DNA from: an uncultured Anaerolineae bacterium
Lineage (GTDB): Bacteria; Chloroflexota; Anaerolineae; Anaerolineales; Villigracilaceae
Direction of reading: 5' to 3'
Assembly: GCA_903875215.1 (NCBI GenBank)
Contig: CAIQVH010000030.1
Span: 62,001 to 126,000 of the forward strand
DNA: 64,000 nucleotides
Positions 1 through 64,000 of the stretch are shown here, piece after piece; the stretch's first letter is position 1, and each line of letters begins with the position of its first letter. A program made the translations under genes and the position numbers. The notes beneath the pieces are model-generated. The model saw nothing but the letters and a program-made list of their open reading frames with translations. It had not been told where the DNA came from and searched no databases.

Positions 1-73
1 CGCCCCTGGCGGGATTCGAACCCACAACCAACAGCTTAGAAGGCTGCTGCTCTGTCCATTGAGCTACAGGGGC
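1..73 (-). tRNA. tRNA-Arg (anticodon TCT)
   Basis: Read on the minus strand, the 7-bp acceptor stem GCCCCTG/CAGGGGC closes the molecule, with discriminator G at position 1. The anticodon arm is GCAGC-CTTCTAA-GCTGT, which gives anticodon TCT, and the T-loop contains GGTTCGAATCC. No CCA is encoded within the visible sequence. Positions 16-73 belong to the 73-bp repeat that is the attachment site of the neighbouring element, so everything upstream of position 88 on the minus strand is element DNA. The gene is intact, but its promoter must now lie in the element; a candidate is at 156-184. Confidence 0.95.
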
Positions 74-88
74 AATGGAGGGGCTAAT
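16..88. repeat. Left attachment-site repeat
   Basis: This 73-bp block is identical to 3992-4064. It covers the first 58 nt of the tRNA-Arg gene (5' end to the T-loop) plus 15 nt upstream of the tRNA. Identity breaks on the left at position 15 (T here, A at 3991) and on the right after the shared TAAT at 85-88. The crossover is probably in the anticodon stem-loop, as for many tyrosine recombinases, but the sequence alone cannot place it. Confidence 0.9.
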
Positions 89-155
89 GCTTCATTATCA
101 AGTGTATCGCTGGCAATTCTCTTCACGCGCCGAAATTGGATAGGCTATTGCCCAT

Positions 156-184
156 ATCATACCCGCCACAGGCTGAATTTACAA
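156..184 (-). promoter_or_regulatory. Outward promoter toward the tRNA and attachment site
   Basis: On the minus strand, TTGTAA (179-184) is followed by a 17-nt spacer and TATGAT (156-161). Transcription would start near 149 and run about 76 nt to the tRNA-Arg 5' end at 73. In the excised circle the same promoter would instead read across the joined attachment site into the integrase. The boxes and spacing are seen; activity is inferred. Confidence 0.55.
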
Positions 185-189
185 GTGCA

Positions 190-220
190 TTGACTACCGC
201 CTAAGATCGTGTTATCTTAG
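190..220 (+). promoter_or_regulatory. Inward promoter with palindromic operator
   Basis: TTGACT (190-195), a 17-nt spacer and TATCTT (213-218) form a good sigma-70-type promoter for the rightward element genes. The inverted repeat CTAAGAT (201-207)/ATCTTAG (214-220), with a 6-nt centre, covers the spacer and -10 box. That is a typical position for a repressor. The ribbon-helix-helix protein encoded first in this operon is the obvious candidate ligand (inference). Confidence 0.6.
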
Positions 221-439
221 CATGTATGTTCTAGATAAGCATGAAGTGAAGAACTCGCATAGGTAGCAGGTTAAGCTACAGCCGGGCGCGCTTCATGGTG
301 TCAAAAAAAACACAAGTCACTCCGTAGAGACGACAGGTTAAGTTGACACGAGCGGTGTAGACAGATCAGACGGTGAAAGCCGTTCTCTCTGTTTGCGCCG
401 CTTTTGTTATTTATCCGCCAAACAGAAAGGATAACCGCT

Positions 440-679
440 ATGAAAAAAAGTGAGAATTTTATAATGCGCCTTACGCCTAGAGACAAGGAAGTGTTCCGGG
501 AACTTGCCGAACGCTTCGACTGTTCGCAGGCTGAAGTGTTGCGCCGTGCCGCCTACGTTGTGCTGGACGTGCTGAACAAGCCGAACGCCGCTGCGCTTGA
601 ACTGGAAGCCGAACAGCCTGGCGGTTCTACCGCCGCCGAAGTTGAATACCACTTTGAACAGCCCGCGCTTGCTGGCTGA
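440..679 (+). CDS. Ribbon-helix-helix type regulator of the element
   Basis: This 79-aa protein has a short N-terminal beta strand (FIMRLTPRD, residues 8-16) followed by two helices (KEVFRELAERF and SQAEVLRRAAYVVLDVL), the order of an Arc/CopG ribbon-helix-helix domain. The C-terminal 30 residues are acidic and look unstructured. The ATG at 440 is chosen because AGAAAGGA lies 8 nt upstream; a TTG at 404 in the same frame has no such site. It is the first gene after the inward promoter, so autoregulation through the inverted repeat at 201-220 is likely. The family assignment rests on pattern and size, not on a search. Confidence 0.6.
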   Translation: MKKSENFIMRLTPRDKEVFRELAERFDCSQAEVLRRAAYVVLDVLNKPNAAALELEAEQPGGSTAAEVEYHFEQPALAG

Positions 680-686
680 AATTAGT

Positions 687-725
687 ACCGCCTGCGCGAT
701 CTTCTCAGGGACAAGCGCAGGCGGT
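687..725 (+). promoter_or_regulatory. Intercistronic hairpin next to a ribosome binding site
   Basis: ACCGCCTGCGC (687-697) and GCGCAGGCGGT (715-725) are a perfect 11-bp inverted repeat with a 17-nt loop. The right arm runs directly into the Shine-Dalgarno TTGGAG (725-730) of the next gene. No T-tract follows, so a translational effect or RNA processing is more likely than termination. Confidence 0.5.
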
Positions 726-739
726 TGGAGATAAAAACA

Positions 740-1138
740 ATGACTAATTTACTACAATTCCGTCGCAGGGAACAGGTGTTGGGCAAGGTGTTTATAAAAA
801 AAGTTGTCAGAGAAAAGCACCTGTTCAAGGCCGCGAACGCGTATGCTGTGGACACTGATCAGCTTGAGTATTTTGCCGCCGCAGGCGTGACAGAGATTCA
901 ATTCCATGAGGATACCGGCACGACTTATAGCACTACACCGGCTGAATTCCGTGTTCATGGCTTTGAGAAGCAGTATCCCGGCTACTCTCGCCAGACTTTT
1001 TTACCGCTTCGCTATTGGAGATCGGCGAACGCCTCGCCAGCGCCAGCCTACAGCGAGCAGAGTGCAACAGACAACCTAACAAGCGAACCGCAGGAAAAAC
1101 AGCTTTTTTTTTCCGGCTGGAATTGGAGGCGAGAATGA
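740..1138 (+). CDS. Unknown 132-aa protein of the element
   Basis: I do not recognise this protein. The start at 740 follows TTGGAG at 725-730. Residues 1-90 look like a folded basic/aromatic domain (for example VREKHLFKAANAYAVD and FEKQYPGYSRQTFLPLRYW). Residues 95-132 are low in structure. The frame crosses a run of nine T (1104-1112) near its end and stops at 1138, overlapping the next ATG by 4 nt. If the T-run is read one base short, the frame continues into a long charged helix ending at 1313, so the true protein may be about 60 residues longer. Confidence 0.6.
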   Translation: MTNLLQFRRREQVLGKVFIKKVVREKHLFKAANAYAVDTDQLEYFAAAGVTEIQFHEDTGTTYSTTPAEFRVHGFEKQYPGYSRQTFLPLRYWRSANASPAPAYSEQSATDNLTSEPQEKQLFFSGWNWRRE

Positions 1139-1320
1139 ACTCACCGAGAACGAACGCCGCCAGCTTGAAGCGTGGAAAAAGCGCAAAGCAGAAAGCCGCC
1201 GCCTGGCGCGATTTTGTAAACTTCTGCTCGAAGCGCGGCGTAAAAATAACCAGGGACGCTACAGGCGCATACTGGCGCTTATGGTTAGTGATCAATCAGA
1301 AAGCGCAGGCTGAACTATGA
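1135..1320 (+). CDS. Small unknown protein (one of two competing frames)
   Basis: The ATG at 1135 overlaps the upstream stop codon (ATGA) and the stop overlaps the next ATG at 1317, which is the pattern of translational coupling. The 61-aa product is basic and contains WRDFVNFCSKRGVKITRD; it is not recognised. The overlapping frame 1131-1313 is also fully open and encodes a helix rich in Arg, Glu and Leu (ELTENERRQLEAWKKRK), but it has no start codon and could only be read by frameshifting from the preceding gene. One of the two frames is probably real; the sequence does not settle which. Confidence 0.4.
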   Translation: MNSPRTNAASLKRGKSAKQKAAAWRDFVNFCSKRGVKITRDATGAYWRLWLVINQKAQAEL

Positions 1321-2213
1321 CGACTGAAGCGTATATCACCAAAGCCGAGAAGGGCAAGCCGAGAGAGTGGCTTAAATTGCACACGAAATATCTTGGAGAA
1401 CCGTCGCTGTTCCGTGTAAGCGACAGGGCGAGGGCGCGGTATTTTATGCTTTACATGGCCGCCGCTGTTCTGGACGGTGACGGCGCAGTCTATGACGGTG
1501 ACGGCGTTCTGCCTGCCGTGTTTGACGATCTCGCCTGGCGGCTGCGTTGTTCCGTTGACGAACTGACTGCGGACTTGCGAGAACTTGCCGCCGCCGGGCT
1601 TGTGGCGCAGGCTGGCGAATTCTGGCGACTTGTCCGCTATACTGAAGAACAAGTCAACATGAAGGAAGTCCGGCAACAAGCCCGGCAACGTGTGACAAAG
1701 TACCGTGACAAGAATAGAGCAGAACAAGAAATAGAAACAGAAAGAGAAAGAGAACAGAGTGTATCTGTTAGTAACGAGAGTGTAACGCGTTACACGGACA
1801 CACCGACAGACACCGCTTCTACTTCTTTTTTGAGTGAATTTACACCTTCTGCTGAGACAGAGAAACTCGTGCAACAGGACGTTACCGACAGAATGGCAAA
1901 ATCTAATTTGAAAGACGACATTCTATCGACATTTGAAGTAAGGCTGAGATACAGCCTTACAGGAAAAGACGCAGAGACATTCGTTGATTTCATTGCAAAG
2001 GAAAAAGAAGCAGGCCGTCATTATTCCAAATTTATTGATTGGTGGATTGCAAATGGCGGTCAGCGGCAATACTGGACAATTGCCAAAATGCGCCAGAATT
2101 GGCTTGCCGCTTTTGGTGATATACAGCCCAGGCAGCCAATTCGAGAGCCGGAGCCGGAAATTATCCCGGTTTCCCCGCCTGCAAGTATCCGGGAAATGAT
2201 AAAGGCGTTATGA
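1317..2213 (+). CDS. Phage-type replication initiator (replisome organiser-like)
   Basis: This 298-aa protein has a winged-helix N-terminal region of about 110 residues that opens with REWLKLHTKYLGEPSLFRVS. That opening resembles phage replisome-organiser/DnaD-like proteins, which start with a W-x-K-L motif and recruit the helicase to an origin. A charged linker (residues about 118-180, rich in Gln, Glu, Arg, Ser, Thr) and a C-terminal helical domain (FVDFIAKEKEAGRHYSKFIDWW) follow, also as in that group. The start overlaps the previous stop codon. It would give the element its own replication start; no primase or polymerase gene accompanies it. Assignment is by pattern, without a search. Confidence 0.6.
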   Translation: MTTEAYITKAEKGKPREWLKLHTKYLGEPSLFRVSDRARARYFMLYMAAAVLDGDGAVYDGDGVLPAVFDDLAWRLRCSVDELTADLRELAAAGLVAQAGEFWRLVRYTEEQVNMKEVRQQARQRVTKYRDKNRAEQEIETEREREQSVSVSNESVTRYTDTPTDTASTSFLSEFTPSAETEKLVQQDVTDRMAKSNLKDDILSTFEVRLRYSLTGKDAETFVDFIAKEKEAGRHYSKFIDWWIANGGQRQYWTIAKMRQNWLAAFGDIQPRQPIREPEPEIIPVSPPASIREMIKAL

Positions 2214-2247
2214 AGCCCTTCCGAACTACCAACGAGTAAAGGACACT

Positions 2248-2646
2248 ATGCCAAAAATTCACAAAACAGCCGATAACAGCGGACTTACGGCGAAGCAGGC
2301 GCGAACCATAGCCGCGCTTCTGGCACAGCCGAATTTTGAACAGGCCGCCGCCGCCGCTGGCGTAGCGCCTCGCACCATTTACACCTGGCTTGAACTGCCA
2401 GTGTTCCGGGCTGAATTGCGCCTGGCGCAGGCTGGCGTGATCGAGCAGGCACAGCGCAGACTGCTTGCCGGGCAACAGAAGGCGCTTGACGCGCTTGAGT
2501 ACCTTATGGCGGACGCTGAGAGTGAGAACGTCCGCAGGCAGGCCGCAAATGACTGGCTGGCTATGTTGTTCCGTTACCGGGAAGCTGGCGACATTGAAGA
2601 ACGAATTTCAGAACTTGAACAGGCGGTGTTCCATGGCGACAAATAA
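2248..2646 (+). CDS. HTH protein resembling phage small terminase subunit (phBC6A51 type)
   Basis: The 132-aa protein begins with a homeodomain-like HTH: LTAKQARTIAALLAQP, then AAAAAGVAPRTIYTWLELP and FRAELRLAQAGVIEQAQRRL. This order is typical of the phBC6A51/HTH_Tnp_1_2-type proteins found next to large terminase genes in phages. The rest is a long helix ending in a coiled-coil-like stretch (IEERISELEQAV). AAAGGAC lies upstream of the ATG. In phage satellites a TerS homologue redirects packaging; here no TerL is present, so that role would need a helper phage (inference). A transposase-type regulator is the alternative. Confidence 0.55.
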   Translation: MPKIHKTADNSGLTAKQARTIAALLAQPNFEQAAAAAGVAPRTIYTWLELPVFRAELRLAQAGVIEQAQRRLLAGQQKALDALEYLMADAESENVRRQAANDWLAMLFRYREAGDIEERISELEQAVFHGDK

Positions 2647-2884
2647 GGCACGGCTGCGACGTATTGATCAGGCCGTAAAGCTGGCACAAGGCAGACGGCT
2701 TATTATTCTTGCCGAGACAAGCGGCACGGCGACTATAGACGGCGTGGCCGTTGCATACGATCAGGGCGAACAGGCCGCCGCTTGTGCTGGCGAGAATGAC
2801 ACCGTTCTGCGCGTCTGTTGGGAGGCGAACGAGAGTGCCAAAGGCGACGACATAATACGCCTAAAGTGGCCGGGAGAAGCCTAG
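2633..2884 (+). CDS. Unknown 83-aa protein of the element
   Basis: The ATG lies inside the end of the preceding HTH gene (14-nt overlap), pointing to coupled translation. The N-terminus is basic (ARLRRIDQAVKLAQGRR); the remainder looks like a small beta-rich domain (LIILAETSGTATIDGVAVA). No family is recognised. It is the last rightward gene of the element and is followed by a large hairpin. Confidence 0.55.
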   Translation: MATNKARLRRIDQAVKLAQGRRLIILAETSGTATIDGVAVAYDQGEQAAACAGENDTVLRVCWEANESAKGDDIIRLKWPGEA

Positions 2885-2936
2885 AAGCCGCCTACAGGCC
2901 GTGTAGAGGGCTTGTTCATGGTGGCGCGGTAGACAC

Positions 2937-2975
2937 ACACTTCCGCCAACAATAGCACACTGTTGGCGGAAGTGT
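2937..2975. repeat. Perfect 15-bp inverted repeat between convergent genes
   Basis: ACACTTCCGCCAACA (2937-2951) and its exact complement (2961-2975) enclose a 9-nt loop, between the last rightward gene and the convergent integrase. Neither side has a T-tract, so it is a poor intrinsic terminator. The core word CCGCCAA recurs near 413 and, inverted, at 3037-3044 and 3954-3960. An origin, packaging signal or protein-binding site is possible; function unknown. Confidence 0.55.
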
Positions 2976-2995
2976 TGACGGACTGTTGACGCGCT

Positions 2996-3919
2996 TCAGC
3001 GTTTTTTTAGCCGGTATAAGTTGTCAATGGGCGAGTGTTGGCGGTGTTCTGCCAGCGTGTCTTCGTCTAGCATTTGGGCATAGTGGCGTGTCATTTCCAG
3101 GCTGGCGTGTCCCATAAGCGCGCTTACTGCGATCTCATTCATGCCAGAACGCAGGGAGAGAATACAGAATGTTCGGCGTAGGGCATGGGCTGAGAACATT
3201 ACTCCGGCGCGCTTTGAGACGCGCTTGAATAATTGGTGGAGGCCGTGACTTGTGAGACGTTCGCCGTCTTTAGTTTGGAATATGGCGCTGTGTTCGCCAG
3301 CGTCTGGCAGTGTCCGCCGGTAGGCAAGCAGGGCGCGCCTGCCAGTAGCGCCTAGAACCGCGCTTCTGGATTTACCGCCTTTTCCGCGCTGTAGAATGAT
3401 CAGGCCGTTATTCATGTCAATGTCACGCCAGGAAAGCGAGACAATCTCAGACAGGCGCAGGCCGGTGTCAACGGCGAACAAAAGCAGGGCTTTGTCACGA
3501 GCAGAGGCGCAGGCCGCCAGGACTTTGCTAACCTGATCAGCGTCCAGCACAGGCAGGCGCTTTTTACTCAGCTTTGGCATTTCAAACTTGACGGCGTTCG
3601 TCATGTAGCCTTCAGCGTGCCAGAAGCGCAGAAGCGTTTTTATGGCGCGGGCGTGGCCGTGTATGTAGGTGTCTGCCAGGCTGCGCGCCGTCAATTCTGC
3701 GAGGTAAGCTCGGACGTGGCGAGCAGTGACTTCGCCGGGACTGGTAACGCTTTGCGCTTCAAGCCACTTCACGAACGCGCCTACCGTATGGCCGTAGAAG
3801 CGTAGAGTACCGGCGCTGGCGCTCTTGGCTTGCCGGGAAAGCATGAAGTCCGTTACCGCGTCTGCGATCGCAAAAGAGGCTATTGCCCATGTTTGGTTAC
3901 TGCTTGTTTTTGTGGACAT
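2996..3919 (-). CDS. Tyrosine recombinase (integrase)
   Basis: The 307-aa phage-integrase-type site-specific recombinase contains all expected catalytic residues: Arg155 in TGLRLSEI, Lys in RGKGGK (180/183), His245 and Arg248 in HALRRT, His271 in LMGHAS and the nucleophile Tyr280 in TRHYAQM. Residues 15-105 form the SAM-like core-binding domain. The ATG at 3919 is preferred over an upstream TTG at 3952 because the protein then starts just before the conserved domain. The start codon sits at the foot of a 12-bp hairpin that would enclose its weak ribosome binding region (GGCGG). It lies about 70 bp from the right attachment site and presumably catalyses integration and excision there. Confidence 0.93.
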   Translation of the reverse strand: MSTKTSSNQTWAIASFAIADAVTDFMLSRQAKSASAGTLRFYGHTVGAFVKWLEAQSVTSPGEVTARHVRAYLAELTARSLADTYIHGHARAIKTLLRFWHAEGYMTNAVKFEMPKLSKKRLPVLDADQVSKVLAACASARDKALLLFAVDTGLRLSEIVSLSWRDIDMNNGLIILQRGKGGKSRSAVLGATGRRALLAYRRTLPDAGEHSAIFQTKDGERLTSHGLHQLFKRVSKRAGVMFSAHALRRTFCILSLRSGMNEIAVSALMGHASLEMTRHYAQMLDEDTLAEHRQHSPIDNLYRLKKR

Positions 3920-3966
3920 AAAACACCGCCATATATTGGAAGAATGTTCCAATTTGGCGGTGTTTT
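3920..3966. promoter_or_regulatory. Nested inverted repeats abutting the integrase start
   Basis: An outer 12-bp inverted repeat (3920-3931 with 3955-3966, AAAACACCGCCA and complement) encloses an inner one (TTGGAA 3936-3941, TTCCAA 3947-3952). Together they give an almost continuous 18-bp hairpin immediately before the integrase ATG. It could be an operator or an RNA structure that hides the ribosome binding site. In the plus direction the right arm runs into TTTTT, so it might also stop transcription toward the attachment site. Confidence 0.55.
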
Positions 3967-3991
3967 TGCCGTATGTGCTACTTGTGAATTA

Positions 3992-4049
3992 TCGAACCCA
4001 CAACCAACAGCTTAGAAGGCTGCTGCTCTGTCCATTGAGCTACAGGGGC
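3992..4049 (-). pseudogene. tRNA-Arg 5' remnant at the right junction
   Basis: This is the first 58 nt of the tRNA-Arg gene, from the acceptor 5' strand to the T-loop. It lacks the 3' strand of the T-arm and acceptor stem, so it cannot form a working tRNA. It lies directly downstream of the host genes ending at 4060 and about 70 bp upstream of the integrase start, so it would be part of any host read-through transcript entering the integrase gene. Confidence 0.85.
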
Positions 4050-4064
4050 AATGGAGGGGCTAAT
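3992..4064. repeat. Right attachment-site repeat
   Basis: This is the second perfect copy of the 73-bp repeat. Its right end contains the TAG stop codon of the host gene read from 4476 (minus-strand TAG at 4060-4062). Before insertion that gene therefore ended 13 nt upstream of the tRNA-Arg 5' end, which suggests the tRNA was transcribed from the same operon. Confidence 0.9.
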
Positions 4065-4476
4065 CATGCACCGGGCGGATGCCTTTATAAACGCGCGGGC
4101 CAGAAATGGTAATCAGGATGGTGTTGGCCGGGCGTCCCAGCCGTTCGGCCAGCTCACTCGGGTTGAGCGGGCTGTTGCCGTTGGCCAGGAAGGTGCGGAA
4201 GATCCCTTCGACGAGTTGAGTTTGCCCGGTGACGAATTCGGGCTGGCGGGCGCAGTGTGAGAGCAAAATCTGCTGCAGCCCGTCCATTGGACGTACTTCG
4301 GCGGTTTCCGGGTCAACAAAGTCGATTACACTTCCGCTTTTCAGGTCTGCAAAAGTGGATTTGTGTTCCGCGCATAGTAAACCGGCCAGATGGACATGCC
4401 AGTCATTTTCGTTTTGGCGCCACCAATCAAAGTCAATGTGGAAGCGTGTCTGCAAGCTGGGTTTGACGAAGCTCAT
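4060..4476 (-). CDS. Unknown 138-aa protein, formerly upstream of tRNA-Arg
   Basis: No family is recognised. The start at 4476 has AGAGGAA upstream and lies one base after the stop codon of the 526-aa gene before it, so the two form an operon. The C-terminal 40 residues (NPSELAERLGRPANTILITISGPRVYKGIRP) look like a winged helix with a beta wing. An aromatic N-terminus (HIDFDWWRQNENDWHVHL) precedes it. Its TAG stop codon is inside the element's attachment repeat, so integration preserved the reading frame end exactly. Confidence 0.7.
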   Translation of the reverse strand: MSFVKPSLQTRFHIDFDWWRQNENDWHVHLAGLLCAEHKSTFADLKSGSVIDFVDPETAEVRPMDGLQQILLSHCARQPEFVTGQTQLVEGIFRTFLANGNSPLNPSELAERLGRPANTILITISGPRVYKGIRPVHD

Positions 4477-4477
4477 A

Positions 4478-6058
4478 TTATTCCTCTTCCGGGGCGTTTT
4501 CGGCCAGGCGGAAATGCAAATCACCAACGTGGGTAAATTCATTGGATCCCGCCAGCACTGCCAGCAGAGGCGCTGGTGGAATGCGCCTCAGAATGTTGAC
4601 AGCGGAGTATAACTCCTCCGCGTGAACATGACCTTGCGGGGTCAGTCCGGCTAATTTCTGCAACATTTCATGAACCAGTTTGTTCAGCGGCAGGCGGCTT
4701 TTTTGGGTGAAGGCTGCATCCACGGCATTCACATCTGGCACAACCACGGCCATGCGTTCGTTATATTCACAAAAAATCTCATGTTTGAGCAAGGCAAAGA
4801 CCAGCCCGCCATCTGAACCGGAGAGCACGGTGCGCACCCAATCGCGTGTGGGGCGGTGAGTCTTGGCTTCGACGATGACTTCGCCCGGCACTTTACTGCG
4901 ATGGATGACAATATAAGCCCCCGGAATCAACTTCTGCTTCTCATACCATTTCCGCAGTCCGAAGACATATCCATATTCCCGCACCACCCAGGCTGGCATC
5001 CGCTCGCCCGTTTTTCCGTCCACCAGTGTAAAACGGATGCGCGGCGATTCGATCGCGGTGGGGAAGAACGAACGCACACGGGGTGAGATTGGCAGTGTCC
5101 CGGTGCGCCAGTGTGGGTAGGTCAGAGTGATTGTAACTTCATCGGCTTTGGGGTGTTTTTGTTCGGTTTCGCTTAGTTCATCATCCAATTGTGCTTCAAT
5201 GGCCAACATTTGAGGAGTGAGCAGTACGCGGTCATAATCTACCGGAATATATTTTAAAACTGCCGGGATATTCTGTACTTCCTCGGGCTCCAGGCGGCGC
5301 AGACACCACAGCACCTCGCCGGCTGAACCAACCTCGTCGAAACGGCCGTCTTCCTGCAAGGTGTAATTCATCGAAAACTCTGTCAGCTTGGGGTTTGAGG
5401 AGCGTGGCAGGTCCACCTGCTCCATCAGGAGCGCGGTTGATATGGGCTCTCCGCCATTCATTTCGAGCACTGCCTCGGCCAGGTTGAGATAGCCAACGCC
5501 GATATCCACCAGCAGGGCCTGTGGGAACCAGGCTCCGGCAATGCGCACCAATGAGTCGTCTTTTTCCAGCGCCAGATTCAGCTTTCGAGTGATGTCATCG
5601 CCAAATAACGCTAAAATGGTGTGCAGATCAGTATCCGGGTTGGCTTTTTGTTCCGGCGGGGCATTCAATTTGTGGTCGGCAAGCGCAGAAGCCAGTTGTT
5701 TGGTTGTTCCATCTTCAAAGCTGACTTCGATGACTTCGAAAGTGCCCAGGTCGGGGTTGTTGCCGGGGCGGGTGGCGGTTACCTGGCCGCGCTTCATGGC
5801 CAAGGAAGGAAAGATCAATTTCTGGCCAATTTGGTAGGTTTCTTTGGGCAGATACAAATCCCCGCTGGAGAGTTGTTCTTTGACCTGGGCTTCGTGTTCG
5901 ATGCGGATACATTCTTCCACCAGCACAGCCGCCAATTCCCGGGCGGTCAGTGGGGATTCGGTTTCAAAGAGGTGGTTTTGAATAAAATCGATGTCGCGCT
6001 TGAGCACTGTGAAGTTGCTCCAGTATTCAGCCGGTAGTTTGAGAGGAAGACTCGTCAT
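4478..6058 (-). CDS. Unknown 526-aa protein
   Basis: This soluble 526-residue protein matches no family I know. Residues 35-60 (SPLTARELAAVLVEECIRIEHE) are helix-turn-helix-like. Residues 75-120 contain a small beta domain (YQIGQKLIFPSLAMKRGQV). The C-terminal part has further alpha-beta segments but no recognisable catalytic motif and no membrane segment. A TATAAT at 6134-6139 (minus strand) is the likely -10 box, with a leader of about 70 nt. It is co-transcribed with the 138-aa gene downstream and, before the element inserted, probably with tRNA-Arg, so a link to translation or nucleic acids is possible but unproven. Confidence 0.7.
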   Translation of the reverse strand: MTSLPLKLPAEYWSNFTVLKRDIDFIQNHLFETESPLTARELAAVLVEECIRIEHEAQVKEQLSSGDLYLPKETYQIGQKLIFPSLAMKRGQVTATRPGNNPDLGTFEVIEVSFEDGTTKQLASALADHKLNAPPEQKANPDTDLHTILALFGDDITRKLNLALEKDDSLVRIAGAWFPQALLVDIGVGYLNLAEAVLEMNGGEPISTALLMEQVDLPRSSNPKLTEFSMNYTLQEDGRFDEVGSAGEVLWCLRRLEPEEVQNIPAVLKYIPVDYDRVLLTPQMLAIEAQLDDELSETEQKHPKADEVTITLTYPHWRTGTLPISPRVRSFFPTAIESPRIRFTLVDGKTGERMPAWVVREYGYVFGLRKWYEKQKLIPGAYIVIHRSKVPGEVIVEAKTHRPTRDWVRTVLSGSDGGLVFALLKHEIFCEYNERMAVVVPDVNAVDAAFTQKSRLPLNKLVHEMLQKLAGLTPQGHVHAEELYSAVNILRRIPPAPLLAVLAGSNEFTHVGDLHFRLAENAPEEE

Positions 6059-6473
6059 AGTTATTGCCTTGCAAGAAAAGATACCCGCAAAATCATAGAA
6101 TCAAAAACTTCCCGAAAAATGCGGATTCGTCTAATTATACCTTAAGCAGTTATGCACTTGTGGAAAATATCACAGGGTGTGGGTGGCAGTCGATCTTCAA
6201 TTTCACGATTTGATTTGTGCTATAATCAACCGATCATGTTGAACTGGTTGTGTGTTCGAATTAATCACGCTGATTATAATCAGTCGGGGGGCTGGCGCCG
6301 GGCCGAGAGATATCCCCTGCCTGCATAGTCCGAGACTCACATTGCCAGTCGCCCGATGCATCTTGTTCCCAGCAGATCCTCTGCTGCACGACAGAGCCGC
6401 GGGCGATATTTTTTGCCCGACCCAGGCGCTGTCGAATATTTTCTGAAGGATCTTTCCACTCAGGAGGCATAAT
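6059..6473. other. Intergenic region between divergent operons (415 bp)
   Basis: The left part holds the minus-strand promoter of the unknown operon. On the plus strand, TATAAT at 6220-6225 is a likely -10 for aspS. The perfect palindrome CTGATTATAATCAG (6270-6283) contains a second TATAAT. The roughly 180-nt leader that follows contains small hairpins (CAGCAGA-TCC-TCTGCTG near 6371; GCGGGC...GCCCG near 6400). I looked for a T-box consensus and did not find one. Confidence 0.5.
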
Positions 6474-8252
6474 ATGTATAAAACTCATTCTTGCGGTGAA
6501 CTTCGTTCGGAGCATGCCGGTCAGATGGTTGAGCTGGCTGGCTGGGTTCATCGCCAGCGCGACCATGGCGGCGTGACGTTTATTGATTTGAGGGACCGGT
6601 ATGGGATTGTGCAGGTGGTGGCGGATCCAGCCCGCCCGGAAGTCGGGGCGATTCAGGAGGCCCGGGCGGAGTGGGTTTTGAAAATCGCGGGTATTGTCCG
6701 CCGCCGGCCGGCTGGGGCTGAGAATCCCAACATGGCGACCGGCCAGATAGAAATCGAGGCGACCTCGGTGCAGGTGTTGAATCAGGCCCGTCCGCTTCCT
6801 TTCCTGGTCAACAAGGATGAAGATACCGACGAGGCCTTGCGTTTGAAGTATCGCTACCTGGATTTGCGCCGCGAGCGGATGCAGAATAATATGATTCTGC
6901 GCCATCATGTGGTCAAATTTATCCGTGATTATCTGAGTGAGCGCGGTTTTCTCGAAATTGAAACTCCGATGCTGTTCAAAACCACGCCCGAGGGTGCGCG
7001 CGACTATCTGGTTCCGTCGCGGCTCCAGCCGGGGATGTTTTACGCCCTGCCGCAGTCGCCGCAGCAGCTGAAACAGTTGTTGATGGTTTCGGGCTTCGAT
7101 CGCTACTTCCAGATTGCCCGCTGCCTGCGCGATGAAGATTTGCGCGGCGACCGCCAGCCTGAGTTTACTCAGCTCGACCTGGAAATGTCCTTTGTCGAGC
7201 GGGATGATGTGCTCCAACTGGTGGAAGGGCTTTTTACGAAAATGGTGAAGGACATTCTGCCCCAAAAGCGGCTGCTGGCTTCTCCGTGGCCGTGCCTCAC
7301 TTATGCGGAAGCGGTCGAACGATATGGCAGCGACAAGCCTGATCTGCGCTTTGGGATGGAACTGTATGGCCTGAATGAAATTTTTGCCCACACCGATTTC
7401 ATGGTTTTCCAGAACGTAATCAAGAGCGGCGGCGTGATCAAGTGCATTGTTGCGCCGGGTTGTGCAGAATATACCCGCAAGGAAGTGGATGATCTGACGA
7501 CTTTTGCACGCGAACAGGGCGCAAAGGGCCTGGCCACCCTTGCTCTGGCTGCCGATGGCGTGAAGGGCACTGCCCAGAAATTTATCAAGCCCGAGGACGT
7601 GAGCGCCATCCAGGCCCGCACGGGTGCGAAAACCGGCGATCTGGTGCTTTTCATCGCGGATAGCAAGGCTGTGGCGAATAAGACTCTCAGCGCCCTGCGA
7701 TTGTTGTTCCGCGACCGGCTCGGGCTGGCAGATCCGGATGTCCTGGCATTTGCCTGGGTGGTGGATTTTCCGATGTTTGAATACAATGCCGAAGACCAAA
7801 AATGGGATGCGGCCCATCACCCATTCACCATGCCCAAGATGGAGGATCTGCCCAAGTTCGAGACCGATCCGGCCCAGATTCTTTCTGATGCCTACGATAT
7901 GGTTTTGAATGGCTACGAAACGGCCTCGGGGTCGATCCGTATCCACCGCAGTGATATTCAACAGAAGGTTTTCCAACTCCTGGGACTGAAGGATGAAGAG
8001 ATCCAATCCAAGTTTGGGCACATGATTGAGGCGTTTCAGTTTGGTGCGCCTCCGCATGGGGGCATGGCGCCCGGAATTGACCGGCTGTTGATGATCTTTG
8101 CCGGGGAGCCGAACATTCGTGAAGTGATTGCTTTCCCCAAAAATCAAGCCGGGCGTGATCTGATGGCTGATGCGCCCTCACCGGCCAGCGAGCGGCAGTT
8201 GAACGAATTGCAGATCAAGCTGGATCTGAAAAAAGCGGAAGAACCAAAATAG
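6474..8252 (+). CDS. aspS: Aspartate-tRNA ligase (AspRS)
   Basis: The 592-aa class II synthetase charges tRNA-Asp. An N-terminal OB-fold anticodon-binding domain (residues 1-105) precedes the catalytic core. Class II motif 2 is in QIARCLRDEDLRGDRQPEFT and motif 3 in GAPPHGGMAPGIDRLLMIF. The extra GAD domain between motifs 2 and 3 (about residues 285-415) marks the bacterial type. AGGAGG precedes the ATG. Bacterial enzymes of this length may be discriminating (Asp only) or also act on tRNA-Asn; this was not resolved here. A strong terminator follows. Confidence 0.97.
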   Translation: MYKTHSCGELRSEHAGQMVELAGWVHRQRDHGGVTFIDLRDRYGIVQVVADPARPEVGAIQEARAEWVLKIAGIVRRRPAGAENPNMATGQIEIEATSVQVLNQARPLPFLVNKDEDTDEALRLKYRYLDLRRERMQNNMILRHHVVKFIRDYLSERGFLEIETPMLFKTTPEGARDYLVPSRLQPGMFYALPQSPQQLKQLLMVSGFDRYFQIARCLRDEDLRGDRQPEFTQLDLEMSFVERDDVLQLVEGLFTKMVKDILPQKRLLASPWPCLTYAEAVERYGSDKPDLRFGMELYGLNEIFAHTDFMVFQNVIKSGGVIKCIVAPGCAEYTRKEVDDLTTFAREQGAKGLATLALAADGVKGTAQKFIKPEDVSAIQARTGAKTGDLVLFIADSKAVANKTLSALRLLFRDRLGLADPDVLAFAWVVDFPMFEYNAEDQKWDAAHHPFTMPKMEDLPKFETDPAQILSDAYDMVLNGYETASGSIRIHRSDIQQKVFQLLGLKDEEIQSKFGHMIEAFQFGAPPHGGMAPGIDRLLMIFAGEPNIREVIAFPKNQAGRDLMADAPSPASERQLNELQIKLDLKKAEEPK

Positions 8253-8258
8253 ACCTGG

Positions 8259-8291
8259 CCGGGATGCGCTCAGCGCATCCCGGTTTTTTTT
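8259..8291 (+). terminator. aspS terminator
   Basis: CCGGGATGCGC and GCGCATCCCGG form an 11-bp stem with a 3-nt loop followed by eight T. Confidence 0.92.
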
Positions 8292-8313
8292 ACTGGCCCG
8301 GGTATTTCCCATC

Positions 8314-8343
8314 TTGTCTTTTGGGCTATTTTTGTGGTATAAG
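8314..8343 (+). promoter_or_regulatory. Promoter of the putative 6S RNA
   Basis: TTGTCT (8314-8319), an 18-nt spacer and TATAAG (8338-8343) give a start near 8349-8351, exactly where the closing stem of the proposed RNA begins. Confidence 0.6.
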
Positions 8344-8348
8344 GAAAG

Positions 8349-8523
8349 TGCCCTGCTGTGTGCGTGTTGCCGTTTCACCGGTTCTGGGCCAACACCCTCT
8401 GAATGGGTTTCCATCTTTCGGTATGAACGCGATAGGCCCTGGCCAAGGCGGGATTACCGGGTAGGAGCCCAACCTGCTTAAGCAGGTTCAGAACTTTGCG
8501 GCTCACGGCATTTGCGGGGTATT
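8349..8523 (+). ncRNA. ssrS: Probable 6S RNA
   Basis: Between aspS and the convergent channel gene lies a transcription unit without a coding frame of its own: promoter, about 175-nt body, terminator. The ends pair into a long closing stem. TGCCCTGC (8349-8356) pairs with GCGGGGTA (8514-8521), and further in TGC/GCA, GUG/CAC and GCCG/CGGC pair with small bulges. A central loop follows, whose 3' strand carries the perfect hairpin AACCTGCTTAAGCAGGTT (8471-8488), and then an upper stem containing GGGCC/GGCCC-type pairs. Rod, central bubble, 3'-strand hairpin and length fit 6S RNA, which binds RNA polymerase holoenzyme as a promoter mimic. The position after aspS recalls the Bacillus 6S gene (recalled, not checked). 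Confidence 0.62.
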
Positions 8524-8536
8524 ATTTTGCAAACAG

Positions 8537-8562
8537 GACACCAGGAATGGTGTCTTTTTATT
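8537..8562 (+). terminator. Terminator of the putative 6S RNA unit
   Basis: GACACCA and TGGTGTC form a 7-bp stem around GGAA, followed by TTTTTATT. Confidence 0.85.
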
Positions 8563-8588
8563 GGGAGCACGGTGGAGAAATGAATACC

Positions 8589-8620
8589 AAAAACGAGCGG
8601 GGTGTGCCGCGCTCGTTTTT
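8589..8620. terminator. Bidirectional terminator
   Basis: AAAAACGAGCG and CGCTCGTTTTT form an 11-bp arm pair. It is placed to stop the minus-strand channel gene and any rightward read-through. Confidence 0.88.
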
Positions 8621-8661
8621 GAGATCGCTCAGATCAGGGGAGAGAAATAGCCAGGAAAACC

Positions 8662-9708
8662 CTATCCGCCCGCATTGAAAAGCCGGATAAGTTGTGAAGT
8701 AAGGTCAAATTGTCTGATCGTTATCAGCGCCATGAGTACCAGCCAGGTCAGTGGAATCAGGCCGCGAGTCCAGTGGTTAAGTTTTTTTGCGCGCGCGTGG
8801 AATTCATTATCCTTGTAAACCATCATGACCACGGTCACGGTCAATGCGGCGGCGATGACCAGGTAGTTGACTAGCATAAACTTATCCATATAGGTCAGGT
8901 AGCCAACCGGCGGGATGGAGGAGATGATGCTCAGGTGATACAGGATTGCGCCAACCAGGGAGGAGGTCGTCAATGCCAACCGGTCGGTTATCTTGCTTTC
9001 ATGCATCAGCACCGCGAGCAGCCCGACCAGCACAATTACGATGGGGGCAAATAAGGCTTTCAAGAAAGAAGACGGCCATGGGTGGTAGATGGTGATGTAA
9101 TAGCGGTAACGCGAATAGGTGGCATCATTGTAAATTGGATAGCTGTGATCGATCACCTCGGCAAACCATTCAGCGGGTTTCCCTTTGAGTTCCCAGCCAG
9201 AGACGATGGCATACTGGTCAATCCCGGATTTTTCCGGGTCGGGGAGATACAGGACTTTTTCTTTGCTATTGATTTTGTCTTCAATTTCGATGACCAGTTG
9301 ATGTTCATCGAAAGGATAATTACGCATATCCAGGTCGGTAATCAGGTCGGCCCGGACGCGGTAATACCAGGCCTGACGGTTGTTTGTATCGCTGGTCTGG
9401 TTTTCCTGTTCGGTGATTTTCCCATTCATGATATCGAAATTCCCGGGGTCACAGGGTTGATCGCAGGAAAAATTGAGGTAAAAGTCGATGTTGTAGCTGC
9501 CGGTGGACAGATCCAGGCTGCCAATATTCAGCACATAGACCCCGACTTTAATCTGTTGGCTGCCTGAGAGTGGCGCGGCGGATTTCGTGACTGGCGCTAT
9601 TTTGTGTGTGGCGTAGACGGGCGTGATGAGGGCCGGGAGAAAGGCCAGGCCGATTGTGAACAGGGCTGTGATTGAGATCCAACGATTGGGTGCGGTGATC
9701 CGTTTCAT
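8662..9708 (-). CDS. Prokaryotic pentameric ligand-gated ion channel (Cys-loop receptor homologue)
   Basis: The 348-aa protein has a signal peptide (residues 1-33). A beta-sandwich extracellular domain follows with the family signature DMRNYPFDEHQLVIEIED (the YPFD of the pseudo Cys-loop, without the two cysteines). It ends with four membrane helices. M1 follows YYITIYHPWPSSFLK. M2 is about LALTTSSLVGAILYHLSII, then IPPVGYLTYMDKFMLV as in the M2-M3 linker of nicotinic receptors, then M3 and a short loop to M4. It should assemble as a pentamer with an external binding domain, like GLIC and ELIC. Ligand and ion selectivity cannot be read from the sequence. It appears to be a single-gene unit. 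Confidence 0.88.
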   Translation of the reverse strand: MKRITAPNRWISITALFTIGLAFLPALITPVYATHKIAPVTKSAAPLSGSQQIKVGVYVLNIGSLDLSTGSYNIDFYLNFSCDQPCDPGNFDIMNGKITEQENQTSDTNNRQAWYYRVRADLITDLDMRNYPFDEHQLVIEIEDKINSKEKVLYLPDPEKSGIDQYAIVSGWELKGKPAEWFAEVIDHSYPIYNDATYSRYRYYITIYHPWPSSFLKALFAPIVIVLVGLLAVLMHESKITDRLALTTSSLVGAILYHLSIISSIPPVGYLTYMDKFMLVNYLVIAAALTVTVVMMVYKDNEFHARAKKLNHWTRGLIPLTWLVLMALITIRQFDLTSQLIRLFNAGG

Positions 9709-9768
9709 CAGGTTCTCCGGAATTGGATGGGATAATTAATTGTAACGTATATGGGAAAAATTGACAAA

Positions 9769-9792
9769 AAAAACCGGCCAATGCCGGTTTTT
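9769..9792. terminator. Terminator downstream of the cytochrome gene
   Basis: AAAAACCGGC and GCCGGTTTTT enclose a 4-nt loop. The T-run reads well in both directions. Confidence 0.88.
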
Positions 9793-9810
9793 GGTGGAGA
9801 AGGGATGCGT

Positions 9811-10290
9811 TTAATTGTTCGGCGCGCCGGCGTTGACCCAGTCGGTCAGGATCTGGATTTCGGCATCGGGTAACCGGGGCTTGCGGCGGGGCATTTTTCC
9901 AGAAACCACCATGCTGACAAGCGGACTGTGGGCGGCATCACCGGCTGTCAGCACTGGGCCGTTTTCGGAGCCAGCCATGACCGAGTCATAACTTTTCAAG
10001 TCCAGCCCTTTCGATGTGCGGGATCCGCCATGACAGCTGACACAGCGATTCTGCAGGATTGGGAGCACGTCTTTGGAAAAAGATACCGATCCAGCGACAA
10101 CATTGGCTTCCGGGGTCGGGGATGCTGCGACATTCACTTCCGGGGCCTGGGTTGCTGCGGCTTCGACAGCCGGGGCGGCGGCAGCAGTATCCGCGGGGGA
10201 GGTGTTTTCGGTTGGGCTGGCACAGGCCGACAGGGTAAATGACAAAAGGAGTGCAATATTCAAGACAGGGTGAAGGATTGAGCGGGACAT
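9811..10290 (-). CDS. Lipoprotein with a c-type cytochrome domain
   Basis: The 159-aa protein starts with a lipoprotein signal peptide ending in LSAC, then an Ala/Pro/Thr-rich tether (residues about 28-68), then a compact haem domain. The haem site is CVSCH in PILQNRCVSCHGGSRTSKGLDL, and a Met in SGKMPRRKPRLPDAE is the likely distal ligand. The ending ILTDWVNAGAPNN matches small c-type cytochromes of the Planctomycete/PSCyt type. The ATG at 10290 has GGAGAT upstream. It would be an electron carrier anchored outside the membrane; its partner is not in the window. Confidence 0.85.
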   Translation of the reverse strand: MSRSILHPVLNIALLLSFTLSACASPTENTSPADTAAAAPAVEAAATQAPEVNVAASPTPEANVVAGSVSFSKDVLPILQNRCVSCHGGSRTSKGLDLKSYDSVMAGSENGPVLTAGDAAHSPLVSMVVSGKMPRRKPRLPDAEIQILTDWVNAGAPNN

Positions 10291-10640
10291 TCTGATCTCC
10301 ATTTCAGATCTAAAAACCGGTAAAAGGTACGCAACCCGGGATTTCCAGGGTTGACGCGAGGGGAGGCTGGGATGGCAATCCGTGATTTGGACAACCCGCC
10401 AGTGGAATGGGTTGGGCGCGCGCACAAAGTGGGGCGGCGACGCATAGATTTTGAACGAGTATTGCCGGGTTATTTTCGATATGGTCATGTGCGAGGCCTA
10501 ATTGTTACAGATTTTATCCTATTCGCCCGTGCAAGAAAACCCGGCAGCTCACAACATTAAAAAAACTCTTATACTTTCCACAGCCTATTTTGCCTGGCTT
10601 TCGGGCAGACTGGCGAGAGGTTTTGTGGCAAAATAGACCC
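10291..10640. other. Divergent intergenic region (350 bp)
   Basis: This region separates the cytochrome and the helicase. I see no gene. Short repeats AACCC/GGGTT occur around 10337-10356 and again near 10395-10420, possibly binding sites. The right end holds the helicase -10-like CAAAAT (10629-10634), six bases before its ATG. Confidence 0.4.
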
Positions 10641-12746
10641 ATGGAATTAACCCTCGCCCAACGCGCCCTGATTCAGGCCCCGTTCAATTCTCAGATATTC
10701 CTTTCTGGCCCGGCTGGCTGTGGAAAAACCACGGTCGGCGTTGAACGGATGCGCGCCTTGCTCGGCGCGGGCGTGCCTGGTGAAACGATCCTCATGCTCA
10801 CGCCGCAGCGCACCTTGCAGGAGCCGTATCTGGGTCTGCTTTATAGCCCGGAGCGTGGCGCGGGAGGAGAAGTCACCCCTGCTACGGTGGGCGGCCTGGC
10901 CCGCCGGGTGGTTGAATTGTTCTGGCCGCTGGCGGCGGAGGCGGCGGGGTTTGCCCATCCCGATCAAGCGCCCATCTTCCTGACCCTGGAAACGGCCCAA
11001 TATTACATGGCGCGCCTGGTTCGCCCCTTGCTGGAACAAGGCTATTTTGAGTCCTTGGCCATTGACCGCAACCGGCTCTACTCGCAATTGCTCGACAACC
11101 TGAACAAGGCCGCCATGGTCGGTTTTGGACATACCGAAATTGGTGCGCGCCTCGATTCGGCTTACCTGGGCGATCCGGCTCAGCGCCGAGTCTATGCCGA
11201 TGCGCAGGATTGCGCCAGCCGCTTCCGCGCTTACTGCCTGGAACATAATCTGCTCGATTTTTCACTCCAACTGGAGATTTTCACCAACCTGCTCTGGCCC
11301 CAGCCGCTCGTCCAAAATTACCTGGCCCGCACCTACCGCCACCTGATCTATGACAACCTGGAAGAAGATGGCCCGCGTGCCCACGATCTGCTGGCCGAAT
11401 GGCTGCCCGAGTTTGACTCAGCCCTGCTGATTTACGACGAAGGCGGGGGATTCCGCCGCTTCCTCGGCGCTGACCAGGAAACCGCCCTCAATCTGGGTTC
11501 GCAGTGCCGGGAGCAGGCCACACTGACTGAGTCCTTTGTCGCCTCTGCGCCGATTGCCCGGCTGGACGAGGCACTCGTTCAGGCGATTCAACCCCTGTCT
11601 GGCGGCCTGCCCGCTTCGCCATCCGAGCCTGAAGAACAGCCTTCCTCTTCGGCCTTTACCATTCTCCCGGCGCGGTTTTACCCAGCCCTGCTGGACCTGG
11701 TGGCCGCAGAAACCCGCCGCCTGCTCGATTCTGGTTTGCCGCCCGACGAAATCGTCATCCTTTCACCCTATCTTTCCGACGCCCTGCGCTTTTCGCTGAT
11801 GAATCGCCTGGCCGCCCAGGGGGTACCGGTGCGCTCGCACCGTCCCTCGCGCTCACTGCGCGAGGAGCCGCCCAGCCATGCCCTGCTGACTCTGGCCCTG
11901 CTGGCGCACCCAGAATGGGAACTGCACCCGCCCAAACCCGACCTGGCTCATGCCTTGTTCCAGGCCATTGAAGGATTCGACCTCGTCCGCGCCCGGCTGT
12001 TGACCGACATTGTTTACCGAGAGCGGGATCTTACGCTGGGTTCTTTTGGCGCGATCCAGCCGGTGATGCAGGCCCGCCTGACTTACCGTCTGGGCGACCG
12101 CTATGAAAACTTGCGCGCCTGGCTGTTGGCTTACCGCGCCGGGGAACGCCTGCCGCTTGATCATTTTCTGCGCAAGCTGTTTGGCGAAGTGCTCTCCCAG
12201 CCCGGATTCGGCTTTCACAGCAATTTCGATGCGGTGCGGGTGGCGGCCAGCTTGGTGGAATCGGTGAAGAAATTCCGCCAGTCGCTGGAAACCGGGCTGG
12301 AGCCGGGTATCGTGCTTGGGCGGGAGTACATCGCTATGTTGAATGATGGGGTTATCGCCGCGCAATATGTCGAAAGTTGGAGCGCGCCTGGGGCGGAGGC
12401 GGTGCTGGTGGCCCCGGCCCATACCTTCCTGATGATGAATCGCCCGGCGACGGTGCAATTCTGGCTGGATGCCGGTTCCTCCGGCTGGTTTGAGCGGTTG
12501 GCCCAGCCTCTGACTCATCCTTATGTGCTTTCGCGTGGCTGGCAGCCTGGCCGAACCTGGAGCGATCAAGATGAAGTGGCTGCCAACCGCGAGACGCTGG
12601 CGCGGCTTGTTTCCGGGTTGTTGCACCGCTGCCGCGATCATCTGTATCTTGGTTTGTGCGAAATGGGGGAAAGCGGGTTTGAACAACGCGGCGAACTGGT
12701 CAGGGCCTTTCAACGGGTTTTGCAAAACGCCGCCTCCGCAGGGTAA
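10641..12746 (+). CDS. UvrD/Rep-like superfamily 1 helicase-type ATPase, divergent
   Basis: This 701-aa protein has a Q-motif-like start (LTLAQRALIQAPFNSQIFLSG) and Walker A PAGCGKTTVG at about residues 22-31, placing it among UvrD/Rep-type enzymes. The expected motif II DExx reads HLIYDNLEEDGP, with Asn in place of the catalytic Glu, although an acidic pair follows. The middle (VPVRSHRPSRSLREEPPSHALL) matches helicase domain 2 of single-copy UvrD-like proteins. A role in DNA repair is likely. The ATG at 10641 lies six bases after a -10-like CAAAAT with no Shine-Dalgarno, suggesting a leaderless mRNA. No nuclease partner is adjacent. Confidence 0.7.
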   Translation: MELTLAQRALIQAPFNSQIFLSGPAGCGKTTVGVERMRALLGAGVPGETILMLTPQRTLQEPYLGLLYSPERGAGGEVTPATVGGLARRVVELFWPLAAEAAGFAHPDQAPIFLTLETAQYYMARLVRPLLEQGYFESLAIDRNRLYSQLLDNLNKAAMVGFGHTEIGARLDSAYLGDPAQRRVYADAQDCASRFRAYCLEHNLLDFSLQLEIFTNLLWPQPLVQNYLARTYRHLIYDNLEEDGPRAHDLLAEWLPEFDSALLIYDEGGGFRRFLGADQETALNLGSQCREQATLTESFVASAPIARLDEALVQAIQPLSGGLPASPSEPEEQPSSSAFTILPARFYPALLDLVAAETRRLLDSGLPPDEIVILSPYLSDALRFSLMNRLAAQGVPVRSHRPSRSLREEPPSHALLTLALLAHPEWELHPPKPDLAHALFQAIEGFDLVRARLLTDIVYRERDLTLGSFGAIQPVMQARLTYRLGDRYENLRAWLLAYRAGERLPLDHFLRKLFGEVLSQPGFGFHSNFDAVRVAASLVESVKKFRQSLETGLEPGIVLGREYIAMLNDGVIAAQYVESWSAPGAEAVLVAPAHTFLMMNRPATVQFWLDAGSSGWFERLAQPLTHPYVLSRGWQPGRTWSDQDEVAANRETLARLVSGLLHRCRDHLYLGLCEMGESGFEQRGELVRAFQRVLQNAASAG

Positions 12747-12749
12747 AAA

Positions 12750-12783
12750 ACCAAAAGGCGCGATGATCTTCGCGCCTTTTGGT
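12750..12783. terminator. Bidirectional terminator between helicase gene and lon
   Basis: ACCAAAAGGCGCG and CGCGCCTTTTGGT (13-bp arms, 8-nt loop) lie between convergent genes. Confidence 0.88.
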
Positions 12784-12808
12784 TTCTGAAGAGAAGCCTT
12801 ACAAGGGT

Positions 12809-15301
12809 TCACTCGTCCAACTGTTCATCCGCAGCCTGATTTTCTTCGGGGCGGCGGCGGGGCCGGGGCGGCGGCAGGGCCGGCTCGGGGGCGAGGGCGA
12901 TTTCGAGGACTTGATCCATGTGCTCGACCGGGAGAATTTTCAGGTCGGTGCGCGCCCGTTTGGGGACATCCACCAGGTCTTTCATGTTTTTCTCGGGCAG
13001 GATGACGACTTTGAGCCCGGCGCGGTGCGCGGCCAGGAGTTTCTCGCGGACCCCGCCAATTGGCAGGACGCGCCCGCGCAGGGTGATTTCGCCGGTCATG
13101 GCCACCCCGCGGTAGATGGGCCGCCCGGTCAGGGCTGAGAGGATGGCGGTGGCCAGGGTGATGCCTGCGCTTGGGCCGTCTTTGGGGATGGCGCCTTCGG
13201 GCATGTGGACGTGGATGTCCATGCGTTCGAAGACTTCTGGTTCGATGCCGAACAGGTCGGCGCGCGATTTCAGGTAGGTCAGGGCCGCCTGGCCAGATTC
13301 TTGCATGACTTCGCCGATCTGGCCGGTCATTTGCAGGCCGCCTTTGCCTTCGGTGACGGCGACTTCGATGGTCATGATTTCGCCGCCATTTTCTGTCCAG
13401 GCCAGCGAGGTGGCGACGCCGACTTCGTCACGGCGCTCGGCTTCGGTGCGCAGGAATTGGGGCGGGCCGAGGAATTTTTCCACTACGTTGGGGGTGATGA
13501 TGGAGGGGAAGTCTTTCTTTTCGGCTTTGAGCCGCGCCGCCTTGCGGATGACGCGCCCGATTTCCCGCTCCAGGTTGCGTACGCCGGCCTCGTAAGTGTA
13601 TTCGCGGATGACTCGCTGCAGGGCGGTATCCGCAAAGCGCAGGCCGCTTTCGGTCATGCCGTTTTCATCCATCTGGCGCGGAATCAGGTAGCGGTCTGAG
13701 ATGGCCATTTTCTCTTCTTCGATGTAGCCGGGGAATTCGATCACTTCCAGGCGGTCGAGCAGGGCGTCGGGGATGGTGGCCAGGGTGTTGGCGGTGGTGA
13801 CGAACATCACTTTCGAAAGGTCGAAGGAAATTTCGAGGTAGTGGTCGCTGAAAGAATAGTTTTGTTCGGGGTCGAGCACTTCCAGCAGCGCAGAGGAGGG
13901 GTCGCCGCGGAAATCGGAGCCGAGCTTGTCGATCTCATCCAGCATGAAGAGCGGGTTGCCGCTTCCGGCGCGTTTCATGGTTTGGATGATGCGGCCGGGC
14001 AGCGCGCCGATGTAGGTGCGCCGGTGCCCGCGGATTTCGGCTTCGTCGCGTACGCCGCCCAGTGAGACGCGCACGAACTTGCGGCCCAGCGCCTCGGCAA
14101 TGGAACGTCCGAGCGAGGTCTTGCCGGTGCCGGGCGGGCCGACGAAGCATAAAATGGGCTGGCGCTCTTTTTTGGGCTTGAGCGAGCGCACGGCGATATA
14201 TTCAAGGATGCGATCCTTGGCTTTTTGCAGGCCGTAATGGTCACGGTCGAGCACTTTGGCGGCGTTGCCCACATCCAGGTTGTCTTCGGTGAAGGTGGAC
14301 CAGGGCAGATCCAGAATCCATTCGATATAAGAGCGGATGATGCCGACTTCGGGGGCCATGGGCGGCATCTGGTTCAGGCGCTCGATCTCTTTGAGGGAAG
14401 TTTTGCGCGCTTCTTCGGGCAGCCGGGCTTGTTCGACTTTCTGGCGCAGTTCGTTGACATCGCGCGTCCAGATATCGCCTTCGCCCAGTTCGTTCTGGAT
14501 TTGTTTCATCTGCTCGCGCAGGTAGAACTCGCGCTGACTCTTATCCACTTCACTTTGCACCCGGTTTTGGATGGATTCTTCCAGCTCGAGCACGTCCAGC
14601 TCTTCGGCCAGCAATTCGGTGATGCGTTCCAGGCGCGCCTTGGGCGAGGGCATCAGCAGCAGCTTCTGGCGTTCCTCGAACGAGACGGAGATGGAGGTGG
14701 CGATCATATCGGCCAGCCAGCCGGGTTCGCTGATGTTGAGTGCGAACAGGTGGGCTTCTTCGGGGATGGAGCGGTTCAATTCCACGCAGCGGTCGAACAT
14801 GTTCAGCGCGGAGCGCATCAGCGCCTGGGTGGGTTTGTCGGCCTTGGTGGGTTCTTCGATAACCTTGACGCGCACTTTGATGTAAGGGGTGAAGCGCGTG
14901 AATTCGACCACTTCGACGCGTCTGCGGCCCTGCACCAGCGCCGAGCTGTTGCCATCGGGCATGGAGAGCAGCCGGCCGACGGCAATTTCCACGCCGGTTG
15001 GCAGGAAGTCGTTGGCCTTGGGGTTGTCCTGGTCTGGATCTTTTTGAGTCAGCCCGATCACCGTCTGGTTGCGTTCGTGGGCGGTTTGCAGGGTCAGGAT
15101 GGCGGCTTCGTTATCCACGAAGACCGGCGAAACCATGTGCGGAAAGACCACCAGATCGCGCATGGGTAGGACGAGCGCATCGAACATGCCATCCTTGTCG
15201 ATTTCGTGGCTGGGCACACGGTATAGTTCTTCTGTGCGCTGGCTGATCGCCACGTTAAAATTTTCTTCGTCTTCTTCGTCCCAGTCGTCTTGGTTATTCA
15301 T
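12809..15301 (-). CDS. lon: ATP-dependent protease Lon
   Basis: This 830-aa AAA+ serine protease degrades misfolded and regulatory proteins in the cytoplasm. The N-terminal substrate domain (about 40-245) begins DALVLPMRDLVVFPHMVSPVF. Walker A is GPPGTGKTSLG, Walker B FMLDEIDKLG. The catalytic Ser is in KDGPSAGITLA and the Lys in GGVREKLLAAHRAG. The C-terminus carries a short Pro/Arg and acidic tail. The ATG at 15301 is chosen because AGGTGA lies just upstream; a GTG three codons earlier has no such site. A gap of about 250 bp separates it from the upstream carboxypeptidase gene, so it likely has its own promoter (TAAAAT on the minus strand near 15397). Confidence 0.96.
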   Translation of the reverse strand: MNNQDDWDEEDEENFNVAISQRTEELYRVPSHEIDKDGMFDALVLPMRDLVVFPHMVSPVFVDNEAAILTLQTAHERNQTVIGLTQKDPDQDNPKANDFLPTGVEIAVGRLLSMPDGNSSALVQGRRRVEVVEFTRFTPYIKVRVKVIEEPTKADKPTQALMRSALNMFDRCVELNRSIPEEAHLFALNISEPGWLADMIATSISVSFEERQKLLLMPSPKARLERITELLAEELDVLELEESIQNRVQSEVDKSQREFYLREQMKQIQNELGEGDIWTRDVNELRQKVEQARLPEEARKTSLKEIERLNQMPPMAPEVGIIRSYIEWILDLPWSTFTEDNLDVGNAAKVLDRDHYGLQKAKDRILEYIAVRSLKPKKERQPILCFVGPPGTGKTSLGRSIAEALGRKFVRVSLGGVRDEAEIRGHRRTYIGALPGRIIQTMKRAGSGNPLFMLDEIDKLGSDFRGDPSSALLEVLDPEQNYSFSDHYLEISFDLSKVMFVTTANTLATIPDALLDRLEVIEFPGYIEEEKMAISDRYLIPRQMDENGMTESGLRFADTALQRVIREYTYEAGVRNLEREIGRVIRKAARLKAEKKDFPSIITPNVVEKFLGPPQFLRTEAERRDEVGVATSLAWTENGGEIMTIEVAVTEGKGGLQMTGQIGEVMQESGQAALTYLKSRADLFGIEPEVFERMDIHVHMPEGAIPKDGPSAGITLATAILSALTGRPIYRGVAMTGEITLRGRVLPIGGVREKLLAAHRAGLKVVILPEKNMKDLVDVPKRARTDLKILPVEHMDQVLEIALAPEPALPPPRPRRRPEENQAADEQLDE

Positions 15302-15360
15302 TAATTTCACCTTTATTAGCCGTCGTTGTGCCGGAACCCTTATTTTGCCATAGATTTGAA

Positions 15361-15385
15361 AACCCGGCGTATGCTCCGCCAGGTT
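15361..15385 (-). terminator. Hairpin upstream of lon
   Basis: On the minus strand AACC-T-GGCG and CGCC-G-GGTT form a stem with one mismatch, followed by TTTTC. It could end transcripts from upstream or be a lon leader structure. Confidence 0.4.
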
Positions 15386-15486
15386 TGCACAGGTATTTTA
15401 TCCGATATCCGGGCTGGCATGGCGTTGGGTTTGGCATGAAAACGTTTGGGTTGCGGCAAACCGAAGGGGAAGGGTTGGGTTAAATG

Positions 15487-15534
15487 CGCATCACGCGCCG
15501 GGGTGGTGAGGCTTTGAAGTCGGCGCGTGATGCG
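15487..15534 (-). terminator. Hairpin after the S10 peptidase gene
   Basis: CGCATCACGCGCCG and its exact complement (14-bp arms) enclose a 20-nt loop just downstream of the peptidase stop codon. The T-tract is weak, so termination is plausible but not certain. Confidence 0.5.
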
Positions 15535-15555
15535 GGTTTCGGCGGGGTGACAGGT

Positions 15556-17025
15556 TCAGGCCTGGGTGAGGAAGGCGGCCAGGTCGGTTTTGAGTTGTTC
15601 GAGTGCGGGTTGGTGGATGTACATCATGTGGCCGGCTTCGTAGTAGGCCAGGGTCAGGTTGTTGCGCAGGCTGGAATCCAGCCCAAGGTGGTTGAAGACG
15701 TATTCGGTGGCGAAGTAGGGGGTTGCCAGGTCGTAGTAGCCGTTGGCAATGAAGACTTTCAGGTGTGGATTGGTGCTCATTGCCTGGCGCAAAGTCTCGG
15801 CGACATAGACGTGCTGGTTTTCGTGTTCGGCGTAGCTCCACGGCCAGACTCCGCCGTTCAGGATTTCGTAGGGGATGTCTTTTTCAAATTTCAGTTCACG
15901 GCGGATGTAGTCGTTGAATCCGGCGGTGTAGGGGCCGAGGATGTTGGTGTAGGATGGGTCGTTGTAGGTGCCTTCGCTGAGTGGGTCGCGGTCGAGGCCG
16001 AGGAAGCGGCTGTCTAGTCGGCCCACGACGCGGTTGTTGGAGCGCAGCAGTTCTTTGAAGAAGCGGAAGTCTGACACGCGCAGGTTGGAGTTTTCCAGGT
16101 AGCGTTCGGAGAGGCCGGTATAGCGCACCAGCTTGGTGAGGATGGCCTGGCGCTCGCGGTGTGATAGGCTGTCGCCTTTCAGCAGGGCGGGGGCGTATTC
16201 GTTGAGGGCGAAGGATTCCACTTCTACAAGCAGTTTTTCGAGCGGCCGGCGTACTCGCAGCAGGCCGTGATACCAGGCGGTGGCGGTGTAGCTCGGCAGG
16301 AAAAGCACATAGGGCAATTCGTTGCCGGGGGTGAAGTCTATCGTTCCAAAATTGAGCGCCGTGGAGACGAGTACGATGCCGTTTAGATACAGGCCGTGCC
16401 GTTCTTGCAGGTAGCCGGCCAGGCCGCTGGCGCGCGTGGTGCCGTAGGATTCGCCAATCAGGAATTTGGGAGAGAGCCAGCGGTTGTAGCGGGTGGTATA
16501 TAGGCGGATGAAATCGCCAACGCTTTCGATATCTTTTTTGTAGCCGTGAAATTGGCGGGCTTTTTCGCCATCTGCCGGGCGGCTGTAGCCGGTGCTGACC
16601 GGGTCTATGAAGACCAGGTCGGTTTGGTCGAGCAGGGAGAATTCGTTGTCGGCCAGTTCGAAGGGCGGTTGGGGCAGGCCGCCTTCGTAGGTCATCACCA
16701 CACGGCGCGGGCCGAGCAAGCCCATGTGCAGCCAGACTGAGGATGAACCCGGCCCGCCGTTAAAAGAAAAGCTTAGCGGGCGGGAAGCCGGGTCGGGGCA
16801 GTCATCGCGGGTGTAGGCTACAAAGAAGAATTGAGCCTTGGCTTTTTCTCCTTCATACTCCTTTTCCCGGTCGGGAGTTTCTTCTTTGAGCACCATCAGC
16901 CCGGTGGTGACCGTGTACGCGACCTCTACGCCGCCGATTTTTTTCCGGTGCTGGGTGACGACGAGCTGATCTTTGAGTTCGGGTTTTTCCTTTTTCTCTT
17001 CTTTTTCAGGTGATTCTGTGGACAT
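15556..17025 (-). CDS. Serine carboxypeptidase-like hydrolase (peptidase family S10)
   Basis: The 489-aa alpha/beta-hydrolase has the S10 signatures: the oxyanion region FNGGPGSSSVWLHMG, the nucleophile Ser in IGESYGTTRA, Asp in ANGYYDLATP and His in YEAGHMMYIH. The N-terminal 25 residues are charged and rich in Glu and Lys; no signal peptide is evident. The ATG at 17025 has GGAGG seven bases upstream. It follows the two membrane glycosyltransferase-like genes with 14 bp between, so it probably belongs to their operon. S10 enzymes remove C-terminal residues from peptides; the natural substrate here is unknown. Confidence 0.9.
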   Translation of the reverse strand: MSTESPEKEEKKEKPELKDQLVVTQHRKKIGGVEVAYTVTTGLMVLKEETPDREKEYEGEKAKAQFFFVAYTRDDCPDPASRPLSFSFNGGPGSSSVWLHMGLLGPRRVVMTYEGGLPQPPFELADNEFSLLDQTDLVFIDPVSTGYSRPADGEKARQFHGYKKDIESVGDFIRLYTTRYNRWLSPKFLIGESYGTTRASGLAGYLQERHGLYLNGIVLVSTALNFGTIDFTPGNELPYVLFLPSYTATAWYHGLLRVRRPLEKLLVEVESFALNEYAPALLKGDSLSHRERQAILTKLVRYTGLSERYLENSNLRVSDFRFFKELLRSNNRVVGRLDSRFLGLDRDPLSEGTYNDPSYTNILGPYTAGFNDYIRRELKFEKDIPYEILNGGVWPWSYAEHENQHVYVAETLRQAMSTNPHLKVFIANGYYDLATPYFATEYVFNHLGLDSSLRNNLTLAYYEAGHMMYIHQPALEQLKTDLAAFLTQA

Positions 17026-17039
17026 GGGGCCTCCGTGGT

Positions 17040-18725
17040 TCAGCGGGTTTTGATTAGGTGGTTGAAATCGATCGGTTGTGAGCTGGTTCCGGTTACCGCG
17101 GACAGGTATCCGCGGCGGATGTAGATATATTCGTTGGTGATCACTGTCATGCCGGGCAAAATCCCCCCGGCCGAAAGTTCTCCGGCCTGCCAATAGGCCA
17201 GGGTGTACTCGGTTTCCGGCGCATGGACACTTTCCGGGTTGCCCAGGTCATAAATCAGATCTGGCCAGGGCACGCCGCAGGCCTGGAATTCGGCGAGATG
17301 CTTGAAGAAATCAACATATAGCAGTTGAACGCCGGTGGAGGTGCGCGGGAGCGCATCCGCTGCCGGGCAGGTGACCAGTTCCCGGCTGGAGAGTCCGCGC
17401 CGGTCGAGGACGATTATCTGTCCGAAGTGATTTTCTGCCACCCGGTAGGGAACCATGCCCATCTGGCCGCTCAGCAAGACGACCGGCGCGCCCTTCTGCT
17501 GGTAAATTTCTGCCACCAGGCGATCCAGCGTCTCGATGACCGGGATGTCGCGCAGGTTGATGCGGTTGCGCCGCTCAAACCAGGTATAGGCTTGAGGCTG
17601 GTACCGGCTTTCGAGGCTGAGCGTGCTCCAGAGCGGTGTTCCGGTGGATTGTTGGGCGGCAAAGGCGAGCAGCGCGGCCAGGTTCAGGGTGAGCAGCGCG
17701 GCCCAGCCTACTTTTTCCAGCCGCTCATTTTTTGTGAGCGCGGTCAGCCCGGCGGTTGTAAAGAAGGCCAGCAAGGGCAGAATTGGCACGAGAAAGCGCC
17801 CGCCCTCCATCCAATCTCCGCCGGTGACGGTGATAAAGGCCAGCTGCATGAGCGAGAGCGCGGCCGCCAGGCGAGGCAGGTCACGGCTGGTGCTGGAGCG
17901 CGGGCCAAAAAGCAGGGCAGCGCCGCCCAGTGCGGCCAGCGCTGTGAAAAGCAGGTTTTCAGGCCGGGCGTTTTGGGCAAGATATTGCAAGCCGCGATGG
18001 AGATCATCCAGATCGAGGCCGTTGGTTTTGACGCTGACTGGCTGTGGGAAGGGCATCCCAAACACGGCGCTACGGAGGAGCATCAAGCCTGCAAACAGCC
18101 CCAGCGAGAGCAGGGCAATCGGCAGGTAGCCTTTCCACAGCCCGTCTAAAGGGCGTTCGTTTAGGAGGAGTTGCTCCAGCGTTTGCCAGCCGGCTGCCAG
18201 TCCGAGGCCCGCCAGCCAGACGATTGGCAGTTCCGGGCGCACCAGCACCAGCAGGGCGACCCACAAACCCGCCAGCCAAAACTGTCTGCCGCGGCGCTTC
18301 TCCAGCCAGCTGGCGGTGGCCAGGGTGGCATTCAGCAGGGTGAAGGCCGTCAGCGTGGCTTCCATTCCGCTGAAGGCCCAGTATACAAAAGACGGGAGGC
18401 TGCTCAGCACCAGTGCCGGGGCCACCCGGTCTGCCAGGCGCGCCAGCGTGATGGCGCAGGCTGCGCCGAAAATAATGGATAGCAATTTTCCCAGGATGAC
18501 CAGATCCAGCCCGCTCAGGCTGTGCAGGCCAGCCAGCAGCAGGGTTTGCAGCAGGGTGGAGCTTTGCTCCACCGGCAGCCCGGAGTAATTCAATATTTTT
18601 CCAAAATGAGCCAGACTGTACGCTGCCCAGTAGGTGATGTGCGCGTCATCGCGCCCGGTGGAGGTAAACAGCAACAACCCGAGGATCGGAAGCGCCAGCC
18701 CTGTCAGCGCGTGCCGCGGTTTCAC
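17040..18725 (-). CDS. Multi-pass membrane protein, glycosyltransferase-like (GT-C fold)
   Basis: The 561-aa protein has about ten to twelve hydrophobic helices. The first loop after TM1 carries the acidic pair GRDDAHITYWAAYSLAHFG, the usual catalytic position of GT-C enzymes that use lipid-linked sugars (PMT/ArnT-like). The C-terminal roughly 180 residues are soluble and probably external (ENHFGQIIVLDRRGLSSREL). Its start overlaps the stop of the upstream gene by 4 nt, so the two are translationally coupled. The donor and acceptor are unknown; protein or envelope glycosylation is the likely role. Confidence 0.7.
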   Translation of the reverse strand: MKPRHALTGLALPILGLLLFTSTGRDDAHITYWAAYSLAHFGKILNYSGLPVEQSSTLLQTLLLAGLHSLSGLDLVILGKLLSIIFGAACAITLARLADRVAPALVLSSLPSFVYWAFSGMEATLTAFTLLNATLATASWLEKRRGRQFWLAGLWVALLVLVRPELPIVWLAGLGLAAGWQTLEQLLLNERPLDGLWKGYLPIALLSLGLFAGLMLLRSAVFGMPFPQPVSVKTNGLDLDDLHRGLQYLAQNARPENLLFTALAALGGAALLFGPRSSTSRDLPRLAAALSLMQLAFITVTGGDWMEGGRFLVPILPLLAFFTTAGLTALTKNERLEKVGWAALLTLNLAALLAFAAQQSTGTPLWSTLSLESRYQPQAYTWFERRNRINLRDIPVIETLDRLVAEIYQQKGAPVVLLSGQMGMVPYRVAENHFGQIIVLDRRGLSSRELVTCPAADALPRTSTGVQLLYVDFFKHLAEFQACGVPWPDLIYDLGNPESVHAPETEYTLAYWQAGELSAGGILPGMTVITNEYIYIRRGYLSAVTGTSSQPIDFNHLIKTR

Positions 18726-21151
18726 CTGGTCGCCTCATATTGTGCCAGTTTCCCGTCCAGGCTGACCTGAACCAGCCGGGCGCGCAGTGCTTCCCCTTCC
18801 ATGCCGCCCACCACCCAGACCTCCGCCGTGTGTGGGAAGAACCCCGGCGCCGCTTCTAGCGGCAGGATCACCAGCCCGGCGCGCGGGCCGGACAGCCAAA
18901 AGACCAGCCGCGCCTCGGGGCTGGCTCCGTAGCCCTGCTTGGCCGAGCCCGGTTCGCCGTCCCCGGCTTCGTAATAGCGCGGGTAAATGGCGCGCCCGTG
19001 CAGCAGCAGCTCGCCCGTCTGCGGGCTCAACGCGCCGGTTGCGCTGACCTGGGCCGGGAAAATTTTTGGGAAAACGATCTCACTGAGCGGCAGGGAGGCT
19101 CCACCGAGCAGGATCAGCGCGGCAGTTAGCGGAATCTGCCCCCAGGCGGGGATTTTCCCGACGCTGGCAGCGTTTTCGCCGTTATGGATAGCAACCATCC
19201 ACTCCGGGTCATCGGCCCGCAGCCCGATCAGCGCCAGCCTTGCCAGCACCAATAAACCCCAGGCATCATACAACATCCAGCTCCAATCGATTGGGATTAA
19301 AAACCGGTCACCCGAGCTCAGGAAAAGCGCCGTCCAGGCATGGTAGCCGAGCGATAATCCCAGAGGCAGCAGCCCGGCCCATCCCAGTGAACTCCAGGCT
19401 GCGCCCAACCCCAGGCAGAACAGTAGTAAGTAAAAAACGGTCAGCGGCAGCGAGTGAGCCCCGGTTTGCCAGAAAGCATGCTCCGGCCAGATCAATTCGC
19501 CCGGCCCGCTCAGTTCGTCGCGGATGGGCAGAATCAGCAGGCTGGTGCGCAGATTGTTGAAAAAGTGATTGGCTGCCCCGCCCAGGATGCGCCCCGGCTC
19601 GCGCCGCAAGTAGCCCAGCGCGGCAGAAGTCAGGCGGCTGGTGAATTGCGCCGTGCTCTCGCCGGGCTGCTGTGGAGGCAGGTCGCGGCCTTCGTTGCCG
19701 CTCCAGCGCCAGGCCAGCACCATGGATTGCGAAATGGGATTATCCACCACCAGCCCGCCGGCGGCCCGGTAATTGCGGGCCAGCCAGGGAGTCAGCATGA
19801 GAACCAGCCCGAGTGTCATCAGTGCCAGCCCGCGCAGCCATTCGCCGCGGCGCATCTTCCAGAGCGGAAAGATTGTCACCAGGGCCAGCGGCGCCAGCAG
19901 GACTGCGCTTTGCAGCCTGATCAGTGTGGCGGCGCCCAGCAGGCCGCCCATCATCAGCGGGTACCAGGCGGGTTTTCGGGCTTTTATCCAGCGCAGGGCT
20001 AGCAGGGTGAAGAGTGCCAGCAAAAGTGCGGTGGGCGTTTCGGAGAAATACAGCTTGGAGTACGAGTAATTCAACGCAAATGGCGCGGCGTGATTGGTGG
20101 TCATGTCGCGCAGGGCCGCCAGCAAAGCCAACATCAGGCCGAGCGGACGTGAGCCGAGTTCGCGGCCCAGCAGGTATAAGACCGCCGGGAAGCAGGCCAG
20201 CCAGAGCGTTTGAAGCGTGATAATGCCCGTATAGCTCTGTCCGGCCAGGGCATGCATCCACACCAGCAGGGAGACATACATCGGCCGGGTGGGAATATCG
20301 GGCCAGCGCAGGCCTTCGCCCACCAGCGCCGATTGAGCGTATTGGGCATAGATCAGGCCGTCTGAAAACGGGTAGGGTTCGTAGTTGGGTGCGCGCGGCG
20401 GCGTGGCAAAAAAGCCGGGGATGAGCGGGTCTGTCAGCCAGAGCGTGAGCGTACCGAGGTAAATGAGCAAGAACAGCACCAGGTCAAGGCGCTTCAGGGG
20501 CAGGCGTGGCAGCAAAAAAGCCCCCAGCGCGCCTGCCAGGATGGCCAGCGCGAGCTGCCATTCCAGCACAGGTGTGGGCGGCGCGCCAAAAGAGCCGTCA
20601 CGCGTGGGGGTCAGGCCCCAACGCGTGATGATCATCAACGTGGCCAGCCCGGCGGCCAGCAGCAGCATCAGCAGGCTGGCGCGAAACAGGGCGCGCTGCG
20701 CGGCCAGCTGTTTCAGCAGGGTATTTTTCTGCGCCAGCAGGGTGGCCAGTCCCCACTCCAGCCCGGCGAGTGAGAACCAGGCGGCCAGCGGGGTGAGGCG
20801 TGTGGCGTAGGCGCTATAGGTGAAGCTGGTCGTTTGCCCGAGGGCGCGCAGGACCAGGATCAGGCTGGGAGGCAGGAGGCAGGCCAGCAGGGCCAGGAGA
20901 TAGGCCAGGTTGTGAAGCCAGTCCGGGCCGGGTTGGGCGGGCCAGTTTGCGGTGTGGGATTGCTTCCACAGCGCGGCCGAGGCCAGGGCCAGCGCTCCGG
21001 CAAATCCCATCAACCCCAGCCGTGCTGCAGAGAAAGAGCCCGAACTGCTGGGCAACAGCGCCAGCCAGGCGAAGGTAAATACGGCCTGAATCGTCCACAG
21101 GGCAAACAGGGTGGATGTGCGGTTGATGCGGGTCAGGATGGCTGTCTCCAT
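18722..21151 (-). CDS. Large multi-pass membrane protein, glycosyltransferase 39/83-like
   Basis: The 809-aa protein has many transmembrane helices. The region after the first set reads FSDGLIYAQYAQSALVGEG and RWPDIPTRPMYVSLLVWMHALAGQSY, which resembles PMT/ArnT-type GT-C glycosyltransferases. A soluble C-terminal domain of about 130 residues follows (LLLHGRAIYPRYYEAGDG), ending in a small beta domain. A TATAAT (21167-21172, minus strand) lies 15 nt before the ATG and no Shine-Dalgarno is visible, so the leader is very short. It is the first gene of a three-gene operon. The precise substrate is not deducible. Confidence 0.65.
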   Translation of the reverse strand: METAILTRINRTSTLFALWTIQAVFTFAWLALLPSSSGSFSAARLGLMGFAGALALASAALWKQSHTANWPAQPGPDWLHNLAYLLALLACLLPPSLILVLRALGQTTSFTYSAYATRLTPLAAWFSLAGLEWGLATLLAQKNTLLKQLAAQRALFRASLLMLLLAAGLATLMIITRWGLTPTRDGSFGAPPTPVLEWQLALAILAGALGAFLLPRLPLKRLDLVLFLLIYLGTLTLWLTDPLIPGFFATPPRAPNYEPYPFSDGLIYAQYAQSALVGEGLRWPDIPTRPMYVSLLVWMHALAGQSYTGIITLQTLWLACFPAVLYLLGRELGSRPLGLMLALLAALRDMTTNHAAPFALNYSYSKLYFSETPTALLLALFTLLALRWIKARKPAWYPLMMGGLLGAATLIRLQSAVLLAPLALVTIFPLWKMRRGEWLRGLALMTLGLVLMLTPWLARNYRAAGGLVVDNPISQSMVLAWRWSGNEGRDLPPQQPGESTAQFTSRLTSAALGYLRREPGRILGGAANHFFNNLRTSLLILPIRDELSGPGELIWPEHAFWQTGAHSLPLTVFYLLLFCLGLGAAWSSLGWAGLLPLGLSLGYHAWTALFLSSGDRFLIPIDWSWMLYDAWGLLVLARLALIGLRADDPEWMVAIHNGENAASVGKIPAWGQIPLTAALILLGGASLPLSEIVFPKIFPAQVSATGALSPQTGELLLHGRAIYPRYYEAGDGEPGSAKQGYGASPEARLVFWLSGPRAGLVILPLEAAPGFFPHTAEVWVVGGMEGEALRARLVQVSLDGKLAQYEATR

Positions 21152-21189
21152 AGTAGCTTGGCGAGGATTATAATCTCGGTTTTTGTTCC

Positions 21190-21218
21190 TTGACCAGCCC
21201 ATTTTTCTACACTACAAT
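21190..21218 (+). promoter_or_regulatory. ffh promoter (near-leaderless)
   Basis: TTGACC (21190-21195), a 17-nt spacer and TACAAT (21213-21218) put the start site within a few bases of the ffh ATG at 21228. No Shine-Dalgarno precedes it. The divergent gene's TATAAT overlaps the same short region. Confidence 0.65.
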
Positions 21219-21227
21219 CTGCGCGCT

Positions 21228-22550
<1,323 letters not shown>

Positions 22551-22749
22551 AAATCAAAAAAGCCACTACTCATCCCTTCATATAAATGCAATCATCAGGT
22601 AAAATAACATTTCGTGGGCAAACCAGACCTGCGGCCCTCTCCCGCTTGTGCTGAAGCCAACCATCGGAGGGTATGTGCCTCGGACGGGACTGCCGTCCTC
22701 AGCCATACTCAAAATCAAACCATTCAAGAAAAAGGAGCAAGTCAATTCC

Positions 22750-23094
22750 ATGGTTCGCATTCGTCTTCGCCGTGTCGGTCTCAAGAACCAGCCGTCCTAT
22801 CGCATCGTTATCCAGGATAAGGAAAGCCCCCGCGATGGGCGCTTCATTGAGATTATCGGCTTTTACAATCCCCGCACCGAACCCGCCACCATCACGCTCG
22901 ATGAAGCCAAAGCGTATGACTGGATGGTGAAAGGCGCCCAACCGACCGAGTCTGTTGCTGCATTGTTCAAAACTACCGGCACGCTGGATCGCTTCTCCCG
23001 TTTCAAGCAGGGTGAGGCTGTCGAAACCCTGGTCAACGAGGCCAAGGCGGCTGAAGCCAAGCGTGGCAGCGTCACCAAGACTCGCAAGGATTAA
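22750..23094 (+). CDS. rpsP: 30S ribosomal protein S16
   Basis: The 114-aa protein begins MVRIRLRRVGLKNQPSYRI, the conserved S16 start, and contains the core SPRDGRFIEIIGFYNP. The C-terminal tail after residue 85 is slightly longer than in the shortest family members. AAAAAGGAG lies upstream. It heads a small translation operon with khpA and rimM. The 200-bp leader contains a -10-like TAAAAT near 22599 and a hairpin GGACGG/CCGTCC near 22681, which could be regulatory. Confidence 0.96.
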   Translation: MVRIRLRRVGLKNQPSYRIVIQDKESPRDGRFIEIIGFYNPRTEPATITLDEAKAYDWMVKGAQPTESVAALFKTTGTLDRFSRFKQGEAVETLVNEAKAAEAKRGSVTKTRKD

Positions 23095-23156
23095 TCTCAA
23101 TCCATCCGACCTGGCAGTTATTTCACCTGCCAGGTCTATTTCTTTCAGAGGAGCCA

Positions 23157-23390
23157 ATGAAAGCCCTCACAGAATACATCGCCAGGGCATTGGTCGAAAA
23201 GCCCGCTGAAGTGGAAGTGACCCAGGCCCGTTCGGGAAGCCGCGTGCGGCTGGAGCTGAAAGTAGCCAAGGACGATATGGGACGCGTGATCGGCAAGAAT
23301 GGGCGCGTGGCCAATGCCATCCGCGTGTTGCTGCGGGTGGCCGCCGAACGCGAAGGACAACAGGTCACCCTGGACGTGGTGGAACCCTGA
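23157..23390 (+). CDS. khpA: KH-domain RNA-binding protein KhpA
   Basis: The 77-aa protein is a single KH domain with the signature VIGKNGRVANAIRVLL (GxxG loop GKNG). KhpA acts with KhpB in RNA binding and cell-envelope control in other bacteria and usually follows rpsP, as here. AGAGGAG precedes the ATG; its stop overlaps the rimM start (TGATG). Confidence 0.93.
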   Translation: MKALTEYIARALVEKPAEVEVTQARSGSRVRLELKVAKDDMGRVIGKNGRVANAIRVLLRVAAEREGQQVTLDVVEP

Positions 23391-23962
23391 TGCCCGCTCG
23401 GAAGACGTCCGCTCAGGCTGGACACTCAGGCTCGCCCGTGATTGGCGAGCCTGTCTATTTAGCCGTTGGCCTGCTGCGCCGCCCGCATGGGGTGCGCGGA
23501 GATATTTTATTAACCGTTCTGACGGATTTTCCGGAGCGCCTGCGCCCGGGCACTGTTCTGTTTCTCGACGAAGAACGGCGCCCTGTCAAGATCACGCGGC
23601 GGCGTCCGCACAATGACGGGTTGCTGATCGGCCTGGAGGGTGTGATCACAACCGAGCAGGCCGCCAAATATACCGGTAAAACAGTTTTCGTGCGCGCGGA
23701 TGATCGCCCGCCGCTACCGGAAGGCGAGTATTATCACCACCAGATTATCGGCTTGCAGGTTGTGGAGGAAAACGGAAAACCCCTGGGCCGGGTCTCGGAA
23801 ATCCTCGAGACAGGTGCCAATGATGTGTATGTGGTCATTGATCCAGCCGGGCATGAAATCTTGATTCCGGCGTTGAAAGAAGTCCTGCTGGAAATTAATC
23901 TCGTACAGCAGCTGTTGAAAGTTCATCTGCTGCCCGGTTTACTCGAGAACGAAGAGTCTTAG
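23390..23962 (+). CDS. rimM: Ribosome maturation factor RimM
   Basis: The 190-aa protein has the RimM start EPVYLAVGLLRRPHGVRGDI (after about 20 extra residues), a linker, and the C-terminal PRC-barrel (GEYYHHQIIGLQVVEENGKPLGRVSEI). It helps assemble the 30S head near S19. Its start overlaps the khpA stop. In many bacteria trmD and rplS follow; here dprA follows instead. Confidence 0.95.
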   Translation: MPARKTSAQAGHSGSPVIGEPVYLAVGLLRRPHGVRGDILLTVLTDFPERLRPGTVLFLDEERRPVKITRRRPHNDGLLIGLEGVITTEQAAKYTGKTVFVRADDRPPLPEGEYYHHQIIGLQVVEENGKPLGRVSEILETGANDVYVVIDPAGHEILIPALKEVLLEINLVQQLLKVHLLPGLLENEES

Positions 23963-24006
23963 TCTGGGGCGCGACTGGTGCCGCGTTTTCCCTCCTGTTT
24001 ATAACG

Positions 24007-25113
24007 ATGGACGAGAAGCGTTTCTGGGTTGGTTTTTCCCTGGTCAAGGGCATTGGCGCAGTGCGCTTGCAGGCTCTGCTGGATACCTTTGGCGATGCGA
24101 AAACGGCCTGGAACGCTTCTGCTTTTGAACTGGCCTCCGCCGGTTTAGGCGCCAGGTTGGCCGAGCGGGTGGTGCAAGTGCGCAGCACGGTCAACCTCGA
24201 AGAATATGTGGCCCGGATTGAGAAAAGTGGACTTCACATTCTGACCCGCAAGGACCCGGAGTATCCGGACCACTTGAAGGAAATTGACCAGCCGCCGCCC
24301 GTGTTGTATCTGCGCGGGACCTTGACTGTCGAAGATGCCTGGGCTGTGGCGATTGTGGGCACGCGGGTTGTCACGCCGTATGGCCGCCAGGTGGCTGAAG
24401 ACTTGGCAACGGTGCTGGCCCAGAATGGGGTGACCGTTGTCAGCGGGCTGGCGCGCGGCGTGGATGCCGTTGCGCACCAGGCGGCGCTCAAGGCTGGCGG
24501 GCGTACCCTGGCAGTGCTTGGCTCAGGCGTCGATCGCATCTATCCGCCCGAGCACCGCGCGCTGGCCGAGAAAATCTTGTCGCAGGGAGCGGTTCTCAGC
24601 GATTACGCCCCCGGCACGCCCCCCGATAGTGCCAATTTTCCGCCGCGCAACCGCATCATCAGCGGGCTTTCGATGGCGGTGGTAGTGGTAGAAGCGGGGG
24701 ATACCAGTGGCGCCCTGATTACGGCAGAATTTGCTGTTGAGCAGGGCCGCGAGGTCTTTTCGGTGCCTGGTAGTATCTATGGGCTGCAATCCAAAGGCAC
24801 CAACCGGTTGATCTCCAACGGTGCCAAATGCCTGCTGGCTCCGCAGGATGTGCTCGAAGCGCTTGACCTGACTCGTAACGTTGAGCGACGCGAGATTCGT
24901 CGCGTCATTCCTGCCGACGCTACCGAAGCCCGGCTCCTGGAAGCCCTCAGCGCCGAACCGCTGCATGTCGACGAGATACGCTCCAAAATTGGTCTCCCCA
25001 TTGAGAGCGTTTCTGCTGCCCTGACGATGATGGAGTTAAAGGGCATGGTGCGGCAGGTCGGTGGTATGCAGTATGTCGCAGTGCGTGAAGACCAGGCGAA
25101 GTATCGCCTGTAG
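24007..25113 (+). CDS. dprA: DNA-processing protein DprA (Smf)
   Basis: This 368-aa protein loads RecA onto incoming single-stranded DNA during transformation in competent bacteria. An N-terminal helical segment (FSLVKGIGAVRLQALLDTFG) precedes the Rossmann core with AIVGTRVVTPYGRQVAEDLA, SGLARGVDAVAHQAAL and PPRNRIISGLS. A C-terminal winged helix (residues about 300-368, LHVDEIRSKIGLPIESVSAALTMMELKG) completes it. It lies near topA, a common pairing, but with a sugar-nucleotide gene between. No other competence gene is visible in the window. Confidence 0.95.
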   Translation: MDEKRFWVGFSLVKGIGAVRLQALLDTFGDAKTAWNASAFELASAGLGARLAERVVQVRSTVNLEEYVARIEKSGLHILTRKDPEYPDHLKEIDQPPPVLYLRGTLTVEDAWAVAIVGTRVVTPYGRQVAEDLATVLAQNGVTVVSGLARGVDAVAHQAALKAGGRTLAVLGSGVDRIYPPEHRALAEKILSQGAVLSDYAPGTPPDSANFPPRNRIISGLSMAVVVVEAGDTSGALITAEFAVEQGREVFSVPGSIYGLQSKGTNRLISNGAKCLLAPQDVLEALDLTRNVERREIRRVIPADATEARLLEALSAEPLHVDEIRSKIGLPIESVSAALTMMELKGMVRQVGGMQYVAVREDQAKYRL

Positions 25114-25175
25114 CCCCCAACATCCCGTCGGGCATTTTATTCTCTCTCCTCTGAAAAGAAAGGGCTGAGTTGATT

Positions 25176-26267
25176 ATGGAACATACCTATGCAGTCATCA
25201 TGGCCGGTGGCGGTGGGACGCGGCTTTGGCCGCTCTCGCGCAGGAACCGCCCCAAACAGTTGCTCCCGCTGATCGGAGAAGAAACCCTGTTCCAGAGTAC
25301 GGTGACCCGTCTGGAAGGTTTCCTGCCGCCGGAGCGCATCCTGGTTGTTACCGTGGCCGAGCAAGCCGCAGAAATGCGCGTGCAAGCGCCCCAGATCCCA
25401 GCAGAAAATTACATTATCGAACCCGCGCCACGCGGCACAGCTTCGGTCGTCGGGCTCGCAGCTGCCATCCTGCATAAGCGCGACGAGCAAGCCGTCATGG
25501 CCGTGCTGCCCTCCGACCATTTCATCCGCAATCGTGACCTGTTCCACTATCTCCTGACCGCCGCGGAAGGCGTTGCCCGTCAGGATTACCTCGTCACACT
25601 TGGCATCACTCCCACCTTCCCTTCCACAGCTTACGGGTATATTCAACAAGGCGCGGCGCTGATCGGTGATTACAAGTACCCGTGTTATGCGGTTGTGCGT
25701 TTCAAGGAAAAACCCGATGATCGCACCGCCCAGGCCATGTTGCGCACGGGCGACCATTCCTGGAACAGCGGCATGTTCATCTGGAAAACGGAAAGCATCC
25801 TGGCTGAAATGCGCCGCCAGATGCCCGATCTGACCGCTGTGCTGGATCAGATTACTGCGGTTGTGGATACGCCCCGGCTGGAATCCGTCATCAAAGAGCT
25901 CTGGTTCGATCTGAAGAATGAAACAATTGACTACGGCGTGATGGAAAAAGCCGAACGGGTTGCCATTTTGCCGGCAGGCGGCCTGGGCTGGAGTGATGTG
26001 GGCGCCTGGGATTCCCTGTTTGAAGTCCTGCTGCCCGATATGAGCGGAAACGTCGTTACCAATGGGCATCATCTGGCCCTTGAGACGCATAATACCCTCG
26101 TCTACGGACTGCCTGGCACCGAGCGCCTCGTCGTCACGATTGGAGTGGATGACATGGTTGTGGTGGATGCCAATGATGTCCTGCTGGTCTGCAAAGCCGA
26201 TCAGGCCCAAAAAGTTAAAAACGTCGTCGAACACCTGCGAAAACACCGCCAGGAGATTTATCTATAA
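25176..26267 (+). CDS. Mannose-1-phosphate guanylyltransferase
   Basis: The 363-aa nucleotidyltransferase makes GDP-mannose from mannose-1-phosphate and GTP. The signature AVIMAGGGGTRLWPLSRRNRPKQLLPL sits at the N-terminus (residues about 6-32). FKEKPD and WNSGMFIWK are the sugar-binding segments. The fused isomerase domain of the longer bifunctional ManC/AlgA proteins is absent. The ATG at 25176 is chosen over a TTG two codons upstream. It could supply donors for lipid-linked mannosylation, such as the GT-C-like proteins at 17-21 kb (inference). Confidence 0.92.
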   Translation: MEHTYAVIMAGGGGTRLWPLSRRNRPKQLLPLIGEETLFQSTVTRLEGFLPPERILVVTVAEQAAEMRVQAPQIPAENYIIEPAPRGTASVVGLAAAILHKRDEQAVMAVLPSDHFIRNRDLFHYLLTAAEGVARQDYLVTLGITPTFPSTAYGYIQQGAALIGDYKYPCYAVVRFKEKPDDRTAQAMLRTGDHSWNSGMFIWKTESILAEMRRQMPDLTAVLDQITAVVDTPRLESVIKELWFDLKNETIDYGVMEKAERVAILPAGGLGWSDVGAWDSLFEVLLPDMSGNVVTNGHHLALETHNTLVYGLPGTERLVVTIGVDDMVVVDANDVLLVCKADQAQKVKNVVEHLRKHRQEIYL

Positions 26268-26320
26268 GCAGCACAGGCCCTGAAACTGGGAAAATCACAG
26301 GGCAGTTGATTGGAGGTTGG

Positions 26321-28630
26321 ATGGAAGCATATTGCATGAAATGCAAGACCAAGCGGGAAATGCTCGAGGCGGTGGCGGCTTTCAATGCGGCAGGCGCCCC
26401 GGTCACACGCGGCAAATGCCCGGAATGCGGTACCGCTCTATATCGTACCGGTCGCACCGAAAGCCACGCCGCGCTCACCCCGCCCTCGCCGGATGATAAG
26501 CGTTCCGGCAAACTGGTCATCGTCGAATCGCCGGCCAAGGCCAAAACAGTCGGTCGGTTTCTGGGCAAGGGCTACACCGTACGCGCTTCCATCGGTCACA
26601 TCCGCGATCTGCTGCGCTCGCAGCTTTCAGTGGATGTCGACAACGACTATACCCCCAAGTACCGCGTCCCCAAGGAAAAGAAGGATGTTGTCAAAGAGCT
26701 GAAAAAACTGGCCAGGCAGCATGCCGAAATTTACCTGGCAACCGACCCCGACCGCGAAGGCGAAGCCATTTCGTGGCACCTGCTCGAAGCTGCAGATATT
26801 GACCCAAAACGTACCCGCCGCGTTGTCTTTCATGAAATCACCGAACCTGCCATTGCCGAAGCCTTCAGCCATCCGCGCGATATCAACATGGATCTTGTCA
26901 ACGCGCAGCAAGCCCGCCGCGTGCTCGACCGCTTGGTCGGCTACTCCATCAGCCCCATTCTATGGGAAAAAGTGCGCGGTCGACTCTCTGCCGGGCGGGT
27001 GCAATCGGTGGCACTGCGCCTGATCGTGGAACGCGAGCGCGAGATTGAGATTTTCAACCCGGAAGAATACTGGTCCATCGAAGCAGAATTCAAGCCCGAA
27101 GGGGGCAAAGCCAAATCCGTCTTCACCGCCCGCCTGGTCAGGATCGACGACCAGGATTTCGAGCTGAAATCCGAATCCCAGGTAAAACCATTGCTCATCG
27201 AGATGGAACAACTGGCCTATCAGGTCACCCGCATCAAGCGCGGAGAGCGCCGCCGCAAACCGGCCGCTCCCTTCATCACATCCACACTTCAACAGGAAGC
27301 CTCGCGCAAACTGGGTTTCACGGCCAAGCGCACCATGGGCCTGGCCCAGGGCCTGTATGAAGGCCAGGATGTCGGCGAAGGCGGATCAACCGGCCTGATC
27401 ACCTACATGCGCACCGATTCAACCACCATCTCTGACCTGGCCCGTCAGGACGCCCGCGCTTACATTGCCCACCGTTATGGCAACGACTTCCTGCCCGAGC
27501 AGCCGCCGGAATACAAAACCCGCGCGGTGGCCGCCCAGGAAGCCCATGAAGCCATCCGCCCGACCTCGGTGCTGCGCGAACCCGAGAAGGTCAAACCTTT
27601 CCTGGAACCGGCCATGTTCAAGCTTTACCAGCTGATCTGGCAGCGTTTCGTGGCCTCGCAGATGGAAACCGCCATCTATGACACGCTGACTGTCGAAATC
27701 GGCGCGGCGGGTGCGCACCAGTTTCTGTTCCGCGCGGCGGGATCTTCAGTGAAATTTCCCGGCTTCCTGGTCGTCTACGAAGAAGCCCGCGATGAAGACG
27801 CCAAACCAGGCGGCGAGGAGGACGAACTCAATGTCCGCATCCCGCCGGATCTTTTTGAAGGGCAGAAGCAAAACCTTATCCGGCTGATCCCCGAGCAGCA
27901 TTTTACCCAGCCACCGCCGCGCTTTTCTGAAGCCACGCTCGTGCAGGCGCTTGAAGCCCACGGGATTGGCCGCCCATCCACCTATGCCCCCATCATGTCC
28001 ACCATCCAGGAGCGTGGATATGTCGTCCGGGTGGATAAGCGCCTGGAGCCGACCCAAACCGGTGTGCTGGTCAATGACTTGATGGTGCAATATTTTCCCG
28101 AAGTGGTTGACCTGAATTTTACGGCCGAGATGGAATCGGATCTCGACCGCATCGCTGCCGGCGATGCCGACTGGGTCAAAATCATGGACAGCTTTTACCG
28201 GCCATTCGCTGTCAAAGTCCAAAAGGCGCAGGCCGATATGCCGGTTACCAAGACCGGCCCCGAACTGCTCGGACGCGCCTGCCCGGATTGCGGCAAAGAC
28301 CTGGTCATTCGCTATGGACGTTATGGAAAATTCATTTCCTGCGCCGGCTTCCCCGATTGCCGTCACACTGAGCCGTGGCTCGAAAAAATTGGCGTAACCT
28401 GCCCAAAGTGTGGCGGCGATCTTGTGGAACGCAAAACGCGCAAGGGACGCATCTTCTTCGGTTGCAACCGCTACCCAGAATGTGAATTTACCTCATGGAA
28501 GCGCCCGTTGGCGATTCCATGCCCCAACTGCAAGGGGACTCTGGTCATTGCCAACAAACGCGAAGCCAGCTGCCTGAATTGCCCGGAGACGTACCTGCTA
28601 GACACTCTCCAGGCCGAAATGGCCAATTAA
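26321..28630 (+). CDS. topA: DNA topoisomerase I with N-terminal zinc-ribbon extension
   Basis: This 769-aa type IA topoisomerase relaxes negative supercoils. Before the TOPRIM domain lies a 50-residue extension with two Cys pairs (YCMKC, KCPEC) of the DUF5679 type. TOPRIM starts LVIVESPAKAKTVGRFLGKG and has the acidic triad in ATDPDREGEA. The catalytic Tyr is in GLITYMRTDS. The C-terminus has three Cys-rich zinc ribbons (CPDCGKDL, CPKCGGDL, CPNCKGTL). The ATG at 26321 follows TTGGAGG. The extension before TOPRIM is the unusual part; fusions like this are known to me from Chloroflexota. Confidence 0.96.
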   Translation: MEAYCMKCKTKREMLEAVAAFNAAGAPVTRGKCPECGTALYRTGRTESHAALTPPSPDDKRSGKLVIVESPAKAKTVGRFLGKGYTVRASIGHIRDLLRSQLSVDVDNDYTPKYRVPKEKKDVVKELKKLARQHAEIYLATDPDREGEAISWHLLEAADIDPKRTRRVVFHEITEPAIAEAFSHPRDINMDLVNAQQARRVLDRLVGYSISPILWEKVRGRLSAGRVQSVALRLIVEREREIEIFNPEEYWSIEAEFKPEGGKAKSVFTARLVRIDDQDFELKSESQVKPLLIEMEQLAYQVTRIKRGERRRKPAAPFITSTLQQEASRKLGFTAKRTMGLAQGLYEGQDVGEGGSTGLITYMRTDSTTISDLARQDARAYIAHRYGNDFLPEQPPEYKTRAVAAQEAHEAIRPTSVLREPEKVKPFLEPAMFKLYQLIWQRFVASQMETAIYDTLTVEIGAAGAHQFLFRAAGSSVKFPGFLVVYEEARDEDAKPGGEEDELNVRIPPDLFEGQKQNLIRLIPEQHFTQPPPRFSEATLVQALEAHGIGRPSTYAPIMSTIQERGYVVRVDKRLEPTQTGVLVNDLMVQYFPEVVDLNFTAEMESDLDRIAAGDADWVKIMDSFYRPFAVKVQKAQADMPVTKTGPELLGRACPDCGKDLVIRYGRYGKFISCAGFPDCRHTEPWLEKIGVTCPKCGGDLVERKTRKGRIFFGCNRYPECEFTSWKRPLAIPCPNCKGTLVIANKREASCLNCPETYLLDTLQAEMAN

Positions 28631-28704
28631 TCCCAAGGGTCTTGCGGGCCAGGTTTTCCTGTATAATAGATAAAATGTTCGTTCCTCGAAAGGAGCGTTT
28701 GTTC

Positions 28705-29694
28705 ATGAGCAGCATTTCAGAATTATTCAATCGGCCAAGGTTTGTGGCAATTGTAGCCCTCCTTGCAGGCCTGACTCTTGGGCTCGTAGTTGCCTGGGGT
28801 GTCTGGCCTGTCGAGTGGACGGATGCATCGGCGGAATTTTTACGCAACGAACTGCAGGTGGATTACCTGCGCATGACCGTGGATTCCTTCAACTTAAACC
28901 ATGATGAAGCCCTGGCCGCCCTGCGTTTTCAGCAACTGGGCGCAAAGGGTTACGATATTCTTCAACAGGTCAAAGCTGCTCCTGGCAAGCAAGACCCTAA
29001 TGCCCTGCTGGCTTTTGAACAGGTGCTGAAGCAAAAAGGGCTTGACAATCCTCTGGCTGCGCCCGTTGCGGCCGAGCCGGCTGCCTTCTCGCTGGTCAGC
29101 ATCTTTATCATCCTGGGAGCTTTGGTAGCCGTTGGCCTGGTCGCCGGGGCTGCCATTTGGCTGTTGCGCGGCCCACGCCAGGGCGCCGAGTTGACCCCGG
29201 CGCAGCAGGCTGTTGAACTCAATCGCAACCTCGAGAAAACGGACTATACTGTCGCAGGGCAGGAACCGCCCATCGCCCAATATGTCACCACCTATGTCCT
29301 TGGTGATGATCTATTTGACGACTCTTTCAGCATTGATGCGCCATCTGGCGAATTCCTGGGCGAATGTGGTGTTGGCATCTCCGAAACCATCGGCGTTGGC
29401 GATCCCAAAAAAGTGACCGCGTTTGAAGTCTGGCTGTTTGATAAAAATGATATTCAGACCGTTACCAAAGTGTTGATGAGCTTGCACGCATTCAATGATC
29501 CATCCTACCGCTCCAAGCTCGAAAACAAGGGCGAACTGCTCGAACTCGCCCCCCATCGCCAGGTGGTGCTCGAAACCCAAAGCCTGCAAATGGTTGCCAC
29601 CGTGGCAGACATGCAATATGGTCAGGGCCCCCTGCCAGATTCCAGCTATTGCGAACGCCTGACTCTGGAACTGGCTATCTGGCCGAAGAGTTAA
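28705..29694 (+). CDS. Unknown two-TM membrane protein
   Basis: The 329-aa protein has one helix near the N-terminus (VAIVALLAGLTLGLVVAWGVW) and a second around residues 135-160 (SLVSIFIILGALVAVGLVAGAAIWLL). About 90 residues lie between, probably outside (SAEFLRNELQVDYLRMTVD). The roughly 165-residue C-terminal domain is predicted cytoplasmic (YVLGDDLFDDSFSIDAPSGEFLGECG). I recognise no family. The ATG at 28705 has AAAGGAG nine bases upstream; an in-frame ATG at 28675, seven bases after TATAAT, is an alternative leaderless start. Confidence 0.75.
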   Translation: MSSISELFNRPRFVAIVALLAGLTLGLVVAWGVWPVEWTDASAEFLRNELQVDYLRMTVDSFNLNHDEALAALRFQQLGAKGYDILQQVKAAPGKQDPNALLAFEQVLKQKGLDNPLAAPVAAEPAAFSLVSIFIILGALVAVGLVAGAAIWLLRGPRQGAELTPAQQAVELNRNLEKTDYTVAGQEPPIAQYVTTYVLGDDLFDDSFSIDAPSGEFLGECGVGISETIGVGDPKKVTAFEVWLFDKNDIQTVTKVLMSLHAFNDPSYRSKLENKGELLELAPHRQVVLETQSLQMVATVADMQYGQGPLPDSSYCERLTLELAIWPKS

Positions 29695-29716
29695 CCGGAT
29701 TTCAGTGAAGAAAAAT

Positions 29717-29758
29717 AAAACTGGAGAAAACCGCATCCCGGCGATTTTCTCCAGTTTT
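29717..29758. terminator. Bidirectional terminator
   Basis: AAAACTGGAGAAAA and TTTTCTCCAGTTTT (14-bp arms, 14-nt loop) separate two convergent units. Confidence 0.88.
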
Positions 29759-29777
29759 TGATTCATCTTCTGGCGGG

Positions 29778-30956
29778 TTAAGAATTGCCCCCCGTAACAT
29801 CCACCGGTAAATGGAAAATGTCGATCACCGGCGCATCACAAAAGAGCATGGCGCGTTCGATCACATTACGCAGCTCGCGCACATTGCCCGGCCAATCGTA
29901 GGATCGCAGTGCGTCCACAGCGTGGGGTGTCATATCTATAATGTTTTTTCCCATGCGCATATTGTTCTGGCGCACAAAATAGGCCGCCAGCTCGAGAATG
30001 TCACTTTTACGTTCGCGCAGGGGTGGAATGTGCAGGTCAATGCCTTTAAGACGGTGATAAAGATCGGGCAGGAATTGTCCACTGGCGATCAATTTCGGCA
30101 TGTCGCGGTTCGAAGCGGCCAGCACCTGCACATCAGTGTGGATAAGGTGCGTGCCGCCTACCCGGCGAAAGGCCTTTTCGGTGATCGCACTCAGGAATTT
30201 CGACTGGATGTCGGTCGGTAGGGAGGTGATCTGGTCGAGGAACAGGATGCCGTTATCTGCCACTTCCAGCAGGCCCGGTTCGCGCTTTTCGGTGCCGGGC
30301 AGTGCGCCGGCTTCGCATCCGAACAATTCTGATTCAAGCAGATTGCTCTGGATGGCGGCGCAGTTGACCGCGACGAAGGTACGATCGGCTCGCGGCCCGC
30401 TGCTATGAATGAAATGGGCAAGCACTTCTTTCCCGGTGCCTGTTTCGCCGGTAATCAGTACGGAGGTGCCCGCTTGGCTGGCGCGTCGCGCCTGTTCAAA
30501 AACGTGGGTCATCACCGGGCTGCTACTGGTCACAAGGTCGGTGCCTGCACGGCGTTGGTTGTTGCGCAGGTGTGATAGTTCGCGCCGCATTGTGACCATT
30601 TCCTGAGCCCGTATAATTGATTGTTCCAGTCGCGCCAGTTGAATGGGTTTTTGCAAAAAGTCGTGAGCGCCGTTTTTCATGGCATTCACGGCCATGTCAA
30701 TATCTCCGTAGGCGGTGTTCATGATGATGGGTGGGTGGTGTGGCAGGCGTGAAAGTTCTTCGAGCAGGGTGGTGCCCAATCCGTCGGGCAGTTGTACATC
30801 CAGCAGGATGATATCCGCTGTTCCCTGGGAAATCTGCCGGCGGGCTTCGCCCAGTGTTGCAGCGTGGATGACTTCGTATCCGCGGTTGCTCAGGAAAGAT
30901 GCAATAAAGTGGCGGGCATTTTCTTCATCATCGACGATCATGATTGTGACGGTCAT
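29778..30956 (-). CDS. NtrC-like response regulator without sigma-54 and DNA-binding parts
   Basis: The 392-aa protein has an N-terminal receiver (Asp in IILLDVQLPDG, Lys in FLQKPIQ) and an AAA+ domain with Walker A GETGTGKEV. Three features differ from sigma-54 activators. The GAFTGA loop that contacts sigma-54 reads GALPGT. The Walker B DE reads LFLDQI, with Gln for the catalytic Glu. The protein ends right after the AAA+ lid, without the Fis-type HTH. Arginine-finger-region residues (DLYHRL, PPLRERKSDI) remain. It overlaps the kinase gene by 4 nt. It may act as a nucleotide-dependent oligomer or through protein contacts; its output is unknown. Confidence 0.85.
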   Translation of the reverse strand: MTVTIMIVDDEENARHFIASFLSNRGYEVIHAATLGEARRQISQGTADIILLDVQLPDGLGTTLLEELSRLPHHPPIIMNTAYGDIDMAVNAMKNGAHDFLQKPIQLARLEQSIIRAQEMVTMRRELSHLRNNQRRAGTDLVTSSSPVMTHVFEQARRASQAGTSVLITGETGTGKEVLAHFIHSSGPRADRTFVAVNCAAIQSNLLESELFGCEAGALPGTEKREPGLLEVADNGILFLDQITSLPTDIQSKFLSAITEKAFRRVGGTHLIHTDVQVLAASNRDMPKLIASGQFLPDLYHRLKGIDLHIPPLRERKSDILELAAYFVRQNNMRMGKNIIDMTPHAVDALRSYDWPGNVRELRNVIERAMLFCDAPVIDIFHLPVDVTGGNS

Positions 30957-32917
30957 CTTGGCTCGCTCTCTGCGGCGGGGAACAGGAGGGTGAAGACTGT
31001 TCCACCTGTGAAACTGTTGACGCGGATAGAGCCTTTGTGGGCCATGACAATCCGCTTGGTGATGGCCAGTCCCAGGCCTGTGCCTTGTTGGCTGGTGGTG
31101 AAGAAGGGTTGGAAGATCTGTTCGAGATTCTCGGGGGCGATGCCAACGCCAGTATCTGAAATGCTGATGCTGATGAGGAAATGTCCGTTGGCGATTTCGA
31201 TTTTCTCCAATTTGATGGCAAGAGTGCCACCTTTTTCTTGCATTGCATTGAGCGCATTACTGAACAGGTTGGTGAAGACCTGTTCCAAGGCGCGTCCATC
31301 GCCCAGGATGGGTGGGAGGTTGTCTGGGGAGATGAAAACCGGGTTGATGTTGAGTTGTGACATGCGCGGTTTCCAGCGTTCGATCAGTCTCTTGATCAGC
31401 TCGCCCGGCTGAGTGGGGATGAGCTTGTATTCCATTGATTTTGAGAAGTTGAGCACTGAATCCATCAGGTGGGTCAGCCGGTTGCAGTCGCCTTGCATGC
31501 GTTCGATCAGGTTGTGGTTGGCATCATCAGTGGGCAGGTTGATATCCATGAGCTGAAGGCCTGTGCTGATGTTATTAATGGGGTTGCGTACTTCATGCGC
31601 GAATATGGCGGTGACTTCACCCAGGAAGGCGCGCTGTTCCAGTTGTTCAGTCAGGGCGTGGTTCTTTTCGTATTCGCTGAGGTCCTGAATCAGCAGGATG
31701 ATATTGGAAATTTCACCGTTTGCTTGCGCGGAGATTACCTGCAGGTGGGCGGGAAATACTTGCCCCGAGCGTCGGTGGATTTTGATATTCCCGAGATCGG
31801 GTGTAATGACGCCCTGACAGGCCAGCCGTAAGGCGGAAGGCAGGTTGTTGACTCCGACCAGGATATCTTCCACTGGCTTGCCGATTACTTCGCGATTGTT
31901 GTATCCGAGCATCAATTCGGCGGCGGCGCTTAGCGTGAGGATGGAGAGGGTTGGGCTGAGCAATATCATCCCATTCACGGAGTAAGCCCAGATGGCTTCA
32001 CGAATCGCGTTGCTCTGTCGGTATTTGCGGTTGGTTTGTTGCAGTTGCTCCAGGGTAACGTAAAAATTCAACGCCGAGCTGACGTTTTCGGCCAGGATCT
32101 TAAGAGTTTTGATCTGCCGGTGGGCCTCCTTGTGAGGCAGGTTGGCCACGGTCAGCAAGCCAAGCCGGTTGTTTTTATATTGGATGGGGACGGCGATCAG
32201 CGATGAAAAACCGAGCGCGGAAGCCGCTTGCTGGAGTTTGGTGGTCGGGCGACGGTTATGGTTCCAGACCCATTGGGAATACTCGCTGGAAGGTTCATCC
32301 AGGGGTAGAGTCTCGGGCAGGGCTTCCATCTGCGAGCCGTAGGATTTTAGACGCAGAAAAGTGTGCTGCTTCAGGTTGGCACGGTAAATGCATAGCTCCG
32401 TCGCGGCCAGCATGCGAGCGCCGGTTTCCAGCAACAGCTGCAGAGCGTCATCCAGGTTGGTCTGTGTGTTGAGACCGGCCAGGGTTTCAATCACGGCGAG
32501 CAGGTTTTCTTCGCGCCGGGCCTGGGTTTCCTTCCAGATGCGCACGTTCATTGAAACCATGCGGAGCAATAACCAGCGCCCGCTCTTGTCCAGCCAGGTG
32601 ATGCTGGCCCAGGCGGGCATTCTTTTTCCACGGGGCAGGATGATTTCCGTTTCCCGTTCTTCGCCGGAAGACCAGCCTTCTCCAAAATCTGGAAGAAATT
32701 GATCGAGGAGAATCTGGGTTGATGGGTGCTTGTCGCCGTCGAGCATGTCCCAAAAAAGCTGGTTTCCGATCACCACCCGGCGGCTGGTGCGATCAATCAC
32801 TGCCGCTGCCTCGGGAATCACGTTTAACAGGGCGGTAAATTCACCGGTACCCGGAGAGACCTCCTGCCAGGCCGGGGTAGGATTGGGGGCCGGCGGAATA
32901 AAGGAGGGCAGCCTCAT
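30953..32917 (-). CDS. Sensor histidine kinase (PAS-GAF-PAS-HisKA-HATPase)
   Basis: The 654-aa protein has no clear membrane segment, so it is probably a cytoplasmic sensor. Order: PAS-like domain (about 20-120), GAF domain (about 150-295), second PAS (about 310-420), dimerisation domain with the phospho-accepting His in IFAHEVRNPINNIS, then the HATPase domain (N box FTNLFSNALNAM, G1 DTGVGI, G2 GTGLGLAI). I chose the ATG at 32917; an in-frame TTG at 32992 would add 25 residues. It is translationally coupled to the response regulator that follows, its presumed partner. Confidence 0.9.
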   Translation of the reverse strand: MRLPSFIPPAPNPTPAWQEVSPGTGEFTALLNVIPEAAAVIDRTSRRVVIGNQLFWDMLDGDKHPSTQILLDQFLPDFGEGWSSGEERETEIILPRGKRMPAWASITWLDKSGRWLLLRMVSMNVRIWKETQARREENLLAVIETLAGLNTQTNLDDALQLLLETGARMLAATELCIYRANLKQHTFLRLKSYGSQMEALPETLPLDEPSSEYSQWVWNHNRRPTTKLQQAASALGFSSLIAVPIQYKNNRLGLLTVANLPHKEAHRQIKTLKILAENVSSALNFYVTLEQLQQTNRKYRQSNAIREAIWAYSVNGMILLSPTLSILTLSAAAELMLGYNNREVIGKPVEDILVGVNNLPSALRLACQGVITPDLGNIKIHRRSGQVFPAHLQVISAQANGEISNIILLIQDLSEYEKNHALTEQLEQRAFLGEVTAIFAHEVRNPINNISTGLQLMDINLPTDDANHNLIERMQGDCNRLTHLMDSVLNFSKSMEYKLIPTQPGELIKRLIERWKPRMSQLNINPVFISPDNLPPILGDGRALEQVFTNLFSNALNAMQEKGGTLAIKLEKIEIANGHFLISISISDTGVGIAPENLEQIFQPFFTTSQQGTGLGLAITKRIVMAHKGSIRVNSFTGGTVFTLLFPAAESEPR

Positions 32918-33134
32918 GAATTGACGGAGTTCGTTGGCGATCGACAGGTTAAAAATCCTTCCGGTGCTCGGCGGCAGGCTGATAGTGTTCAATATAGAAA
33001 ATAGAAATATCTCCGGCGTGTGCCGGAAACACCCTTCTATTTTATCGCGATTTCCTGCGCCTCATGCTCATCTGACCGGTGGATTTTGGGCAGTTTGCCC
33101 TGTTTTTCCCTGGCGAATTCTGTATAATCAACCC

Positions 33135-33620
33135 ATGGTCAACAATGTAACCCGCCTGCTGGATGCAAAAAAAATCCACTACAAAGCTTACGAGACTCCG
33201 GCCGAGAAGCTGGGCGCCCTGGAAACCGCGCGGATTCTCAACTTGCCGGCCGAGATGGTCTATAAAACCATTGTTGTTACCCGTGTCCGGCCAGGCAAAC
33301 CTATTCTGGCCGTCATCCCCGGCCCCAATCAGGTTGATTTGAAAGCGCTAGCCGCTGCATTGGGGGAGAAAAAAGTCAACCTGCCGACTGAGCGCGAAGC
33401 CGAGCAGTTGACCGGCATGCAGGCTGGTGGTATTTCGCCGCTGGCGCTGATCAATAAAGGTTTCCAGGTGTTGATTGATACCGCTGCGCAGGAACTTGCC
33501 ACACTGAATGTTTCTGGCGGCCAGCGCGGCCTGAATGTTAACCTGCCCGTCAAAGACCTGGCGGCGCTGACGAATGCTCGTTTCGCGGCCATTTCTGTTC
33601 CTGAAGCGCGGAACTCCTGA
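33135..33620 (+). CDS. ybaK: YbaK/EbsC-type aminoacyl-tRNA deacylase
   Basis: The 161-aa protein is a single YbaK/ProX domain. It starts VTRLLDAKKIHYKAYETP and contains VYKTIVVTRVRPGKPILAVIP and the catalytic-region Lys. It clears misacylated Cys-tRNA-Pro in trans in other bacteria. TATAAT (33123-33128) ends six bases before the ATG and no Shine-Dalgarno is present, so the mRNA is probably leaderless. Confidence 0.92.
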   Translation: MVNNVTRLLDAKKIHYKAYETPAEKLGALETARILNLPAEMVYKTIVVTRVRPGKPILAVIPGPNQVDLKALAAALGEKKVNLPTEREAEQLTGMQAGGISPLALINKGFQVLIDTAAQELATLNVSGGQRGLNVNLPVKDLAALTNARFAAISVPEARNS

Positions 33621-33643
33621 CTTTTAGCCTGATGAGGTGAACA

Positions 33644-34957
33644 TTGACTTCAACTCTCCCGACAGGCCAGCCGTGGGACGTGGTCGTGATTGGCGGCGGC
33701 CCGGCGGGATTTTTTGCCGCAATCCGCTGCGCCGAACTGGCCAATGCCCACTCGGCGCCCCAGCGCGTGTTGATTATTGAGCGTTCGCGCCGGCCGCTTG
33801 GCAAGGTACTTATCTCGGGAGGTGGGCGTTGTAATGTGACGCACGCCTGCTTTGAACCTGCCCAGTTGGTCAATTATTATCCGCGCGGAGGCGCTGCCCT
33901 GCGTGGTCCGTTTACCCGCTTCCAGCCCAGTGATACCGTGCAGTGGTTTGAGAAGAACGGCGTCCGGCTTAAAACCGAAGCGGATGGGCGCATGTTCCCC
34001 GTAACCGACCGGGCGGAAACGATTGCCGATGCGTTGCTTGAAGCCGCCCGCCGCGAGGGCGTAATTTTGTGGACAGAAACTGCGCTGCTGGGCATCGAAA
34101 AGCTGGCGTTGGAGGGTGATTCGGAGCAGGGTTTTCAGCTGCGCCTGCGCCGCGATGCGCTTGAGCGTGAAGAATTGCTCAGCACACGCCGTCTGCTGCT
34201 ATCCACCGGCAGTGATCGTTTTGTCGGCCAGTTGATCGCCTCCCTCGGGCACACGCTGATCGAGCCAGTGCCATCTCTGTTCACGTTTAATCTTAACGAC
34301 CCGCGTCTTGTGGATTTGGCCGGGGTGTCAGTTTCCCCGGCCAGTTTGCGCCTGTTGGCCGAATCTGCCGCTGAGAATCCTGCTGTCCTGCCCCAGCAGG
34401 GACCACTGCTGGTTACTCACTGGGGTCTGAGCGGCCCAGCGGCCCTGCGCCTTTCAGCGTGGGGCGCGCGCTGGTTGTATGAGCGTGGCTACCGGGCTGG
34501 TCTGCTGATCAACTGGCTGCCCGGGCTGACGACTGATTCGGCTTTTGAGACGCTCCAACACCAGCGCAGCCTGCCCGAAAATGCCCGCAAAAAACCAGCC
34601 GCTCATGTCATTTTTCCGCAGATCCCAATCCGGTTGTGGAAGCGTTTGGTGGAGGCTGCCGGCATCCGCGAGTCTCAAAATTGGGCCGATGTGTCCAAAG
34701 TCAGTTTGCGCCGGCTGGCCGAAGAACTGACAGCCGGCCGGTACCAGATTCAGGGCAAGGGACAGTTTAAGGATGAATTTGTCACCTGCGGCGGGGTAAA
34801 ACTGGATGAAGTGGATTTTAAGACCATGCAGAGCCGCCGGGTGCCGGGTCTCTTCTTCGCTGGCGAGGTGCTCGATATTGACGGCCTGACTGGTGGCTTT
34901 AACTTTCAGAACGCCTGGACGACCGGCTGGCTGGCGGGCAGCGCATTGGGACGTTAG
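33644..34957 (+). CDS. HI0933-family flavoprotein (BaiN/RdsA-like oxidoreductase)
   Basis: The 437-aa protein has an N-terminal FAD-binding Rossmann motif (DVVVIGGGPAGFFAAIRCAE) and the family motif LGKVLISGGGRCNVTHA. Its C-terminal FAD motif is VPGLFFAGEVLDIDGLTGGFNFQNAWTTGW. The start is a TTG at 33644 with GAGGTGA upstream; no ATG fits before the FAD motif. The enzymatic role in this family is mostly undefined. It follows ybaK by 23 bp and may be in the same transcript. Confidence 0.9.
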   Translation: MTSTLPTGQPWDVVVIGGGPAGFFAAIRCAELANAHSAPQRVLIIERSRRPLGKVLISGGGRCNVTHACFEPAQLVNYYPRGGAALRGPFTRFQPSDTVQWFEKNGVRLKTEADGRMFPVTDRAETIADALLEAARREGVILWTETALLGIEKLALEGDSEQGFQLRLRRDALEREELLSTRRLLLSTGSDRFVGQLIASLGHTLIEPVPSLFTFNLNDPRLVDLAGVSVSPASLRLLAESAAENPAVLPQQGPLLVTHWGLSGPAALRLSAWGARWLYERGYRAGLLINWLPGLTTDSAFETLQHQRSLPENARKKPAAHVIFPQIPIRLWKRLVEAAGIRESQNWADVSKVSLRRLAEELTAGRYQIQGKGQFKDEFVTCGGVKLDEVDFKTMQSRRVPGLFFAGEVLDIDGLTGGFNFQNAWTTGWLAGSALGR

Positions 34958-34971
34958 CGGGCTCGAGACTG

Positions 34972-35018
34972 CAGAATCAAAGAGCCTGCGGAGCAGACCC
35001 GCAGGCTCTTTGATTCTG
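34972..35018. terminator. Strong bidirectional terminator
   Basis: The arms (34972-34991 and 34999-35018) are a perfect 20-bp inverted repeat with a 7-nt loop, between convergent genes. Confidence 0.85.
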
Positions 35019-35026
35019 AGATGTCT

Positions 35027-36355
35027 TTACTTCAGGAATTCAGCTTCGGCCAGGGCCACGGCTTCCTCGAACACTTCCAGTCCTTCATCCACTTCCGCTT
35101 TGGAGATCATCAGCGGGGGGGCGATTCGAATCACTGATTTGGAGCAGCCCAGCAGGAGCAGGCCGCGCTCAAAGGCTTTGTGAACCACGGCATCGCGCAG
35201 TTCTGGGGCATATTCCTTTGTATTTCGATCCTTGACAAATTCTACGCCGATCATCAGGCCGATGCCGCGCACGTCGCCGATGGACGGGTGGCGCATGGCG
35301 ATTTCCTGGAGCGCATCCAGACCATATTGGCCGACTTCAGCGGCATTTTTCAGATATTCGCGCTTGATCAGATCGATGGTTTTATTGGCGGCAGCGCATG
35401 CCAGCGGGTTGCCACCGTAGGTATTGCCGTGCGCACCGCGTTCCCAATCCATGATGCTCTTGCGCGCGATGCACGCGCCCAGCGGCACGCCGCTGGCGAT
35501 GCCCTTGGCGCTGGTTAAAATATCCGGTTCGACCCCGAAATTTTCAATGGCCCACCACTTGCCGGTACGCCCCATGCCCGACTGGACTTCATCTGCGATC
35601 AGAAGGATGTCATATTTATCACACAATTTTCGCAGTGCGGGGAAGAATCCTGGCGGCGGGACGATGTAGCCGCCCTCGCCCTGGATTGGTTCCAGCAGGA
35701 TCCCGGCCACTTCCTCGGCGGGGACAATCTGTCTGAAAATCTGGTCTTCGATGTAACGGACGACGGCTTCGCCGTAGTCTTCGCCGGGCTTGCGTTCAAT
35801 GATCGGGCGGTAGGGATTCGGGTAGGGGGCGTGTGTGACCCCGTTCATCAGCGGGTAAAAACCTTTGTGATAGGTGGATTTACTGGCGGTGAAGGTGACT
35901 GCGCCCATCGTCCGCCCGTGGAAGCCGCCGGTGAAACCGATAAAATTCGTCCGCCCGGTGTGGTAACGCGCCAGTTTGATGGCGGTTTCAACGGATTCGG
36001 TGCCGGAATTCGTCAGGAAGCTGATCGCTTGTTCTTTCATCGGGGCGATTTCATTCAGCCTTTCAGCCAGTTCGATCATGTTGACGTGGTAAAAGTCAGA
36101 TGAGATATGGAGGAATTTTTCGGCCTGTTCCTGGATGGCTTTGACGACTTCGGGGTGGCTATGACCGGTCGAATTGACCGCAATGCCGGCCATAAAATCG
36201 AGAAAACGATTGCCGTCCACGTCCCACAGCCATGCGCCTTTGCCATAATCCATTGCAAAGGGGTAATCGCGCGGGTAGGATGGGGAAATGACCGCCGAAT
36301 CGCGCTCGACCAGCGCGCGCGCCTTCGGGCCTGGCAAATTCATCGGTAGTTTCAT
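35027..36355 (-). CDS. Class III aminotransferase (ornithine/GABA type)
   Basis: The 442-aa PLP enzyme is of the acetylornithine/4-aminobutyrate aminotransferase group. Substrate and PLP motifs: NSGTESVETAIKLAR, TGGFHGRTMGA, EPIQGEGGY, DEVQSGMGRTG and the PLP Lys in TSAKGIASGVPLG. GGAG lies six bases before the ATG. The exact amino donor (GABA, ornithine, lysine or other) cannot be decided from these motifs. A leader of more than 200 nt with a terminator-like hairpin precedes it. Confidence 0.92.
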   Translation of the reverse strand: MKLPMNLPGPKARALVERDSAVISPSYPRDYPFAMDYGKGAWLWDVDGNRFLDFMAGIAVNSTGHSHPEVVKAIQEQAEKFLHISSDFYHVNMIELAERLNEIAPMKEQAISFLTNSGTESVETAIKLARYHTGRTNFIGFTGGFHGRTMGAVTFTASKSTYHKGFYPLMNGVTHAPYPNPYRPIIERKPGEDYGEAVVRYIEDQIFRQIVPAEEVAGILLEPIQGEGGYIVPPPGFFPALRKLCDKYDILLIADEVQSGMGRTGKWWAIENFGVEPDILTSAKGIASGVPLGACIARKSIMDWERGAHGNTYGGNPLACAAANKTIDLIKREYLKNAAEVGQYGLDALQEIAMRHPSIGDVRGIGLMIGVEFVKDRNTKEYAPELRDAVVHKAFERGLLLLGCSKSVIRIAPPLMISKAEVDEGLEVFEEAVALAEAEFLK

Positions 36356-36740
36356 GCAAACTCCTTGGGTGGTGTAAGTTAAAACGAGAAAAGCATCCGG
36401 GGGGAGATCGATGTAGAGCGAAAGCAGGTTGAATATCTCCCCAAAAGAATAAAAACGGCCTGGGGGAGTCAGGTCGGCCGTCAGTTATCGGGCAGCAGCC
36501 CATCGGTTGGCAGGTGATGGTGACTTGCGCCAGCTCCAAAGCACCATGCGCCGCTCAGGGAGAGGCGTTGCAGAGTCTGGCAACTGGCATGCCCATTCTG
36601 GTTCGCCGTTGGGCAGGAATTCGCCGCGGTTGGAACGATGGACAACGTAATCATGTCGGTATTATATCCTAAACGGTTGGGGCTGCAAAATAACGAAAGT
36701 ACGCCCTCCCGGCTGAGAAAAGGCAGGTATATTTTTGGCG
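36356..36740 (-). promoter_or_regulatory. Leader region of the aminotransferase gene with attenuator-like hairpin
   Basis: This gene-free stretch lies between the aminotransferase and the divergent CofD-like gene. On the minus strand ACGGCC (36476-36481)/GGCCGT (36455-36460) forms a stem with CCTG/CAGG inside, followed by TTTTTATT, about 90 nt before the start codon. Upstream there is GC-rich, structured-looking sequence. I could not match it to SAM, glycine, lysine, cobalamin or T-box consensus elements. Confidence 0.4.
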
Positions 36741-36769
36741 TTGACGATTGTTTTGAACACTGCTATCAT
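36741..36769 (+). promoter_or_regulatory. Promoter of the CofD-like gene (leaderless)
   Basis: TTGACG (36741-36746), a 17-nt spacer and TATCAT (36764-36769) are followed six bases later by GTG at 36776, which fixes the start codon. Confidence 0.7.
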
Positions 36770-36775
36770 CATCAG

Positions 36776-38101
36776 GTGCGAAAAATTCGGAAGTGGTTGA
36801 ATTATCTCAAGCGTGAGCTTTCAAGTATGCTGCTCTGGCTGGTGCCTGGGCTGGGGGTTAAGCGCTGGCTGCTGCTCCTGCTGGTTGGGATTACCCTGCT
36901 GGGCGTGGGAGTGGCCTATTTTTTATTGGATATTTATCGTACCACCTCCGGGGATGAACTGCTGGTGGTTTTGGATGTGGCCACGTTACGCTTCTGGCCG
37001 CGCGAAGTGCGGGTGGCAGTTTTTCTGGCTGTGGGCGTTGGTTTTGTGATTGCGGGGATCTGGGGATTGAATCATGCCCTGCTCAACCCGTTTTTGCGTC
37101 CCGGACAGCGCCTGGTTGACCAGATCGCCGGCCATCGCCGGCGCGAACGTGGCCCGCGCGTGGTGGCGATGGGTGGCGGGCATGGGCAGGCCACTTTGCT
37201 GCGTGGTTTGAAGGGTTTCACCAATAACCTGACGGCAATTGTCACGGTGGCGGATGATGGAGGTTCTTCGGGCCGGCTGCGCCAGAATTTGGGGATTTTG
37301 CCACCCGGGGATATTCGCAACTGCCTGGCAGCGCTTTCCAATGATGAAGCGCTGCTGGCCCAGCTGTTTCAGTATCGATTTAATGACGAATCGGGGTTGG
37401 GCGGGCATTCTTTTGGCAACCTGTTCATCTCGGCCATGGCAGATTTGACAGGCAGTTTTGAGGAGGCGGTGGCTGAATCGGGCCGGGTGCTCTCGGTGCA
37501 TGGCCGCGTGCTGCCTGCCACGCTGCATGATGTTCAGCTGGTGGCAGATGTGCAGCTGCCGCATACCATCCAGGAAGTACGCGTGAATGGCGAGAGCCGC
37601 ATCCCGGAAATGGCCGGGCGGGTGCGGCGTGTTTACCTGGAGCCCGGTAATCCTTCTGCGTTTCCCCCCTCGCTCCAGGCAATTCTGGCTGCAGACCTGG
37701 TGGTGGTGGGGCCGGGAAGTTTGTATACCAGCCTGCTGCCGAACCTTTTGGTGCCGGAGCTGTTGTCGGCGTTGAAGGTGAGCCGGGCATACAAGATTTA
37801 TGTGGTCAACGTGGCCACGCAGCGCGGGGAAACGAGCGGGTACCAGGTCAGTGATCACCTGGCTGTGTTGGAAGAGCATGTCGGTGAAAATTTGTTTGAT
37901 ATGGTTGTGTGCAATAATTGCTACGAGAGAGCGCTCCCAAATGGGGTAGAATGGGTAAAGGTGGAAGGATCGGCATCCAAGTACCCGATTTATGGCGCTG
38001 ACCTGGTGGATGAGGACCAGCCCTGGCGGCACGATCCGACCAAGCTGGCGCAGGTGTTGATGGATTTGCTGTACGAACGGACTGGTCCGCTTTCAGAGTA
38101 G
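36776..38101 (+). CDS. YvcK/CofD-like protein with N-terminal membrane anchor
   Basis: The 441-aa protein carries two N-terminal helices (residues about 18-45 and 75-100: [41 protein letters not shown]). The cytoplasmic YvcK domain starts [20 protein letters not shown] and contains [14 protein letters not shown] and [13 protein letters not shown]. YvcK proteins bind UDP-sugars and are needed for growth on gluconeogenic carbon and for normal cell shape in Gram-positives. The GTG start is chosen because a -10 box lies six bases before it; longer starts at 36638 or 36653 would be upstream of the promoter. Confidence 0.88.
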
Positions 38102-38313
38102 GTTTCTGTTCTTTATATTGGTGTCCGTTGCAGGGTTGTTTTTCCGGCGCGCCTGATGAGTGGGCGGCCGGTTGTGTTGTAAAATTGTCGGGGGCGCGTG
38201 TTGATTATCCAATGGCGCGCTTTCACTTTTTTTTGCATTTTGCATGCGGCGATTTTGTGGTAAAATCCCGTTTGTGCAAAAAATCACAATCAATAAACCT
38301 GAGGAGGTTTTGT

Positions 38314-39372
38314 ATGGCAACAAAAGTTGGTATTAATGGCTTCGGCCGCATTGGTCGCCAGGTTCTCAAGGCAATCCGCGATTATTATCCGGGCACCCTG
38401 GAGGTTGTGGCGTTCAACGATATCGGTGACACCAAGACCATGGCGCACCTGCTCAAATATGATTCGACGTATGGCCGCTTTAACGGTTCCGTCGAAATTG
38501 CTGATGATGGCCTGTTGATCGATGGCAAGAAGGTCCGGGTTTTTAAGGAAACCGATCCGGCCGCGATTCCGTGGAAAGATTTGGGCGTGGAGATTGTGAT
38601 CGAGTCGACCGGCCTGTTCACGATCAAGGAAGACGGCGTGAACAAGAAGGGCAAGACGGTCAAGGGTGCTGTCAATCACATCACCGCTGGCGGCGCCAAG
38701 AAGGTGATCATTTCAGCTCCGGCTGAAGGAGAAGACTTGACCGTGGTGTTGGGTGTCAATGAGGACAAGTACGATCCAGCCAAACATCATGTTGTTTCGA
38801 ATGCTTCCTGCACCACGAACTGCCTGGCTCCGGCCGCGAAAGTTGTGCATGATAAGTACGTCATCAAGCGTGCTTTTATGACGACGATCCACTCTTATAC
38901 CAACGATCAGAAGGTGCTGGATATGCCGCACTCTGATTTGCGCCGCGCCCGCGCCTCGGGCCTGAACATTATCCCAACCACCACGGGCGCTGCCAAGGCC
39001 ATTGCGCTGGTCATTCCTGACCTGAAGGGCAAGTTCGATGGCTATTCCCTGCGCGTTCCGACCCCCACGGTTTCGGTGGTTGATTTCACCGCTGAAATTG
39101 AAACTCCCGTTACGACCGAGGACCTGCGCCAGGCTTTCCGCGATGCCGCGGCGACTCCGCGTTTTAAGGGCATCCTCGAGGCGGTGGATGAACCGCTGGT
39201 CAGCATGGACTTCAAGGCCAGCCCGTACAGCTCCTCTGTCGATTTGCCTTTCACCTCGGTGTTGGGCAAAGCGGAGAGCACATTCATCAAGGTCGTTACC
39301 TGGTACGACAACGAATGGGGTTATTCTGTTCGGACGGCTGACCTGGCCGCGCTGATGGCGAAAAGCCTGTAA
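38314..39372 (+). CDS. gap: Glyceraldehyde-3-phosphate dehydrogenase
   Basis: The 352-aa enzyme converts glyceraldehyde-3-phosphate to 1,3-bisphosphoglycerate. NAD motif: [14 protein letters not shown]. Catalytic Cys in [12 protein letters not shown], His in [10 protein letters not shown]-terminal [16 protein letters not shown] precedes the ATG, and TAAAAT near 38261 is a likely -10. It is followed by pgk and, after one small gene, tpiA, forming a triose-phosphate block. Confidence 0.96.
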
Positions 39373-39384
39373 TTGTAGATGGGT

Positions 39385-39419
39385 AAATTGGTAGATTGGA
39401 AAACCCGGTCTACCAATTT
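39385..39419 (+). terminator. gap-pgk intercistronic hairpin
   Basis: AAATTGGTAGA and TCTACCAATTT form an 11-bp stem followed by CCTTTTATT. It probably stops part of the transcription so that gap is expressed above pgk. Confidence 0.65.
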
Positions 39420-39445
39420 CCTTTTATTAGCTTGGTTGAGGAAAT

Positions 39446-40618
39446 ATGAATAAGAAAACCGTAAAAGATATCGATCTGAAAGGCAAGCGCGTTTTCATGC
39501 GCGTTGATTTCAATGTGCCGATGGCCGAAGGGAAAGTCACGGATGACAAACGCATCAAGGCTGCCCTGCCGACGATCAAATATGTGCTGGAGCAGGGCGC
39601 TTCTGTGCTGCTCGCCAGCCACCTTGGCCGCCCCAAGGGTGGGCCGGATCCTGAATTCAGCCTGAAAGCGGCCGCTGAAGTGCTGGCTGGCCACCTCGGC
39701 AAGCCGGTGACGATGGCTCCTGATTGTGTTGGGCCGGAAGTCGAAAAAATCGCCGCGGCGATGAAACCTGGCGATGTGGTCATGCTCGAAAACACCCGCT
39801 TCCACAAGGGCGAGGAAAAAAACGATCTCGAACTTGCGCAGCAGATGGCTGCCCTGGCGGATATTTACGTCAATGACGCCTTTGGTTCAGCGCACCGCGC
39901 GCACTCCTCCACCGAAGGCATTGCCCGCTTTCTTCCGGCAGTCTCTGGCTTCCTGATGGAACAGGAACTGGAATACCTGGGGCGCGCAATCGCCAATCCT
40001 GAGCATCCTTATATCGCCATCCTGGGCGGCGCGAAAATCAGCGACAAGATCCTGGTGGTGGAGACCCTGCTTTCGAAGTGCGATCGGCTGATCGTTGGCG
40101 GCGGTATGGCCAATACTTTCCTGGCCGCCAAAGGCCTGAATATGCAGGACAGCCTGGTTGAAGACTCCTCGCTCGAAACGGCCAAAACCATCCTGGCCAA
40201 GTCTGGTGACAAACTGGTCCTGCCCGTGGACGCAGTCATCGCGGATAAATTTGATGCTGAAGCTGCCAGCCAGGTGGTGGACGTGACGGCAATTCCGGCC
40301 GGCTGGCGTATGTTGGATGTCGGACCGAAGACGCTTGAACTTTACAAGCAAACTCTGGCAGGTGCCAAACTTGTGGTTTGGAATGGCCCGGTAGGGGTCT
40401 TCGAGTTCCCCAAATTCGCCGAAGGCACATTCGGCCTGGCGAAATTACTGGCAGAATCTGGGGCCGTCACCGTGATTGGCGGCGGCGACAGCGCCAGCGC
40501 GGTCAAGAAGGCGGGCGTGGCCAAGCAGATGACCCATGTCTCGACCGGTGGTGGGGCCAGCCTGGAGTTTCTCGAAGGCAAGGAATTGCCCGGGGTGGCG
40601 GCGCTGAACGGTAAATAA
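39446..40618 (+). CDS. pgk: Phosphoglycerate kinase
   Basis: The 390-aa monomeric enzyme makes ATP and 3-phosphoglycerate. N-terminal [20 protein letters not shown] with the substrate Arg and Asp residues, then [35 protein letters not shown], and the C-terminal [15 protein letters not shown] nucleotide loop. The length is typical for bacteria. Confidence 0.97.
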
Positions 40619-41024
40619 CGCTACAATCAGCGGGGTGAAGAATTCTTCACCCCGCTGATATTTAGGATGATGGGCTCATGGAAAATGTCGAACTTCCAAA
40701 AACAAGCAGGTGCTTGTGATTGGCATTGCCTTTTTGATGGGGAGTTGACTTGGGTTTAGAGTTCGTTTTGAGAACTTAAGAAGCGATGAATTTCGGCGCA
40801 AAACGGCAAAAACTGGACACGGATTACGCGGGTGACGCGGAAAAAGCACGGATTTAAGAGCCTTAAAAACGTGTTCATCTGTGAAATCCGTTACAGCCGC
40901 ATATAACGGCTTTTTGCCTTGAATGAAGTCTATACTTAAGGAGTTGAGCGAGACGAGTATAATTGGATAATATCTATCCGTAAACTTCGCGTATCCATTT
41001 ATAATTGGTTCAGGAGGTTGATCC
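40619..41024. other. Intergenic region with palindrome and degraded repeat-like words (406 bp)
   Basis: A perfect 34-bp palindrome (40626-40659, ATCAGCGGGGTGAAGAA plus complement) follows pgk and probably ends its transcript, although only a weak T-tract follows. The middle contains words of the type CACGGATT-ACGCGG-GTGACGCGG and ATCTGTGAAATCCGT, which look like eroded intergenic repeats. The right end has a TATAAT-like ATAATT and the CAGGAGG of the next gene. An antisense frame (40676-41077) runs through it but looks non-coding. Confidence 0.5.
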
Positions 41025-41534
41025 ATGGAAACATCTGCACAGCCGGTCACGAAAAAATCGAATATAGGTTTGATCATTGGCCTGTTGCTATTGGTCTTTT
41101 TGTGTCTGTGTTGCTGCTGTTGTCTGCTGATTGGGGGGTGGGGCTCCTATGCCCTGACCCGGCAGGCGAACAGCCTGAATGACTCATTTCAGACCCCTTT
41201 TGTACCGGAAATCCCGGTCATCCCGCTCCCGACGGATGAATCTGGCGGTGGGCCGGCCATGCCTGCAAATGTGATTCCGCAGGGCGGCCTCGGCGATGAT
41301 TTGCAGCGCACAAATGCCTGGGTTTCGGTATTGCTCAATGCGGGGATGTCTGGATGTCTGGCAACCGATGGCACACAAACCAGCATTGAAGTGCTCCAGG
41401 AGCCGGATTCGGACGGAATCTGGAAGGAAAAGTGGACGGTAACGTGCGAAGACGGCAGCCGCAAGCCTTATGATCTGACTTTTACTCCCCGTTCCGATGG
41501 CAGTACCGAAGTGGCGGTAACGCCTGGTCAGTAA
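41025..41534 (+). CDS. Unknown single-TM protein with poly-cysteine helix
   Basis: The 169-aa protein has a short cytoplasmic N-terminus, one transmembrane helix (residues about 14-40, LIIGLLLLVFLCLCCCCCLL) with six cysteines among seven residues, and an external domain of about 120 residues. A Pro-rich tether precedes a small globular part (WVSVLLNAGMSGCLATDG and WKEKWTVTCEDGSRKPY) with two further Cys. CAGGAGG precedes the ATG. No family recognised. It lies between pgk and tpiA but is flanked by terminators, so it is probably transcribed alone. Confidence 0.75.
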   Translation: METSAQPVTKKSNIGLIIGLLLLVFLCLCCCCCLLIGGWGSYALTRQANSLNDSFQTPFVPEIPVIPLPTDESGGGPAMPANVIPQGGLGDDLQRTNAWVSVLLNAGMSGCLATDGTQTSIEVLQEPDSDGIWKEKWTVTCEDGSRKPYDLTFTPRSDGSTEVAVTPGQ

Positions 41535-41551
41535 GAACACCTGCCAGGACG

Positions 41552-41582
41552 ACATCCCATCCGCGTGATGGGATGTTTTTTT
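41552..41582 (+). terminator. Terminator after the poly-Cys protein gene
   Basis: ACATCCCATC and GATGGGATGT form a 10-bp stem with a 5-nt loop and a seven-T tract. Confidence 0.9.
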
Positions 41583-41701
41583 AGGCCATCCCTGCCTGAA
41601 AAAACTCCAGGTGGGCTATAATGGAGGCGGCACTATTGAACCCTATTTTGCACAACATCCTGAGTTTTCAGGGTTGATACTCTTTCGTCGAGGAATAACT
41701 C

Positions 41702-42460
41702 ATGCGTACACCATTTGTTGCTGGAAACTGGAAAATGAACAAGACTGTCGCCGAAGCCCGTGAACTGGTGGCGGGGATGGGGCCTGCCCTCAAGCAGGTT
41801 CAGGGCGTCGACAAAGTTCTTTGTCCGCCGTTTGTTGCATTACTGGCGGTCGCCAACCTGGTCAGCGGAACCGAAATTGGCCTGGGCGCCCAGAATATGC
41901 ACTGGGAAGAAAAAGGCGCTTTCACCGGCGAGGTCGCGCCGGGTATGCTCAAGGAATTTTGCCAATATGTCATCCTTGGCCATTCGGAGCGCCGTACATA
42001 TTTTGGCGAAACCGACGAAACCGTCAACAAGAAGGTACTGGCGGCCCAAAAGCAGGGCCTGACGCCGATTGTCTGCGTCGGCGAGACGCTTGCCCAATAC
42101 GAGAGCGGGCAGACAGCGCAGATCGTCCGCCGGCAGGTGTTGGAGGGGCTGAAGGGCCTCGATCTGGCGTTTGCTGCGCAGATCGTGGTAGCGTATGAGC
42201 CGGTCTGGGCAATTGGGACCGGCAAAGCCTCTTCAGCCGAGAATGCGGAAATGGTGCATCGCGACGTGGTTCGAGCGGCGCTCACGGATTTGTTTGGGGA
42301 GGCAGCCGCCCAGTCGATCCGCATTTTGTATGGCGGATCGGTCACGGCCGTCAATGCCGCTGAATTCTTTTCTCAGCCCGATATCGACGGCGCGCTGGTC
42401 GGCGGCGCGAGCCTGAAACCGGCCGAATTTTTGGCCATTTGCCAGGCAGCTGCCCAATAA
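41702..42460 (+). CDS. tpiA: Triosephosphate isomerase
   Basis: This 252-aa TIM barrel interconverts dihydroxyacetone phosphate and glyceraldehyde-3-phosphate. N-terminal FVAGNWKMNKT (catalytic Asn/Lys), His in VILGHSERR, the catalytic Glu in VAYEPVWAIGTGK and the phosphate loop ILYGGSVTA are all present. GAGGAATAACTC precedes the ATG. Confidence 0.97.
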   Translation: MRTPFVAGNWKMNKTVAEARELVAGMGPALKQVQGVDKVLCPPFVALLAVANLVSGTEIGLGAQNMHWEEKGAFTGEVAPGMLKEFCQYVILGHSERRTYFGETDETVNKKVLAAQKQGLTPIVCVGETLAQYESGQTAQIVRRQVLEGLKGLDLAFAAQIVVAYEPVWAIGTGKASSAENAEMVHRDVVRAALTDLFGEAAAQSIRILYGGSVTAVNAAEFFSQPDIDGALVGGASLKPAEFLAICQAAAQ

Positions 42461-42520
42461 CACTGCGAGAGATCCTGCTCCGCGCCGGGGCTCTGACCTG
42501 GTGCGGAGGCCTTTTCCCCC

Positions 42521-43279
42521 ATGTTGATGACTTTTGATGGTTTCTTCTGGGCAGTGGCTGCTTTGGTGGCGTTCTTGTTCTTGCAGCGCGGGCTGCATCG
42601 CGAGATTCAGGCCATTTTTTTAATCGCCACACGCAGCCCCGGCGTGACGCTGGCGATTTTCTCTTTGATTTTTCTGCCGGGTGTCTTCCTGCACGAATTG
42701 AGCCACTTTGTCACCGCCAAAGTGCTGGGCGTCCGCACCGGAAAATTTTCCCTTATCCCCACCGTTCTGCCCGATGGGCGCCTGCAGCTTGGCTACGTGG
42801 AAGCGGCTTTCTCTGACATTTTCCGCGACTCGCTGGTGGGCCTGGCGCCACTTCTCACGGGGCTGCTGTTTACCGTCTTTGTCTCCGTCGAACGTCTGCA
42901 CTTGGTCATCCTGTGGGATACGCTGCGCAATGGCCAATGGAACCTATTCTGGATGGGATTGCGCACCCTGCCACAAATCCCCGATTTTTGGATCTGGTTC
43001 TACCTGGCCTTTGCAGTTTCGAGCACCATGATGCCCTCCGAATCCGATCGGCACGCCTGGCTGCCGCTTGGCCTGGTCAGTGGCGTGCTGTTTGGGCTGG
43101 TTTTGCTGGCTGGAGCAGGGCCGTGGATGCTGGCCAACCTGGCGCCACAGCTAAACAATTTTCTACGCGGAACAGCCCTGATCTTGCTGGTCAGCATAAT
43201 TGTCCACCTGGTGCTGATTTTGCCGTTGCTCTTTCTGCATCGCCTGTTGACCCGCCTGACCGGGCTGGATGTTGGCTGA
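42521..43279 (+). CDS. Membrane metalloprotease-like protein (M50-type HExxH)
   Basis: The 252-aa integral membrane protein has about six helices. In the second lies FLPGVFLHELSHFVTAKVLGV, an HExxH zinc-binding motif inside a membrane segment as in site-2 proteases. A second zinc ligand motif is less clear; SSTMMPSESDRHAW may contribute. The start follows GGAGG at a long distance (about 11 nt); an ATG six bases downstream is an alternative. It could act on membrane-anchored substrates. It lies 48 bp upstream of an ABC1-type kinase gene. Confidence 0.65.
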   Translation: MLMTFDGFFWAVAALVAFLFLQRGLHREIQAIFLIATRSPGVTLAIFSLIFLPGVFLHELSHFVTAKVLGVRTGKFSLIPTVLPDGRLQLGYVEAAFSDIFRDSLVGLAPLLTGLLFTVFVSVERLHLVILWDTLRNGQWNLFWMGLRTLPQIPDFWIWFYLAFAVSSTMMPSESDRHAWLPLGLVSGVLFGLVLLAGAGPWMLANLAPQLNNFLRGTALILLVSIIVHLVLILPLLFLHRLLTRLTGLDVG

Positions 43280-43327
43280 AATCGCTCCCAATTGCATTAC
43301 CCTGAGTCTATCTCTGCCGGAGGCCCG

Positions 43328-45007
43328 ATGAAATCAGCGCAGATTCGCGCCCGTTTTTGGGGAATTTTATGGTTTTTTGGCGGGGTCATCACCCGCGTCA
43401 TTTGGATGGAATTGATACTGGCGCAGATTGGCTTTCGCGCTGCGGTGCGACGTTCGCGCCCGGTTCGTTTTCGGCGCGAGGCAGAACGGTTTCGTGCCCT
43501 GGCTATTCACATGGGCGGCGTGATGATCAAAGTGGGGCAGTTTCTCTCCTCCCGGCTGGACGTGCTCCCGCCCGAAGTGACCGAAACCCTCGCCGATTTG
43601 CAGGACGAAGTTCCCCCCGAAACATACGCATCTGTCCGCGCGCTGGCCGAGCACGAATTCAGCGCCTCGCTGGCCGAAAAATTTGCCTGGTTCGATGAAC
43701 AGCCCCTGGCAGCCGCCTCGCTGGGTCAGGTTCACCGGGCAAGACTCAGCGGAGAAACCCCCGAAGCGGAACACTTTCAGGCGGTGGTCGTCAAAATCCT
43801 GCGTCCCAATATCGAACAAATCGTCGAAGTCGATCTATCTGCCCTGCGCATCGTCGGCGGCTGGCTGATGCGCTACCGGCCAATCCGCGAACATGCCGAC
43901 GTGCCAGCCCTGCTGGAAGAATTTTCTGCCAGTCTGCACGAAGAAATCGACTACGAGCTCGAAGCCCGCCATGCCGAAATCTTCGCCGAAAACTTCAGCA
44001 CCGACCTATTGGTGCATGTTCCGCGGGTTGTGCGCAGCCGTTCTACGCGGCGCGTGCTGACGCTGGAAGATGTTTCTGCCATCAAAATTACGGATTATGA
44101 CGCGATTACCGCTGCGGGGATTAACCGGGCCGAAGTTGCCCGCCGATTGCTGGATACCTACCTGAAGCAGATTTTTGACGACGGCTTTTTTCACGCCGAC
44201 CCGCATCCGGGCAATCTTTTCGTGACACCATCCCCCGCTGGAAGCGCTGCTCCAGCCTGGCAGTTGACATTTGTCGATTTCGGCATGGTCGGACGCTTAC
44301 CCGAAAACCTGCGCGCCGGTTTGCGCGAGACGGTCATTGCTGTTGGCACCAAAGATCCGGCGCGACTGATTAAATCTTACCGCTCGCTCGGTTTTTTGCT
44401 GCCCGGCGCCGATAGCAGTGAAATTGAAAAAGCATCCGCCATGGTCTTTGACCGTTTCTGGGGCCTTTCCATGAGCGAACTGCGCAGCATCAGTCTGGAC
44501 GAAGTTCACGATATGGGGCACCGCATTCGCGATGTGATGGTTGTGATGCCTTTTCAGGTGCCCAACAACCTGCTGATGCTGGTGCGAACGGTTGCCATTC
44601 TATCGGGCATGTGCACCGGTCTGGACCCGCACTTCAACCTGTGGAATCAGCTGGCCCCGTACGCCAAAAAACTTGTTGCCGAAGAGGGCGGTACCGCGCT
44701 GGACACGATCCTGCAAACGCTCGAAGAGTTGGCGAAAACCCTCGTCGCGTTACCCTCGCAGGCCAGCCGTGTGCTGACGCAGGCCGAGCGCGAAGGACTG
44801 CTGATTCGCGCTCCGCAGGTTAGCCGTGAATTGCGCTCGCTTTCCCGATCGGTGGATCGGCTCTCGGGCAGTGTGCTTTTTGCCGCGCTGCTGTTGGGAG
44901 GAATCTGGTTGTACGAGGCCGGGCAGCTGCTGCCAGGGCAGGCGCTGCTCGGGTTTGCCGGGTTGATTCTCGTCTGGATGCTGTTTGCCCCGCGCCGGCG
45001 CGGGTAG
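43328..45007 (+). CDS. ABC1/UbiB-family atypical kinase
   Basis: The 559-aa protein has the UbiB core: GGVMIKVGQFLSSRLDVLP (KxGQ motif), PLAAASLGQVHRA (Ala-rich nucleotide loop), VVVKILRP (invariant Lys), EIDYELEARHAE, FFHADPHPGNLFV and the metal-binding VDFGMVGRL. Two hydrophobic helices end the protein. UbiB proteins support isoprenoid-quinone biosynthesis and lipid homeostasis; which applies here is not clear. The ATG at 43328 has GGAGG upstream. Confidence 0.92.
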   Translation: MKSAQIRARFWGILWFFGGVITRVIWMELILAQIGFRAAVRRSRPVRFRREAERFRALAIHMGGVMIKVGQFLSSRLDVLPPEVTETLADLQDEVPPETYASVRALAEHEFSASLAEKFAWFDEQPLAAASLGQVHRARLSGETPEAEHFQAVVVKILRPNIEQIVEVDLSALRIVGGWLMRYRPIREHADVPALLEEFSASLHEEIDYELEARHAEIFAENFSTDLLVHVPRVVRSRSTRRVLTLEDVSAIKITDYDAITAAGINRAEVARRLLDTYLKQIFDDGFFHADPHPGNLFVTPSPAGSAAPAWQLTFVDFGMVGRLPENLRAGLRETVIAVGTKDPARLIKSYRSLGFLLPGADSSEIEKASAMVFDRFWGLSMSELRSISLDEVHDMGHRIRDVMVVMPFQVPNNLLMLVRTVAILSGMCTGLDPHFNLWNQLAPYAKKLVAEEGGTALDTILQTLEELAKTLVALPSQASRVLTQAEREGLLIRAPQVSRELRSLSRSVDRLSGSVLFAALLLGGIWLYEAGQLLPGQALLGFAGLILVWMLFAPRRRG

Positions 45008-45015
45008 TGGAAATG

Positions 45016-45046
45016 AAAAAGACACGGACGCATCCGTGTCTTTTTT
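45016..45046. terminator. Bidirectional terminator
   Basis: AAAAAGACACGGA and TCCGTGTCTTTTTT surround a 4-nt loop between convergent genes. Confidence 0.9.
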
Positions 45047-45061
45047 ATTCAGGCGGGGTAT

Positions 45062-45280
45062 TCAGTCCTTTTTATCCATGTGTTCAATGGCTGAATCGAG
45101 CAGGCTGCGCCAGGCCAGGAGCATTTCCTTGCGCGCCGCGCGCCGATGCTCAAGAAAACCGGCCGGAAACAGGGTCTCCAGGCTTTTGTGCATTTCCTCG
45201 CGCGCCTTGCGGTAATGTTCGCGGGTTTCTTCGGGGATGCGGTTCTCAATTTTTTGTTTTCGTGTGCTGGTCTCTGCCAT
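45062..45280 (-). CDS. Small unknown helical protein
   Basis: The 72-aa protein is highly charged and helical: PEETREHYRKAREEMHKSLE, then a short break at LFPAGFLEHRRA, then ARKEMLLAWRSLLDSAIEHM. There is no membrane segment and no catalytic motif. GGAG is seven bases before the ATG at 45280. The break FPxGFLEHRRAARKEML looks like a conserved motif, which suggests a real family, but I cannot name it. Confidence 0.75.
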   Translation of the reverse strand: MAETSTRKQKIENRIPEETREHYRKAREEMHKSLETLFPAGFLEHRRAARKEMLLAWRSLLDSAIEHMDKKD

Positions 45281-45341
45281 AGTCAAACTCCTTTCGCGTG
45301 GCTATTTCTATTATAGCACGCCGGGCAGACATGTGGCGCGT

Positions 45342-46511
45342 TCAGGGTTGCGCGGCTGGCAGGGCGGTTTGCAGGAATTGGACGGTTTGCGGATCTTCAG
45401 GTGTGGAGGTCTTTATATCTTCCGTTTTCCAGGCCACATCCAGCTTTTTTGTCGCCCGGTTAAAAGTCAGATCAAAAATGCCCACTCGCTTGCCATACTC
45501 CCCCACCTGGACGATGTACGTAGCCCCGACCAGCCCGGGCTGGTCAAGATAGGTATGGCTGTGTCCGCCGATGATCAAATCCACGGGAGTATTCTGCTGG
45601 GTGGCAGCCTTGGCCAGGGCCATATCCTCGTCATAGCCCTGGTGACTGAGCACCACAATTATGTCTGCGAATTCTTGATCTTTGAGCTTAGGGTAATATT
45701 CTTTCAGCGCGGCAAGCGGTGAGGAGGATATACACAGGCTTTCGTTGTCAAATCCCCACTCGGGGTAACTCTGGTTGGCCAGGCCGATCACAGCCACGCG
45801 GACTTTCGGCCCTGGATCTTTCCCCAGGTCAAAAATCAGATAAGGAGGCAGAATTAGATTGGGCTGACAGCGGGACGAGTTGGGTTTCCTTGCACTGATA
45901 TTGGCGGCTAAAAATTGAAAACCGCCCGCCTTTTGCTGCTCTGCGATCTCCAGGAAGCGACTCTCTCCGAAGAAAAACTCGTGGTTTCCAGCCATGCCAG
46001 CCTGGAACCCAATCTGGTTAATCACATCCAGGACGACCTGGCCCTGACTGTCGTTCGCATCCGGTGACGCCTGGATTAAATCACCTGCGTCAAGCAGGAG
46101 CATGCTTTCTGCGCCGACCTTTTCCCGGTAGCTTTTTACAAAAAACGCCAGCCGCGCGGCCCCGGTAGCCGAGATATCTCCGGGAAACCGGTCTCCGCCT
46201 TCGGGCGGCACGCCAAACTCGGTTTCGTGGAACAGCACCTGCCCATGAAAATCGTTGATATGGAGTATGGAAAAATCAACCAGACCTTCATCTGCCAGCG
46301 TTGGCCTGGGAATCAGTGTTGGCTCTGGGCTGGGGGTAGCGGATGGAACCGTGGTGCGCGTGGGGGGGCTGCTGGGGGTGGCGCTTAGCGCCCGAGTGGG
46401 GGAGAGTGTTGCCGTCGGTGGGTGGGTGGGCGTGGAAGCAGCTCCCGCGCAGGCACTGAGCAGAATCAGCAGCCCAGACCAAAGCAGGTTGGACCCGATG
46501 AGTTTTTTCAT
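45342..46511 (-). CDS. Lipoprotein of the 5'-nucleotidase/metallophosphoesterase type
   Basis: The 389-aa protein has a lipobox (LSAC), a Pro/Thr/Ser-rich tether (residues about 22-72), then a metallophosphoesterase domain: LHINDFHGQV, LLDAGDLIQ, AGNHEFFFG, VVLSHQGYDED and IIGGHSHTYL. Together these provide the two-metal ligands. The usual C-terminal 5'-nucleotidase domain is missing: the protein stops about 50 residues after the last metal motif. It is probably exported and anchored, hydrolysing nucleotides or other phosphoesters outside. Start at 46511 because the signal peptide begins there. Confidence 0.88.
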   Translation of the reverse strand: MKKLIGSNLLWSGLLILLSACAGAASTPTHPPTATLSPTRALSATPSSPPTRTTVPSATPSPEPTLIPRPTLADEGLVDFSILHINDFHGQVLFHETEFGVPPEGGDRFPGDISATGAARLAFFVKSYREKVGAESMLLLDAGDLIQASPDANDSQGQVVLDVINQIGFQAGMAGNHEFFFGESRFLEIAEQQKAGGFQFLAANISARKPNSSRCQPNLILPPYLIFDLGKDPGPKVRVAVIGLANQSYPEWGFDNESLCISSSPLAALKEYYPKLKDQEFADIIVVLSHQGYDEDMALAKAATQQNTPVDLIIGGHSHTYLDQPGLVGATYIVQVGEYGKRVGIFDLTFNRATKKLDVAWKTEDIKTSTPEDPQTVQFLQTALPAAQP

Positions 46512-46548
46512 AGACTTTTCATCCAATGGGAAAGGCATGATTGCGTGG

Positions 46549-46788
46549 CTATAGTCTGACTGGCTCAACCACATTCCATCCGTGCTCCAACGCCCATGCT
46601 GTGGCATACCCGGAGGTGCGAAACATGACTGCGTCAAGAATTTCGATATTTGGGTCCAGTCCGGCAGTAAAGATGCCATCTTCACACGCCCACCCAAGAA
46701 AACTACCGGCATCGGGTGAGGTGCGCCTGATTTTCCACACTTTAAAATTCAGGGTTGTGCCGTGTAAAACGATTTCCACATCACACAT
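46549..46788 (-). CDS. Small unknown protein
   Basis: The 79-aa frame is supported by GGGAGGAC directly before its ATG at 46788, a better ribosome binding site than most here. The product (VEIVLHGTTLNFKVWKIRRTSPDAG; EILDAVMFRTSGYATAWALEHGW) looks like a mixed alpha-beta domain. Its stop lies 37 bp from the lipoprotein start, so the two could be one operon. No family recognised. Confidence 0.55.
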   Translation of the reverse strand: MCDVEIVLHGTTLNFKVWKIRRTSPDAGSFLGWACEDGIFTAGLDPNIEILDAVMFRTSGYATAWALEHGWNVVEPVRL

Positions 46789-47111
46789 GTGTCCTCCCGC
46801 CCCGATTGATATATTCCTGCAGCCGCGCGGAATGATGATCAATAGTTGGTTTTTTGCCGGTCTTGTAAGCCGACAGGTTCCTGGGCTGGTTGATACGTGG
46901 AAGAGACCCCCTCTGCCCCCTTCCCACGCATCGACCAGCCCGGGAACTGGTTGAGAAATTGTTCGCACCCCCCTGCCTGTCGCTGGAAGCGTCTTGAAAA
47001 CACGCTATAATTGGCATTAGTTTACTGCGGCTTTTGTATAGACGTCAATTTATTTTCTTGGAACTTACTCCAAAATATCTTTGAGCAAACTAAAGAAAAT
47101 CTGAGGAAAGA
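46789..47111. other. Intergenic region with long inverted repeat (323 bp)
   Basis: Two 24-nt arms (46877-46900 and 46924-46947) pair with three mismatches around a 23-nt loop. The core is CTGGGCTGGTTGAT against ATCGACCAGCCCGG. There is no T-tract. Further right, TATAAT at 47006-47011 is the probable -10 of the XRE-type regulator. Confidence 0.5.
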
Positions 47112-47999
47112 ATGAATCGCTTCGAATTTGGACAGCTGGTTGCTTCGTTGCGCCTTGACATTGGATGGACGCAGACCGAACTGGCCGAGCAATCTGGCCT
47201 GCCAGTGGCTGTCATCAGCAATGTTGAGCGCGGCGAACGGCGCGGTTTATTGAAGGACAACATCCTGCTCAAATTGGCGCAGGGTTTGCAATTGACCTCG
47301 CTGGAGCGGCGGGAATTTGTTCTGGCGGCGAGCGGCGTGGCTGAGCAGGAATTGAATCAGCCGGTTGAGGATCGTCAGCTATCCTTTCGTCAGGCCGAAA
47401 AATTTATCGGGGATATGAGCGAGAGCATTGCCTGTTTTACCGTTCCGGCTTTTGTGACCGATTCTTACAGTGACATCCTGTTGGTCAACAATGCGGCACT
47501 CTCGTTTTATAACCCACCGCAATTTTTTCTGGAAACCGACACCGGGCAGGTGGGCGCGTTCAACCAGATGCGGTATGTCTTTCACGCCAAAACCAGCATG
47601 CGCGAGCTCCAGGGGCCGGTGTGGGAAAAGTCAGCGCTGATGGCGGTGCGTTATTTTCGCCGCCGCACGATGCGCGTTCGGGCCACCCGTTATTATGCGG
47701 ATTTGATGGAGCACCTGCGCGACGAGCGGGAATATCCGCTATTTTATAAATTTTACCGGCGAATCTTGTATGAACTGCACGATGACTTCTATCATGAAGT
47801 CAAGAAGCCGGTGGACGAAAACGAAGTTGCTTTTTCTGAATTTACCGTATTTTTGGCGACCACGCCTTTTGGCGAACTGAACCTGCATTATCTGGCTCCA
47901 TTGAACGACAAAACCTCCGGCATTTTTGCTGCGGTCTACCAGCAGGTTGGCCGGGGTTCGCAGCGTTTTGCCTTGTACCCGGACATGCGCAAAATTTGA
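47112..47999 (+). CDS. XRE-family regulator with MmyB-like ligand-binding domain
   Basis: The 295-aa protein has an HTH in residues 5-65 (FGQLVASLRLDIGWTQTELAEQSGLP, VISNVERGERR). The larger C-terminal domain contains TVPAFVTDSYSDILLVNNAAL and WEKSALMAVRYFRRRT, a PAS-like pocket as in MmyB-type regulators, which are reported to bind fatty-acid-like ligands. GAGGAAAG precedes the ATG. It stands alone after its own promoter; its targets are not evident. Confidence 0.8.
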   Translation: MNRFEFGQLVASLRLDIGWTQTELAEQSGLPVAVISNVERGERRGLLKDNILLKLAQGLQLTSLERREFVLAASGVAEQELNQPVEDRQLSFRQAEKFIGDMSESIACFTVPAFVTDSYSDILLVNNAALSFYNPPQFFLETDTGQVGAFNQMRYVFHAKTSMRELQGPVWEKSALMAVRYFRRRTMRVRATRYYADLMEHLRDEREYPLFYKFYRRILYELHDDFYHEVKKPVDENEVAFSEFTVFLATTPFGELNLHYLAPLNDKTSGIFAAVYQQVGRGSQRFALYPDMRKI

Positions 48000-48035
48000 C
48001 CCTTCCCTGCGCGAAGCGGTTGTATAATCTTCCCC

Positions 48036-48659
48036 ATGAAAACCGCGGTGAAATATTATGTAGTCTGGAAAGGCCGCCAGGCCGGGATTTTTACGTCCTG
48101 GCAGGCCTGTTCTGCGCAGGTTGCCGGATTCCCGGGGGCAGAGTATAAGGCTTTTGAGAACCTGCCTGCCGCCGAAGCCGCACTGCGCGGGCGGTATGAG
48201 CAATTTACGGGTCGCCAGGCTCAGGCTCAGGGTTGGTTGTTTGCGCCCACCCGGCCCCTGCTGCCCTCGATCTGTGTGGATGCAGCCTGCAGCGGCGCTC
48301 CCGGTCCGCTGGAATATCGTGGGGTGGAAACTGAATCGGGCCGGGAGATTTTCCGGCTTGGCCCGTATGCCGAGGGTACGAACAATGTCGGCGAATTCCT
48401 GGCGCTGGTGCATGCGCTGGTCTGGCTGGAGAGTCAGCCCGCGGCGCTGCCGCTTTATTCCGATAGTGAAAATGCCCTGATTTGGGTTAAAGCCGGGAAG
48501 TGTCGAACCCGGCTTCAGCCGACCAGCCGCAATGCTGAATTGTTCACGCTGATCGCCCGCGCCGAAGCCTGGCTGGCCGAGCACGCGATAACGGTGCGCC
48601 TGCTGAAGTGGGATACCAAGGCCTGGGGCGAGAATCCGGCCGATTTTGGGCGAAAATAA
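48036..48659 (+). CDS. Viroplasmin-type ribonuclease H
   Basis: The 207-aa protein has an N-terminal caulimovirus viroplasmin domain (KYYVVWKGRQAGIFTSWQAC, VAGFPGAEYKAFENLPAAE). A type 1 RNase H domain follows with the acidic residues in ICVDAACSG, NNVGEFLALVHAL, LYSDSENAL and a final WDTKAWGENPADFGRK. It degrades RNA in RNA-DNA hybrids; the viroplasmin part helps bind the hybrid. TATAAT (48023-48028) lies seven bases before the ATG and no Shine-Dalgarno is present: probably leaderless. Confidence 0.92.
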   Translation: MKTAVKYYVVWKGRQAGIFTSWQACSAQVAGFPGAEYKAFENLPAAEAALRGRYEQFTGRQAQAQGWLFAPTRPLLPSICVDAACSGAPGPLEYRGVETESGREIFRLGPYAEGTNNVGEFLALVHALVWLESQPAALPLYSDSENALIWVKAGKCRTRLQPTSRNAELFTLIARAEAWLAEHAITVRLLKWDTKAWGENPADFGRK

Positions 48660-48686
48660 ATCCAAATTTGATTTGTGGAGTATTCC

Positions 48687-49250
48687 TTGAAGACAGCCTT
48701 ACTTGTGATTGACATTCAAAACGATTATTTCCCCGGCGGCAAAATGGAGCTGGTGGAACCGCTGGCCGCCGCCCGCAAAGCGTATGCCTTGTTGCAGTGT
48801 TTTCGTGAACACGGCGGGCGGCATGTCCATATCCAGCACGAAGCCCTGCGCCCCGGCGCAACTTTTTTCCTCCCTGGCTCAACCGGCATGGATATTCACG
48901 ACTCTGTGGCGCACTTTGTCGGTGAATCGATCGTGTACAAGCACTTTCCCAACGCCTTTCGCGAGACCGAACTGCTGGAACTGTTGCGCGGCTGGGGCGT
49001 GGAAAGGCTCGTAATTTGCGGCATGATGACCCACATGTGCGTGGACGCCACCGTCCGCGCCGCTGCTGACCTGGGTTTTGAAGTCCTGCTCGCTGCCGAT
49101 GCCTGCGCCACGCGTGCTCTGACCCATGACGGACTGACGGTTGCTGCTGAACAGGTGCAGGCCGCCTTCCTGGCCGCGCTCAAATCGTATGGCCAGGTGT
49201 TGCGCACCGAGGAAATCCTCGCCCTGCTCGCCGCCGAATCATTGCGCTGA
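48687..49250 (+). CDS. Isochorismatase-like cysteine hydrolase
   Basis: The 187-aa alpha/beta hydrolase has the catalytic triad of this superfamily: Asp in LLVIDIQNDYFPGG, Lys in VYKHFPNAF and Cys in GMMTHMCVDATVRAA, preceded by the cis-peptide region. The substrate class (nicotinamidase, N-carbamoyl hydrolase or other) cannot be set from the sequence. The start is a TTG at 48687 with GTGGAG eight bases upstream; an in-frame GTG at 48675 is the alternative. It lies 27 bp after the RNase H gene. Confidence 0.88.
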   Translation: MKTALLVIDIQNDYFPGGKMELVEPLAAARKAYALLQCFREHGGRHVHIQHEALRPGATFFLPGSTGMDIHDSVAHFVGESIVYKHFPNAFRETELLELLRGWGVERLVICGMMTHMCVDATVRAAADLGFEVLLAADACATRALTHDGLTVAAEQVQAAFLAALKSYGQVLRTEEILALLAAESLR

Positions 49251-49267
49251 CTTGAAAGAGGCATCTC

Positions 49268-50395
49268 ATGATTGAACTTGACCCCGAACTGCAAAAGCAA
49301 GCCAGGGAGCACGCCCGGATAAAGCGCCGCTTGTGGCTGGTGGAAAATCTATTCAGTGGCATATATGCTCTCGCCTGGATCCTGCCCGGCTGGGGCGTGG
49401 CCCTGCGCCACTGGCTGACCAGCTTCATCGCCAACGACTGGCTGCTCGTCCCGGCTTTTCTCGCCATCTTTGGCGGAATCTCTTTCGTGTTGACCCTCCC
49501 GCTGGGTTATTTTAGCGGCTTTGTTCTTCCGCATCGCTACGGGCTGTCGAATCAAACCCTTAAGGAGTGGATCATTGACCAGTTAAAAAGCCTGGCCATC
49601 AGCCTGCCGCTGGGCTTGCTCCTGGTGGAATTGCTTTATCTGGCCTTACGTCTCACCGGCGCATTGTGGTGGTTGTGGGCCGCCGGTGGACTGCTGTTTT
49701 TCTCTGTCCTGCTGGCCAATCTGGCCCCGGTGCTGCTCATGCCGATCTTCAACAAATTTATTCCGCTTGGCGAGGAACATGCCGAGCTGGCCGCGCGCCT
49801 GCTCAGGCTGGCTGAAAAAGCCGGCACCCGGGTTCGCGGTGTTTTCAAAATGGATGTTTCGCGCCGCACCAAGGCAGCCAACGCTTTTCTGACTGGCATT
49901 GGCAACACCCGGCGCATAGTTCTGGGCGATACGCTGATCAACGAATTTTCTGCAGACGAAATCGAAACCGTTTTGGCTCACGAACTGGGCCACCAGGTTC
50001 ATCATGACATCCCACTCCTGATCGCCTTTGGCACACTGACCAACAGCCTCGGAATGTACCTGGCCTCGCTGGCGCTCGATTTTGCCGTGACAAAATTTGG
50101 CTATACCAGCGTCGCCGATGTGGCCGCTTTCCCCGCGCTGATGCTCATCCTTGGCCTGTACGGGCTGCTGGTCATGCCGCTGGAAAACGGCTTCTCCCGC
50201 TGGCGTGAAAACCTCGCCGACGACTACGCCATCAGTGCCACCGGAAAACCCGCCATCTACGAAACCGCCTTCATCCGCCTGGCCAACCAAAACCTCGGCG
50301 AGATCGACCCGGAAAAATGGGTGGTCTGGCTGTTTTACGATCACCCGTCGCTCGGCGAACGTATCGCCAAGACCCGGAAAGCAGCGCTTAATTAA
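49268..50395 (+). CDS. M48-family membrane metalloprotease (Ste24-like)
   Basis: The 375-aa protein has several membrane helices and the zinc motif VLAHELGHQVHHD, with the third ligand Glu in WRENLADDYAI. A conserved RRTKAANAFLTGIGNTRRIVLGDTL precedes it, and the C-terminal FYDHPSLGERI is family-typical. The N-terminal half with four helices resembles CAAX prenyl protease 1 rather than HtpX. It probably takes part in membrane protein quality control. Confidence 0.92.
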   Translation: MIELDPELQKQAREHARIKRRLWLVENLFSGIYALAWILPGWGVALRHWLTSFIANDWLLVPAFLAIFGGISFVLTLPLGYFSGFVLPHRYGLSNQTLKEWIIDQLKSLAISLPLGLLLVELLYLALRLTGALWWLWAAGGLLFFSVLLANLAPVLLMPIFNKFIPLGEEHAELAARLLRLAEKAGTRVRGVFKMDVSRRTKAANAFLTGIGNTRRIVLGDTLINEFSADEIETVLAHELGHQVHHDIPLLIAFGTLTNSLGMYLASLALDFAVTKFGYTSVADVAAFPALMLILGLYGLLVMPLENGFSRWRENLADDYAISATGKPAIYETAFIRLANQNLGEIDPEKWVVWLFYDHPSLGERIAKTRKAALN

Positions 50396-50398
50396 TAT

Positions 50399-50434
50399 AA
50401 AACGGCGCGGGAGATAAGTCCCGCGCCGTTTTTT
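50399..50434. terminator. Bidirectional terminator
   Basis: AAAACGGCGCGGGA and TCCCGCGCCGTTTT (14-bp arms) enclose a 6-nt loop between convergent genes. Confidence 0.9.
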
Positions 50435-50441
50435 CCCCGGA

Positions 50442-51131
50442 TTAGTGCGCGAGCACCCTCTCCAGTTCCGGAGTAAACTCGTGCGTCAGATAAGCCAGCA
50501 TGTCTGCCCCTTGCTCGGCTGTCAATTTTCCCGTATTGAGAATCAGGTGATACAGCGATGGGTCATCCCAGCGGACGTGGTAAAACCGCTCCAGGTATGC
50601 CGCCGAGGCTGCATCCCGCGCCTCGATCAGACTCTGGGCCTGGCGGCGGATGTCCACCCGGGTTTCAAACGGATGCCACTCTTTCACGCGCATGATGCGC
50701 GTTTCGAGCGGCGCTTCCACGCGCACATGCAGCACATCCGGCTCATTTTGCAGCAAAACCTGGCCGCCGCGTCCTACGATTACAACCCGTCCCAGCGCAT
50801 GCGCGTGATGGATGGCTTTCTGGACCAGATCCAGCGCGGTTTCTTCGGTCAGAGCCAGCGCCTGTGGTTTGCGCAACCCCTGAGCGTCTTCCTTCCAAAC
50901 CCGCAACTCGGCCAACGTTCTCGGGCCGCTAAAGACCCGCTCAAAGAAATTCTGCATTTTGTAATGTTCTTCCGAATAATCGACCGCTTCCTGCTCTGAG
51001 AGCCCGGCCTCGTGGGCGGCCTGCATCACCAGGAACTTGTCGAAGTAGCGATAATTCAGAATCTCGCACAGGCGGGAGGCGATCTCATCTCCCAGGCTTC
51101 CGAACTGACGTGAGATGGTAATCACTTTCAT
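50442..51131 (-). CDS. Cytidylate kinase-like protein
   Basis: The 229-aa P-loop protein belongs to the cytidylate-kinase-like family found beside true Cmk. It starts VITISRQFGSLGDEIASRLCE, where the usual GxxGxGK loop is replaced by a serine-rich SRQFGSLGDE version. Next come RYFDKFLVMQAA, a basic VVIVGRGGQVLL and RVEAPLETRIMRV (LID region). The phosphoryl acceptor is not known. AGAGAGGAAAAAG precedes the ATG. A terminator-like hairpin ends about 35 nt upstream of the start, so expression is probably attenuated. Confidence 0.8.
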   Translation of the reverse strand: MKVITISRQFGSLGDEIASRLCEILNYRYFDKFLVMQAAHEAGLSEQEAVDYSEEHYKMQNFFERVFSGPRTLAELRVWKEDAQGLRKPQALALTEETALDLVQKAIHHAHALGRVVIVGRGGQVLLQNEPDVLHVRVEAPLETRIMRVKEWHPFETRVDIRRQAQSLIEARDAASAAYLERFYHVRWDDPSLYHLILNTGKLTAEQGADMLAYLTHEFTPELERVLAH

Positions 51132-51151
51132 GGCTTTTTCCTCTCTTTACT

Positions 51152-51184
51152 GGTAAAAACAAAAACCCGCCAGAGCGATGGCGG
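51152..51184 (-). promoter_or_regulatory. Attenuator-like hairpin in the cytidylate-kinase-like leader
   Basis: On the minus strand CCGCCA-TCGCTC-TGGCGG is followed by GTTTTTGTTTTT. An upstream GAGGCGG (about 51211-51217) can pair with CCGCC and would open the terminator, so an antiterminator is available. The start codon lies 20 nt beyond the T-tract. Confidence 0.5.
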
Positions 51185-51465
51185 ACTGTTATGAAATAAC
51201 GATATTTATCCGCCTCAGAGGCAGGCCATCTTGGAAAACCACTTGCATCCTCACTATAGCACGGAAAAACCTTGAATACAATCACCCGGAAGGTTTTTCC
51301 AACGTCAGGAAGGATAGAAAAACGACCTTTCTTGGTGGTGATTCTTTGCGACGAAAAAATCGGTTTTTATTGGGGATGGTCATGTAACTTTGGAAAAGCC
51401 CTGCGGCCCCAACAGGAGGGTTTATCACTGGAAGGGATTGCTCTGTTAATATTGGTGTAAGGGGC

Positions 51466-51493
51466 TTGACATGCCCTGTTCGGCGCGTATAAT
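51466..51493 (+). promoter_or_regulatory. serS promoter
   Basis: A consensus TTGACA (51466-51471), a 16-nt spacer and a consensus TATAAT (51488-51493) start the T-box leader at about 51500. It is the best sigma-70-type promoter in the window. Confidence 0.85.
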
Positions 51494-51499
51494 CTGGTT

Positions 51500-51777
51500 A
51501 TCGATCTCAGCCCGGAGATAAGTAGCTGTTGACCCGGTTCAGAAACCTGCCGGTTGATGCGAGGCAGGCGGCGAAACGGCGAATTCCCCTCCGGCGGCCG
51601 CGCACATTGACGCGGCGGTTGCTCTCGCAGGGAGGCGCCCCTTGGGGCCGCAGTCGTAAGAGAGCCGGGTTAGCCCGTTATCGCAGAAACCGAGGTCGCC
51701 GGAGTATGGCGACAAACGCAGGTGGTACCACGAGCCGCCCCTCGTCCTGCACAGGAGGGGCGGTTATTCTTTTTTTC
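51500..51777 (+). promoter_or_regulatory. T-box riboswitch upstream of serS
   Basis: The leader of about 280 nt ends with a T-box sequence (AGGTGGTACCACGAGC, 51720-51735) that runs into the terminator stem CCGCCCCTC (51735-51743)/GAGGGGCGG (51755-51763) and a seven-T tract. A helix GTCGCC/GGCGAC just before the T-box is the usual stem III. Uncharged tRNA-Ser would pair through its ACCA end with the T-box bulge and allow read-through into serS. The serine specifier codon in stem I could not be placed with certainty; a UCC in GAATTCCCC near 51580 is one candidate. Confidence 0.9.
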
Positions 51778-51794
51778 GTACAGGAGGTTCGTCT

Positions 51795-53069
51795 ATGTTA
51801 GATATTAACTTGATCCGTGAGAACCCGGACCTTGTCCGCCAGGCTTTGCTCAAGCGGCAGGACCAGCCCGCACCGGTGGATTCAATTTTGCAGTTGGATG
51901 CCCGGCGGCGCGAAATCATCGCCGAGGTGGAGGCGTTGAAGGCCGAGCGGAATGTTGTCTCCAAGGAAATCGGTCAGATGAAGGATCCAGCCGAGAGGAA
52001 TGCCAAAATCGAGGCGATGCGCCTGGTCGGTGAGAAAGTCACGGTGATGGATAAGGAACTGGCGGATGTTGATGGCCAGTTGACGGCCCTGGTCGCCACT
52101 CTTCCTAATATCCCCGACCCGCGTACGCCATATGGCAAAGATGACAGTGAAAACATTGTGCTCAGGACGGTTGGCGAACCGAAGAAATTTGATTTCACGC
52201 CCAAGCCACATTGGGATCTTGGCCCGGCCCTGGGGATTATTGATTTTGAGCGCGGCAGCAAGCTGACCGGCTCGCGGTTTTATGTGTTGAGTGGCGCCGG
52301 GGCGCGTCTGCAGCGCGCCTTGATTGCCTGGATGCTGGATTTGCACATTCGCCAGGGATATCAGGAACAATATCTGCCGTTCATGGTCAAGACGGCCACG
52401 GTGTATGGCGCGGGGCAGCTGCCTAAGTTTGCTGATAATCTTTACAAAGATCATGAAGAAGATTATTACTTTGTCCCGACTGCAGAAATACCACTGACCG
52501 GCCTGCACATGGATGAAATTTTGGAAGATTCCAGCCTGCCGCGTTGTTATACGGCTTACACGCCCTGCTTCCGGCGCGAGAAGATGAGCGCCGGGCGCGA
52601 TGTGCGCGGTATCAAGCGCGGTCACCAGTTTGACAAGGTGGAGATGTATATCTACTCCCGGCCGGAAGAATCGGAAGCCATGCACCAGAAAATGCTGGCA
52701 GATGCCGAACAGACCTGTGCCGGACTGGGGCTGACCTACCGGGTGAAGCAGTTGTGTACCGGCGATATCGGTTTCGGCGCGACCATGACTTACGACCTGG
52801 AAGTTTGGGCGCCGGGGTGTGACGAGTGGCTGGAAGTTTCTTCGATTTCAAATGATACCGATTTTCAAGCCCGCCGGGCCAATATCAAGTACCGCCCGGC
52901 GCAGGGCGGCGGCAAGGCGCGCCTGCTGCACACCCTGAACGGCTCAGGGCTGGGACTGCCGCGCACGTTGATTGCCGTCCTGGAAAATAACCAGCAGGCG
53001 GATGGTTCGATCGTGGTGCCGGAGGTGCTGCGCCCGTGGATGGGCGGCATCGAGGTAATTAAGCCATAA
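51795..53069 (+). CDS. serS: Serine-tRNA ligase
   Basis: The 424-aa class II synthetase has an N-terminal coiled-coil arm (residues about 30-105, [21 protein letters not shown]) that grips the long variable arm of tRNA-Ser, followed by the catalytic core. Motif 2 is in [23 protein letters not shown] and motif 3 in [26 protein letters not shown] precedes the ATG. It is controlled by the T-box leader in front of it. Confidence 0.97.
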
Positions 53070-53136
53070 AACACAACCCACGGAAACGGACTACGTACTT
53101 CTTTCATAACCTATCCCTTTTTTCCCAGGAGCCGCC

Positions 53137-53652
53137 ATGCCAGATTGGCCCGTGATTCGTGACATCGTGATGCAGTCGCTGACGCTGACGTTTATGCTGG
53201 TCGGGTTGTTGGGATTAATCATTCCCATTTTCCCGGGGATTGCCATCATCTGGCTTTCGGCGCTGGTCTTTATGATTTATTCCACGCTGAGCGGGACGAT
53301 GACCGGCTGGGACTGGTTTCTGTTTGCGCTGATCACGCTGCTGGGCCTGGCAGGTGGTTTTGTGGATAATATCATCATCACCGCCAAGCTGCGCGAAACG
53401 GGGACACCCTGGCGCTCGATTGGGTTGGGTCTGCTGGCAGGGTTGGTCTCCAGCCTGTTTCTGACCCCATTTGCGGCGCTGGTGATCACGCCCCTGACGC
53501 TGTTTGGGGTGGAATATCTGCGGCTGAGGGATAAACGCGCGGCGTTTGATTCGGCTAAAGGCTGGCTGATCGGCTTCGGGTGGACGTTCCTGGCCCTGTT
53601 TGCTATCGGCGGGTTGATGATTGGTCTCTGGTTGATGTGGGTCTGGCTGTAA
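53137..53652 (+). CDS. DUF456-type membrane protein
   Basis: The 171-aa protein is almost entirely membrane helices (about five), with GLIIPIFPGIAIIWLSALVF and the Gly-rich LLGLAGGFVDNIIITAKLRETG typical of DUF456 proteins. Their function is unknown. AGGAG precedes the ATG; it follows serS by 67 bp and may share its transcript. Confidence 0.85.
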   Translation: MPDWPVIRDIVMQSLTLTFMLVGLLGLIIPIFPGIAIIWLSALVFMIYSTLSGTMTGWDWFLFALITLLGLAGGFVDNIIITAKLRETGTPWRSIGLGLLAGLVSSLFLTPFAALVITPLTLFGVEYLRLRDKRAAFDSAKGWLIGFGWTFLALFAIGGLMIGLWLMWVWL

Positions 53653-53676
53653 GCAGATTCAGCTACCCAAACAAGA

Positions 53677-53714
53677 ACAACGCCCGGTCGCGAGTGTGTG
53701 CGACCGGGCGTTGT
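53677..53714. terminator. Bidirectional terminator
   Basis: ACAACGCCCGGTCGC and its complement (15-bp arms, 8-nt loop) lie between convergent genes. Confidence 0.8.
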
Positions 53715-53728
53715 CTGTGAAATCCTGT

Positions 53729-54715
53729 TTAGAGTTCGACGGGGTTGCTGAGCAGGGCTGTGGCCAGTTTGACGGCATTCTGTACGTCGTTATAGTCCAC
53801 CATTTCGCTGGGGGAGTGGACGTAGCGGCAGGGAATGGAGATGCAGCCAACCGGGACGCCGGCGCGGACAAGCTGCATGGCGCGGGCGTCGGTGGTGCCG
53901 CCGAGCAGGACTTCGCGCTGGTAGGGCAGCCGGGCTTTTTCGGCGGTGGTCACCATCCAGTGGATGATGCGCGGGTCGGCGAGCATGCCGCCATCCTTGA
54001 TTTTGATGGCGGGACCTTTGCCGAGGGCGATGTCAAAATGTTTGCGGCCCGGGGTGTCGCCCCAGCCGGTGACATCCAGGCTGAAGCCCAGGTCGGGGTC
54101 GAGGCCGAAGGCGGATGTTTCGGCGCCGCGTGTGCCCACTTCTTCCTGGGTGGTGAAGACGAAATAGATTTCGTGCGGGGTGGATTTCAGGGCGCGCAAC
54201 GTCTCGATGGCGACGAGACAGCCGATGCGGTCATCCATGCTCTTGGCAACGAGCCGGTCGCCGAGGTCGAGGAAGGGGCGTTCGAAGGCAGCCACTTCGC
54301 CGACCTTGATCGGGCAATCCTTGCGGCTGGTGGCGCCGACGTCGATGAACATTTTTTCAATGGCGGGGGTGTCGGTGGGCTTTTCAAGGGGTTCGTTATA
54401 AATGACACCGGGCAGGCCGCTGTGAAAGCGGACGCGGGCGCCCATCAGCATTTGCGGGTAAACGCCGCCGACGGTGGTGAAGCGGACGAAGCCATGCTCA
54501 TCGATGTGGCTGGCGATCAGCCCGATTTCGTCCATATGGGCGGCGATCATGATTTTTTTGCCGCCCTGTCCTTTGCGGATGATCAGGTTGCCCAGGGCGT
54601 CGACGCGGATTTCGTCAGCCAGGGGAGTGACTTCGGCGCGAATCACGTCACGGATGGCGGATTCGTACCCGGAGGGGGAAAATGTTTCGGTCAGTTTTTT
54701 GAGGAGTTGTTTCAT
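53729..54715 (-). CDS. M42-family metallopeptidase (first of three)
   Basis: This 328-aa protein is a cobalt/zinc aminopeptidase of the tetrahedral (TET) type. Metal and catalytic residues: AHMDEIGLIA, SMDDRIGCLVAI, TTQEEVGTRGAE (catalytic Glu pair), SLDVT, and the distal His in CRYVHSPSEMV. Three homologous genes lie in this cluster with only the S51 gene interspersed. It probably degrades short peptides in the cytoplasm. Confidence 0.93.
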   Translation of the reverse strand: MKQLLKKLTETFSPSGYESAIRDVIRAEVTPLADEIRVDALGNLIIRKGQGGKKIMIAAHMDEIGLIASHIDEHGFVRFTTVGGVYPQMLMGARVRFHSGLPGVIYNEPLEKPTDTPAIEKMFIDVGATSRKDCPIKVGEVAAFERPFLDLGDRLVAKSMDDRIGCLVAIETLRALKSTPHEIYFVFTTQEEVGTRGAETSAFGLDPDLGFSLDVTGWGDTPGRKHFDIALGKGPAIKIKDGGMLADPRIIHWMVTTAEKARLPYQREVLLGGTTDARAMQLVRAGVPVGCISIPCRYVHSPSEMVDYNDVQNAVKLATALLSNPVEL

Positions 54716-54761
54716 GGATGATCCTTAATTCACGGCGGGCGCCGGGTTTGCAGGGTATTGG

Positions 54762-55484
54762 TTAAGCGGGCAGGGTGATTTTTTGCCCGGCTGAAAAGGT
54801 CTTGACTTCGTTTTTGGTAATGAGGTAGACGTTCTGGCGGCCCATAACGGTCCAGTCGTGGTCGAGTTTGCCGACCAGGGCGGTGTCTTCGTCTAGCCCA
54901 AGCACGTATTCATCGGCTGGAATGAGCGGCTGGAGGATGGGAATGGTGACTCCGCGCCAGGCGAGCATGCGGTCAAAGTGCGGAAAGATGTGGCTCTTGG
55001 GCAGAATGCCGAAAACGCGGTTTTGGCGGAGGCCAAAGGAGCGGAAATCCGGCAGGAATTCGCCGAGGAACATGGCTCCGGCGGAACATCCGGCGAAGGC
55101 CGCCCCTCGCCCGGTGGCCCTGAGTACCGCGTCCCAGGCGGGAGTGCCGCTGAGAGTCTCGTACAGGTAGTGCGGCTTGCCGCCAGAGAAATAAACCAGG
55201 TCAGCCTGTTCGATTTGGACTGCCAGGGCCGGGTCGTTCGCTTCGCTGCGGTTGGTGAGATGCAGGGCATAGACTTCAGCTCCCAACGCCCGGAAGTGTT
55301 CCTCGCCCATGCGCATCCAACGCCCGATGGATGTTTCCCCTTCATCGCCGGCGGCAGTCGGCAGGCAGACGACACGCGGAGTTCGCCCGTCTGCGCCGCA
55401 GTTGGCGAGCAGGTGGCGGTCGGTTTCATTCATGACCGGGAGATATTCTCCGGAACCGAGCAGGGCAATCAGTCCATTCATCAT
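54762..55484 (-). CDS. Peptidase S51-like (cyanophycinase/dipeptidase E type)
   Basis: The 240-aa protein has a class I glutamine-amidotransferase-like fold with nucleophile elbow FAGCSAGAMFLGE (Ser within GCSAGA), a preceding YFSGGKPHYL glycine turn and VCLPTAAGDEGE near the N-terminus. Start at the first of two ATG codons (55484 or 55481); neither has a strong ribosome binding site. S51 enzymes cleave Asp-X dipeptides or cyanophycin; the substrate here is unknown. The M42 neighbours suggest peptide breakdown. Confidence 0.82.
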   Translation of the reverse strand: MMNGLIALLGSGEYLPVMNETDRHLLANCGADGRTPRVVCLPTAAGDEGETSIGRWMRMGEEHFRALGAEVYALHLTNRSEANDPALAVQIEQADLVYFSGGKPHYLYETLSGTPAWDAVLRATGRGAAFAGCSAGAMFLGEFLPDFRSFGLRQNRVFGILPKSHIFPHFDRMLAWRGVTIPILQPLIPADEYVLGLDEDTALVGKLDHDWTVMGRQNVYLITKNEVKTFSAGQKITLPA

Positions 55485-55506
55485 TGGGTACGCAAGTTTG
55501 TGCGCG

Positions 55507-56562
55507 TTATGGTCTTTCTTCTGCCAATAACGCGGGAGAGATGCCTTTGAGCGCGGCGGTGAGCAGCGCCTGGGTGTTCTTCCAATCCTCGACGCGCGCC
55601 AGGCTGATGGCAGTGTGAGTGTAACGATGCGGCACAGAAACCGAGACTGTCGGCACGCCGGCCCGGGCGCGGTGAATGGCGCCCGCATCTGTCCCGCCCC
55701 CGCCGGGCTGGCGGAACTGGTAAGGGATTTTCAGCGCGTCGCCGGTTTTTGCCAGGAACCTGATCAGGCGCGGGTCGTTGAGGGTGCCCGCGTCGAAAGT
55801 GTAAATGGCCGGTCCGCCGCCGAGTTTGGTGTTATAGAAGACGTTTTCGCCGCCATCGTGGACGGGCAGGTCGTTGGCTGGTGTCGAGTCGATGGCGATT
55901 GCCAGATCCGGGTTAAAGTAGTGAGCCGCAACTTTTGCTCCGCGCAGGCCAATTTCCTCCTGCACCGAGAAGGACAGGCACAGATCGAGGTGAGCGGGAG
56001 CGGTTTTCAGCAGGTCGATCAGGATGACACAGCCGATGCGATTATCAATGGCTTTGGAGAGGAGCGAATCGCCGGCACGCTTGAATTGGGTCGCAAATGT
56101 GGCGCGGTCGCCAACCCTGGCCTTGCCAGCCGGGCCAATGTCGATGCGCAGTTGATCGAGCGGGATTTTGCGCGCTCGCTCCTCGGCGGTGGTCAGGTGG
56201 ATTGGGCGCGCGCCGATCACGCCGGGGATTTTATTTTTTCCGACAAAAACCTGCTTCCCCGGCAATTGCCGGGCATCGATCCCGCCGACCAGTTCAAAGC
56301 GATATAGCCCATCATTATCGTCGGCGACGAGCATGAACCCGACTTCGTCCATGTGACAGTCAAGCATGACTTTGACTTTATTCTCGCTTGAGCCGTTTTT
56401 TGTGACAAGCACATTGCCCAGCGCGTCAACTTTGACTGTGTCGGCGTAGGGTTTGACTTCTTCCAGAATGATCTTTCGCACTTCGCCTTCATCGCCTGAG
56501 ACGGCGCAGGCGTTGCAAAGTTTTTCGAGCAGCTTGAATTGTTTTTCGGTAATAGTTGGCAT
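55507..56562 (-). CDS. M42-family metallopeptidase (second of three)
   Basis: The 351-aa paralogue carries the M42 residues DCHMDEVGFML, AIDNRIGCVILI, SVQEEIGLRGAK, AIDSTPAND and VPHRYTHTAISL. The insertion between the first two motifs forms the PDZ-like dimerisation domain. It differs from its neighbours at many positions, so it is an old duplicate rather than a recent copy. A palindromic spacer separates it from the gene before it. Confidence 0.93.
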   Translation of the reverse strand: MPTITEKQFKLLEKLCNACAVSGDEGEVRKIILEEVKPYADTVKVDALGNVLVTKNGSSENKVKVMLDCHMDEVGFMLVADDNDGLYRFELVGGIDARQLPGKQVFVGKNKIPGVIGARPIHLTTAEERARKIPLDQLRIDIGPAGKARVGDRATFATQFKRAGDSLLSKAIDNRIGCVILIDLLKTAPAHLDLCLSFSVQEEIGLRGAKVAAHYFNPDLAIAIDSTPANDLPVHDGGENVFYNTKLGGGPAIYTFDAGTLNDPRLIRFLAKTGDALKIPYQFRQPGGGGTDAGAIHRARAGVPTVSVSVPHRYTHTAISLARVEDWKNTQALLTAALKGISPALLAEERP

Positions 56563-56570
56563 GTTCGGTT

Positions 56571-56640
56571 ATCCGGTTGACTGGTTATTCAGTTATCCAG
56601 TTGACTTGGGAACCGGTGAACTGGATAACCGGATAATGTT
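56571..56640. repeat. Palindromic spacer between two M42 genes
   Basis: GTTATCC-G/A-GTTGACT occurs twice in direct orientation and once inverted (AACTGGATAACCGGATAA), so several hairpins are possible. It lacks a proper T-tract on either strand. It resembles short intergenic palindromic repeats; function unknown. Confidence 0.5.
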
Positions 56641-57750
56641 TTAATCTTCCCAAACAATCTTTTCGACAAAATCCGGCTCGAGTCTGGAGATGAATTCTGC
56701 CAATAGCCGCCCGGCGCGTTGGATGTCTTTGAGTGCGACGATCTCGACCGGGGTGTGCATGTAGCGCAGCGGGATGCCGATCACCATGGTGGGGATGCCG
56801 TCGGCGGCAACCTGCGTGGCGTAGCCATCTGTGCCCGAGTGGCGTGGTGTGATTTCGGGCTGGTAGGGGATTTCCAGCTTTTCGGCCAGTTCCTTGAGCG
56901 CGTTGTAAATGTAGGGGTGCATGTTGGGGCCCATTGTCAGGGTAGGGCCTTTGCCAAGCGGCATCGTTTGCCAATCGCTGGCGCCGGGCCCTTTGGCGAA
57001 GGTGACATCAATGGCGATGGCAATCTGCGGGCGTAATCCGTAGGCCGAGGTAAATGCGCCGCCCAGTGTCACTTCCTCCTGCACTGTGGCCACCGCCCAG
57101 ATATCCCAGGCATGTGACTTTTTTTGCAGTTCGTCCAGCGCCACGGTCAGTACCGCCACAGAGGCGCGGTTATCCAGTGTGTGGCCCGAGATCACTTCTC
57201 CGGCCAGCTCCACCGGCTGGGTGGCAAATGAGATCGGGTCACCAGTACGCACTTTGGCAGAGACTTCTGCCGGGAGCAGTCCGGTATCGATCAGTAGATA
57301 TTCCAGCCCCACCACGCCATCGCCGACTGAAGCTGGCAGACCGCGCGCGGGGGGGATAACGATGACGCCGGGCAGTTCCTCGCCGCTGGCCGAAGCGTGA
57401 ACGATGACCGGCGTTCCGGGCAGGATGCGTGGGTCAATTCCTCCCACCTGCGTGAAGTGCAGGAAACCATCGGCAATGGAGGTCACCATCATCCCGATCG
57501 CATCCATATGTGTGGCGATCATGATGGCCGGGTGGGGTTGCGGGCCGGAGCCCCGTTTGAGCGCCTGCAGTGAGCCAATGCGGCTCAGGCTGATTTCATC
57601 TACGACAGGGCGCCAGCGTGTTTCAATCAACTGTGCGGCGGGCGTTTCGTAGGCTGAAATCCCGGAAGTGGATAGCAGAGATTTGAGGAAGGGGGTGATT
57701 TCTGGCATGGGCAGGAAAAAGGGAAGAGAAAATGCGCCAGGCCCGCTCAT
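56641..57750 (-). CDS. M42-family metallopeptidase (third of three)
   Basis: The 369-aa member has ATHMDAIGMMV, HTLDNRASVAVL, TVQEEVTLGGAF, AIDVTF and PLRYMHTPVEIV. In the first motif Asp-Ala replaces the usual Asp-Glu, and the catalytic segment reads EEVTLGG rather than EEVGxRG. It may therefore differ in activity from the other two. The start at 57750 overlaps the stop of the upstream gene (ATGA); an internal ATG at 57708 would remove 14 residues. Confidence 0.9.
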   Translation of the reverse strand: MSGPGAFSLPFFLPMPEITPFLKSLLSTSGISAYETPAAQLIETRWRPVVDEISLSRIGSLQALKRGSGPQPHPAIMIATHMDAIGMMVTSIADGFLHFTQVGGIDPRILPGTPVIVHASASGEELPGVIVIPPARGLPASVGDGVVGLEYLLIDTGLLPAEVSAKVRTGDPISFATQPVELAGEVISGHTLDNRASVAVLTVALDELQKKSHAWDIWAVATVQEEVTLGGAFTSAYGLRPQIAIAIDVTFAKGPGASDWQTMPLGKGPTLTMGPNMHPYIYNALKELAEKLEIPYQPEITPRHSGTDGYATQVAADGIPTMVIGIPLRYMHTPVEIVALKDIQRAGRLLAEFISRLEPDFVEKIVWED

Positions 57751-58199
57751 GGTGTGGTGGTGGGTGTTATTGTTTCAGTTTCGGTGGCGGTGGGAGTGGG
57801 CGTCTGGCTTGGCGGCGGCGGCGCGGTTGGCGTGGCCGTGTGGGTAATGGATGGCGTGAAGGTGAAGGTCGGCGGCAGGAAGGGGGTCACTGACGCGGTA
57901 ACCGTCACGGTCGCCGTGCCCGTCGATGTGACAGTCGGGGTTGGACTGAAGGTGGCCGTTGCTGTTAAAATTCCGGGCGTGGGGGAAGGCCCAAAGGTGA
58001 GGGAGGGGCTGGGGGATGGGATGGATATGATCAGTGTGCTGGAACCTTCGGGCGTCAGGCTGGCAGTGGGCGTCGGGATGGATCCATCCGGCTTGAACTG
58101 CAAAACCAGCCATCCCAGGCAATAGCAGGGAATCGTGGCCAGGATAGTGGCAATCAGGGTGGCGCGGCGTTTCCGCGTGGCTTCGTCGGTTGAGAACAC
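57747..58199 (-). CDS. Membrane-anchored Pro/Thr-rich protein
   Basis: The 150-aa protein is a short basic N-terminus, one membrane helix (LIATILATIPCYCLGWLVL) and a tail of about 110 residues made almost only of Pro, Thr, Ser and Val, as in a stalk spanning the envelope. The GTG at 58199 is chosen because TTGCCC-17-TATCAT (58206-58234, minus strand) ends six bases before it. A longer frame from 58223 would begin inside that promoter. It is translationally coupled to the third M42 gene. Function unknown. Confidence 0.6.
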   Translation of the reverse strand: MFSTDEATRKRRATLIATILATIPCYCLGWLVLQFKPDGSIPTPTASLTPEGSSTLIISIPSPSPSLTFGPSPTPGILTATATFSPTPTVTSTGTATVTVTASVTPFLPPTFTFTPSITHTATPTAPPPPSQTPTPTATETETITPTTTP

Positions 58200-58205
58200 C
58201 CAGCT

Positions 58206-58234
58206 ATGATAACAGAAGGTCACCCGGCGGGCAA
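58206..58234 (-). promoter_or_regulatory. Leaderless promoter of the peptidase cluster
   Basis: TTGCCC (58229-58234), a 17-nt spacer and TATCAT (58206-58211) are followed six bases later by GTG at 58199. It could drive the Pro/Thr-rich gene and the M42/S51 genes after it. Confidence 0.6.
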
Positions 58235-58302
58235 GGAATATATCGTCCCTGCCTGCCGCGCCGGCAGGCCTTTTGCGCGAAACTATGCGGTAAAATCAGG
58301 CC

Positions 58303-60876
58303 ATGATTCCCCTGCAATTAAAACTGTCTGGTTTTCTTTCCTATCGTGAGCCGGTGGATATTGATTTCACCAGCTTTGAGCTGGCCTGCATTTCTGGCCA
58401 TAACGGCGCGGGCAAGTCTTCGCTGCTCGATGCGATCACCTGGGCGCTGTTTGGCGAGGCCCGCAAGCGCGGCGAGGAGCTGATTCATAATGCCTGCGAA
58501 AGTGCCGAAGTGGCGCTGACTTTCGCCTATGAATCCAGTCGCTACCGCATCCGGCGCAGCCTGACGCGCGGCAAAACCACCGTGCTCGAATTCCAGATCG
58601 CTGCTCCGACAGCAGAGGGTAGCGCGTCTGTCTGGCGACCGCTGACCGAAGCCACCACGCGTGCCACGCAGGCGCGCATCGAGACCATTTTGCGCCTGGA
58701 TTATGACACGTTTGTCAATGCATCCTTCTTTTTGCAGGGGAAAGCAGACCAGTTCACCCAGCAAAAGGCGGGCGAACGCAAGCGCATTCTGGCCAGCATT
58801 CTGGGGCTGGAGATCTGGGAAACCTATAAAACCCGCGCCACCGAACAGCGCCGGGAAGTCGAAGCCAGCCTGAATATTCTGGATGGCCGCCTGACCGAGA
58901 TCAATACCGAGTTGAACGAAACTGCCGCTCGATCCGAACGTCTTACCGCGCTGGAGGCACAGCTGGTTCAGCTGGAAACCGTGCGCCGGGCGCAGGAAAG
59001 CGCGCTGGAACAGGCCCGGCAGGTCAACGCGGCTTTGGAAAACCAGCGTAAACTGGTGGAAACGCTTGGCGCGGGATTGGAACGCGCCCGCCGCGAACAG
59101 ACTGGCTTGGCAGGCCGCCTGGCCGCCCGCGAAACCGAGGCCGCAGATCAGGCCGCTCTGGTGACTGATGCCGCCGCGATTGAGTCCGCGTACCGCGCCT
59201 GGGAAGCCGCCCGCGCTGACCTGGCACACTGGGAGTCTTCTGCGCTGCAATTCCGCGCCGCCGAACTGCGCCGCCAGCCCTTCCTGGATTCCATTCGCAG
59301 CGGGCAGGCGCGCCTGGAACAGGAACAGCAATCGCTCCTGCGCCAGGCGGCAGAGATGACCAACCTTCTAGCCGGATTGCCTGCTCTGCAGGCTGATCTG
59401 GTGGCGACAGAGCGCCAACTGGCCGAAGCCGAAGCCCGCCTGGCCGGACGTGTTGCCCTCGAAACCCAGCTGCGCGACGGGCGTGAGCAGTACAGCGCGC
59501 TGGATGTGGAAAACCGCCATCTGAAACGGGTGATGGATGAACTGAAAACACGTCTCGACCAGCTGGAAACCATTGCAGGCCCGGATTGTCCGGTCTGCGG
59601 TCAGCCGCTGACAGAGCAACACCGCGCGACAACGCAGGAAAGCCTGGTGGCACAAGGCCGCGAATTGGGTGATGCCTGGCGCGCCAATAAATCCCAAATG
59701 GACTCTCTTGCAGTGACGTTAAAAACTGTCGAAGCAGAACTGCGCGGTTTGTTGGAAGGCGAAAACGAGCGCGTGCGCCTGGCGACGCGCTGCGCCTCGC
59801 TGAAGGAACGCCATGAAGCGGCGCATCAATCAAACGTCGATTGGCAATCGGGTGGAGAAAAACGTCTTGCCGAAGTGACCCACCTGCTGACCAGCGCCAG
59901 TTTCGAGCTGCAGGCTCGATCCAGCCTGGAAAAACTGGACGAAGAACTGAGCGCCCTGGGTTATGATCGCGCCGCGCATGAAGCTGCCCGCATCGCAGAA
60001 CAAAACGGGCTTTCCGCCGAATCGCAGCTGCGCGCGCTGGAAGCTGCCCGCGCGGCGCTTGCTCCGTTGGAACGGGAAATCAGTGAACTGCGAACCCAAA
60101 TGACCAGTCAGAAAGCTGAGCTTGAACGCCAGGAACAAGCTTATTCCGAAGTGGCTGCGGCACAACAGGCGGCGGAAAGTCGCCTGCCCGATCTACGCAG
60201 CGCGGAACGCGATTTTCTGGCGCTCAAGGAGCAGGAAAATGTGCTTAACCAACAGGTGGGCATGGCCCGCCAACTGGTGACGGTGTTGGAAAGCCGCCGC
60301 AGGCAGAAGCAACAGGTGGAAGCCGAACGCGAGGTGGCTGCGCTGGAGATTGGAAACTATCGCAAGCTCGAGCGTGCTTTTGGCAAGGACGGTGTGCCAG
60401 CCCTGCTGATTGAGCAGGCCTTGCCGCAGATTGAAGAAAAAGCCAATGAACTGCTCGACCGCCTTTCCAATGGAGCGATGAGGGTGAGCTTTCTAACCCA
60501 GGCCGGCTTCAAAGATAAAAAGCGCGACGATCTGAAAGAAACCCTCGATATCCAGATCAGTGATGGCGCCGGCGCACGAGATTATGAGTTGTTTTCGGGT
60601 GGCGAGGCCTTCCGCGTGAATTTTGCCATCCGGCTGGCACTCTCGGAAGTGCTGGCACAGCGCACGGGCGCACGTCTGCAAACACTGGTGATTGATGAGG
60701 GCTTCGGTTCGCAGGATGCGGAAGGTCGTCAGCGCCTGGTGGAAGCCATCAACACTGTCAGCCGTGATTTTGCCAAAATCCTGATCATTACCCACCTGGA
60801 CGAGTTGAAGGAAGCTTTCCCAAACCGGATCGATGTGGAAAAGGGGCCGCGAGGAAGTAGTGTGAGGGTGATGTAG
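58303..60876 (+). CDS. sbcC: SbcC/Rad50-like SMC-family ATPase
   Basis: The 857-aa protein has N-terminal Walker A SGHNGAGKSSLLDA, long coiled coils (about 180-430 and 480-700) meeting at a zinc hook CPVCGQPL (near residue 430), and C-terminal signature and Walker B motifs (LFSGGEAFRVNFAI, LVIDEGFGSQDAEG). With SbcD it forms a nuclease that processes DNA ends and hairpins. No sbcD gene is adjacent, so the partner is elsewhere. TAAAAT (58291-58296) lies six bases before the ATG without a Shine-Dalgarno: probably leaderless. Confidence 0.94.
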   Translation: MIPLQLKLSGFLSYREPVDIDFTSFELACISGHNGAGKSSLLDAITWALFGEARKRGEELIHNACESAEVALTFAYESSRYRIRRSLTRGKTTVLEFQIAAPTAEGSASVWRPLTEATTRATQARIETILRLDYDTFVNASFFLQGKADQFTQQKAGERKRILASILGLEIWETYKTRATEQRREVEASLNILDGRLTEINTELNETAARSERLTALEAQLVQLETVRRAQESALEQARQVNAALENQRKLVETLGAGLERARREQTGLAGRLAARETEAADQAALVTDAAAIESAYRAWEAARADLAHWESSALQFRAAELRRQPFLDSIRSGQARLEQEQQSLLRQAAEMTNLLAGLPALQADLVATERQLAEAEARLAGRVALETQLRDGREQYSALDVENRHLKRVMDELKTRLDQLETIAGPDCPVCGQPLTEQHRATTQESLVAQGRELGDAWRANKSQMDSLAVTLKTVEAELRGLLEGENERVRLATRCASLKERHEAAHQSNVDWQSGGEKRLAEVTHLLTSASFELQARSSLEKLDEELSALGYDRAAHEAARIAEQNGLSAESQLRALEAARAALAPLEREISELRTQMTSQKAELERQEQAYSEVAAAQQAAESRLPDLRSAERDFLALKEQENVLNQQVGMARQLVTVLESRRRQKQQVEAEREVAALEIGNYRKLERAFGKDGVPALLIEQALPQIEEKANELLDRLSNGAMRVSFLTQAGFKDKKRDDLKETLDIQISDGAGARDYELFSGGEAFRVNFAIRLALSEVLAQRTGARLQTLVIDEGFGSQDAEGRQRLVEAINTVSRDFAKILIITHLDELKEAFPNRIDVEKGPRGSSVRVM

Positions 60877-60916
60877 TAAATGAGTTAAGCTGTTCCTCAC
60901 AGGAGAGATGTAGCGA

Positions 60917-63001
60917 ATGAAAACAAAAACACTTTTGGCGATTATTTTTGCCATTATCTTGATTTCGTGCTCACCCGTGGATATTTCTCTACCAACGAAA
61001 ACGGTTATTCCTCTTGCAACTTCTACGGTTATTCCCACACTGCCTCCAACGTTGACGCCCGTTCCAACTGTGACAAAGGCACAGATAACGCCGACCGCTT
61101 TGTATGCGCCGATCAAATTATCGCCTGCGGATGAACAGGTCTATCAAAAAGCTTTGAACGATATCCCCATTTATCGTCAAGGGGATATGCAAATTTCGCT
61201 TCAAGATGAAAAAGGCAAGCCGCTTTCAGGTTATCAGATTAAATACAGTCAAGTCAGCCATGATTTTGATTTTGGCTCTGTGATTTATCCCGCTCAAATT
61301 GGCAAAATACAGGCCGCTGGCATTAATTACTGGGACTTTCAAACACAATGGCGGTGGATCCAACCGCAAGAAAACAAATTTACCTTCGATTTTCTTAATT
61401 ATTGGCAAACAATAGATGAGATAAAATCCGCTGGCTATAAAACCATGTCGAGTGGATTGTTCATCTTGAATTCTGAGGGTGGATCTGATTATGTCCCACC
61501 ATTTTTGAAAAATTTAGCCTTTGATGAATTTCAAAAAAAAGAGTATGAATATATCTCTGCCACAGTAAAAGAAATAGGCCCATCGATTGATGTCTGGGAA
61601 GGTATCGGTGAACCAAATTTTGTTTATCGGAATCCGCTCAATTTTAGCAAAGATCAATACTACCAGGCAATTTACATCGCAAACAAAGCGATCCGCGATA
61701 ATGATCCCACGGCCAGGATTGAGATTAATTTGGGCGTACCCTGTGGTCAAATTTCCTGGAAATCGGATTTTGAGATCGTTCAAGGTTTACTCGAGCGGAA
61801 TATCGATTTTGACCAAATCGGTCTCCAGTTTTACAACAATAATTTTGCGAACAATGGGTATTATTTTGGCAAGGATTCCTTGAGCGAGATGAGCGCTTGT
61901 TGGAATGCGTATGAAAAAATCCTGGCCCCTTATGGGAAAAAGCTGAATATGACCGAGATGGCAGTTTCATCCGATCATCAGGGAAACCAACTTGGTTACT
62001 GGGATGTCCCATGGACGGAAGAGACGCAGGCCCAATATGCGGAAACATTTTGGACAATCTTTTTTGCGAAACCAACCAATACGGGCCTCTCCTGGTATTT
62101 CACGCTCGACACGCCGGATGATAAAGACGCTTTTGTGATGTATAAAGGTGGTTTGATCCGGGCTGACGGAACGCCCAAGAAAGCGTATTATGCGCTGCAA
62201 AACCTGATTAAAGCATGGACAACATCCGGCGAGGGGCATACCGATCAAAGTGGCGCGTTAGTTTTTCGAGGTTTCGGCGGCGATTATGAAATCGAAATCG
62301 TCAACCCGCAGACCGGGGAAAGCATGGTCGCGCCAGTCCATGTGACTGAACAGGAGGTCGCCAGCCGGACAGTGACCTTTTATCCAAACCAGCAATTGCT
62401 TCAACACAAAGAAAAATTGGAAAAATTGATCGGGTATTGGGAAACCAAGTCGAATGCTGAACTTGTTCATAAAGGTCACGATTACCTGGCTCTGGTCAAT
62501 CACCACTTGCAAAATTCAGAATGGGAGCGGGCGGAACAAACCATAGCCGCCGCGTTGGATGAACTTTCCATCACCATCAAGATTAATATTCCGCTGAGCA
62601 CATTTCCGCTCGCCAGCCCATCTGGTTTCGAGACACCCATTATGGATGGCGGCAGGGCGGTCATTTGGGGCGCAGAGACGCTATATTTTCCTTATGATTT
62701 TCCCCCTGGGATTGTCTCTGTTGAGGTCAGGGCGCATTCGAAAAGTGAAAAGGGTGAATTCCCATCCATGGTGCTTGGCGTGGGGGCCAATTATTCGGAG
62801 GTTTGGAAAGTTGAGAATACTAGCCCGGAAGTGTATTCATACACAACGGCTACAACCGGCAGCGAAAAGGTTTTTACAATTCGCAACCTGTACATTGACC
62901 GGGTCAATGAAAGTATCATCGCACAAAAAGGCAATGTCGGTGAGTTGAAACTTTTTATCGATGAAGTTAATTTGATTATAAAAACAGCAGAGGTTCCATG
63001 A
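60917..63001 (+). CDS. Lipoprotein with a GH10-like (xylanase-type) barrel
   Basis: The 694-aa protein has a lipobox (LISC), a Pro/Thr linker, a small beta region, and a TIM barrel similar to glycoside hydrolase family 10. WRWIQPQENKFTFDFLNYW corresponds to the conserved entry, IDVWEGIGEPNF carries the probable acid/base Glu, and KKLNMTEMAVSSD the probable nucleophile Glu. An extra segment (coiled-coil region about 480-540) and a C-terminal beta domain (SVEVRAHSKSEKGEFPSMVLGV) follow. The gene is much richer in A and T than its neighbours, with AAA, GAT and TTT codons common, which suggests acquisition from elsewhere. The polysaccharide is unknown. Confidence 0.75.
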   Translation: MKTKTLLAIIFAIILISCSPVDISLPTKTVIPLATSTVIPTLPPTLTPVPTVTKAQITPTALYAPIKLSPADEQVYQKALNDIPIYRQGDMQISLQDEKGKPLSGYQIKYSQVSHDFDFGSVIYPAQIGKIQAAGINYWDFQTQWRWIQPQENKFTFDFLNYWQTIDEIKSAGYKTMSSGLFILNSEGGSDYVPPFLKNLAFDEFQKKEYEYISATVKEIGPSIDVWEGIGEPNFVYRNPLNFSKDQYYQAIYIANKAIRDNDPTARIEINLGVPCGQISWKSDFEIVQGLLERNIDFDQIGLQFYNNNFANNGYYFGKDSLSEMSACWNAYEKILAPYGKKLNMTEMAVSSDHQGNQLGYWDVPWTEETQAQYAETFWTIFFAKPTNTGLSWYFTLDTPDDKDAFVMYKGGLIRADGTPKKAYYALQNLIKAWTTSGEGHTDQSGALVFRGFGGDYEIEIVNPQTGESMVAPVHVTEQEVASRTVTFYPNQQLLQHKEKLEKLIGYWETKSNAELVHKGHDYLALVNHHLQNSEWERAEQTIAAALDELSITIKINIPLSTFPLASPSGFETPIMDGGRAVIWGAETLYFPYDFPPGIVSVEVRAHSKSEKGEFPSMVLGVGANYSEVWKVENTSPEVYSYTTATTGSEKVFTIRNLYIDRVNESIIAQKGNVGELKLFIDEVNLIIKTAEVP

Positions 63002-63118
63002 ATAAAAAAACAGCCTGGCGAGGCCTGAGGTGGGTGTTAGAAACCTGTAGATTCTATTCCCAAAACCCTTCGACTCCTGGCCGGTTTACAGTATAAACAT
63101 GCACTTAGGAGAACGAAA

Positions 63119-63496
63119 ATGAGCACGCTAAAACAATTCGAATACCAGCAATATTTGAACATCGAAACCTTCCGCAAGAACGGACAGGGCGTGAAAACCC
63201 CGGTGTGGTTTGCGCAGGAAGAGGGGGGACTTTATATCTGGACGGAGACTACTTCTGGCAAAGCCAGGCGGGTGCGTGCCACCCCCCGGGTGATGATTGC
63301 CCCCTCTCGCGCCGATGGCAGTTTATTGGGAGAGTGGCTGCCTGCCCTCGCCTCTGCGGACGATTCACCTGCTGCCCTGGACCACATCCGCAAATTGATG
63401 CGCGCCAAATACGGTGTGATGTTCGCCATGTTTGGGCTGTTGGGCTTGTTCCGCCGCGCCAGGTATACTTCCATTCGGGTTGAACCGGAGCAGTAG
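63119..63496 (+). CDS. PPOX-class (F420- or FMN-type) small oxidoreductase
   Basis: The 125-aa protein has the split-barrel pattern of the pyridoxamine-phosphate-oxidase superfamily: FRKNGQGVKTPVWFAQEEGGLYIWT, then SGKARRVRATPRVMIAPSRADG. This form is common among F420-dependent members. The C-terminus carries a hydrophobic patch (YGVMFAMFGLLGLF). AGGAG is upstream of the ATG. Cofactor choice cannot be decided here. Confidence 0.8.
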   Translation: MSTLKQFEYQQYLNIETFRKNGQGVKTPVWFAQEEGGLYIWTETTSGKARRVRATPRVMIAPSRADGSLLGEWLPALASADDSPAALDHIRKLMRAKYGVMFAMFGLLGLFRRARYTSIRVEPEQ

Positions 63497-63627
63497 CCGT
63501 ATGGGCGTGCGGGCTGGTCTCAAGTGGCTGGTTAACCAATAATTGGCGAAGGTATTGCCCAGGGTAAGGATTATTTTTCCACCACAAATTTAATCTTTGG
63601 TGAGGCCTGGGCTTGTACTTTATTAGG

Positions 63628-64000
63628 CTAGCGATCATCCAATCCCTTTCCAAGGAGAATTTGCGGAATACATTTTTCAACCCTGGCCAGGCGGGTTTTA
63701 GCTTGTTTGGGTGCAGAAAAATAAAGCAGGTAGGCTTTTTGTCGCCCCGGTGTCAGGGCTTCAAAGGCAGTTTTCAGGTCAGGGAGTTCGGCCAATTTGG
63801 CTTGAAATTCTTCAGGAACGATGAATTCTGCTGTCTTTTTGTAATTTACCTTCAGGCCGGCTTTTTCCACTTCCAGCGCTTCCAGAAGATATGCTTTCAG
63901 GCTGGGTTCCAGTTTCAGGATTTCTTGCACCGTGGTGAAGCGCATCTGGCGCGCTGCCTGGGTATGTTCGGTTTGTTGGATGAGCAGGCGGCTGGCATCC
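63628..64000 (-). CDS. YdeI-family protein (partial, runs off the window)
   Basis: The frame is open from the window edge and ends at 63628. The visible 124 codons include QAARQMRFTTVQEILKLEP, VEKAGLKVNYKKTAEFIVPEEF and ALTPGRQKAYLLYFSAPKQAKTRLARVEKCIP, the conserved C-terminal half of YdeI/OmpD-associated proteins. An internal ATG at 63945 is not the real start because the family sequence continues upstream of it. The N-terminal half lies beyond position 64000. Confidence 0.85.
   Translation of the reverse strand, partial: DASRLLIQQTEHTQAARQMRFTTVQEILKLEPSLKAYLLEALEVEKAGLKVNYKKTAEFIVPEEFQAKLAELPDLKTAFEALTPGRQKAYLLYFSAPKQAKTRLARVEKCIPQILLGKGLDDR

Follow-up and report, generated by a model that had tools for sequence, protein, structure and literature searches.

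A probable orphaned sigma-54 activation module in an Anaerolineae genome without rpoN

According to the portions of PMC3162934 available to us, sigma-54 and its activators co-occur near-perfectly, and departures from this pairing are therein described for Fusobacterium nucleatum and Jannaschia, which have activators without sigma-54 that carry Glu at position 4 of the GAFTGA loop. The same portions put at about 110 the homologues whose GAFTGA deviates, and in these Pro is preferred at position 4. A class of regulators represented by FlgR of Helicobacter and CtcC of Chlamydia consists of a response regulator receiver and an AAA+ module without the D domain (available parts of PMC3162934 and PMC7175178), and in the accessible text of PMC10274813 an NtrC without GAFTGA is reported to act at sigma-70 promoters. 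The Walker B Glu, the R299/R168 arginine finger and the requirement for GAFTGA are described in the portions seen of PMC7175178. Here, we studied a regulator and kinase pair in a stretch of 64,000 nucleotides (the window; contig CAIQVH010000030.1, positions 62,001 to 126,000) from the assembly GCA_903875215.1 of an uncultured Anaerolineae bacterium of the Villigracilaceae. The features on which the argument rests are collected in Table 1.

Table 1. Features of the regulator and kinase locus, in positions of the window
Feature	Position	Strand	Detail
Regulator gene	29778..30956	-	392 aa; receiver (Response_reg) 5-114, AAA+ core (Sigma54_activat) 144-308, lid (AAA_lid_14) 314-388; without HTH
Altered sigma-54 contact loop (L1)	30291..30308	-	GALPGT, residues 217-222, in place of GAFTGA
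Altered Walker B	30231..30245	-	LFLDQ, residues 238-242; E242Q (DQ in place of DE)
First arginine finger lost	30069..30071	-	R296L; FREDLYYR changed to FLPDLYHR; second Arg R302 kept
Walker A	30426..30449	-	GETGTGKE, residues 170-177, intact
Receiver phospho-acceptor Asp D53	30798..30800	-	Intact; T81 and K103 likewise
GAF-PAS histidine kinase gene	30953..32992	-	679 aa from TTG; alternative start ATG at 32917
Position of rpoN in relatives	32993..33137	.	No rpoN, no sigma-54 site; divergent tRNA-editing-domain gene next
Terminator-like hairpin directly before the kinase reading frame	33005..33034	-	Single copy in window
Terminator-like hairpin after the regulator	29717..29758	-	18 pairs; terminator scan

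The regulator has the parts that define an NtrC-type response regulator, namely a phosphorylatable Asp with the conserved Thr and Lys, and a Sigma54_activat core (188.7 bits against a Pfam cut-off of 20.2) with its lid. It lacks what a functional sigma-54 activator has: GAFTGA, the Walker B Asp-Glu pair, the first arginine finger and a sigma-54 in the same genome. The initial annotation had already noticed the changed loop and Walker B as well as the intact receiver and Walker A, all of which we confirm, and had overlooked the change at R296; sensor II is also intact. We take E242 to be the equivalent of PspF E108 and NtrC1 E239 and R302 that of PspF R168 and NtrC1 R299, and R296 would presumably correspond to R162. 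Exchange of the Walker B Glu for Gln is a classic block of ATP hydrolysis that spares binding. A Pfam search found no HTH family in the protein, which ends after the AAA+ lid, so that a receiver is present and a DNA-binding domain absent as in the FlgR/CtcC class; we infer from the sequence that the window's copy would not activate sigma-54 transcription in this DNA-binding-free manner. The predicted fold is normal (AlphaFold, mean pLDDT 87.5, pTM 0.60), and the best PDB matches by sequence and by fold are the full-length NtrC1 structures 4l4u and 1ny5, with 1ny5 the closest fold. The kinase overlaps the regulator by 4 bp and combines GAF, PAS, HisKA and HATPase_c domains (Pfam) with intact FAHEVRNP, NLFSNALNA, DTGVGI and GTGLGL motifs, in agreement with the coupling to a multi-sensor kinase proposed earlier.

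Comparison with orthologues separates what is peculiar to the window from what is inherited. We compared 75 regulators residue by residue, the window's included; of 400 genomes sampled in the order, 220 carry the regulator. L086, being identical to L034, does not enter the later counts. (In the tree, zero distance separates the regulator of the Chloroflexota locus L034 from the one in G116 (L086), which assigns the order to this phylum.) All 74 other orthologues have F/Y followed by T/S in the loop, which reads GAFTGA in 45 and GAFTSA in 17 and ends in Ala in 73, with Ser in L173; the terminal Glu of Walker B, the first finger Arg and the receiver residues at the D53, T81 and K103 positions are each found in 74/74. 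Thus, the alignment proposed for the altered loop sets the window's copy apart as the only one without F/Y followed by T/S. At 126 columns that are invariant in 29 other orthologues the window's regulator has 14 changes, where each of the 29, counted alike, has 0-4. Twelve of these lie in the AAA+ core (T205N, F219L, T220P, A222T, K226E, E242Q, L254F, R256S, L286M, R296L, V305G and V306I), and the remaining two are P62T in the receiver and G325A in the lid. The absence of an HTH has a different history. In 73/73 orthologues whose stop codon is visible (the end of the 74th, L208, is cut off by the sequence stretch, hence outside this count), the protein runs on for at most 18 residues past the position of window residue 388. 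This leaves no room for an HTH in the group, and its absence is therefore ancestral, of the FlgR/CtcC type. A loss of the HTH in the window's lineage, as the initial annotation had it, is thus rejected.

The genome of the window (G000) is a 3.77-Mb assembly in 38 contigs that is 98.6% complete. A search of this genome for rpoN drew a blank with the sigma-54 DNA-binding family and, even at E<=1, with the core-binding family, and the window's regulator is its only full sigma-54-activator domain (191 bits), two others reaching 33 and 27 bits. When relatives' RpoN proteins were searched against the window by permissive tblastn for a remnant of the gene, the matches listed were noise, the best of them having an E of 0.09 and lying elsewhere. 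DhaR-like regulators in L022-L024, considered as possible sigma-54 activators, had no ELFG/GAFTGA match and were dropped. The initial annotation had argued from the lack of a known rpoN in many Chloroflexota, and here the data point the other way: rpoN is present in 243/400 sampled genomes of the order (E<=1e-10) and in 209 of the 220 that carry the regulator (E<=1e-110), so its absence from the whole group is rejected. Eleven genomes have the regulator and no rpoN match. The window's genome is the one case in which the pair lies within a contig; in the other ten (G033, G395, G166, G239, G244, G264, G177, G209, G390 and G407) the locus reaches a contig end, and the absence of rpoN there is therefore uninformative.

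In relatives, the sigma factor sits beside the pair. The order rpoN-kinase-regulator on one strand was found in 7/7 contiguous loci (G011, G016, G025, G047 and G057, and the Chloroflexota MAG loci L034 and L035), and in G055 rpoN is on a separate contig; the G011 protein is identified as RpoN by three Pfam domains. A -24/-12 site matching at 10 or 11 of 11 bases precedes 8/8 of the rpoN genes read, at least 10 matching bases in 300 nt having a chance of 0.002 in shuffles of one stretch, and the operon is thus probably autoregulated, as judged from these sites. Upstream of the window's kinase the best match to such a site is only 7 of 11, and a consensus scan gave no clear promoter there. The two terminator-like hairpins that flank the pair should be read against the 5 such sites found in the region, where shuffling predicts 5.2. 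Downstream, the window shares with G011, G033 and G055 the order regulator, DUF gene, topA and manC, and a tree of four flanking genes groups G000 with these three (support 100; internal order 77). The operon-less genomes fall outside that group; in G062, G063, G064, G066 and G045 the tRNA-editing gene comes next after the DUF gene, and kinase, regulator and rpoN are all absent between the two (the G065 and G061 contigs did not show the tRNA-editing gene).

The absence of rpoN could also be an assembly artefact, the organism having an rpoN that the metagenome-type assembly has missed and that the pair continues to serve; an assembly that is in 38 pieces and short of complete leaves some room for this. 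Against it, the locus lies within a contig of 242 kb in which the synteny topA-DUF-regulator-kinase-tRNA_edit is unbroken, and three further elements of the system are gone, namely the loop that contacts sigma-54, the -24/-12 site and an ATPase gene; we consider this explanation very improbable.

The ATPase in question is a 439-aa P-loop protein that was probably, on the basis of its upstream sites, encoded in an operon targeted ancestrally by the sigma-54 module. In six genomes its gene is preceded, at 31-70 bp, by a -24/-12 site, and the genome-wide site scan found one before the ATPase of G016 (L195) too, which makes 7/7 of the tested operon-bearing family genomes; G395, which also belongs to the family and bears the operon, was outside the ATPase comparison. 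The protein is present in G025 and is 82-86% identical to it in G011, G033, G055, G016, G047 and G057, whereas the search gave no match in G000, G063, G064 and G066 and just 23-26% matches in G065, G062 and G045. The search also gave no match in G208 and G372, which have the operon, and so the ATPase is not a universal target. Genome-wide, -24/-12-like sites number 1 in the window's genome and 4-16 in seven others, a count that is uninformative because the rpoN-less G063 and G064 have 6 and 14.

If the regulator no longer serves sigma-54, it might instead act at sigma-70 promoters in the manner of HupR, TyrR and Caulobacter NtrC, which are without GAFTGA; TyrR and HupR act via DNA binding. The precedents bind DNA, however, and the window's protein, which is without the DNA-binding domain of the sigma-70-type GAFTGA-less NtrC regulators, would depend on a partner that binds DNA, and no such partner is encoded adjacently. 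Loss of GAFTGA without sigma-54 does have precedent, and Pro is frequent at position 4, as it is here (available portions of PMC3162934 and PMC10274813). On balance, we regard a sigma-70 role as quite unlikely.

A further question is whether the pair is decaying or has found other work, and the rates of change bear on both. Amino acid branches leading to G000 are about 3x those leading to G011, at 0.355 vs 0.117 for the regulator and 0.786 vs 0.229 for the kinase, whereas branches for the flanking genes are even (0.181 vs 0.210). In codon models, which are only partly useful here given high synonymous divergence, raised values in 2/4 controls and a G000 branch that includes pre-loss time, omega of the regulator on that branch is 0.187 vs 0.067 in the background (p 3e-5) and that of the kinase 0.177 vs 0.111 (p 0.08), with neutrality rejected for both (p 1e-9 and p 3e-11, respectively). 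Among the control genes, topA and dprA are not raised. The conserved-site changes are concentrated in the AAA+ core: 12/74 vs 2/52 in the remainder of the regulator (p 0.042), vs 1/31 in the receiver (p 0.10; the lid has 1/16), vs 4/107 in the regulator remainder and kinase core combined (p 0.006), and vs 7/126 once the kinase sensor is added to that set (p 0.022). In the kinase, HisKA has 0/21 conserved sites changed and HATPase 2/32 (kinase core total 2/55), and the sensor part 3/19. The AAA+ motor thus looks, from its sequence, to have been switched off with the phosphotransfer half kept.

Signs of a pseudogene are absent, as the 392- and 679-codon reading frames are open, with no stops or frameshifts in ~1046 codons, and the regulator shows 0 gaps in 7 pairwise comparisons. 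Had the pair drifted neutrally for as long as the 14 changes require, at 0.05-0.06 substitutions per site, both frames would be stop-free with P 0.016-0.007, and simulations agree with this. Simple neutral decay of the pair is therefore disfavoured (about 1%), and no more than that, as the loss cannot be dated from a single genome whose branch spans pre-loss time too. The initial annotation had named rpoN and intact homologues nearby as the finding that would suggest decay; these occur in the sister species, and there is none in the window's genome.

Open reading frames and disfavoured neutral decay make it possible, short of proof, that the pair has been repurposed under selection, as a phosphorylation-gated AAA+ protein that binds ATP, hydrolyses it poorly and acts by protein contact (as a scaffold, by sequestering a partner or as a phosphate sink) with no transcription output. 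The earlier suggestion of a phosphorylation-driven oligomer is of this kind, and it fares well on the open frames (P about 0.01 under neutral decay) and less well in that the analysis turned up neither a partner nor a new promoter nor a new motif that is conserved. Further in its favour are the bias of the changes to the motor with receiver, lid and kinase core spared, an intact Walker A and sensor II beside a Walker B exchange that permits binding without hydrolysis, the intact predicted fold and the retained 4-bp gene coupling. On the other side, a new conserved motif is not demonstrable from a single genome, there is no clear promoter before the kinase, the receiver taken alone has the highest omega (0.32 vs 0.055) with neutrality not rejected (p 0.14), and two controls are also raised on the same branch (duf, 0.191 vs 0.086, p 0.04; manC, 0.165 vs 0.062, p 0.01). 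We give repurposing in general about a one-in-three standing, in words a serious minority view, and its narrower form, conversion to a hydrolysis-dead, phosphorylation-gated, ATP-binding AAA+ with a purely protein-protein output that neither remodels sigma-54 nor binds DNA, we hold to be somewhat more doubtful still.

We lean, by a modest preference over repurposing as the main rival, towards an orphaned sigma-54 activation module that is most likely a vestige and not yet a pseudogene. As relatives suggest, a cytosolic GAF/PAS kinase would ancestrally have phosphorylated an HTH-less NtrC-type AAA+ regulator, which would have activated sigma-54 polymerase from solution in FlgR/CtcC fashion. The module would have been a single rpoN-kinase-regulator operon with a -24/-12 promoter of its own, and the P-loop ATPase operon was probably also driven by it. 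The window's lineage is without rpoN, without the operon's -24/-12 promoter and without the ATPase gene, as their absence shows, and the regulator would then have shed parts that serve sigma-54 remodelling alone, a loss visible in its sequence: the L1 contact, the catalytic Glu and one arginine finger, with a presumed loss of activity. The kinase can probably still pass phosphate to the receiver, and the regulator can probably still bind ATP, but no known output would remain, neither sigma-54 remodelling nor DNA binding. The altered state is seen in one genome only, and the closest relatives compared stand at 73-74% identity.

Such a locus may represent a transcription-activation module caught soon after its sigma factor vanished, with intact sister copies available for comparison, and it lets one ask by which sequence of steps signalling pathways are disassembled, and if an AAA+ regulator that has been disconnected may gain new work. 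The relatives are of interest in their own right for a compact sigma-54 operon in an order of Chloroflexota, made up of rpoN, kinase and HTH-less activator with a dedicated -24/-12 promoter, of which we found no earlier description in the open-licence papers searched. Each of the losses is already known on its own; a case that lacks the sigma factor and the HTH together with the loop and the catalytic Glu was not found in the open-licence literature searched.

Among described proteins, Aquifex aeolicus NtrC1 (1ny5, 4l4u) is the best match in sequence (E 5e-83, 3e-82) and fold over receiver and AAA+ module; unlike the window's regulator, it carries both GAFTGA and DE, together with an HTH domain (4l4u construct). 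HupR, TyrR, DhaR, VpsR and Caulobacter NtrC resemble the window's regulator in an L1 that is altered or deleted and are sigma-54-independent (PMC3162934 and PMC10274813, as far as available); they bind DNA, whereas the window's regulator is without a DNA-binding domain, and its L1 is altered by substitution and not by deletion. Fusobacterium nucleatum and Jannaschia likewise keep a putative activator with sigma-54 absent and position 4 of GAFTGA changed, with the difference that the residue there is Glu and a sigma-70 role has been proposed, whereas the window's protein has Pro, has lost the catalytic Glu and has no HTH (PMC3162934, available portions). In design the regulator is also like FlgR and CtcC, which are kinase-paired and consist of receiver and AAA+ module without HTH; the window's intact-GAFTGA orthologues fit this class, and its own copy differs in that the genome has no sigma-54 and that loop, catalytic Glu and first arginine finger have been lost.

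Both the activator and rpoN, the gene for sigma-54, are present in 209 of the 400 genomes sampled from the order. Where rpoN, a kinase and an HTH-less activator lie together, they form a compact sigma-54 operon with its own -24/-12 promoter, as seen in loci of relatives (L025 to L029) and in two Chloroflexota MAG loci (L034 and L035). In genera g25 and g16 (L026 to L029), the gene next after the regulator looks RelA/SpoT-like, a likeness for which the Pfam run covered only L027. The sigma-54 contact loop, GAFTGA, is replaced by NSFTGA in the G390 regulator (L172) and by NSFTGS in that of G407 (L173), and Walker B reads N-E in both.

Features with coordinates
Feature	Location	Strand
Sigma-54 operon	L025:7340-11951	
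RelA/SpoT-like gene	L027:12627-14837	
Inverted repeat, GC-rich and perfect over 6 bp, with a T-rich tail, directly before the kinase frame	window 33005-33034	-

No same-strand gene ends at the repeat before the window's kinase, and similar sites are about as frequent in the region as expected by chance. DhaR-like PAS/GAF/AAA+/Fis-HTH regulators of ~670 aa occur in G011, G033 and G025 (L022 to L024), with no match to GAFTGA; none was reported in the window's genome at E<=1e-40.

A -24/-12 promoter also precedes the gene for a 439-aa P-loop ATPase with a weak AAA_16 match (L193-L199); the ATPase gene is probably sigma-54 driven. The next gene, at most of these loci, encodes ~490 aa (FERLKRF...GQFSLGL).
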